Shown here: positions 1 to 26,160 of the stretch, piece after piece
How the letters are laid out: the number at the start of each line of letters is the position of its first letter
How positions within the stretch are numbered: the first letter of the stretch is position 1
Origin: a virus
Direction: 5' to 3' (one strand)
IMG/VR virus record: IMGVR_UViG_3300036791_000625
Span: 1-26,160 of that record
DNA: 26,160 bases
Notes under the pieces: generated by a model
The model's input: the letters and a program-made list of their open reading frames with translations, nothing else
Database searches by the model: none
What the model was told of the DNA's origin: nothing
Made by a program: the position numbers and the translations under genes

Positions 1-127
1 TCGGCCACGACCCGCAGCGGGACGCCGCCCGTGAGCATGGAGCTCGCCGCATAGTGGCGCAGGTCATGGAGGCCCTGGGACTTGACGCCGGCGGCCCGGG
101 TGGCCTTGGTCCAGGCGTGCGACGGCC
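1..127. repeat. Contig-end overlap, left copy
   Basis: This segment is identical to 26034-26160. It lies inside the integrase gene, which reads in frame across the join, so the two copies are one locus in a circular molecule of 26,033 bp. The length, 127 bp, equals a k-mer size often used by short-read assemblers. That makes an assembly overlap of a circular template more likely than a biological terminal repeat. Confidence 0.95.
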
Positions 128-1034
128 AGCCCAGATCCCAGTGCGTCTCGCCGCCGTCGGCCGAGAACACGAACAGGTCGTCGAAACGGGCGGCCAGGCC
201 GAGGGCGAGCGCCGTTTCGAGTGCCCGCTTACGGTGCTCGCGCAGGGCGTCGAGGGCCGGGCCGGCCAGGTGGCAGGCGTAGGCGCGCTTGGCCTTGGTC
301 TCTTTTTCGACCTCCACGTTGTCGCCGTCGATGGTGATGGCGCGGGAAAACACGACCGTGCCGGCGTCCAGGTCGACGTTGCGCCAGCGGAGCGCGACCA
401 CTGTCCCGCGCCGGGCACCGGTGTCGGCGGCGAGGCGCATATAGGCCCGCACGGCGTCGCTGGCGGCCGCCTCGAGCACTCGGCCGAGCTCGGCCGTCGA
501 CAGTATGTGGGCGCGCTCGGGCGCCTGGCCGCCGGCCGCCACTACCCGGGTCATGGGGTTGCGCTTGAGGTCGCCCAGGCGTTCGGCGTCGTTCATGACG
601 GCGGCCACCACGCCGTGCCACCGGCGCCGGGTCGAAGCGGCCCGGCCATCGGCCTCCCACCCGGCGTACATATCCTCGACCTGGCGGGGCGTGATGGCGT
701 TGAGGTCGGTCCAGCCGATCACGGGCAGGATGTAGTGCTTCAGTTGGTACTCAGTCTCGCGGGTGGTCTTGGGCGACCAGCGGCCGCGGTTGCGGGCCAC
801 CCAACCGGCGGCTGTGCCGGCGAAGGTGCGGCCGTCGAGGCCGCCGGGCCAGTCCTCGTCGAGCTTGTCGGCGATCTCAACTTGCAACCGGGCCTCGGCC
901 AGCACGGCCGCCTTGTGCCCGGCGCGGTTGTTCGGCGCCTTGAAACTTCGGACGACGCGGTGACGGTCGTTGCGGTTGCCTTTGACGGTGGCGGTGATGC
1001 GCCAGCAGTCGCGGTCGGTGTCAAAACGGGCCAT
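1..1034 (-). CDS. int: Tyrosine integrase, N-terminal 344 residues (continues at 26160..25916)
   Basis: Site-specific tyrosine recombinase that would integrate the phage at a host tRNA gene. The ATG is at 1034 and the frame runs off position 1, resuming in the right-hand copy to give a 383-aa protein. An N-terminal arm-binding region (about residues 1-70) is followed by an SAM-like core-binding domain (about 70-165) and the catalytic domain. Visible catalytic residues are Arg208 in TGARRG, a Lys near 247 in the KETKAKR segment, and His323/Arg326 in HDLRH; the tyrosine lies in the other fragment. The gene sits next to attP and reads away from it, the usual arrangement. It is split only by the arbitrary opening of the circle. 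Confidence 0.95.
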   Translation of the reverse strand, partial: MARFDTDRDCWRITATVKGNRNDRHRVVRSFKAPNNRAGHKAAVLAEARLQVEIADKLDEDWPGGLDGRTFAGTAAGWVARNRGRWSPKTTRETEYQLKHYILPVIGWTDLNAITPRQVEDMYAGWEADGRAASTRRRWHGVVAAVMNDAERLGDLKRNPMTRVVAAGGQAPERAHILSTAELGRVLEAAASDAVRAYMRLAADTGARRGTVVALRWRNVDLDAGTVVFSRAITIDGDNVEVEKETKAKRAYACHLAGPALDALREHRKRALETALALGLAARFDDLFVFSADGGETHWDLGWPSHAWTKATRAAGVKSQGLHDLRHYAASSMLTGGVPLRVVA

Positions 1035-1113
1035 CGGTGCATGGCTCCTTCGGTGCTATGTGGTTCGGTGTGTGACCCACACTAGCCGACGGCCGATCGA
1101 TGGTGCCGTCGGT

Positions 1114-1134
1114 GTGGCACCGAATGTGGCACCG
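1114..1134 (+). repeat. Left arm-type pair of GTGGCACCG repeats
   Basis: Two direct copies of GTGGCACCG at 1114-1122 and 1126-1134 are spaced 12 bp start to start. The same 9-mer recurs as an identically spaced pair at 1302-1322, on the other side of the tRNA-like core. Paired direct repeats on both sides of an attP core are the layout of arm-type binding sites for the integrase N-terminal domain. The repeats are seen directly; binding is inferred. Confidence 0.75.
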
Positions 1135-1171
1135 GCCCTCGCTCCCTAGATCCTAGAAAGTGCCTCTGACC

Positions 1172-1220
1172 TGGAGCGGACGACGGGATTCGAACCCGCG
1201 ACCCTCACCTTGGCAAGGTG
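1172..1220 (-). other. attP: attP core: 3' half of tRNA-Gly(GCC)
   Basis: On the minus strand this reads as the end of a tRNA: anticodon arm with stem CACC/GGTG around loop TTGCCAA (anticodon GCC, glycine), a short variable loop, T arm GCGGG-TTCGAAT-CCCGT, 3' acceptor strand CGTCCGC, discriminator T and an encoded CCA. There is no 5' half upstream, so this is not a functional tRNA gene. Temperate phages often carry such a 3' tRNA half so that integration rebuilds the host gene. Its position beside int and between two arm-repeat pairs supports attP. Identity with the host probably starts near the anticodon stem. Confidence 0.88.
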
Positions 1221-1301
1221 CTAGGAAACCGTAAAACCGCAGGTAGATAGGTATATCCAGGATTCCCGGTTTCGCCCCGTTTCCTGGGGTTTCGCGGTGG
1301 T

Positions 1302-1322
1302 GTGGCACCGGGCGTGGCACCG
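1302..1322 (+). repeat. Right arm-type pair of GTGGCACCG repeats
   Basis: Two direct copies of GTGGCACCG at 1302-1310 and 1314-1322 share the orientation and 12-bp spacing of the pair at 1114-1134. The rest of 1035-1401 is non-coding. It holds the attP core, a short GTGTG/CACAC inverted repeat near 1070-1082 in the int leader, and weak hairpins near 1335-1351. Confidence 0.75.
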
Positions 1323-1376
1323 GGATCCAGAGCATCACCCTGTAATGGTGAGGGCCGAAGTTAGGTAATTCTTAGC

Positions 1377-1400
1377 GCCACCCACCCGCGCCAGGGTGGC
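1377..1400 (-). terminator. Possible terminator of the lysis operon
   Basis: A 7-bp inverted repeat (GCCACCC at 1377-1383, GGGTGGC at 1394-1400, 10-nt loop) lies directly downstream of the last minus-strand gene of the late region. No U tract follows. It may end late transcription before attP, as many high-GC terminators lack a clear U run. Function is inferred from position. Confidence 0.4.
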
Positions 1401-1401
1401 T

Positions 1402-1491
1402 TTAGCCCCGCTGGCCGATGATGCGGAGCAGGGAGGCCAACGCGATAATGCCGACCTCGACCAACAGGATGATGGTCTCGGTGGAGCTCAT
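1402..1491 (-). CDS. 29-aa single-span membrane peptide
   Basis: A 29-codon ORF starts at ATG 1491 and shares ATGA with the stop of the upstream gene, which suggests translational coupling. The peptide is acidic and polar at the N-terminus, hydrophobic from about residue 7 to 25, and basic at the end, so it looks like one transmembrane segment. It is the last gene of the lysis region, so a holin accessory or small membrane role is possible. No family is recognised. The longer frame upstream of this ATG is the out-of-frame shadow of the preceding gene. Confidence 0.5.
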   Translation of the reverse strand: MSSTETIILLVEVGIIALASLLRIIGQRG

Positions 1492-1757
1492 CGGCGGCCG
1501 CCGCGCATCGAGCGCACCGCGCCTTGGTGATGGGCGCGGACGTGGGCCCGCACCCGCGCCGTCGTGCCCCGGGTGTTGCCCCGGGCGGCGTAGGACAGGG
1601 CGGCGCGGTGCGTGCGGGCCCGGGAGGCCTCGGATATGCCGGCCCGACGGGCCTGGGCCTTGGTCGGCGCCGGGTAGCGCCAATTCGAGCGCGGCCCGGA
1701 ACGGTAGGCGAAAGCCGACCGGGGCAGGGCGTTACGTTGTGCGGTCGTTAGAGCCAT
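1488..1757 (-). CDS. Small basic phage protein (ALTTAQRNALP type)
   Basis: An 89-aa, very Arg/Ala-rich protein. Its start (MALTTAQRNALP) and its following YPAPTKAQARRAGISEASRA segment resemble small actinophage proteins that carry a short 'readily processed' N-terminus and a helical basic tail; I recall similar DUF6582-like proteins but cannot confirm this. ATG 1757 is preferred because it gives that N-terminus; ATG 1766 would add three residues. The gene overlaps the end of the holin-like gene by 26 bp and shares ATGA with the next one. Role unknown. Confidence 0.7.
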   Translation of the reverse strand: MALTTAQRNALPRSAFAYRSGPRSNWRYPAPTKAQARRAGISEASRARTHRAALSYAARGNTRGTTARVRAHVRAHHQGAVRSMRGGRR

Positions 1758-1941
1758 GAGGCCCATTGTCGCGGCCGTTGGTGGGCAAGGTGACGACCAC
1801 TACGGCCAGGCCGCCCAGGATGCCGATAGTGGCCAGCAAGTGGTCGTCAGTGCGGTGGTCGCGCACGTAGACCAGGATGGCCAGCACGAGCATGGCCACG
1901 CCCAGCAGGATCAGCAGGGCCAGTTTGCGGGCTTGGCTCAT
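1732..1941 (-). CDS. Putative holin (two transmembrane segments)
   Basis: A 69-aa protein with two predicted membrane helices, about residues 6-26 and 36-53, separated by a short charged loop RDHRTDDH, and a hydrophilic C-terminal tail. This size and topology fit a class II holin, which would permeabilise the membrane and release or activate the endolysin. It starts 7 bp downstream of the endolysin stop, the classic position in a lysis cassette. Holins are too variable to identify by sequence alone, so the call rests on topology and context. Confidence 0.75.
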   Translation of the reverse strand: MSQARKLALLILLGVAMLVLAILVYVRDHRTDDHLLATIGILGGLAVVVVTLPTNGRDNGPHGSNDRTT

Positions 1942-1948
1942 TTCCGGG

Positions 1949-2653
1949 TTAGTGGTCCCACAGGTTTAGCCAACTGTCGTTGGGGTCGTCGATGACCCGG
2001 TCGGCGATGTTCTGCTCGAGACCGGGCGGGATGAGCCGCCAGTAGGTGTGCTTGCCGTCGTAAATAGCCCAGCGCACCTTGCCGTCTTTGGACCGTATGA
2101 ACACGTCCTCACCTCCTTCGCCGAGCTCGGGCACCGGGACCAGGTCGCCCCGGGCCATGTCCATGACGTCTTCGATCGGGAAACCGGGCCCGCAATCCCA
2201 ATGGCCGCCGCCGGCGGCGCCCAGGTCGACGTGCTGGCACACGCCGGCGGCGCCGTTTTGGGCCTCGTAGGCCGACAGGGAGACCAGCGGGATGGCGAAG
2301 GCGGCCGCTTCTTCGGCCACCCACGCCGCCGCGTTAGCCAGCATGTGCGGGTGGCGCGACCACTCGGCCGCGTCCCATTCGGCGAAGGCGCACAGCTCGG
2401 CCGCCACCGAGTAGGGGTTGGCGTTGCCTTGCGTCCACGCCTTTTTATCGCGGTGCACGTACTCGCCGATAGTGCCGGGGGTGTCGTCGATGCCCACGTG
2501 CGAGCTCACGCCGCTCGAGGGATGACCGAAAAAGGCGCCCAGGTCCTGGTAATTCTGGGCGCCTTCGGCCGTATGGCAGACTATCAATCTTGTACTGGTC
2601 CCACCCCGAGAACTATAGTTCGGCGAAGGCAACCACACTCTTTTCAAAGCCAT
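1949..2653 (-). CDS. Endolysin: zinc N-acetylmuramoyl-L-alanine amidase
   Basis: A 234-aa peptidoglycan amidase (Amidase_2/PGRP type) that would cleave between MurNAc and L-Ala at lysis. Zinc ligands are visible: His27 in VCHTAEG, His141 in CQHVDLG and Cys154 in WDCGPGF, with Glu86 in the expected central part. The catalytic domain fills residues 1-165. The last 60 residues, after an acidic linker, contain a short aromatic module (KVRWAIYDGKHTYWRL) that could bind the wall. There is no signal peptide, which agrees with holin-dependent export. No lysin B follows. ATG 2653 has an AGGAG about 12 nt upstream. Confidence 0.93.
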   Translation of the reverse strand: MALKRVWLPSPNYSSRGGTSTRLIVCHTAEGAQNYQDLGAFFGHPSSGVSSHVGIDDTPGTIGEYVHRDKKAWTQGNANPYSVAAELCAFAEWDAAEWSRHPHMLANAAAWVAEEAAAFAIPLVSLSAYEAQNGAAGVCQHVDLGAAGGGHWDCGPGFPIEDVMDMARGDLVPVPELGEGGEDVFIRSKDGKVRWAIYDGKHTYWRLIPPGLEQNIADRVIDDPNDSWLNLWDH

Positions 2654-2670
2654 ACTTAGGGGGTTCTCCT
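2654..2670. promoter_or_regulatory. 17-bp divergent gap with two opposed ribosome-binding sites
   Basis: Only 17 bp separate the endolysin ATG on the minus strand from the HNH ATG on the plus strand. Within it a TAGGGGG motif (2657-2663) faces the HNH start, and on the other strand AGGAG faces the endolysin start. There is no room for promoters here, so any promoters must lie inside the neighbouring genes. Confidence 0.6.
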
Positions 2671-3234
2671 ATGAGGCGGCGCGGCAAATGGGCCGACACG
2701 GTGCTTACGTGCAAGAACGGCCACCTCTACCCCCCCGATGTGCCCCGAGGCCGCGACGGTCGGCGCCTTTGCCCTCGGTGCCGTCCCCCAGGTGCGAAGC
2801 CCATCGCGCTCGAGGCGAGGTTGTGGCGCCGCGTCCGTCGCGACGGGCCAAATGATTGCTGGCTTTGGCTCGGTGGCACAAACGGTAATGGCTATGGCGT
2901 CATCGGGACGGGTGGGCGCGAAGGGCACCAAACCTACGTCCATCGGGTGACCTGGGAACTGGAGCGTGGCGCCATCCCCGCGGGGCTGGAGATCGACCAT
3001 CTTTGTCACACAAAACTGTGCGTAAACGTCCGTCATATGGCTTTGGTCACGCATCAAGAGAACAACCGGCGTAGTCCTACACCTTCGACGATCAATGCCA
3101 ACAAGACCCATTGCCCCGCTGGCCACCCCTACGACGACGCCAACACTTACAGGCCGCCCGGAGCGCCTAACACTCGAATGTGCCGGGCGTGTATGGCCGT
3201 TCGTGAACTGAAGCGTCCGCGTCGTCCCCGTTAG
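2671..3234 (+). CDS. HNH endonuclease with flanking zinc ribbons, opposite strand
   Basis: A 187-aa HNH nuclease (HNH_3-like). The core is the region HRVTWELERG...GLEIDHLCHTKLCVNVRHM, with the His-Asn-His metal site formed around DHLCH, N and H. Two CxxGH...CxxC motifs flank it: CKNGH...CPRC at the N-terminus and CPAGH...CRACM at the C-terminus, likely structural zinc ribbons. ATG 2671 is chosen because TAGGGGG lies 7 nt upstream. It is the only plus-strand gene in the late region and stands between the endolysin and a small acidic gene, so it looks like a free-standing homing endonuclease inserted in the operon. It may act on related phage DNA rather than in packaging. Confidence 0.88.
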   Translation: MRRRGKWADTVLTCKNGHLYPPDVPRGRDGRRLCPRCRPPGAKPIALEARLWRRVRRDGPNDCWLWLGGTNGNGYGVIGTGGREGHQTYVHRVTWELERGAIPAGLEIDHLCHTKLCVNVRHMALVTHQENNRRSPTPSTINANKTHCPAGHPYDDANTYRPPGAPNTRMCRACMAVRELKRPRRPR

Positions 3235-3236
3235 CA

Positions 3237-3353
3237 CTAGTCCTCCTCCGAACCTTCGCCCTCGGCGCCTTCGCCCTCGGCGCCGGCGTGGCTGGGCTCG
3301 GTCTCGGGCTCGGGCGTCGGCTCGGGCTCGGGTTCGGTCGGTTGGTCGGTCAT
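3237..3353 (-). CDS. 38-aa acidic Pro/Glu-rich peptide
   Basis: The ORF starts at ATG 3353 with a strong AGGAGGTGA ribosome-binding site five bases upstream, good evidence for translation. The peptide begins MTDQPTEPEPEPTPEPE and ends in a GAEGEG-type acidic stretch, with no hydrophobic core, so it is probably disordered. It converges on the HNH gene with a 2-bp gap. Small PE-rich acidic proteins are common between tail and lysis genes of actinophages, but no function is known. Confidence 0.65.
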   Translation of the reverse strand: MTDQPTEPEPEPTPEPETEPSHAGAEGEGAEGEGSEED

Positions 3354-3381
3354 TGCTTCACCTCCTGTAAATGAGACCGGA

Positions 3382-3445
3382 CCTCCCGCGGTAGACGGGA
3401 GGCGCGGCCAATAAGACGATCCGTCGCCGGTGCGTTAGGCCGGCG
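3382..3445 (-). other. Two hairpins between tail and lysis genes
   Basis: The 128-bp gap 3354-3481 contains two inverted repeats: CCTCCCG/CGGGAGG (3382-3388 and 3396-3402, 7-nt loop) and CGCCGG/CCGGCG (3425-3430 and 3440-3445, 9-nt loop). Neither is followed by a U tract on the minus strand. They may attenuate or process the message entering the lysis region, or lie around a lysis promoter. Function inferred. Confidence 0.35.
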
Positions 3446-3481
3446 TTCGCGACCTTCTCCTTTCCTGGCTAACGCGGTCAC

Positions 3482-3823
3482 TTAGGCCGCCGGCGCGATC
3501 GGGGTACCGTCCTCGGTGTAATAAAGGCCGGCCACTACTTGCCAATTCCCTTGCACGGTCGACAGGATGTCGTCGTCGGTGATGAGCGTTTGGTCGATGC
3601 CGTCCTCGGTGGCCGCCTTGTCGGCCAGGCCCGGGGCGGCGGCCGTCATACGCACAAAGGCGTTTATCACCAGGCCGTTACCGCGTAGCACGTCTTCGGC
3701 AATAGCCACGAAGGCGGGCCGGGCGTCGTTGCGGAAGTTCTCGGCCTGCTCGACGACGCAGGCCCGCACCCGGCCGATAAAGGCAGCGTCGAAAGTGAGG
3801 GTGTCCATATTGGTGTAGCTCAT
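3482..3823 (-). CDS. Hypothetical 113-aa protein after the tail-fibre gene
   Basis: A soluble, mildly acidic protein with a mixed helical pattern and no recognisable motif, signal peptide or membrane segment. It follows the fibre-like gene by 18 bp and so may be a tail-tip accessory or fibre chaperone. A GGGAGG lies about 13 nt upstream of ATG 3823, longer than ideal, so an internal start at ATG 3808 is possible. No family is recognised. Confidence 0.7.
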   Translation of the reverse strand: MSYTNMDTLTFDAAFIGRVRACVVEQAENFRNDARPAFVAIAEDVLRGNGLVINAFVRMTAAAPGLADKAATEDGIDQTLITDDDILSTVQGNWQVVAGLYYTEDGTPIAPAA

Positions 3824-3841
3824 CGGGGTTTTAGCGCCTCC

Positions 3842-4741
3842 CTAGTTGTCGATGACGCCGGGAGCACCGATGTCCTCGACGTCGATGGCCGCGAAGCCCG
3901 GGTCGACCGTAAAAGTGCCGGCGTCAGTCTGGGCCTGGATCTGGAACTGCACGCCGCTACCGCCCGGGTTCATCGAGAACACGAGCGACCCGCTAGCCAT
4001 CATGAACTCGCCCGGTTGGATGAGGCCGGCGCCACCGAAAAGGCGGGCGCCGCCGGTGCCGAGGTTCACGAGCTGGAACTTGGGCCGGCCGGCAGACGTT
4101 TGTTGATAGCCGTAGGCGTTAGCGGTGGCACGGTAGACGCGGCTGGTGGCGATCCCGACAGAGAGGCCACACACGTTTTGCCATGCCGAACCTACGGATA
4201 CCGAGATTGAGTTGGAGATTTGGCCCACGTAGCCCAGAGGCACAGAGGTGGGCACGCCCGACGGCGTCAGGTTGCCCGGACGTGTATCGGCAATAATGGC
4301 GTTGTTGAGCGAGGCCGAGCCGCCTATAACGGTGACGTAGTAAAGAGTTAGGGCGCCGGGCGGCGGCCCGGTAGCGTAGGCCGGGGGTGCCGAGGGTGTG
4401 CCCGTAACAACGCCGAAGATAAAATCGTTATTGGCGCCGCCGTCGAGGTCGTTGCCCCGGGGCAAGAGGTAGACGGTGTCGGCGCGTTGCAGGCCCGAAC
4501 CGGGGGCGGCGGCGAAGGTGACGACCTCGGTCGCGTCCGAGACGCACAAGGCCGAACCGGTCCCATTGGCAGCCGGGACGGCGGCGCGGCCGGCGGCGAT
4601 GTTGGCCGTCATGGTGCCGGCCACGGCGGTCAAGGCCAGGCCGCGCGAGGCCGCCGTCGGCCAAATAGTGGCGATGAGGCGACGGTCGAGGCCGGCCGGG
4701 TAGGAACCGGCCTGAAGCCATAGGGGCGTATAACGGGTCAC
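3842..4741 (-). CDS. Minor tail/fibre-like protein
   Basis: A 299-aa protein translated from GTG 4741, with GGAGGTGA five bases upstream. The N-terminal 150 residues (AGSYPAGLDRRLIATIWPTA, then AGTMTANIAAGRAAVP and VYLLPRGNDLDGGANN segments) follow a pattern I know from actinophage minor tail proteins, where this beta-rich domain attaches fibres to the baseplate. The C-terminal half is beta-rich, Gly/Ser-rich and likely forms the exposed receptor-contacting part. It is the last gene of the tail-tip block, after the hub. Receptor binding is inferred. Confidence 0.75.
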   Translation of the reverse strand: MTRYTPLWLQAGSYPAGLDRRLIATIWPTAASRGLALTAVAGTMTANIAAGRAAVPAANGTGSALCVSDATEVVTFAAAPGSGLQRADTVYLLPRGNDLDGGANNDFIFGVVTGTPSAPPAYATGPPPGALTLYYVTVIGGSASLNNAIIADTRPGNLTPSGVPTSVPLGYVGQISNSISVSVGSAWQNVCGLSVGIATSRVYRATANAYGYQQTSAGRPKFQLVNLGTGGARLFGGAGLIQPGEFMMASGSLVFSMNPGGSGVQFQIQAQTDAGTFTVDPGFAAIDVEDIGAPGVIDN

Positions 4742-4745
4742 AAAG

Positions 4746-5999
4746 TCACCTCCGGGTGAGGGCGTCGACGGTGCGGTCGGACTGGGTAACGAGGTCGAAC
4801 AGGCTCACGGGCGGCCGGCCGACAGTGAGGGTCACGTCCTCGGTGTCGTCGTCGCCGATGTCGTAAGCGATGCCCAGGACCCGGGTGGTGGTATTGACGT
4901 CCAGGCGCCCGGACTGGACGACCAGCGGCACCACGTCGCCCATGTCGACCATGCCGAAGGCCCACGTGCCCGGGCGCAGGCCGAGGGTGTAGCCGGGCTC
5001 GAGGACGCCGTACATGGCCAGGTCGCCGGCTACCTGCTGGTCGAGGGTCGACTGGATGGCCACGTCGGGGGCGTTGTCGCCCGACATCCACAGGCCGACC
5101 GGGACCACCGTGACGTCGTTAGCGTTGTCGTCCCACGCCTCCGAGTACAGTTGCGGGGCGCTCGGGTCGATGTTGGCGGCGTTGCCCACCGAGCGCCAAT
5201 AGTTCCCGTAATCGGCCGAATTCACGGTCCGGGTGAGCGAGGACACGTTGGTGCCGTAGACGAACACCGGGTGGGCCTTGGTCAGGCCTTGCTGGGGCCA
5301 GAAAATGCGCAGCTGGTCGGGCGAGCCGGCCGCCCCGGGGGCGCAGTCGTAGTCGTAGCCGCCGATGACCTTGGCCAGGTCGTCGACGGCCTGGGATATG
5401 AGCGTGTTGGGCAGGTAGGTGCGGTTGCGGGCGGCCACGCCGGCGCCCGGCACCCGGGTGGTGCCGTCCGGAGCGCAAAACGTCACCGCCAGCGGCAGGT
5501 AGGAACCGGGCGCCAACGAAGTGCCCGAGCTCGAGGCGGCGCCGGTGGCCGTCGACACCAGCAGGCTCACGAGGGAGTCCTGGTCGATGGTGGCCGTCGA
5601 GTAGTCGATGGTGGTCGTCACTAAGCGCCGCTCGAGCATTTTTATGTAGTCGTAGCAAGTGAAAACGACGCTATGAGCCTCCTCTGAGACCTGGTCTTCG
5701 GAGTGGGCCACGATGCCCCGGAACATGGCTACCTCGCCGGCGCCCGGCGTCATTTCGTCCCACCGGTAGGCCACTACGTCGGTTTGCAGCTCGACCAGGG
5801 CGGTGGCCTCGGGGTCGTGGCCGTCGAGCGTGAACGTCAACATGGCCGCTTGGTCCCAGTTTTGCTCGAGGCGCCGGCCCCGGGCGTTGGTGAGCTCGGC
5901 CAGCACCGTGGGCCGACCGGTGGGGGTGAACTGGCGCGACTGGGCCACCAGCCGCCACTGGCGCCGGCCCGGCCCGGGCGGGTTAGGAGAGGTAGCCAT
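4746..5999 (-). CDS. Tail-tip/baseplate hub-like minor tail protein
   Basis: A 417-aa protein from ATG 5999, overlapping the Dit-like gene by 17 bp. It has an N-terminal beta region (GRRLEQNWDQAAMLTFTLDG, then VVAYRW and MFRGIV), which resembles hub proteins of the Gp37-like/Tal type that describe path, plane and 'rupture' of the tail tip. The middle contains YDYIKMLERRLV, and the C-terminal part a conserved PGYTLGLRPGTW segment and an LGIAYDIGDDDTEDV segment, typical of the final hub strand. Position after Dit and before fibre fits. The family assignment is tentative; the tail-tip location is fairly safe. Confidence 0.78.
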   Translation of the reverse strand: MATSPNPPGPGRRQWRLVAQSRQFTPTGRPTVLAELTNARGRRLEQNWDQAAMLTFTLDGHDPEATALVELQTDVVAYRWDEMTPGAGEVAMFRGIVAHSEDQVSEEAHSVVFTCYDYIKMLERRLVTTTIDYSTATIDQDSLVSLLVSTATGAASSSGTSLAPGSYLPLAVTFCAPDGTTRVPGAGVAARNRTYLPNTLISQAVDDLAKVIGGYDYDCAPGAAGSPDQLRIFWPQQGLTKAHPVFVYGTNVSSLTRTVNSADYGNYWRSVGNAANIDPSAPQLYSEAWDDNANDVTVVPVGLWMSGDNAPDVAIQSTLDQQVAGDLAMYGVLEPGYTLGLRPGTWAFGMVDMGDVVPLVVQSGRLDVNTTTRVLGIAYDIGDDDTEDVTLTVGRPPVSLFDLVTQSDRTVDALTRR

Positions 6000-6897
6000 C
6001 GGACCATATGGCGACGACCTGGGTCACGCCGGTGGTGTTGCCGCCGAGCGACGTAAGGCTCATGGTGGTGGTGTCGGGCAGCACCGGCAACTGGGGCCAG
6101 CCGTGCGACATGGCGTCCCAATCGATGGCCGACAGGGCCGACGTCTGGCCGTCCAGATGGACGGTGCGGGCGGCGGTGTCGACCTCGACGTAGTGGCCGG
6201 CGTCGATGCGGTAGGCGGCCAGGAACTGCACGGCCCAGGTGGTGGTGAGGCCGGAAACGGTGTCAGTACTGGAAAAGTTGACCACCGGGCCGGTTATGGG
6301 GCCGTAGATGCGGAGCAGGGGCTGCACCACGATGTCGCCCGGGCTCGAGATGGTGGCGCTTATGGGCCCGCCGCCGCCCACCGGGTAGACGCGCGGGAAC
6401 ACCAGGTTGTAAAGACGGCCCGGGTTACCGGGGTTAGCGCCCGACCACGCCGTCGCCGTCTGGGCCGTGGCGTCGCGCACGACCGGGTCGGGCGCCACCC
6501 ATTGCAGCATGATGTCGCGTTCGAAGGCGCCCACGACGGGCCACGAATAACCGGCCGCCCGCAACGTCAATACGCGCTCGGCGGCGCCCGGGCGGTCGAG
6601 GACGTAGTGCAGTACGGGCCGGGCCGAGGGGACCATAAAGGGGGCGAAACTGGCCGCCACCTCGTCGATACGGGCGCCGGCGCCGGCCAGGGCCACGATG
6701 CTGGCCGTAACCGTGCGGGCGCCCATCAGGTGCGTGCGGTCGTCGGTGCCGTCCTGGTCGGGGCGGTAGTTCACCGTGGCCCGGACCTCGGGGTAACCGA
6801 GGTCTAAGGAATTGCAGAAATAGCCGGCGGCGTCGTCCTCGAGCGGCACGCTAAGGGCGCCGAGGGTGAGCCAGGCCGTGCGGCTACAGGTCGTCAT
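5983..6897 (-). CDS. Distal tail (Dit-like) protein
   Basis: A 304-aa protein starting at ATG 6897, which shares ATGA with the tape-measure stop. An earlier in-frame extension to 7413 is a shadow of the tape measure and is rejected. The N-terminus (LGALSVPLEDDAAGYFCNSLDLGYPEVRA) and the C-terminal jelly-roll-like region with VDTAARTVHLDG resemble siphovirus distal tail proteins. Dit forms the hexameric ring that joins the tail tube to hub and fibres. The order tape measure, Dit, hub supports this. Confidence 0.82.
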   Translation of the reverse strand: MTTCSRTAWLTLGALSVPLEDDAAGYFCNSLDLGYPEVRATVNYRPDQDGTDDRTHLMGARTVTASIVALAGAGARIDEVAASFAPFMVPSARPVLHYVLDRPGAAERVLTLRAAGYSWPVVGAFERDIMLQWVAPDPVVRDATAQTATAWSGANPGNPGRLYNLVFPRVYPVGGGGPISATISSPGDIVVQPLLRIYGPITGPVVNFSSTDTVSGLTTTWAVQFLAAYRIDAGHYVEVDTAARTVHLDGQTSALSAIDWDAMSHGWPQLPVLPDTTTMSLTSLGGNTTGVTQVVAIWSDGYLS

Positions 6898-9749
6898 ATG
6901 GCCTCCGTGCGGGCCACCCACGCCGCCCGGCGCATGAACGTCTCGATGTCGAGGCCGTCGGACAGGGTCAGGTGCTCGATGTTGACGGCCGGGCCGCGTG
7001 CCGCCGCCGGGGCGGGCGAGATGACTTCGCCGGCGTGGGCGTAGACCAGGCCCGAGGCGGTGATAAGGCCGCCCTGGGCCAGGAACGGCAACGTGGGCAC
7101 GCCGATCGTCTCGCCGCCCAGGTGGATAGGGCCGAAGTTGATGGCCGGTAGCTGGAAATGCAACTGGTTCCACAGGCCGATAACGCCGTTGATGGTGTTG
7201 CGGAAGGCCGAATAGATGAAGTCCCACATGCCGCCCATGACGCCGGCGATGCGGCCGGGCAGGCCCCTGGCCAGGCCCACGAACGAGTCGAAGGTGTTCG
7301 AGATGCTCTGGTAGGCGCTCGACAGCCCGGAGGTGACCGAGCCCCAGATCCCCGACAGGTACTGGCTTATCGTGCCCGGCCAGCCCCGCACGAAAGCCAC
7401 GATGTTGCCCCACAAGTTAGTGACCGTGGCATAGGCGGTGTGGATGCCGTCGCCCAGGTCGTGCCACAGGTTCGATAAGAAGCCGGAGACGGCGCCCGGC
7501 CAGCCCCGCACGGAACCGATGATGAAGCCCCACCACTGGTTGACGGCGGTGTAGGCGGCGTGGAGGCCGTCGGCCAGGTCGTGCCAGATATTGGCCACCA
7601 GGCCGGCCACCGCGCCTGGCCAGCCCCGCACGGCGCCGACGATGTTGTCCCACCACTGGTTGACGGCCTTATAGGCGTCGTGCAGGCCGTCGCCGATGGC
7701 CGACCACAGGCCGCCGAGCCAGGCCGCCACCTGGGCCGGCCACCCGGTCACCAGGCCCTTGATATTGGCCCACTGGGCGTTGATGTCCTTGTACAGGCCC
7801 GACAGGCCCGACGTAGCGCCCGACCATAACCCTGACAGGGCGCCGCTTATCTGGCCGGGCAACGCCTTTACGGTGTCGACCACGTTGCCCAGCGAGTTCT
7901 TTATCTGGTCCGCGACGCCGCTCAGGCCGCCGGTGGCGTCGCCCCACAGGCCCGACAGGGCGCCTTTGATCTGGCCCGGTATGCCCTTGACCGTTTTTAC
8001 CAGGTCGCTAAGTGAGCTCTTGATGTCGGAGCCGACGTTGGCCAGGCCTCCGGTGGCGCCGCCCCACAGGCCGCTGAGGGTGTTCTTGATGTCGCCGGGG
8101 ACGTTTTTGACCGTCGAGGTGATGTCGCCCCAGATCTTCTTCACGTCATCGCGGGCCGTGGCCAGGCCGTTGGTGACGTCGGCCCATAGCCCGGTGATGA
8201 ACTTCTTGACGTTATTTACGGCGCCGGTAACGGTGTTCTCGATCGTCGTCCAGGTCGAAGAAACCGTGGCGTTTATGGTCGATATGGCCGACGTGACGCC
8301 GTCCCACATGCCGACGAAAAAGTTTTTGATGGCGTTCACGGCGTTCAAGACGGTGGTCTTGATGGTCGACCAGTGCTCGTAAATCTGGGTCCCGATAATG
8401 CCGATCGGCCCCATGATGATGTCGACCAGCAGGGGCCAGTTGGTCTTGACCCAATTGAACACGGCGGTAACGGCGTCCTTCATGGCGCCCCACACCGTCG
8501 ACCAGTGCGTCACGAGCTCGTAAATGCCCACGCCCAGGGCGGCCACGGCGGCGATTATGAGGGCGATGGGGCCGAGCATGGCCGTCTCGGAAACGGCCGC
8601 GGCGTCCTCGGCCGTGGTGCCCGCCTCGGTGGCCACGGTGGCCGCTTCCTGGGCCGTGCGAAAGCTTTCCATGACGCCTTGGGCCGTTTTGATGCCGGTG
8701 CCGAGGACGCCCATGGCCGTGCCGGCGGCCGTGAGCGCAGGCCCGTACTTGGCCCCGAAGGCGGCGACCTGGTCCTCGACGGCCGTCGTGATGCCCTTGA
8801 TCCGCCCGGTGAAGGTGTCGGCCGCGTCGGCCGCTTGCCCGTGCAATTTGTCGGCCAGCTCCGAGATAACGGTGCTGGTGGCCCCGGTCGACAGCTTCAC
8901 CTGTTGCTGGGCGTCGGTGACCTTGGCATGGGCGGCGGCGTCCTTGGTGGCGGCCGCCGTAACGGCGTCCTCGGCCGCCGTCAGGCGGTCCTGTTGTACG
9001 GCGGTGAGCTTGGTGCTGGTGCCGTACTGGTCCTGTAGCAGCTTCAATTTGAGCCGGGCCGTGGCCAAGGTGGTGTCGGCGTTCTGGGCCTGGGTGGTGG
9101 CACTGGTGAGGCGTTTGGTGGCCTGGGCCACGGTGGGCAGGGTGGCTAACCCGTACTCTTTCAGCAACCGCTGGGACCCGTTGAAGGTGCGGCCCATTTG
9201 GGTGGCCGCTTGCGACAGCGACTCGTGCTTGGTGGCGGCCAGGTCGGCGGCGTCGGCCAGGGCGGCCAGCGCTTGCTTGGGGTCGCCGGTGGCGTTGGTC
9301 AGGATCTTGAGGGCGTTCTGGGTCTCGACCGAACTGTTGCCGTATTTCTCCTGGCCTTTGATGGCCTTTTCGACCTGGCTCTCGTAGTCGTCCCAGCTAT
9401 GGCCGGAATTTTCGACGGCCGTCTTTAGCTGGTTGTGGGCCTGTTGCTCTTGGGAGCCGAGCACGGCCAGCATGCCGCCTACGCCGGCCACCGCCCCACC
9501 AGCAATTTGCATGGCGCCGCCGATACTTTTGCCGTGCTCGCCCAGCTGGTCGAGGCTCTCGTTGACCTTGTCGAATATCTCACCCACCGGGCCGAGGATG
9601 CCGGTGGCGTTGATCTGGGAGAACATCTTGGAAAAGCCGGCCCGTATTTTGCCCGACGTCGAGGTCCCTTTGGCCCCGGCCTCGTCCATGGACTTACCCA
9701 GGCCCGTGAGGTCGCCCAGGACGCGGACGACTACTGACGGGCCGGCCAC
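6894..9749 (-). CDS. Tape measure protein
   Basis: A 951-aa protein, the longest in the genome, from GTG 9749 directly after the chaperone stop (TAAGTG). It sets tail length and leaves the tail at DNA ejection. An N-terminal helical region is followed by an Ala/Thr/Gln-rich coiled-coil segment (about 170-300), a hydrophobic patch near 390-410 (LGPIALIIAAVAALGVGIY), and a Trp-rich tandem repeat array at residues 511-830. The C-terminal 120 residues probably contact the tail tip. At 1.5 Å per helical residue, 951 residues would predict a tail of about 140 nm. No peptidase or transglycosylase domain is visible. Confidence 0.95.
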   Translation of the reverse strand: MAGPSVVVRVLGDLTGLGKSMDEAGAKGTSTSGKIRAGFSKMFSQINATGILGPVGEIFDKVNESLDQLGEHGKSIGGAMQIAGGAVAGVGGMLAVLGSQEQQAHNQLKTAVENSGHSWDDYESQVEKAIKGQEKYGNSSVETQNALKILTNATGDPKQALAALADAADLAATKHESLSQAATQMGRTFNGSQRLLKEYGLATLPTVAQATKRLTSATTQAQNADTTLATARLKLKLLQDQYGTSTKLTAVQQDRLTAAEDAVTAAATKDAAAHAKVTDAQQQVKLSTGATSTVISELADKLHGQAADAADTFTGRIKGITTAVEDQVAAFGAKYGPALTAAGTAMGVLGTGIKTAQGVMESFRTAQEAATVATEAGTTAEDAAAVSETAMLGPIALIIAAVAALGVGIYELVTHWSTVWGAMKDAVTAVFNWVKTNWPLLVDIIMGPIGIIGTQIYEHWSTIKTTVLNAVNAIKNFFVGMWDGVTSAISTINATVSSTWTTIENTVTGAVNNVKKFITGLWADVTNGLATARDDVKKIWGDITSTVKNVPGDIKNTLSGLWGGATGGLANVGSDIKSSLSDLVKTVKGIPGQIKGALSGLWGDATGGLSGVADQIKNSLGNVVDTVKALPGQISGALSGLWSGATSGLSGLYKDINAQWANIKGLVTGWPAQVAAWLGGLWSAIGDGLHDAYKAVNQWWDNIVGAVRGWPGAVAGLVANIWHDLADGLHAAYTAVNQWWGFIIGSVRGWPGAVSGFLSNLWHDLGDGIHTAYATVTNLWGNIVAFVRGWPGTISQYLSGIWGSVTSGLSSAYQSISNTFDSFVGLARGLPGRIAGVMGGMWDFIYSAFRNTINGVIGLWNQLHFQLPAINFGPIHLGGETIGVPTLPFLAQGGLITASGLVYAHAGEVISPAPAAARGPAVNIEHLTLSDGLDIETFMRRAAWVARTEAI
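7260..8219 (-). repeat. Eight exact 120-bp (40-residue) tape-measure repeats
   Basis: Eight consecutive units of exactly 40 codons encode residues 511-830. The units begin, in coding order, at 8219, 8099, 7979, 7859, 7739, 7619, 7499 and 7379. Typical units start PGQ, PGA or PAQ, have LW or IW at positions 11-12, a GL at about 18-19 and end in VRGW or VKGI. Three units that begin at 7739, 7619 and 7499 also share NQWW- or NLW-like segments. The period never slips over 960 bp. Confidence 0.9.
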
Positions 9750-9947
9750 TTAGTGCCTACCTCGAGCTCGGCTGGCGGCGGCGCGCTTGACGGCGGTCGC
9801 CTCGCGGTCCATATGGGTCACAAAGGCCCGGTACACCTCGGGCGCCAAGGCCTCGACCTCGGCCGGCGTCATTCGCCAGTAGCGGCAAAAGATGGCGAGG
9901 TTCTCGAGGACTCGCCGCTCGTAGGGTCCGGGCGGCCGGTGACGAAG
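9750..9947 (-). CDS. Tail assembly chaperone, -1 frame extension (GT part)
   Basis: This frame is open from after a TAA at 9948-9950 to TAA 9750-9752 and has no good start of its own. It encodes a helical peptide including RRVLENLAIFCRYWRMTPAEVEAL and ending in an Arg/Ala-rich tail, a pattern typical of the T domain of tail assembly chaperones. It would be made as a fusion to the upstream chaperone through a -1 ribosomal frameshift between 9947 and 9871. I see no canonical slippery heptamer; the C-rich stretch around 9930-9920 and the ATCTTTTG near 9883 are weak candidates. The fusion is inferred from family knowledge. Confidence 0.75.
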   Translation of the reverse strand, partial: LRHRPPGPYERRVLENLAIFCRYWRMTPAEVEALAPEVYRAFVTHMDREATAVKRAAASRARGRH

Positions 9948-10192
9948 TTAAGCTCGACCCGGCCGGCGCGGTCCCACAGGTCGCCCGGGTCGGGCATGTG
10001 CCCGCTCATCACGCCGCGCCGGTGCAGCTCGGCGAAGCCCATCACCTGGAACTTGGAGGCGTCGTCGTCGTCGTCCTGGAGCAGGTCGCCCATAGTGCGC
10101 CCGGTGGCCTTTTTGAGCGCCCGCATGGCGTCGGGCGATAGCCGGATAGAGCCCGGCACGATGTCGACGGGATCGTCGTAATGCTCAGTCAT
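9869..10192 (-). CDS. Tail assembly chaperone (G-type)
   Basis: A 107-aa protein from ATG 10192, overlapping the preceding gene by 8 bp. Its N-terminus (acidic MTEHYDDPVDIVPG) leads into a helical domain (ALKKATGRTMGDLLQD) and an aspartate run. It lies directly upstream of the tape measure, where siphoviruses encode the chaperones that keep the tape measure soluble and recruit tail-tube subunits. The last 25 residues are out of character with the domain, as expected if most ribosomes end here and a few shift into the 9750-9947 frame. Confidence 0.8.
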   Translation of the reverse strand: MTEHYDDPVDIVPGSIRLSPDAMRALKKATGRTMGDLLQDDDDDASKFQVMGFAELHRRGVMSGHMPDPGDLWDRAGRVELNFVTGRPDPTSGESSRTSPSFAATGE

Positions 10193-10634
10193 GTACGGCC
10201 CCTTCGTTGGCGGTGTCGTTGGTCCATATGGCCGGGCTGGCCAAAACGGTCGAGAGCGCTCGGGAATAGTCGGCCGCGGCCCGGGCGGCCAGGGCTCGAG
10301 CGGCCGGGAACAGGAAGCGCCCGGTCGGGATGTAGGGGCGTGACTGGCCCCGGGGCAGGTTGCCGCCGAAGTCGATATAGCCGGCGTAGGGGACCGTGGC
10401 CCGGCCCATGCGCACCGAGGCCCCGGTGCGGGTGGCCGAGACCCGCACGTCGCCGGCGAGGCGGCCGGTGGCCCGGGGCAGGGCGTCACGAGTGGCGGCC
10501 GCCACCGGGCTGGCGGCTAGGCGCCCGGCCGCCTTGATCCCGTTGTAGAGCTGGCTGGCGGTGTTGTCGGTCTGGCGCTTGATGTCCTTGCGTAGCGCCC
10601 GCATGCCGACCAGGCCGATTACCGGGGCCGCCAC
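10185..10634 (-). CDS. HK97 gp10-like tail completion protein
   Basis: A 149-aa basic protein; GTG 10634 is preferred because it lies 5 bp after the tail-tube stop, with ATG 10604 an alternative. The pattern ATRDALPRATGRLAGDVRVSATRTGASVRMG followed by VPYAGYIDFGG and RPYIPTGRFLFPAA is the signature of HK97 gp10-like proteins, which act in head closure or tail completion. In most siphoviruses this gene precedes the tail terminator and tube genes; here it follows the tube gene. That order is unusual but the domain is clear. Confidence 0.85.
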   Translation of the reverse strand: MAAPVIGLVGMRALRKDIKRQTDNTASQLYNGIKAAGRLAASPVAAATRDALPRATGRLAGDVRVSATRTGASVRMGRATVPYAGYIDFGGNLPRGQSRPYIPTGRFLFPAARALAARAAADYSRALSTVLASPAIWTNDTANEGAVHD

Positions 10635-10638
10635 CTGG

Positions 10639-11322
10639 TCAGGGCGCCTTACCGAGCGCCCACGCCGTGCCCGACCAGTGCGCCCACTGGGCATCGGCCG
10701 TGGTGACCCATTGGCCCGTCGTCCACGCCGTGTTAGGCGAGGCGGTGACGCCGGACAGGCCGGCCAGGTTGGCCGGCACGGTGGCGCCGGCGGGCGTGTA
10801 GGTGCCGGGCGTGCCAGCGGTGGCGCCGGTGGCGGGCACGACGGTGCCGACGTTGCGGGTGGGCGGCGCCGTCATGGTCCAGTCGATATTGACCTCGGAG
10901 GCGGCGCCGGCGACGCCGCCGAACACGGTATAAGCCTGGGGAATGAGGTTGCCTTCGAACGACGGGTTGGTGGCCGACGCCGGCCGGGAGGCGAACGCCC
11001 GCACCTTGAAACCGACGGGCGTGCCGGCGGCGGCGTAGGCGGCCACGGCGCCGGCCAGGGTGGCGTCGGTGGCGCCGGCGTCGAAGGCTTGCAGCAACTT
11101 GGCCACCATGTGCCACTTGACCGGGCCCGGGAACTCGGACACGCCGCAAAACGTCGTTACCGTAATTGGGTTGGGGTCGGCCGTGAGCGATATTTCCTCG
11201 GCCAGGCATTTCAGGTTGGCGCCGCCTATCTCGACGTAGGCGTCGGTCATCATCACCGGCGTGGCCACCGGCGGGGCCGGGTCGGCCAGCGGGGCCACTT
11301 CGTCTCTTGTTTGTACGGCCAT
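10639..11322 (-). CDS. Major tail (tube) protein
   Basis: A 227-aa protein from ATG 11322 with an AAAGGA site upstream. The N-terminal 150 residues form the tube domain: AYVEIGGANLKCLAEEISLTADPNPITVTTFCG is the usual first beta sheet, and WHMVAKLLQAFDAGATDATL a typical helix region. A C-terminal 75-residue module starts at VVPATGATAGTPGTYTP and ends in AHWSGTAWALGKAP; modules of this kind decorate actinophage tail tubes and may be exposed on the outside. Many copies would stack around the tape measure. Confidence 0.87.
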   Translation of the reverse strand: MAVQTRDEVAPLADPAPPVATPVMMTDAYVEIGGANLKCLAEEISLTADPNPITVTTFCGVSEFPGPVKWHMVAKLLQAFDAGATDATLAGAVAAYAAAGTPVGFKVRAFASRPASATNPSFEGNLIPQAYTVFGGVAGAASEVNIDWTMTAPPTRNVGTVVPATGATAGTPGTYTPAGATVPANLAGLSGVTASPNTAWTTGQWVTTADAQWAHWSGTAWALGKAP

Positions 11323-11337
11323 TGGTTTTTCCTTTCT

Positions 11338-11727
11338 TTACATACGGGATTCGAGGGCTACTTCGGCCGCCAGCAGCTCGGCGCCGCCGGTGGCCACTAT
11401 GCGCCAGTTACGGAGCTCGACGACCTTGGTCGTCTGCACCGCGCCGGACAGCGTGGGGTCCAGGAACACGGCCGCGGCGGCGTCGTTCAGGATGCCGTCC
11501 AGGGTGTCGGGCTGGTCCAGGCCCACGGCGCCGAGCACCGTCCACGACGCCAGGTCGACGCCGAAACTGGCCACGTACTTGGTCACCGTCTGGGGGTACT
11601 GGACGACGAGGGCGGGGGCGTTGAAGGTGGCCGGCGGCGTCGACAGCACGGTGATGTTGGTGCCGGCGAAGGCCGTCTGTAGCACCCGGGCCAGGCCGGC
11701 GCGGGCCAGGGCGCCATCCCACGTCAC
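11338..11727 (-). CDS. Tail terminator-like protein
   Basis: A 129-aa alpha/beta protein from GTG 11727, with the GTGA overlap to the connector gene. Size, position between the connector and the tail tube gene, and features such as ALVVQYPQTVTKYVASFGVD and a final VALESRM strand fit tail terminator (gpU-like/Ne1-like) proteins, which cap the tube and join it to the head. Sequence similarity among these is low, so the call depends mostly on order and length. Confidence 0.65.
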   Translation of the reverse strand: MTWDGALARAGLARVLQTAFAGTNITVLSTPPATFNAPALVVQYPQTVTKYVASFGVDLASWTVLGAVGLDQPDTLDGILNDAAAAVFLDPTLSGAVQTTKVVELRNWRIVATGGAELLAAEVALESRM

Positions 11728-12095
11728 CCGAACACCAGCGGGGCGGCCGAGCCGTACAGGGCGTCGACGTCGGCGTCGACCCGGCCTACCCGCACCACGC
11801 CCAGGTCGCCAAAACCTATGGTGCCGTCTATCGAATCGCGGCGGCGGTACAGGCGGGCGGCGTGGAGCAGGCAGGCCTCATGCGCCCGGTCGGGCACCGT
11901 GGTGGAGTCGGCCGGGTAACGGTAAACGCGGTCGTAAGTGATCCCGTCGGCGTTGAGGACCAGGTCGGAGCCCATGCGGGCCACGCCGACCTCGACGGCG
12001 GCGCTAAGGGCGGTCTGGATGATCCCGTCTTCGGTGGGGTCGGGCTGCAAGCGGAGCATGGCCCGCACTTCTTTTAGGGTCGGCCAGGCCGCCAT
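11724..12095 (-). CDS. Head-tail connector (HK97 gp6-like)
   Basis: A 123-aa protein from ATG 12095 with GAGAGGT upstream. It is mainly helical, opens with WPTLKEVRAMLRLQPDPTEDGIIQTALSAAVEVGVARM and contains ACLLHAARLYRRRDSIDG, the usual pattern of the gp6-like adaptor that binds under the portal. It would form a ring between portal and tail terminator. Four-base overlap with the downstream gene suggests coupled translation. Confidence 0.85.
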   Translation of the reverse strand: MAAWPTLKEVRAMLRLQPDPTEDGIIQTALSAAVEVGVARMGSDLVLNADGITYDRVYRYPADSTTVPDRAHEACLLHAARLYRRRDSIDGTIGFGDLGVVRVGRVDADVDALYGSAAPLVFG

Positions 12096-12107
12096 CGTTT
12101 TAACCTC

Positions 12108-12533
12108 TCAGGCGTAGGTGTAGCCATTGGCGACAGTGACGTTGCCACGTGGGTTCGCCACGACGACGTTGACGGCCCCGGCGGCGTGGGCTGGCGTCAG
12201 GCAGGTGATGGTGGCGTCGGCAAGGACCAGGAACCCGGTAGCGGCGGTGCCGCCGAAGGTGACCCCGGTGGAGCCGATGAGCCCGGACCCGGAAATGGTG
12301 ACACCGGTGCCGCCGGCGGTCGTGCCGGTAGCGGGGACGACCGAGTCGACCTCGGGGGCGGCGGCCAGGCTGGCCCATTGGTCTTTGCGGACATAGAGCC
12401 GTTGGCTGCCGCCCTGGGGGTTCTGGTCGTACAGCCATGAGCCCGGTTTGGCCAGGCCCACGGCTGTCTCGGTGGCCGGGCTGGTCGTGGTGGCCACGCC
12501 CCAGCTACCGGCCGGGCGTATCGACCACGTCAT
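12108..12533 (-). CDS. IPT/TIG-domain virion protein (capsid decoration candidate)
   Basis: A 141-aa protein from ATG 12533, overlapping the capsid stop by one base (TAATG). Residues 60-141 are an IPT/TIG Ig-like domain: VDSVVPATGTTAGGTGVTIS, then GLIGSTGVTFGG and the last strands VNVVVANPRGNVTVANGYTY. The N-terminal 55 residues (WLYDQNPQGGSQRLYVRKDQW) may anchor it. Ig-like domains often occur in head decoration or fibre proteins, and the gene directly follows the capsid gene. No signal peptide is seen. Decoration is an inference. Confidence 0.8.
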   Translation of the reverse strand: MTWSIRPAGSWGVATTTSPATETAVGLAKPGSWLYDQNPQGGSQRLYVRKDQWASLAAAPEVDSVVPATGTTAGGTGVTISGSGLIGSTGVTFGGTAATGFLVLADATITCLTPAHAAGAVNVVVANPRGNVTVANGYTYA

Positions 12534-13894
12534 TACTTCGCGGCCGCCCGATGATTGCTAGGGGGCTCGGCCTCGGCTTCGGCCATGGTCGGCATACCGG
12601 CCGGCACCGTGAGAGGCACCAGGGCCGTGCCCGCCAACGCGCCCCAGGCCAGGTAGCCGCCATAGGCCACCTGCACGCCGAGTATCGAGGGCTCGATGAC
12701 CGACAGCAGGCCGATGACCTCCTCATAGACCTCGAACATGGCCGACGGCCCGACGATGCAGGTGCCGGCGGCGAAGGTGGGTACCACGATGCGGGGCAGG
12801 CCCAGGATGTCGCCCCGGAAACTGGCCAGGGACGAGCCGCCGATGTCGTAACTGTCCTCGATCGTGTTGTCGGCCGTGCCGGTATAGGCGTCGGGTGGAA
12901 GCACCACCCGGGCCACGTCCACCAGGGAGCCGAGGGCGGCCCACACGTCGAGCGAGCACCACACCCGGTCGGGCATCATAAAACCGGCCTGGTAGGAATG
13001 CATGGCCGCCGTGTAAAGGGCCAGCGTCCAGCCTTTCAGGTCGTTGGTAGCCACCGTCACGCCCGTACCGGTGGCGGCCGTCTTGAACGCCGAGGCCACC
13101 GCCGTCTCGGTCTGTACCGAGTACACGTTGGCCAGGTCGCGCACCAGGATGTCCCACGCCGCCGGGCTCGTCCAGTCGATGTCCTGGCGAGAAATATCGA
13201 CCGTGCCGCCGTAGGTGGCCTTGGTGAAAGATACCGGGGTGATGGTCATTTTCTGGCTGGGGAGCTGGGTTTTCTCGCCCGATTGCACGCCGACCAAGGT
13301 GTGCTGGGTAATCTTGGGCCGGGTGAAGGTGGCGCCCGGTATGCCGCCCAGGGCTTTAGCGCCGCCCAGGCTCGAGATAAGGGGCCGGTTGGCGTCGATG
13401 AGGTCGACGACGGTGCCGACGATGGGCGTAGGCAGGATGCCGGTGGTATCGCTGGTCTTCTGGTCGGCCACCACGCGGGCCTGGACCACGCGGGCCTGGG
13501 CCTGCATGTCCGGCACGCCCCGTTCCATGATCCCGGCCCCGCGCAGGTAATCGATCACGAACTCGCCCGCCGAGCGGTAAACCGGCGCCCGCTCAGGACC
13601 GTCGGCGCGCCGCGTCCGGGCCGGTAGCCGGTCGGCGCCGACGCCGGCGCCGTTAGCCCGGTCGGGGTGGGGCAGGTCGGCCATGGTGGCCTGGTGCTGG
13701 GCCTTGACCCGCTCGTAGTCCTCGAGGGGGGCGATCTGGTTGTCGAGCTCCTGGATGCGGTCGCGGGTGTGGTTGAGCACGGACTGCTCGGCGTCGGTCA
13801 GGTCTCGGCTTTCGACCTGGTTGAGCACCGATTCGATGGTGGCGATCAGCTCATTGCGCTCGGCGATGAGCCGTTCGAGGACGACATTGGGCAC
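12533..13894 (-). CDS. Major capsid protein, HK97 fold with N-terminal delta domain
   Basis: A 453-aa precursor from GTG 13894 with a GGAGG site upstream. Residues 1-70 are a coiled coil (LIAERNELIATIESVLNQ and RDRIQELDNQIAPLEDY), the scaffold-like delta domain removed by the protease. The mature part starts after about 110 and contains the HK97 E-loop/A-domain pattern: RPLISSLGG, FTRPKITQHTLVGVQSGEKTQLPS, a YGGTVDISRQDIDW spine-helix strand and the MMPDRVWCSLDVWAALG helix. The C-terminal tail MAEAEAEPPSNHRAAAK is polar. It forms the shell together with protease and portal. Confidence 0.95.
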   Translation of the reverse strand: MPNVVLERLIAERNELIATIESVLNQVESRDLTDAEQSVLNHTRDRIQELDNQIAPLEDYERVKAQHQATMADLPHPDRANGAGVGADRLPARTRRADGPERAPVYRSAGEFVIDYLRGAGIMERGVPDMQAQARVVQARVVADQKTSDTTGILPTPIVGTVVDLIDANRPLISSLGGAKALGGIPGATFTRPKITQHTLVGVQSGEKTQLPSQKMTITPVSFTKATYGGTVDISRQDIDWTSPAAWDILVRDLANVYSVQTETAVASAFKTAATGTGVTVATNDLKGWTLALYTAAMHSYQAGFMMPDRVWCSLDVWAALGSLVDVARVVLPPDAYTGTADNTIEDSYDIGGSSLASFRGDILGLPRIVVPTFAAGTCIVGPSAMFEVYEEVIGLLSVIEPSILGVQVAYGGYLAWGALAGTALVPLTVPAGMPTMAEAEAEPPSNHRAAAK

Positions 13895-14078
13895 GGGTAA
13901 ACCTCCACGGGTGAGCGTTAAGGGCCGCTAGGTGCAGTGCCGAACTGTCCGGCCCGGTGGGCTCGACGGGTGGCGGCCGCTCGACGCAGGCACCGCCGGC
14001 CCCGGCCCGGCCTGCGGACGGGTTGGCCGCGTGCTTCGCTACGCGGACAGTAGCGCACCGCGCGCCCGAGGTCGCGGT
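13895..14078 (-). other. 184-bp gap with overlapping hairpins upstream of the capsid gene
   Basis: No supported gene lies here. The ribosome-binding site for the capsid gene is at 13902-13906. Two hairpins compete for the same bases: CCGCGT/ACGCGG (14027-14032, 14041-14046) and GCTAC/GTAGC (14038-14042, 14050-14054). This gap may hold a promoter or an attenuation/processing element for the very abundant capsid protein. Function is inferred from position and structure only. Confidence 0.35.
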
Positions 14079-14825
14079 TTAGTCGCCCCGGTGGTCGGTC
14101 ACGGTGACGGTGGCCCGGCCCCACAGGGTGACCGGCACCCGTGCCCGGCCGGCCAGGGTGACGGTGACTCGTGCCCTTTTCTGTTTCGGGACAGCACCGT
14201 ATATGCCACCGAGGCAGTCGGTGGCACCGGTCCCGCTGGCCAAGGGGAAAGTCGGGGCGTACGCGGTACTACCCGCCAACGACGCGTTGTAAATGACCGG
14301 GTGGTTCGAGCCGGTGCCTTGAGGGGGGGCAATAAACCCGGCCGTCTGGCCCGAACCAGCCGCGCCGACTGTGCCGAGGCCGTTAGCGACGTAAACCTGT
14401 CCGGCCCCGGTGGTGGTGAGCGAAGGCCAGAGGTAATCGGCCGTGCTGGCCGAATAGAGGTCGATAGCTTCGATGAGCTCCCACGTCACCGCCACGCCAG
14501 CGGTGAACTCAAAAACGAAGTAACCCCCGGTTGTGCCCGAAACGGTCTCGCTGGCGTCGATGGTGATGGGTGAGCCGGCGGCGTTCGTGACCGCCCACCA
14601 CTGGCCGACGTGGTTGTTGAAAACATCGTTACCGCCGTCGGCCGCTTGTTTCCACGACCCGTAGCCCGAAGCGGGGACGCCGCCGCTGTTCACGGCGGTA
14701 ATCAGGGAGCCGTTCTGCGAATTGGTGGCGACGGCCAGGACGAGCAGGTTGTCGACCCCAGCCGGGATCAGGGTGATCGGACTACTGGATTTATCGATGA
14801 ACTGGACGAGCGACGGCACTGCCAT
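14079..14825 (-). CDS. Beta-rich virion protein, function unknown
   Basis: A 248-aa protein from ATG 14825 with AAGGACC upstream. It is rich in Gly/Ser/Thr/Val with alternating hydrophobic residues, as in extracellular or virion beta-sandwiches, and has several aromatic loops (SGYGSWKQAADGGNDVFN; VGQWWAVT). The last 30 residues contain a short repeat of the type RVTVTLAGRA / RVPVTLWGRA / TVTVTD. It has no signal peptide or membrane segment. It stands between protease and capsid genes, where a head fibre or decoration protein is likely. No family is recognised. Confidence 0.75.
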   Translation of the reverse strand: MAVPSLVQFIDKSSSPITLIPAGVDNLLVLAVATNSQNGSLITAVNSGGVPASGYGSWKQAADGGNDVFNNHVGQWWAVTNAAGSPITIDASETVSGTTGGYFVFEFTAGVAVTWELIEAIDLYSASTADYLWPSLTTTGAGQVYVANGLGTVGAAGSGQTAGFIAPPQGTGSNHPVIYNASLAGSTAYAPTFPLASGTGATDCLGGIYGAVPKQKRARVTVTLAGRARVPVTLWGRATVTVTDHRGD

Positions 14826-14834
14826 TTTGGTCCT

Positions 14835-15173
14835 TCAAGTTGTGACCTGTGCCGCCGTGCGTACCGTGCCGGCCGCCACCGTCCACGTGCTGGCCCCTTG
14901 TAACTGGCAGTCCCACACCGCCGCCGCCGGCAGGGCGGCCACGTCGGCGGCGGCCAGCCACAGGGAGACCACGTTGGCCGCCATGGTGGCGGTGAAAGTA
15001 GCGATCACCGGGTCGTCGGTGGTGGCCCGCACCTCGGCCGTGGCGGTCAGGCCGGAAAGGTCGGAGGCGGTGCCGTCGGGGTTTACCACCGTGAGGTCGA
15101 GGTAAAAGTCGTCGCCGGCGTACAGGCAAAGGTTGACCTGGTCGGGCCGGGCCAGGACGGTGGTCGAGGGCAA
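14835..15173 (-). CDS. Small Ig-like virion protein (BppU-like N-terminal type)
   Basis: A 112-aa protein, probably starting at TTG 15173, one base after the protease stop; no ATG or GTG gives a sensible start. The pattern LCLYAGDDFYLDLTVVNPDGTASDLSGLTATAEVR, then PVIATFTATMAANVVSLWL and AVWDCQLQ, fits the beta-sandwich found in phage baseplate upper proteins and head decorations. It could pair with the next gene as one structural unit. The role is uncertain. Confidence 0.72.
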   Translation of the reverse strand: MPSTTVLARPDQVNLCLYAGDDFYLDLTVVNPDGTASDLSGLTATAEVRATTDDPVIATFTATMAANVVSLWLAAADVAALPAAAVWDCQLQGASTWTVAAGTVRTAAQVTT

Positions 15174-15174
15174 G

Positions 15175-15780
15175 CTACCGGCGCAACTTGGCCAGCTCGC
15201 GCCGCCAGGCGTCGGCCTTGGACTCGCCCCGGGGCCGGGGCCGTTCGGCCGTGCGCACCTGGGTTATCTCGGCGTTGCCGAACGCCGGCGTCGGCGTCAG
15301 GCTCACCTCGAGCAGGCGCGACTCTTCGCGGGTGACGCGGTCCATATGTTCGGGGCCGAGCTCGGGCGCCCAGTCGTCGACGTACTGCCAGCGGGACTTG
15401 ATGGGGCTAAACCCAATGCTCAGGTAACCGAGGTCGCCCGAGTTGGCCAAGGTGGCCGCTTGCTGGGCGTCGTGGGTCTCGTTGAGGCGCCATACGCCGT
15501 GCAGGCCGTCGTCGCGGCTGTCCCATGATTCGGACACGCCGACCGGCCACGACCGGTTGTTATGGAACAACAGCAGGGGCAGGCCTTTGCCGGTGCCGTT
15601 CTTGGTCGTCAGGTCGAGCGAGCCGCGCTCGTGCTGCTCGAGGAACCACCCGACGTCGGCCCATTCGTCATAGGGCACGGCCCGGCCCTCGAGGTACTTG
15701 TAGGGCTTGCCCACCAGCTGGGTGTCTCGCAGCTGCATCGGCACCTCGTATATGCGCCGTTCAGGCGCCTCGGTACTCAA
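15175..15780 (-). CDS. Prohead maturation protease
   Basis: A 201-aa serine protease of the HK97 (U35/S78-like) family that cleaves the capsid delta domain and itself during head maturation. The likely start is TTG 15780, sharing TTGA with the portal stop and with GGAGG about 11 nt upstream; ATG 15738 is an alternative. Motifs: YLEGRAVPYDEWADVGWFLEQ at the N-terminus, catalytic His in LLLFHNNRSWPVG, and Ser in LGYLSIGFSP. The C-terminus is basic (AWRRELAKLRR), as often seen. A longer frame reaching 16257 is a shadow of the portal gene. Confidence 0.92.
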   Translation of the reverse strand: MSTEAPERRIYEVPMQLRDTQLVGKPYKYLEGRAVPYDEWADVGWFLEQHERGSLDLTTKNGTGKGLPLLLFHNNRSWPVGVSESWDSRDDGLHGVWRLNETHDAQQAATLANSGDLGYLSIGFSPIKSRWQYVDDWAPELGPEHMDRVTREESRLLEVSLTPTPAFGNAEITQVRTAERPRPRGESKADAWRRELAKLRR

Positions 15781-17012
15781 TCGGTGTTTCCTCCTAGTTC
15801 GTCGCTGGGCAGGGGGGCGGTGTCGTCGGGCGCGGCGGGTGCGGGTGCGGCGGCGGCGGCGAGGGCCGCCGGCGGCGGCCCGGGCTCGTTGTCGATGGCG
15901 GCCAGGGGCGTGCCGACCAACATCTGCCAGGCCGCGTCGGAGGTCATAATGCCGGCGTTTACCAGCGTCGACAGGGCGGTAGCGGTGGTGGGCAGGTCCT
16001 CGGCCAATAGCTTGGACCGGTCGAAACGGACCAGCTGGCCGCGCGGCAGCCAGGCCTGGGACCAGACCTGTTCGAAGTCGGCCAGCACGGGCTCGATCGA
16101 GGTGCGCAGGATCTGCTGGTACTGGGGCGCCGCCGTCTTGTAGGTCATGCCCTGTACGGCGGCGCCGAGCCAGTAGGAATCGAGGTTGAACATATTGGCG
16201 ATGTCGGTGAGGGTCATCTTGCGGGCCTCGACCATCTGGGTGTCGGTCGGGCTCCACGCCAGCGGGATGACCTGGGTGCCGTTGGGCAGGATGGCGGGCT
16301 CACGGGTGGGGCCGCCGAACTTGGCCAGCCAATTGCCCTTAGCCTCGTCGGCCACGTCCTGGGTCAGCGTGGCCTGGGGCGTGATGATGGCTACCGAGGG
16401 CACGGCGCCGCCGCTAAGGGCCGAGCGCTCGTAGTCCTCCTCCATGGCCGCCCGGTCGAGGCTGGAGACGAACTCCTCGACCACGCCGACGCCCCGCACC
16501 GGGTACCAGCGGTCGACGCCCCGGGCTACGTGGATGACGTCGTCGTAGTTCAATTGCTGGCCGTAGTAGTAATACTGCACGTCGGGCACCTCGCCCGGCG
16601 TCCACGACACGTAAACCCAGTTGATGGGCAGGTACATCACGCTCAACGGGTAACCGTCGGCGCCCCGGGCCGTCACCAGCGAGATGGTGTTGCCCGACAG
16701 CAGGTAGTCCTCGACCGAGGCCATCACGTAGCGCGACCGGGGCCACACCAGGCGCGGGTCGGGCGAGTCCAGGAACGGCGGCCGGGGCAAGGGCTGGCCG
16801 CTACGGTAGGCGTCCATGGGCATTTGCTTGGTCATCCCGCCGTACAGCTGGATGGCGCGGCCGACGGCCGGGATGCGCCGGGCGGTGGTGGCGTCGTAGA
16901 CGTAGGTACCGGGCAAACCGAAGCCGGATATGGGCGGGGGCGGGAACGTCAGGCCGTCGCGGCCCAGCACGGCGCGGCTAACCGTGAGCCCGGCCGACAT
17001 CACCGACATCAC
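15777..17012 (-). CDS. Portal protein (HK97 family)
   Basis: A 411-aa portal protein forming the dodecameric DNA gateway to which terminase and connector dock. Motifs include ARRIPAVGRAIQLYGGMTKQMP, the DYLLSGNTISLVTARG region, DDVIHVARG, and IANMFNLDSYWLGA, a well-known portal clip/stem sequence. The C-terminus is Pro/Ala-rich and acidic. Possible starts are GTG 17012, ATG 17009 and ATG 17000; the last has AGGTGA 8 nt upstream. Gene order terminase, portal, protease is standard. Confidence 0.94.
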   Translation of the reverse strand: MMSVMSAGLTVSRAVLGRDGLTFPPPPISGFGLPGTYVYDATTARRIPAVGRAIQLYGGMTKQMPMDAYRSGQPLPRPPFLDSPDPRLVWPRSRYVMASVEDYLLSGNTISLVTARGADGYPLSVMYLPINWVYVSWTPGEVPDVQYYYYGQQLNYDDVIHVARGVDRWYPVRGVGVVEEFVSSLDRAAMEEDYERSALSGGAVPSVAIITPQATLTQDVADEAKGNWLAKFGGPTREPAILPNGTQVIPLAWSPTDTQMVEARKMTLTDIANMFNLDSYWLGAAVQGMTYKTAAPQYQQILRTSIEPVLADFEQVWSQAWLPRGQLVRFDRSKLLAEDLPTTATALSTLVNAGIMTSDAAWQMLVGTPLAAIDNEPGPPPAALAAAAAPAPAAPDDTAPLPSDELGGNTD

Positions 17013-17069
17013 CTGCGACGTTAGCCCGTTCTCATATCACGAAAACTGATACAGGCTGGTCGGGCGGGA

Positions 17070-18404
17070 TCAGTAGATCTTGAACGGGCCGCTCGGCGCC
17101 CGGTGGTCCCAGGCCCACAGGGCCACGGTGGCCGCCGTGAGCGGCGCCAGGGACCCGGACGACTGGCGCCGGCCCCAGGCCCAGGCGTCGCCCAGAGCTC
17201 GCCGGGCGGCCGACGAGGCGGCGGCGTCGAGGGCCTCGTGCTGGCGGTAGCGCACCTTGGGCGGGTCCTCGATGATGGCCTCGAGCAGGCCGGCGCACGC
17301 CGCCGCGTACGGTTTGGCGGCCAGGCCCACGAGCTCGAGGCCGCCCCGTTCGGCGGCGTCGGCCACGTCCAGGGCCGGGCCGGCCTGGTCGTAAGCTAGC
17401 GCCGCCGGCCGCCACCGCTCGGCTAACTCGGTCAGGCGCTCTACCAGCCATCCAACGCCGGGCCGGTGGTCGGCGACCTCCAGGTGGGCTATGCCGGCCT
17501 CATCCCGCCAGGCTGCCACCACGGCGGCGTCGGAGCGGTCGACGGCCACGTCGAAGCCGAGGGCGAGCTCGCCCGGGCCGGGCAGGTCGGCCGGTTCTTC
17601 CTTGGCCGCCCGCCACGCCTCGAGCGGGATGACCCGGGCCGTGGCCGACACCCACCGGTTGCCGTAGGCCCGGGCGAACTCATCGGGCCCCAACATCTCG
17701 AGGGCGGCGGCGATGGCCTCGGCGCCGATGGTGCGGCCGTAGGCGGGGTGGAAAGCGGGCCAGCTTTCCTTTGCGGTGGGGTCGACGTCGTCGGGGCAGC
17801 TCCACTCGAAGTAGGCGATACCGCGCGTTCGCGCGCTACGCACGGCGGCCCGGCCGGCCTCCACCGAGCCCAGCCACCACGTCGAACTGGCGTCGCCGGC
17901 GGTCGAGACCTTCCACACCTGGGCGTTGGGCCGGGTGGCCTGGGTGGGCACGATGGCCTGGTCCAGTTGCTGGCCTTTGATGAGGTCGTAAGCCCAGCAC
18001 TCGTCGATCACGACCAGGTCCGAGACCTTGCCGTGCAGGCCGTCGGGCGTCGGCGGGAACGGACGGACCAGGCCGGCCGAGCGGCGCCAGCGCACGTGCT
18101 CGGAGCCGGCCGCCCGCCGCAGCTTGACCTCGTCGCCGAACGGCGCCAGCAAGGGCCAGTGCTCATTTAGGAGGAAGTCGACGGCGTCTTTCTGGGTCTG
18201 AAAGGTAAACCAGCACCGGGCGCGGGGCACGACCAGGGCGCGGTGCTCGAGCACGGAGCCGAACAGGGTCGTCTTGCCCGACTGGCGGGGCACGGTGACG
18301 AGGACTAGCTGGTAAGCAAACCGGCCCGTCTCGTCGACCTCGAGGGCGACGTCGGCCACCAGCTGCTGCCAGGGCATGAGCGGCTTACCGAGGGCGGCCG
18401 CCAT
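17070..18404 (-). CDS. terL: Terminase large subunit
   Basis: Packaging motor and nuclease. From ATG 18404 the protein has 444 aa: adenine-binding/Q-motif region MPWQQLVADVALEVDE, Walker A PRQSGKT (39-45), Walker B VVIDE (131-135), coupling motif near STAGDAS (167-173) and the RNase H-like nuclease opening at GFDVAVDRSD (283-292). The open frame extends to TTG 18569, but that extension overlaps terS by 134 bp and is Pro/Ser-rich in the manner of a shadow, so it is rejected. No ATG, GTG or TTG lies between terS and 18404, and no clear ribosome-binding site precedes it, so the start is the uncertain part. Confidence 0.95.
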   Translation of the reverse strand: MAAALGKPLMPWQQLVADVALEVDETGRFAYQLVLVTVPRQSGKTTLFGSVLEHRALVVPRARCWFTFQTQKDAVDFLLNEHWPLLAPFGDEVKLRRAAGSEHVRWRRSAGLVRPFPPTPDGLHGKVSDLVVIDECWAYDLIKGQQLDQAIVPTQATRPNAQVWKVSTAGDASSTWWLGSVEAGRAAVRSARTRGIAYFEWSCPDDVDPTAKESWPAFHPAYGRTIGAEAIAAALEMLGPDEFARAYGNRWVSATARVIPLEAWRAAKEEPADLPGPGELALGFDVAVDRSDAAVVAAWRDEAGIAHLEVADHRPGVGWLVERLTELAERWRPAALAYDQAGPALDVADAAERGGLELVGLAAKPYAAACAGLLEAIIEDPPKVRYRQHEALDAAASSAARRALGDAWAWGRRQSSGSLAPLTAATVALWAWDHRAPSGPFKIY

Positions 18405-18435
18405 CTTGCCCAGCGCCGGGCCGAAGGTGGCGCGG

Positions 18436-18738
18436 CTAGGTGTCCGCGGTGTCGCTAGTGCTGGGCTTGGCGAGCTCGGCGAAGAGGGCTTCGAGGGTGT
18501 CGGGCGCCTTGGCCTGGCCGGCGGTGAGGCCGGCGCTTTCACGGAGCTCGAGATAGCCACGGTTGGCAACGGTTATGAGCTCGGGGTCACAGGCCGTCTC
18601 GGCCAGGTCGACGGCGTGGGCCTGGGCCCGGAGGGCGGCCCGCTCACCGGGGCCGATGTCGCGCCGCTCGGATAGGTCCCGCTCGAGCGCCCGTTCGACC
18701 CGGCGCCTATCGCGGGTATCTCGTCGCCTTTCACTCAC
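18436..18738 (-). CDS. terS: Terminase small subunit-like protein
   Basis: A 100-aa protein from GTG 18738. The N-terminus is strongly basic (SERRRDTRDRRRVERALERDL) and the rest helical and acidic, ending in a loose STSDTADT tail. This fits a small terminase that recognises phage DNA and loads TerL. Place between HNH and TerL is the typical one. The first ATG is absent and the upstream ribosome-binding site is weak, so translation may be coupled to something upstream or low. Confidence 0.72.
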   Translation of the reverse strand: MSERRRDTRDRRRVERALERDLSERRDIGPGERAALRAQAHAVDLAETACDPELITVANRGYLELRESAGLTAGQAKAPDTLEALFAELAKPSTSDTADT

Positions 18739-18977
18739 CGATCAAAGCCACTCGGGGCCGACCAGGCCGGATCCGGCGGATCCCGAAAGAAAAACACAAA
18801 AGCGTTCGGGGTGGAAAAGATTTTTTCTCCCAAAAAATGGTGGTCATTTTCCACACTTTTTGCCAACTTTCAACTTTCCAACTTTTCCAACCTTGAACTT
18901 GAAAGTTTCAGTTTCAAATTTCAAATTTGCCAGCGCTAGCCGCGCCGGTGGCGCGGCGCCGACGCGCGGAGCGCGGG
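18739..18977 (-). promoter_or_regulatory. AT-rich repeat block upstream of terS (cos/pac/promoter candidate)
   Basis: This 239-bp gap is far richer in A and T than its surroundings. It holds near-tandem copies of CAACTTT(C) at about 18863-18890, TTTCAA/TTGAAA inverted elements, a 15-bp palindrome CAAATTTCAAATTTG at 18915-18929, a TGAAA-G-TTTCA element at 18900-18910, and a 12-bp perfect palindrome GCCGGATCCGGC at 18766-18777, 28 bp before terS. It may be the packaging start (cos or pac), the late promoter, or an origin. No coding potential is evident. Function is an inference from position and composition. Confidence 0.55.
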
Positions 18978-19256
18978 TCACAGCCTGCTGACATAACGCG
19001 CCTCGGTCGTGAGGTAGCGGCGCGCGTTGGTCCGCTCGGCGCCGCCGGCCGAGTTGCAAGCGCGGCACGATGCGCGCAGGTTGCGCGCATCCCACATCGG
19101 GCCGCCGTCGGCGCGAGGGATTGTATGGTCGACACACGTTGCAAATTTCGAGCAGCGTGGGCCGCGGACCTGGCACAGCCAACCGTCCCGGTCGAGCACG
19201 GCCAGGCGTAGCCGTTTCCATGCTGGCGTACTGAGTCGAGCATCGGCGGCGGGCAT
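18978..19256 (-). CDS. HNH endonuclease of the packaging module
   Basis: A 92-aa HNH nuclease from ATG 19256. The motif set is CQVRGPRCSKFATCVDHTIPRADGGP followed by WDARNLRASCRACNSAGG: DH, the Asn of RNL and the final CxxCN supply the His-Asn-His/zinc site. Such compact HNH proteins next to terminase genes are a known part of the packaging motors of many HK97-like phages, where they assist TerL in cos cleavage. It is separated from terS by the AT-rich spacer. Note that it is unrelated in type to the plus-strand HNH gene at 2671-3234. Confidence 0.9.
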   Translation of the reverse strand: MPAADARLSTPAWKRLRLAVLDRDGWLCQVRGPRCSKFATCVDHTIPRADGGPMWDARNLRASCRACNSAGGAERTNARRYLTTEARYVSRL

Positions 19257-19260
19257 CGGT

Positions 19261-19827
19261 TCAGTCTGCCCTCATAGCCCCGACTGGAGCGTGGGCGTGT
19301 TCATGGCCGAAGTACCGGAGCAACCAGCCCCGCAACTGCTCAGGTCGTAGCCGCTTGATAAGCCTCGGGCTCCGGTAGCCGGCGATTACTTCCACTATGA
19401 CCACGGTCGACGGTTCGGGCCGCGGGCCGGGCGCGCCACAACCACCGCACGCCACCGGCCAATGCCGTAACGGTGTCGGCACGTCGGCGTCATACCGAAC
19501 GATCAACGGCCGTAACGCACGGCCACGACAGACAGCACGCAATGTGTGACGGTCGGCGCTCGAGGCCTCTGCCAACCTGGCCTTGGCCTCGACCTTGCAC
19601 CACAAACCAAGGTCATCGCGCACCGTCGGGTCGAAGGTCCGCAGTATGCCATCGTCGGCGCAATAGACAACGCCGTTATGACCGGCGGGCAGGTTCTCGC
19701 GGCACCATTGGTCCCATGGGTCGAGGCTGGACGCTCGGCCGCGCCAGCGACCACCGGTGATGCTGAGCCGGCGAACATGCTCGACCTCCGACCATTCGAG
19801 GCCACAAATGCACTGCCACTCACGCAC
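19261..19827 (-). CDS. Cysteine-rich hypothetical protein coupled to the methyltransferase
   Basis: A 188-aa protein from GTG 19827, overlapping the methyltransferase stop by 8 bp. It has CICG near the N-terminus and CGGCG about residue 133, which could bind zinc, and Trp-rich segments such as EWQCICGLEW and WDQWCREN. No catalytic motif is recognised. The exact overlap and unbroken 188 codons support a real gene; a longer frame up to 19911 lies inside the methyltransferase. Its place suggests a partner of the methyltransferase or an early regulator. Confidence 0.65.
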   Translation of the reverse strand: MREWQCICGLEWSEVEHVRRLSITGGRWRGRASSLDPWDQWCRENLPAGHNGVVYCADDGILRTFDPTVRDDLGLWCKVEAKARLAEASSADRHTLRAVCRGRALRPLIVRYDADVPTPLRHWPVACGGCGAPGPRPEPSTVVIVEVIAGYRSPRLIKRLRPEQLRGWLLRYFGHEHAHAPVGAMRAD

Positions 19828-20905
19828 AACCGAGCCGTTCACAACATCCGAGGAAGCGACCGTGATCGGCTTCGACACCGATGAAGCGCCGGCCCGTACT
19901 GAGCGCGGCAACGCCGTAGGTGCCGGTGCCGGCGAAGGGGTCGAGCACTAAACCGTTGTCGGGCGCCAGGTTGTCGACCAATTGCGCCGCCGGTTCGCTG
20001 GCTTGCTCCCATCGGTAGCGCGTCTTTGATTGCCCCACGCCGTCCAGCATGTCGATGTGCCAGTCGACGCGCCCGGATGGCCAGGGCCCGTTAGAGAACG
20101 CCAGCCACGGTTTCCATGCTTCGCACACATGGCGGGCGAGTATGCGAGCGTTCGCCCCGGGGAGCGGTTGGCAGTAGACCCAACCGTAAGACAGGTGTTC
20201 GGCCAAGCGTTCGACGACATCGGGCAGATTGATCCGGCCCGACAAGGCGACAAGGATCCCCTGAGGTTTCAGGGTTCGCGCCGCCAGCTCGGCGAGCTCC
20301 GACCAAAGGGGCAACGACTCGCTTGGGTACGGCGGGTCGGTGACGATCAGGTCGACCGAGGCGTCGGCGATGTCGGCGCCGCGCTGCTCGAGCGGGCCGG
20401 CAAGCATTGTCCACCTTTGGCTAACGACGTCGTCGGCGTGCGCGTGCACGACGGCGCGGGCGTCGGCGTCAACCTGGCGCGCCTGGTTGCGTTTGGCGAT
20501 TTGTAGCAATGAGTCGCGGCTTAGCTCGCGGTCCCTGGCGCTCGCCAGCGCGGCCTGCTCGAGGATTGCCGCCTCGTCGTACAGGGCGGCGATGGTGCGG
20601 GCTTCGGAAAGGCGTGGCGCCGGATATGGAAACTGTTCGGAGTCCGAATAGTTTTCGGACGGCCGATGGTTTGCCCGGTAGACGCCGGCGGCGACGCCGT
20701 CACGGTGCAGCTCGACCAAGCGGAGCTCGGCGCGCAGCTTGACGGTGGTGGCGTGGTTGACCGACGCCGTACCAAGGCCGGCCATCTTCGCCATTACGCG
20801 CGCCTTCTCGCCAATGGTGATGAGCTCGACCGCTTGGTCGGCCGTAGCGACCTCGGCGAGCATCCTCTCGGCGCGTGAAAGTTGTTCGAGCGGCGTCTCG
20901 GTCAT
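19820..20905 (-). CDS. DNA methyltransferase, beta class, with N-terminal helical domain
   Basis: A 361-aa protein from ATG 20905. Motif IV DPPY is at 190-193 (IVTDPPYPSE) and motif I DPFAGTGTYG near 318, the order of beta-class N6-adenine/N4-cytosine methyltransferases. The N-terminal 165 residues are helical (RAERMLAEVATADQAVELI, AKMAGLGTASVNHATTVKLRAE), a domain I associate with actinobacterial phage and plasmid methyltransferases. No restriction enzyme is nearby, so an anti-restriction or regulatory role is more likely than R-M. The longer frame upstream of 20905 overlaps a small ORF and is rejected. Confidence 0.88.
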   Translation of the reverse strand: MTETPLEQLSRAERMLAEVATADQAVELITIGEKARVMAKMAGLGTASVNHATTVKLRAELRLVELHRDGVAAGVYRANHRPSENYSDSEQFPYPAPRLSEARTIAALYDEAAILEQAALASARDRELSRDSLLQIAKRNQARQVDADARAVVHAHADDVVSQRWTMLAGPLEQRGADIADASVDLIVTDPPYPSESLPLWSELAELAARTLKPQGILVALSGRINLPDVVERLAEHLSYGWVYCQPLPGANARILARHVCEAWKPWLAFSNGPWPSGRVDWHIDMLDGVGQSKTRYRWEQASEPAAQLVDNLAPDNGLVLDPFAGTGTYGVAALSTGRRFIGVEADHGRFLGCCERLGCA

Positions 20906-21060
20906 GTTGTCAACCTGCCCGAACGTCTCAAACGGGCGTACAACGGCCTCAGACGGGACGTTGCGCAAACACGCAGGTCGCCGTGGCGGTGGGTCATTGG
21001 GGTAGCCGAACCGTCGCGATCGGGGACGTGGGTGGCGACGGGCAGGCGTAGCGATGCCAT
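20902..21060 (-). CDS. 52-aa basic micro-ORF bridging two genes
   Basis: An ORF of 52 codons starts at ATG 21060, sharing one base with the stop of the upstream gene (TGATG), and ends in ATGA with the methyltransferase start. It therefore fills the gap exactly. The peptide is basic and His/Arg-rich with no recognised motif. Overlap at both ends matches its neighbours and is the main support. It could also be a translation bridge with no stable product. Confidence 0.45.
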   Translation of the reverse strand: MASLRLPVATHVPDRDGSATPMTHRHGDLRVCATSRLRPLYARLRRSGRLTT

Positions 21061-21257
21061 CAGGCCGGCGCCGCCTCGGTCGTAACGCCGTCGTCAGGTT
21101 TCGGCGCGAAACTGCGCGCACTTTCGAAGTTGAGCCGGCCTTGGTTGGGGTCGGCTTCGCGCATCATCCGGTCCACTTCGCGCTCGAGCTCGTCGCCAGG
21201 TATGGCGCGAGCCAATGCGATCCGGCAAGAGGTGATCCACACCCGCGCTTCAGCCAT
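21060..21257 (-). CDS. 65-aa hypothetical protein
   Basis: The protein starts at ATG 21257, overlapping the HTH gene's last codons, with GGAGAG upstream. An amphipathic N-terminal helix (ARVWITSCRIALARAIP) and a charged segment (GDELEREVDRMMREADP) lead to a polar C-terminus. No family is recognised. The longer frame reaching 21395 is the shadow of the HTH gene. It sits in the tightly packed early operon. Confidence 0.65.
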   Translation of the reverse strand: MAEARVWITSCRIALARAIPGDELEREVDRMMREADPNQGRLNFESARSFAPKPDDGVTTEAAPA

Positions 21258-21756
21258 CCCAGAGCTCTCCTTTCGCCTCCGCGCTCGCCCGGGCGATCTT
21301 GACGAGCGAGTCATACAACGGGCCGCTCGGCGCCGGGTCGTCAACGACATAGGCGACGCCGTTCGCCCGTAGGGTGAGCGGCACGGCGTCGCCATCCTTC
21401 TCTTTTCTCCTTAAAGATCCTTCTGTTCGCGTGGGCGCGCGACCATTTGGTCGTAATCGCGCGATCTCAGGTGTCGCAAACGCGCGAACTGCTCGCGCGT
21501 GGACGCGCGAACTGAGGTGCCACGAGCGACCGTTCCGGCCGACCGTTTCGGCCGTGATGTAGCCCGCCGACATGGCGCGCTGTAGAGCTCGCCAGGCCGT
21601 CCCGTACGAAACTTCACAATCGTTGGCGATGCGCTCGATCGAGACTCGAGCGGCGCCGGACATATCAGCTCGACAGGCCAGGATGACGACGACTTGCTTG
21701 GCGGTGCGGTCGAGCTCGTGGACCTCGAGGGCGGCCATGACGGCGGCGATGTTCAT
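21250..21756 (-). CDS. Winged HTH DNA-binding protein (replication/regulation candidate)
   Basis: A 168-aa protein from ATG 21756. Residues 10-85 form a winged helix-turn-helix: LDRTAKQVVVILACRAD, SIERIANDCEVSYGTAWRALQRAMSAGYI and a short wing. This pattern resembles the N-terminal domains of phage replication initiators (O-like/DnaD-like) and of regulators. Only a disordered basic linker and a short C-terminal part follow, with no primase or helicase domain. It is the best candidate in the genome for an origin-binding protein. Confidence 0.8.
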   Translation of the reverse strand: MNIAAVMAALEVHELDRTAKQVVVILACRADMSGAARVSIERIANDCEVSYGTAWRALQRAMSAGYITAETVGRNGRSWHLSSRVHARAVRAFATPEIARLRPNGRAPTRTEGSLRRKEKDGDAVPLTLRANGVAYVVDDPAPSGPLYDSLVKIARASAEAKGELWDG

Positions 21757-21777
21757 GCCAGCTTGACGGAATGGGCC

Positions 21778-22041
21778 TTATCGGCGGTCACGCTGCCGCC
21801 TCCACTGGTTGGCTTCAGGACACGTAGCGAAGTGGGAGCGGTACAGAGGCCCGCCTGGTTCCCTTAGCTTGCGCGGCAAGACGATGGCTTCGGTCCGCGA
21901 ATGATTGAGCGAGATCGTGCCCTTAGAGTGCGGTTCAGCGTCAACCGGCATGGCCTTACCGCTTGGGATCATCCTTACCCAGTGAACGTTGGCACCGCAT
22001 GATCGGCACTTGACAGAAGCGGCGTTATCGGCGTTAGACAT
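21778..22041 (-). CDS. Small zinc-finger-like protein
   Basis: An 87-aa protein from ATG 22041, overlapping the upstream gene by 8 bp. CRSCGANVHWVRMIPSGKAMPVDAEP is a pattern seen in many actinophage early proteins, with one CxxC and a second potential zinc site from His/Cys near the C-terminus (HFATCPE). Probably a single zinc-ribbon that binds nucleic acid or protein. Precise role unknown. Confidence 0.8.
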   Translation of the reverse strand: MSNADNAASVKCRSCGANVHWVRMIPSGKAMPVDAEPHSKGTISLNHSRTEAIVLPRKLREPGGPLYRSHFATCPEANQWRRQRDRR

Positions 22042-22327
22042 GCCGCTTGCCGTGACTCCGGCGATAAGCCTCGCGGCTTACTTCCAGGCATGAGCGGCAG
22101 GACCAGCGCCAAACGTGTTCAGGGGGTCCAGACGGGCACTCGACCCAAGCCGCGCCCCCACACCGCCAACAGACCGCGTCGGTGTGGCATTCGGCCGCCT
22201 TGGGTCGACCGCATTCCTTACAAGCCCCTTCGATTGGGATGCAAAGCGGGTTGCCTGGATGGCACTGCACGAAGCGGTTCACGTAGCGGTGCAACTTGAC
22301 AGAAGAGGGGTTATCGGCCATGTTCAC
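22034..22327 (-). CDS. Cysteine-rich zinc-ribbon protein
   Basis: A 97-aa protein, starting at GTG 22327 (GTGA overlap) or ATG 22321. Several Cys pairs are visible: CKEC, CWRC and CRSC, with other Cys/His between them (CHPGNPLC, ECHTDAVC). It could bind two or three zinc ions. It occurs in a series of two zinc-finger-like genes, possibly from duplication, since both carry an MADNPSSVK/SNADNAASVK-like N-terminus. Confidence 0.75.
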   Translation of the reverse strand: MNMADNPSSVKLHRYVNRFVQCHPGNPLCIPIEGACKECGRPKAAECHTDAVCWRCGGAAWVECPSGPPEHVWRWSCRSCLEVSREAYRRSHGKRHV

Positions 22328-22647
22328 CGCGCCTCGTCCATGACGCGTAGCAGGTAGTCCAGGCGCCCGGCGGCGGCGCGCACGGCCTTCGCGAGGTTGT
22401 CGTCGTCAAGCTGCGAGGCGGTCTCGAGCGAGTACGACGGCACGGCGGCGAGCGAGACGTACTCGGCGTTTATGGCCGCCATTAACTTCATTAGGTCGTC
22501 GCGCCTAGAGCGCACGGGCTCGCCGGCGTGCCGGCGGTCGAGGTCGCGTTGGTAGTCCCGGTGCCCTTCCTTGCAGCGCTCGCACGGTGGTTCGCCGCGC
22601 CGTAGGTGGGCGTTATAGCCGCTATGCGAGCCGCACGGGATCGTCAC
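22324..22647 (-). CDS. Small Cys/His protein of the early operon
   Basis: A 107-aa protein from GTG 22647. The N-terminus IPCGSHSGYNAHLRRGEPPCERCKEGHRDYQRD follows a pattern common to actinobacterial phage proteins, where a Cys/His set and a basic helix suggest nucleic-acid binding. The C-terminal 60 residues are helical (LMKLMAAINAEYVSLAAVP, KAVRAAAGRLDYLLRVMDEA). The longer frame to 22713 overlaps the small membrane ORF and is rejected. Function unknown. Confidence 0.75.
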   Translation of the reverse strand: MTIPCGSHSGYNAHLRRGEPPCERCKEGHRDYQRDLDRRHAGEPVRSRRDDLMKLMAAINAEYVSLAAVPSYSLETASQLDDDNLAKAVRAAAGRLDYLLRVMDEAR

Positions 22648-22660
22648 GACGCCCGAGCGG

Positions 22661-22753
22661 TCACCGCGTGACCTCGAGTATGGCGACGAGCAGCGCGAGC
22701 CAGGACAGGGCACCGATACAGACGGCGACCGCGAACCACGGGTTAGCGAACAT
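22661..22753 (-). CDS. 30-aa single-span membrane peptide
   Basis: ATG 22753 shares TGATG with the upstream stop. The peptide has one strongly hydrophobic segment (FAVAVCIGALSWLALLVAIL) and a basic end (EVTR), a simple membrane anchor. It ends 13 bp before the next gene. Size, hydrophobicity and exact coupling support a real gene. Small membrane peptides of temperate phages can act in superinfection exclusion, but nothing here shows that. Confidence 0.55.
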   Translation of the reverse strand: MFANPWFAVAVCIGALSWLALLVAILEVTR

Positions 22754-22950
22754 CACGCCTTCGCTTTCGATGCTCGGCACGGCCACGGCGTGCCACACGT
22801 CGGGCACTCGAGCGGGCCCTTGCCGATGGCCAGGCCAATGTTGTGCTTACCGGCGCGCCGCCACGCCTCGAGCAGTCGGCGCGGCCTGTCTAGGAACGGG
22901 CGCAGGATGTCGGCGTCGTCGTCGACGTCCTGGTCGTAAGGGCGGGTCAC
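22753..22950 (-). CDS. 65-aa hypothetical with CxxC and basic C-terminus
   Basis: GTG 22950 shares GTGA with the upstream stop. The protein has an acidic start (DQDVDDDADI), a basic middle (FLDRPRRLLEAWRRAGKHN) and CPTCGTPWPC near the end, a likely zinc knuckle. A longer frame to 23106 is a shadow. Role unknown. Confidence 0.65.
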   Translation of the reverse strand: MTRPYDQDVDDDADILRPFLDRPRRLLEAWRRAGKHNIGLAIGKGPLECPTCGTPWPCRASKAKA

Positions 22951-23180
22951 AGGATCATTCTCGACGGGAACGACAGCGCCCCGCGCGACGGCGGGCGTTG
23001 TTCGGCCAAGGCGGCGTCGAGCTCTGACAGGTCGTTGTCGCGCTCGGCCGCGACGCGGGTTACCCAACAAATGACCGGGATCCCGTTGTCGGTCGTGCCT
23101 TCCCATACCCGGGCGGGCACGGCCTGGTCGCCGATAACGAGCTCGACGACGCGCGAGGTCGGTTCAATGTGAACTTTCAT
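22947..23180 (-). CDS. 77-aa hypothetical, beta-rich
   Basis: ATG 23180 shares ATGA with the upstream stop. It has two beta-strand-like segments (MKVHIEPTSRVVELVIG, PVICWVTRVA) around a tryptophan loop, then a helix and polar tail. It could be a small adaptor. No family is recognised. Confidence 0.7.
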   Translation of the reverse strand: MKVHIEPTSRVVELVIGDQAVPARVWEGTTDNGIPVICWVTRVAAERDNDLSELDAALAEQRPPSRGALSFPSRMIL

Positions 23181-23299
23181 CGCGGCGGCGCCGTTTCGTC
23201 GGCGAGCTCCGCGGGCCAGGTTGAAGGGCCGACCGCCGATGGCGAGGGCACCGAACCACTCTCCGAAGGAACGGCCGGCCCGTACTCAAAACTAGTCAT
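23177..23299 (-). CDS. 40-aa Pro/Ser-rich micro-ORF
   Basis: ATG 23299 shares ATGA with the recT stop, and the ORF's own stop shares ATGA with the next gene, so it fits exactly between them. The peptide (starts MTSFEYGPAVPSESG) is acidic, Pro/Ser-rich and probably disordered. Its reality rests on the overlaps. It may be a real micro-protein or a bridge that lets ribosomes reach the next gene. Confidence 0.5.
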   Translation of the reverse strand: MTSFEYGPAVPSESGSVPSPSAVGPSTWPAELADETAPPR

Positions 23300-24066
23300 C
23301 CTTGCGCCTCCGGCAGGTTGTCGTACACCTCGAGCGGTACTTCGTCTCGCCGGCGCCGCCGCTCGACCGGCCGGCGGGGACCGGGAACAACGGCGCCGGC
23401 GGCCGAGGCCGGTGCCGGCCTCGGGATCTCTCCGGTGTCCGGGTTGGCCTCGGCGATGAGGGCGGCGTCGTCGGCGTCGACGGGGGCGTCACCGGGCCAG
23501 GCGTTGCCATAGCTCACGGCCTCGGCCACCTCCGGGAAGGCGCGCCGCAGGGCCAGCGACTCGGCCACTTTGCCGATCATGTGCGAAGGCATGGCCTGCC
23601 ACGTCGGCATGAGCTCGCCGTCTTTCTTGGCCTGGGCGAACTCGGTCCACTTGACGGTGCCGTTGGCCGGGTGGTCCCAACCGTCGACCGAGACCAGGCA
23701 GCGGGCGGCATAGGGGAAGTCCTTGTCGTTGTCCCACACCTCGAGCCACTCGAGCTCGCCGGCCTCGTTGCGCGGCCCGCACCACACCGGGCCGTCGATG
23801 CCGCGGAGGCGCCCGGTGCGAAAGGCGATAGCGCGTCGCCCGGCCACCGTCACCTGGTGCCGGTAGACCATGCGACCGAGCTCTTTGTCCCACCGGCCGA
23901 TCAGGCATATCTGGCCGGCGAAGGGGTCGAGCTCGAGGTGTACGGCCACGGCGGCGAACACGCGCAGCTCGTTGGTCGAGGCCTTTGGGGCGATGAGGTC
24001 TTTTACGGCCTGCAGGTCGTCGGTCAGGCGGGTGACCTGGAGGCGCTCGAGCTCGGCCATGGTCAC
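23296..24066 (-). CDS. recT: RecT/Bet-family single-strand annealing protein
   Basis: A recombinase of about 255 aa that would anneal single strands during replication or recombination. Motifs in order: STNELRVFAAVAVHLELDPFAGQICLIGRW, RHQVTVAGRRAIAFRTGRLRGIDGPVWCGP and MPSHMIGKVAESLALRRAFPEV, the RecT/Bet core. The C-terminal 60 residues are Pro/Arg-rich. GTG 24066 (GTGA overlap with the preceding micro-ORF) and ATG 24060 are two residues apart. No exonuclease partner (RecE-like) is visible, so it may work with host nucleases. Confidence 0.9.
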   Translation of the reverse strand: MTMAELERLQVTRLTDDLQAVKDLIAPKASTNELRVFAAVAVHLELDPFAGQICLIGRWDKELGRMVYRHQVTVAGRRAIAFRTGRLRGIDGPVWCGPRNEAGELEWLEVWDNDKDFPYAARCLVSVDGWDHPANGTVKWTEFAQAKKDGELMPTWQAMPSHMIGKVAESLALRRAFPEVAEAVSYGNAWPGDAPVDADDAALIAEANPDTGEIPRPAPASAAGAVVPGPRRPVERRRRRDEVPLEVYDNLPEAQG

Positions 24067-24146
24067 CGGTAGGCCCGCACCAGCAGGGCCAGGGTCACGC
24101 CCAGGCAAACGCACAACACGATGTAGGCGATCGTCAGGGCACTCAC
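24063..24146 (-). CDS. 27-aa single-span membrane peptide
   Basis: GTG 24146 shares GTGA with the upstream stop; the ORF ends sharing GTGA with the recT GTG start. Residues 3-24 are hydrophobic (ALTIAYIVLCVCLGVTLALL) with a basic end. Like the 22661-22753 peptide it is one helix long, with overlaps at both ends. Function unknown. Confidence 0.55.
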   Translation of the reverse strand: MSALTIAYIVLCVCLGVTLALLVRAYR

Positions 24147-24406
24147 GAGGCCTTGCCTTCCAGGTACTCGGCCAGCACGACGGCCGATATGCGGGTGGGC
24201 GACAGATGGGGCACGGTGGCCAGGTGGCCCTCGTGGATGAGCTTGCGCACGGTGGGCTCGGTGACGCCCAGGCGGTCGGCGACCTCGGCCACCGAGTAGG
24301 CGCGCGGGCCGCCCATTTTGGCCAGGTCGTCGAGGACGCCAGGTAGGGCGTTGCGCAGGGCCTCGCCTATGGCCCGCTCGATCAGGTCGACCGGGCCGGT
24401 GCTCAC
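24143..24406 (-). CDS. Xis-like helix-turn-helix protein
   Basis: An 87-aa protein from GTG 24406, sharing GTGA with the upstream gene. Residues 37-85 contain an excisionase-type HTH: AYSVAEVADRLGVTEPTVRKLIHEGHL then RISAVVLAEYLE. The first 35 residues are an amphipathic helix. Second position in the early operon and attP nearby on the circle fit an excisionase or early regulator. Either is possible. Confidence 0.82.
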   Translation of the reverse strand: MSTGPVDLIERAIGEALRNALPGVLDDLAKMGGPRAYSVAEVADRLGVTEPTVRKLIHEGHLATVPHLSPTRISAVVLAEYLEGKAS

Positions 24407-24672
24407 GCCGGCCTGAGCAGCGCTCGGTTGGCCTCGACGGCCGCCTCGTACTCGGCGAACAGGACCACCTCGTCGACGCCGTAGAGGGCGGCCAACGTGG
24501 CCCGGGCCTCGGCCTCGGTCGGGAACGAGAAGCCCTTTTCCCACTTCTGCACGCTGTTGATGTGCACGCCGCAGGCCCGGGCGACCTGGGGTTGGCTAAG
24601 GCCGGCGTTGTCGCGGGCCGCCGTCAGCCGCATCCCTATGCGCGCCTTGTCGATGGGGGACAGTCGGATCAT
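24403..24672 (-). CDS. Cro/XRE-like regulator
   Basis: An 89-aa protein from ATG 24672, first gene of the leftward early operon. Residues 12-60 are an XRE-type HTH: IGMRLTAARDNAGLSQPQVARACGVHINSVQKWEKGFSFP. The C-terminus is helical. It lies divergent from the plus-strand repressor candidate, which is the classical Cro/CI layout, so it likely represses that gene at the shared operator and favours lysis. Confidence 0.85.
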   Translation of the reverse strand: MIRLSPIDKARIGMRLTAARDNAGLSQPQVARACGVHINSVQKWEKGFSFPTEAEARATLAALYGVDEVVLFAEYEAAVEANRALLRPA

Positions 24673-24739
24673 GGCAGTGATCTAGCGCACGGTGTTGGAG
24701 CATGTACAAGGTGTGACCAGTGTGTGTACGGTAGGTGGT
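24673..24739. promoter_or_regulatory. Divergent control region between cro-like and repressor genes
   Basis: This spacer runs from the cro-like start to a short plus-strand leader ORF (24740-24802). TGTAC occurs at 24703-24707 and 24725-24729, 22 bp apart (two helical turns), a plausible pair of operator half-sites. Weak promoter-like hexamers occur on both strands, but none is convincing. The 20-aa leader ORF overlaps the repressor GTG start and may only be chance. Confidence 0.5.
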
Positions 24740-24791
24740 ATGTCGCTGACCTGGAGCCGCGCACAAGTTCTTCACCTGGTCTGCACGTCGC

Positions 24792-25445
24792 GTGTTACCT
24801 AAAAGGCAACATGAGCTGGCCGAGGCCCTGTACCGGGAACCGGGGATCATGGTCGACCCGCTGGTGACGTGCCAGGTGGTGGCCGAAACCTTGGGGGGGG
24901 GGGGGGACTGGGAGCGCGTAACCCGGGCCGAGCTAACCGAGCTCGTCGCCGAGGCCAACGCCCACATCCCGCTGCGGCCCACCCACGACTACCCCGAGGG
25001 CTGGAAATGGTCGGTGGGCGGTTCGCTGCTGGTCTGGCAGGACTACCTGGCCGGCCGGCCCCTGAGCGTTACCCGTCTAACCCTGACTATCCGCAGTGTC
25101 GTCGCCGTACACCACTGGCACCTGCGCAACGAGGGCGTCGACGCGTTCGCCGAGGTGCGCGCCCGCTGGCTGTGGGCCCACGCCCGGTTACTGGCCGCCA
25201 CCGTACCCCAACCGTGGGAGCGCGAGTTACTCGGCCAACCGAACGGCCAACCGGTGCGGGCCGGGCCGGGCCTGGTACTGCGCAACCAGCTGGCGCACTA
25301 CCACTTGACCGAGGCCGAGGTCGCCGCCCGGGTCGGCGTGTCGCCGTCGACGATGTCGCGGTGGGCGGCCGGCACCCGGCGGCCGAGCGCCGAGCACCGC
25401 CAGGCCTTGGCCCGCGAGCTCGGCGGCCAGGCCGGCGACTACTGA
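24792..25445 (+). CDS. Immunity repressor candidate with C-terminal HTH
   Basis: A 217-aa protein from GTG 24792; ATG 24849 is an internal alternative. The C-terminal part has a helix-turn-helix: HLTEAEVAARVGVSPSTMSRWAAGTRRPSAEHRQALARELG (about residues 168-208). The N-terminal region begins RQHELAEALYREPG and may be winged-helix, and the middle is aromatic (GWKWSVGGSLLVWQDYLAG). It is the only plus-strand gene in the control region and opposes the cro-like gene, so a lysogeny repressor is likely. HTH at the C-terminus is not the usual CI arrangement. A G14 run at 24893-24906 encodes GGGG after VVAETL, so the frame depends on its exact length. Confidence 0.75.
   Translation: MLPKRQHELAEALYREPGIMVDPLVTCQVVAETLGGGGDWERVTRAELTELVAEANAHIPLRPTHDYPEGWKWSVGGSLLVWQDYLAGRPLSVTRLTLTIRSVVAVHHWHLRNEGVDAFAEVRARWLWAHARLLAATVPQPWERELLGQPNGQPVRAGPGLVLRNQLAHYHLTEAEVAARVGVSPSTMSRWAAGTRRPSAEHRQALARELGGQAGDY
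24893..24906 (+). repeat. G14 homopolymer in the repressor gene
   Basis: Fourteen consecutive G residues lie about 100 bp into the repressor frame. At 14 the frame is open; 13 or 15 would shift it and remove the HTH domain. Such long tracts slip during replication and are classic phase-variation elements, but they are also error-prone in assembly. This is seen directly; the switch is inferred. Confidence 0.9.
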
Positions 25446-25852
25446 GCGTTCACCTGCTCGACCTTCATGCTCACGTGGCCGGGGGTGAGACGGTTGAGGT
25501 CAGCGCTGATGGTCCAAAAGCAGTTGTGCGAGCTCTCAGGTACGACCTTGGTGGCCGGGCCCGGGAAGGTCACTGTGTGCGTACTGAAACTGGAGCTAAA
25601 ACCGGACGCGCACCCGCCGGCCCAGGACACGTCGACCGGCTGGCGAGGTGAGTCAGTGACGACGACGATGATCGGTTGGGCGTTGTGAGTGGTCACGCTC
25701 ACGGTGACGGTGGCAAACACGCCCGAACTACTTTGAGCGGCGAGCACGTGCGGCACGGTCGTCGCCGACGCAGTAGCGGCGTTGGCAAAGGCGGGAATGG
25801 CTACGGCGGCGGCGGCCAGGGCCAGGCCAGCCAAATGGCGGGTGAACCTCAT
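25439..25852 (-). CDS. Small secreted protein (lysogenic-conversion candidate)
   Basis: A 137-aa protein from ATG 25852, with a strong GAAGGAG site. The first 30 residues are a signal peptide: basic MRFTRH, hydrophobic LAGLALAAAAVAIP and a likely cleavage after AFANA. The mature part is beta-rich (FATVTVSVTTHNAQPIIVVVT) with only two cysteines (GGCASG, HNCFW), possibly one disulfide. It lies 63 bp downstream of int on the same strand and converges with the repressor, the 3' ends overlapping by 7 bp. This placement is typical of genes expressed in the lysogen. No family is recognised. Confidence 0.8.
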   Translation of the reverse strand: MRFTRHLAGLALAAAAVAIPAFANAATASATTVPHVLAAQSSSGVFATVTVSVTTHNAQPIIVVVTDSPRQPVDVSWAGGCASGFSSSFSTHTVTFPGPATKVVPESSHNCFWTISADLNRLTPGHVSMKVEQVNAQ

Positions 25853-25915
25853 TGTGATTTCTCCTTCGGAAATGGTCCGGTGTGTTGTAGTTATCGGCAC
25901 GCGGAGGCCGGGTTA

Positions 25916-26160
25916 TTAGGCCTGGGCCGAGCGATGTAGGGCGGCCATGACCTCGGCCGCCCGGGCGTCCTCGGTGCTCGGCGTATGGTGCGAGTAGGTG
26001 CGCAGGATGTTGGCCTCGGTGCAGCCCAGGCGCTCGGCCACGACCCGCAGCGGGACGCCGCCCGTGAGCATGGAGCTCGCCGCATAGTGGCGCAGGTCAT
26101 GGAGGCCCTGGGACTTGACGCCGGCGGCCCGGGTGGCCTTGGTCCAGGCGTGCGACGGCC
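25916..26160 (-). CDS. int: Tyrosine integrase, C-terminal part (completes 1..1034)
   Basis: The end of the integrase, with TAA at 25916-25918. It contains RHYAASSML, then RLGCTEANILRTYSHH with the catalytic Tyr358, and ends AALHRSAQA. The frame joins exactly to the fragment at 1..1034 to give 383 codons plus stop (1152 bp) after removing the 127-bp duplicate. No truncation is real. Confidence 0.93.
   Translation of the reverse strand, partial: PSHAWTKATRAAGVKSQGLHDLRHYAASSMLTGGVPLRVVAERLGCTEANILRTYSHHTPSTEDARAAEVMAALHRSAQA
26034..26160. repeat. Contig-end overlap, right copy
   Basis: Exact copy of 1-127. One copy should be removed to obtain the 26,033-bp circle. Confidence 0.95.

Follow-up and report, generated by a model that had tools for sequence, protein, structure and literature searches.

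A predicted phage attP built on a tRNA-Gly(GCC) 3' half, with a recurring octamer beside its core

Positions 1114-1322 are almost certainly the attP of a temperate actinobacterial phage with a lambda/L5-type tyrosine integrase. The window, by which we mean the whole stretch of DNA analysed, is a 26,160-base IMG/VR fragment of a tailed phage with structural, terminase, portal, lysis, RecT, and methyltransferase genes. Attachment sites of this kind are already well known, and this site adds a member. The integrase gene and the predicted parts of the site are as follows, with L numbers denoting the loci compared.

3-1034, minus strand: tyrosine integrase gene, first gene of the window, 344 codons present (PF00589, PF22022, PF14659; alignment with four relatives)
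1114-1122, plus strand: putative arm-type site, int-side pair, copy 1 (GTGGCACCG); GGCACC motif at -70 from GGGATTCGAACC (L355 -69, L337 -70)
1126-1134, plus strand: putative arm-type site, int-side pair, copy 2 (GTGGCACCG); motif at -58 (L355 -57, L320 -57, L318 -59, L337 -58)
1172-1220, minus strand: predicted attP common core, a tRNA-Gly(GCC) 3' half with CCA (from the sequence, host genes, and relatives L318, L320, and L355)
1206-1220, no strand assigned: anticodon-arm inverted repeat CACCTTGGCAAGGTG (from the sequence)
1302-1310, plus strand: putative arm-type site, distal pair, copy 1 (GTGGCACCG); motif at +118 (L355 +117, L320 +117, L318 +116)
1314-1322, plus strand: putative arm-type site, distal pair, copy 2 (GTGGCACCG); motif at +130 (L355 +129, L320 +129, L318 +128)

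The gene adjoining the site encodes a tyrosine recombinase and matches the phrog_1 integrase with an E value of 1e-42. H323-x-x-R326 and an R-bearing box are present, and the C-terminus with the catalytic tyrosine is cut off by the window start; in relatives, the missing part contains TYSHR. Both the 9-mers and the tRNA half are placed between the int start codon at 1034, which is 80 bp from the first 9-mer, and small genes beyond 1400. A serine-integrase attP, which would pair a serine recombinase with a short, armless att site, was rejected, as a tyrosine recombinase adjoins the site and arm repeats are present. Integrase pattern searches for near relatives returned a single weak match in viral contigs and none above 60% identity in named phages. 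Elsewhere in the window, an HNH endonuclease ORF (2590-3234, plus strand) lies next to a minus-strand amidase gene.

The preliminary description had reported two pairs of identical 9-mers, in the same orientation and with 12-bp spacing, around a 49-bp tRNA 3' half, and it was correct: the start-to-start spacing of GTGGCACCG is 12 bp in each pair. Arm-type repeats are found on both sides of the core, as in lambda/L5-type attPs. Chance or low complexity could in principle produce such repeats, as a fifth copy of GTGGCACCG occurs in coding DNA at 14221 and 4-6 copies of some 9-mer are likewise present in a few more 366-bp segments elsewhere in the window. However, 0.9 copies of GTGGCACCG are expected in the whole window, and none of 100 shuffles contained five. 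Dinucleotide shuffling of 1035-1400 yielded any 9-mer at four or more copies in 4 of 3000 trials, a conservative test because the repeats themselves lie inside the shuffled region. With the 12-bp spacing equal on both sides and the positions common to four relatives, we regard a chance origin as extremely improbable.

The pair pattern GTGGCACCGNNNGTGGCACCG was also searched for in viral contigs. Most of the 15 loci found are intragenic repeats and were rejected; only L016 and L017 are attP-like. In these two (L016 6474-6493 and 6003; L017 1564-1583), a GTGGCACCG pair and more copies lie just 3' of a tyrosine integrase, around an A+T-rich stretch. BLASTP detected no relation between their integrases and that of the window, and the site is likely an attP that shares the window's arm word.

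The reverse complement of 1172-1220, CACCTTGCCAAGGTGAGGGTCGCGGGTTCGAATCCCGTCGTCCGCTCCA, comprises a GCC anticodon arm (CACC-TTGCCAA-GGTG), T arm, acceptor strand, discriminator, and CCA, and its 3' end faces int. The 46-bp core is identical to host genes, as in tRNA-rebuilding attPs, whose definition asks for a core that matches a tRNA 3' half exactly over about 30-45 bp or more (PMC10865867). The two bases before the 46-mer are AT in all host tRNA genes read and AG in the window, so the identity ends at 1220, one base past the anticodon stem. By analogy with known tRNA-targeting tyrosine integrases, CACCTTGGCAAGGTG likely represents two core-type integrase sites with strand exchange inside. 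ARAGORN found no complete tRNA in the window. Lysogeny of the tRNA-dependent type, in which the core is short, about 10 bp, and the phage encodes a tRNA of matching isotype (PMC10865867), does not match: the core here is long, and the 26-kb window, from a contig that is a fragment, showed no phage tRNA gene. Folded as RNA, the stretch shows nothing remarkable (z -1.05). At 1311-1379 on the plus strand, a degenerate tRNA-like stretch (AGAGCATCACCCTGTAATGGTGAGGGCCGAAG) resembles the D/anticodon region of host tRNA-Gly at 24 of 29 bases by eye and scores only 13 bits with the Rfam tRNA model.

Three IMG/VR loci, L355, L320, and L318, encode integrases 49-51% identical to that of the window over residues 1-344, and their attPs contain the same tRNA-Gly half in the same orientation. 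Unlike the window, in which the arm sequence is GTGGCACC, their arm-like repeats are TGGCTCC or TTGCCTCC. Measured from the T arm, the repeats lie at -70/-58/+118/+130 in the window, at -69/-57/+117/+129 in L355, at -57/+117/+129 in L320 (with a variant repeat at -70), and at -80 and -59 on the int side and +116/+128 on the distal side in L318, so that most are within 1-2 bp of the window positions. The preliminary description had taken the stretch for an attP with the 9-mers as predicted arm-type sites, and we agree: integrase domains adjoin, and relatives retain the tRNA half, with arms placed almost identically despite a different arm sequence. Such an apparent change of sequence at fixed positions is the behavior expected of arm-type sites, and within one integrase family it can be used to match integrase N-termini to arm sites. 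All three loci also contain further arm-like repeats, with additional copies in L355 and L320, so the four sites need not be the full set. The L337 integrase is 49% identical and is accompanied by GGCACC repeats at -70 and -58 around a core from a different tRNA; the integrase family as a whole is therefore not tied to tRNA-Gly.

These comparisons also bear on a different account, in which the tRNA half is what remains of a phage tRNA gene after decay and the repeats serve to regulate the integrase promoter. The arms do lie just upstream of int, and the Rfam tRNA model aligns in full over 1240-1175, scoring 25.8 bits against a gathering score of 29, although a subthreshold score is also expected for a 3' half. 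This account is at odds with the end of host-gene identity at 1220, with a distal pair 117-130 bp past the T arm, and with the arm positions kept by relatives that have other arm sequences, and we consider it very unlikely.

For the attP reading, lambda and L5 suggest how the site would work, including binding, bending, and cut positions. The N-terminal domain of the integrase would bind the four GTGGCACCG arm sites, while its catalytic domains would bind the anticodon-arm inverted repeat in the tRNA-Gly(GCC) half, where strand exchange with the host tRNA gene would take place. The phage would bring an identical new 3' half including CCA and restore the host gene, so the tRNA gene would stay whole. 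After integration, int would lie directly downstream of the tRNA gene and in the same direction.

The core had been put forward as a direct handle on the host, a claim that proves weak. A pattern search with CCA left out found the 46-bp core without change in at least 119 stretches. Nearly all are from Actinomycetota, Acidimicrobiaceae among them, and each of the matches listed has the core as the 3' portion of a tRNA-Gly(GCC) gene. It thus names a phylum at most, and identification of the host through this widespread 46-mer was rejected. The suggested search of host tRNA-Gly(GCC) genes did find the core at their 3' part and, in L095, an adjoining integrase, but it found neither an integrated copy of the window phage nor a pair of empty and occupied sites. 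In L095 (4025-5347), from an Acidimicrobiaceae genome, a tyrosine integrase gene comes directly after tRNA-Gly(GCC)-CCA and points the same way, with a tandem repeat GCTCTACTAAT; this is probably an integrated element with the arrangement expected after integration of such elements.

A further element, absent from the preliminary description, lies between the int-side arm pair and the core, and a second stretch across the core may be related to it.

1157-1173, plus strand: conserved element AAAGTGCCTCTGACCTG; its octamer CTGACCTG at 1166-1173 overlaps the last two bases of the tRNA CCA
1237-1246, plus strand: possible degenerate inverted copy of the element (CCGCAGGTAG), across the core, where other attPs often have CAGGTCAG

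The resemblance at 1237-1246 is suggestive only. AAAGTGCCTCTGACCTG itself recurs beside the tRNA halves of phages BritBrat, GAL1, and Journey13, though their integrases and arms differ. In viral contigs, AAANTGCCYYTGACCTG gave 99 matches, many of them repeats of a few coding families, versus 27 for the reversed pattern, and at least 120 contigs have CTGACCTG at 0-24 bp outside a T-arm consensus of tRNA, versus 22 for the reversed octamer. Among the matches listed, with near-duplicates removed, 69 of 98 CTGACCTG sites lie within 1.5 kb of a tyrosine integrase (1 of 19 for the reversed-octamer control); these 69 span 47 integrase clusters at 50% identity and a GC content of 0.55-0.71. The distance from CTGACCTG to the T arm among the matches listed is 10-13 or 17-24 bp and never 0-9 or 14-16 bp. 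These two classes are about one DNA turn apart and may reflect helical phasing. Of 68 sites at 25-54 bp from the T arm, 14 have an integrase nearby. Across the T arm, about 120 listed loci, with near-duplicates kept in, include 22 with CAGGTCAG and 11 with CTGACCTG, and none with the reversed controls. Bases at -9 to -7 of the element, outside the selection pattern, are A-rich, and the consensus reads roughly AAAN4CCTCTGACCTGCGG. On the attP side of L460, L457, L510, and L443, inverted repeats of the form CTGACCTG-N6-CAGGTCAG lie 39-51 bp outside the T arm, with a longer spacer in L443.

Besides the window, the element was seen in L148, L208, L232, L298-L414, and L281-L288, flanking tRNA attachment cores of many unrelated actinobacterial phages, and it also occurs elsewhere. 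In 51 of 60 named-phage rows, evenly sampled and counted by hand, it lies within about 140 bp of a genome end; in BFK20, for instance, it occupies 33-51, and the cos site is annotated at 1-13. Actinobacterial plasmids contain it as well, in intergenic DNA. An 18-mer form occurs in 9 of 148 Mycobacterium-genus genomes, with six of the nine copies about 20 bp or less from a complete tRNA gene's 3' end, and in 5 of 150 Streptomyces-family genomes, where several copies lie within one repeated, insertion-sequence-like unit. This unit (L290, L292, L293, and L295-L297), present in four copies in one genome, carries AAAGTGCCTCTGACCTGC at one end, with GGAGGCACTT(C/T)CC following about 70 bp later. The 18-mer is absent from 12 actinobacterial genomes searched. 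A chromosomal regulatory motif was rejected, with only 14 of the 298 Mycobacterium-genus and Streptomyces-family genomes containing the 18-mer and none the reversed control. An origin of the element as host DNA carried along was rejected, as none of the host tRNA-Gly(GCC) genes (0/123) has CAGGTCAG within 80 bp downstream.

What CTGACCTG does can be read in several ways from its distribution. Our own guess, offered as a tentative lead, is that it could be an actinobacteria-wide host-protein site, at two distances from the core and often inverted across it, that serves integration and packaging; the protein reading it is possibly the actinobacterial integration host factor mIHF/sIHF. In Escherichia coli, IHF serves both integration and packaging of lambda, and the placement of CTGACCTG at attPs and genome ends recalls the lambda IHF sites. 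A serious competitor is a role as transcription terminator or insulator next to the tRNA. Some loci (L313, L382, L327, and L353) place the octamer within a GC hairpin that a T run follows; in L285 and L287, the neighboring sequence can pair as a terminator. Many copies, however, have no hairpin by eye, the orientation to neighboring genes near phage genome ends is mixed, and the distance to the tRNA falls into two classes, and a terminator is thus conceivable without being probable. Xis sites are often found between an arm pair and the core, which is where CTGACCTG lies in the window, and the octamer might accordingly bind a phage excisionase (RDF). We consider this unlikely, as phages with 47 integrase clusters have CTGACCTG in common and copies are also found close to phage genome ends and on plasmids.

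If CTGACCTG is a host-factor site, the element could matter more than the attP itself: L5 integration needs mIHF (PMC4111918, Table 1), yet mIHF reportedly shows no sequence specificity in its DNA binding (PMC10028186). The open-access text searched contained no description of the CTGACCTG element or of an IHF motif in an attP. A candidate site common to actinobacterial attPs and genome ends makes the existence of a host-factor site, and the protein that reads it, directly testable.

Several known phages share parts of this arrangement. The Gordonia phages BritBrat and GAL1, like the window, surround a tRNA-Gly half, 5' of int, with two direct-repeat pairs of 12-bp period and have CTGACCTG at -19, the same offset. 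They differ in their arms (ACGTAAG), in an integrase about 28% identical over part of its length, and in a core orientation to int opposite to that of the window. The attPs of L5 and D29, which are served by an mIHF-dependent tyrosine integrase, also use a tRNA-Gly 3' half as core, with arm repeats on both sides and int adjoining, but their integrase and arms are different. D29 (L363) likewise carries CTGACCTG outside the tRNA end; the anticodon side of its core faces int, whereas in the window it is the tRNA 3' end that does so. In cluster K1 and cluster J mycobacteriophages, two pairs of 10-11 bp arm sites flank a tRNA or tmRNA core (PMC3203893, PMC3706429), although the tRNA or tmRNA and the arm sequences are others and the two pairs of cluster K1 are inverted to each other, unlike those of the window. 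The same architecture has thus been described for mycobacteriophage attPs (PMC3203893, PMC3706429) and in a general statement (PMC10865867).

Follow-up and report, generated by a model that had tools for sequence, protein, structure and literature searches.

We describe a run of 14 G residues within a gene that stands at the repressor position of a phage genome, and we tentatively interpret it, at somewhat short of an even chance, as a genuine hypermutable in-frame repeat whose slippage would switch the candidate immunity repressor and which would belong to a wider set of contingency tracts in related phages. Slipped-strand mispairing at mononucleotide tracts is an established mechanism. Provided that the assembly is right, high-frequency, reversible inactivation of the helix-turn-helix (HTH) gene is likely. 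A selected lysogeny switch is plausible.

Position, frame and rarity of the tract

Direct reading of the window (the whole stretch of DNA analysed, 26,160 nt) places the run in the assembly at exactly 24893-24906. The surrounding ORF of 217 aa (24792-25445, plus strand) includes ...VVAETLGGGGDWERVTRAEL..., and its codons read TTG GGG GGG GGG GGG GAC across the tract, in frame and early in the ORF. The features of this region are as follows.

24792-25445, plus strand: 217-aa HTH protein, candidate immunity repressor (ORF, codon usage, HTH_3 match, divergent from a Cro-like gene)
24893-24906, plus strand: G14 mononucleotide tract, codons 34-39, L-GGGG-D junction (direct reading)
25281-25424, plus strand: HTH_3 domain, residues 164-211 (Pfam HTH_3, E=7.6e-8; confident part of the structural model)
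24673-24791, no strand: divergent intergenic region with putative promoters and operators (gene layout)
24403-24672, minus strand: 89-aa Cro/C1-type HTH gene heading the leftward early operon (HTH_31, E=3.9e-11)
24143-24544, minus strand: excisionase-like HTH_17 gene (HTH_17, E=4e-9; PHROG excisionase)
23296-24114, minus strand: RecT-like annealing protein (Pfam RecT, PHROG 2780)

Under a first-order chain fitted to the window, 0.004 G runs of at least 14 and a further 0.001 C runs would be expected, about 0.005 together, and the longest of the other G/C runs in the window is 7. Because the measured extension rates are ~0.2 per step at lengths 5-6, the chance of a G14 is probably below the chain estimate. 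The gene thus contains a mononucleotide tract that exceeds the length expected by chance, as slipped-strand phase-variable genes do. GGG accounts for 14% of the Gly codons in this phage, so four consecutive GGG codons do not reflect codon preference. A codon-usage score trained on eight other ORFs of the window was +0.33 before the tract and +0.63 and +0.39 after it in the same frame, and was negative in the remaining plus-strand frames. Codon usage thus supports one coding frame on both sides, 14 being one of the lengths that keep the two coding segments in register. These results bear out a preliminary description of the sequence in its claims that the tract is very rare by chance and that it lies early in the frame.

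The gene carrying the tract is a candidate immunity repressor

An immunity repressor is usually placed divergent from a Cro-like gene. The 217-aa gene encodes a DNA-binding HTH domain and diverges from the Cro/C1-type HTH gene, which is followed leftward in the early operon by the excisionase-like gene (true start probably near 24408) and RecT. Phage repressors are among the PHROG matches of the C-terminus of the protein. In the predicted structure the N-terminal region is helical at low confidence, the HTH alone being confident. The GTG start of the ORF is uncertain, in-frame alternatives including an ATG at 24849. A promoter scan and a repeat search of the divergent region (24673-24791) gave no promoter match and no inverted repeat, respectively, and a terminator scan gave nothing useful. 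By position this gene is the best candidate for the repressor, a role assigned from its location and its HTH, and the earlier claim that the tract lies inside the likely repressor gene holds in that sense.

None of the viral contigs, species genomes and GenBank phages searched contained a close homologue of the 217-aa protein. Searches gave HTH-level matches only, at E values up to 10, in phages and likewise in 4/396 genomes of a phylum sample. The one relative whose similarity extends past the HTH is an ORF of phage L082, with 26% identity over residues 66-217 and without the tract segment. The comparison of homologues at the tract that the preliminary description had proposed thus does not extend across it, the L082 alignment beginning at residue 66.

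Between the candidate repressor and the integrase, the minus strand encodes a protein of 153 aa (25439-25900) with a signal-peptide-like N-terminus and no family match; it is possibly a lysogenic-conversion gene.

Predicted consequences of changes in tract length

The computed products indicate that the HTH is kept at 11, 14 and 17 G. Tracts of 13 or 16 G give a stub of 42-43 aa (42 aa at 13 G, with one base lost), and tracts of 12 or 15 G give 285-286 aa of mostly out-of-frame product (286 aa with one gained). A change of a single unit thus alters the computed product, as expected for a phase-variable gene. The HTH lies downstream of the tract, and after a slip by anything but a multiple of three, translation from the annotated start no longer yields it, in agreement with the earlier claim that a one-base slip removes the DNA-binding domain. 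At 13 G a shorter ORF beginning at GTG 24869 enters the HTH frame, so this state may not be fully OFF.

Slippage by RNA polymerase or the ribosome, which long runs can cause, would yield several products from one genome with no genetic switching. The +1 frame past the tract is open to 25651, as this explanation would allow, yet codon scores in the other frames are negative and every one of the unrelated tract-bearing genes would need a useful second product. In three of the related loci described below (L043, L091 and L102), a slip of 1 or 2 bases is computed to destroy the product, and the shifted sequences are short or junk. We regard this explanation as highly improbable.

Genome structure and host

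Window positions 1-127 are repeated exactly at 26034-26160, and the integrase gene is split over both ends of the record:

25891-26160, minus strand: C-terminal part of the integrase, continuing from 1-1034 (minus strand) over the circle junction (tblastn, junction translation)
1-1034, minus strand: N-terminal part of the integrase (ORF, tblastn, junction translation)

Given the terminal repeat and the split integrase, the record probably represents a whole circular genome of ~26,033 bases. Terminase relatives in GenBank (899 records) are mostly phages of Mycobacterium, Arthrobacter, Gordonia, Microbacterium and other actinobacteria, from which the host is very likely an actinobacterium; judged by its terminase, this soil phage is very likely an actinobacteriophage, and we take it to be temperate. 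In species genomes the one match to the terminase, at 33%, was in Phycicoccus endophyticus, which belongs to the likely host phylum. Of 60 genomes drawn from that phylum, 39 lack any G run of at least 12 and a few have many. Two genomes of the phylum sample, G066 and G086, gave 393 and 174 overlapping matches to G12 or longer on both strands, most of the 60 giving none.

Many related contigs (L003, L006, L011, L012, L016, L023, L044, L063 and L079; equivalent to about 18700-18900 in the window) begin ~220-250 bases ahead of the terminase gene, and a T-rich or C8-C9 run is often present among their first ~15 bases. This shared start looks like a natural cos-like genome end, which the circular contig of the window would span.

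Long tracts in related phages

As the 217-aa gene has no close copy, relatives were gathered by terminase instead, giving a sample of 80 related viral loci with further parts of their records (983,225 bases). G/C runs of 5, 6, 7, 8 and 9 numbered 1654, 342, 52, 24 and 9 in this sample; there were none of 10 or 11, one of 12, two of 15 and one of 16. The runs of 12-16 are a distinct long class. Runs of 8-9 occur in terminase, lysis and other genes, where runs of at least 12 never occur in this sample. Assignment of most of the 8-9 runs to the class of slippery tracts was rejected, since many lie ~5-50 nt from contig starts by the terminase and look like an end-proximal motif.

All four runs of at least 12 in the relatives are in frame and in genes of integration or recombination, and they come from four different metagenome records. 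Two of them, G15 in L091 and G16 in L094, occupy the same place in a PD-(D/E)XK exonuclease (Pfam PDDEXK_1, PHROG exonuclease), within an insertion of ~11 aa that includes non-Gly residues, is missing from homologues and directly precedes the conserved GTxDLLA...DWKT motifs. The two loci share 83-91% DNA identity, and GTT+G15 in one and GT+G16 in the other leave the phase identical. Comparison of the exonuclease with solved structures gave no match. The integrase of L102 has a G15 in the stretch joining its N-terminal domain to the central one, a region that is shorter in homologues; beyond the record of L102 itself, the integrase search found distant integrases only. In L043 a C12 spans codons 7-11 of a gene for an excisionase-like HTH_17 protein. 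A C9 is similarly placed in the excisionase-like gene of L098, and in L100 a C9 lies upstream of the probable start of such a gene. Searching with the neighbouring RecT and Cro-like genes added no further relatives of use.

Taking the window and the relatives together, 5/5 tracts are in frame, which has a probability of ~1/240 if length is random with respect to frame. The placement of all the relatives' tracts in integration, regulation or recombination genes is a 1-4% event if such genes make up about one-third of the DNA, a share estimated from the layout of the window rather than over the sample, with L091 and L094 not independent of each other. The independent cases are few, at four loci including the window, and the window itself has a single tract-bearing gene. 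Neither chance nor an assembly slip accounts well for the repeated occurrence of in-frame tracts in relatives, which suggests that slippery lysogeny-module genes recur as a set in this phage group.

We also considered whether the true tract is shorter or otherwise different, for example through poly-G read errors. An IMG/VR scan for G14 runs returned at least 120 stretches, so that uniqueness of the G14 to this phage was rejected; among the matches listed, the run is only near the end of the stretch in 74, as an artefact might produce, and inside it in 46. One contig from a relative, IMGVR_UViG_3300036846_000467 (L094 1-111; L030 start), ends one base before the exonuclease poly-C run, a break which shows that tracts hamper assembly, so exact tract lengths are uncertain. 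The two ends of this record share a 94-base overlap with one mismatch, a sign of strain variants or of trouble with the tract in assembly; this is compatible with mixed lengths, of which it is no proof. Several features speak against an artefact. The window tract is internal and keeps the reading frame of the coding sequence that flanks it, the frame is intact at each of the five tracts, and in both records that have the exonuclease tract the insertion around it is real and includes non-Gly residues. On balance an artefact is unlikely.

A possible contingency switch and its alternative

We propose that slipped-strand mispairing during replication would add or remove G residues in the tract of the HTH gene at the repressor position. 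Lengths of 14 (or 11 or 17) G would be ON, giving the full protein with its C-terminal HTH, and the remaining lengths would be OFF, giving a stub of 41-44 aa or a mostly out-of-frame product of ~285 aa from which the HTH is gone. OFF phages or prophages would be unable to maintain lysogeny and would act as lytic variants, until reverse slips bring back ON. The tract, its frame, the anatomy of the gene and the recurrence in relatives are observed; the slippage rate, the identity of the repressor, the phenotype and selection are the parts of this model that we infer. The G14 would be one of several contingency tracts kept in repressor, integrase, excisionase and exonuclease genes. That such tracts serve this phage group as contingency loci throughout its module of lysogeny and recombination genes, maintaining a standing and reversible mix of lysogenic genomes with obligately lytic or recombination-deficient ones, is a serious possibility about which we remain rather doubtful.

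Three published observations bear on how slippery such a tract would be. A G tract in pglX of Streptomyces coelicolor switches phage resistance at 10^-2 to 10^-4 (PMC4365076), NucS of M. smegmatis leaves 1-2 bp indels unrepaired (PMC11551767), and M. tuberculosis has many variable homopolymer tracts (PMC11898584). Given the switching of pglX and the blindness of NucS to indels, a tract of 14 G in a phage of such a host, assumed to be actinobacterial, should be strongly slippery.

The same slipperiness may operate with no selection for switching. A GGGG seed in a tolerant linker may have grown by slippage, with host repair ignoring indels; the tract would then mutate often, and the module would tolerate it since losing its functions is not lethal to the phage. 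The tracts lie in loops and linkers (the integrase linker, N-terminal tails and the exonuclease insertion), structural genes, where frameshifts would be lethal, are without tracts, and NucS offers a precedent, all of which would be expected of an unselected tract. However, tracts recur in four different genes of a single module although most of the sample consists of structural genes, and this recurrence, like the conserved exonuclease tract, fits selection at least equally well. That 5/5 tracts are in the ON frame would be expected alike of simple tolerance and of a switch caught mostly in its ON state. We consider an unselected tract a real contender, though one that we would not expect to prove correct.

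Comparison with known systems

The choice between lysis and lysogeny is normally explained by regulatory circuits, and simple-sequence phase variation is known from surface, metabolic and defence genes of hosts. If the proposed switch is real, this choice would have a genetic and stochastic component, inherited over generations but open to reversal, and the state of the switch would be readable from tract lengths in metagenome reads. Simple-sequence phase variation would also extend to lysogeny genes that belong to the phage itself, within hosts in which mismatch repair probably leaves indels uncorrected. Phase variation by G tracts is known, but we found no account of a phage that uses it in a repressor, integrase or excisionase of its own; the search covered open-licence literature and is hence weak evidence of absence.

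Some parallels come from bacterial chromosomes. Like the tract described here, that of S. coelicolor pglX is a G tract in a coding region of a high-GC actinobacterium, where loss or gain of G inactivates a phage-related function (PMC4365076); in contrast, pglX is a host defence gene with 8 G and measured switching, whereas here 14 G lie in the phage's own gene and the evidence is from sequence alone. The homopolymers of M. tuberculosis (glpK, the espR leader and others; PMC11898584) also undergo indels in a host group of the NucS type, but these are in chromosomal genes with variants shown experimentally, as opposed to a phage gene read from an assembly.

Among viruses, two loci, L162 (6688-6702) and L192 (5323-5337), have in-frame G14-15 tracts within virus-encoded C5 cytosine methyltransferases, which are possibly phase-variable phage methylases. 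They share with the window an in-frame poly-G tract in a viral gene and differ in that the gene concerned serves DNA modification in lower-GC viruses rather than the lysogeny module. The gin and cin inversions of Mu and P1 and the diversity-generating retroelement of BPP-1 vary tail fibre or receptor-binding genes. These systems are likewise heritable variation encoded by the phage, but they act through recombination or reverse transcription, whereas the variation proposed here would arise by homopolymer slippage in lysogeny genes.
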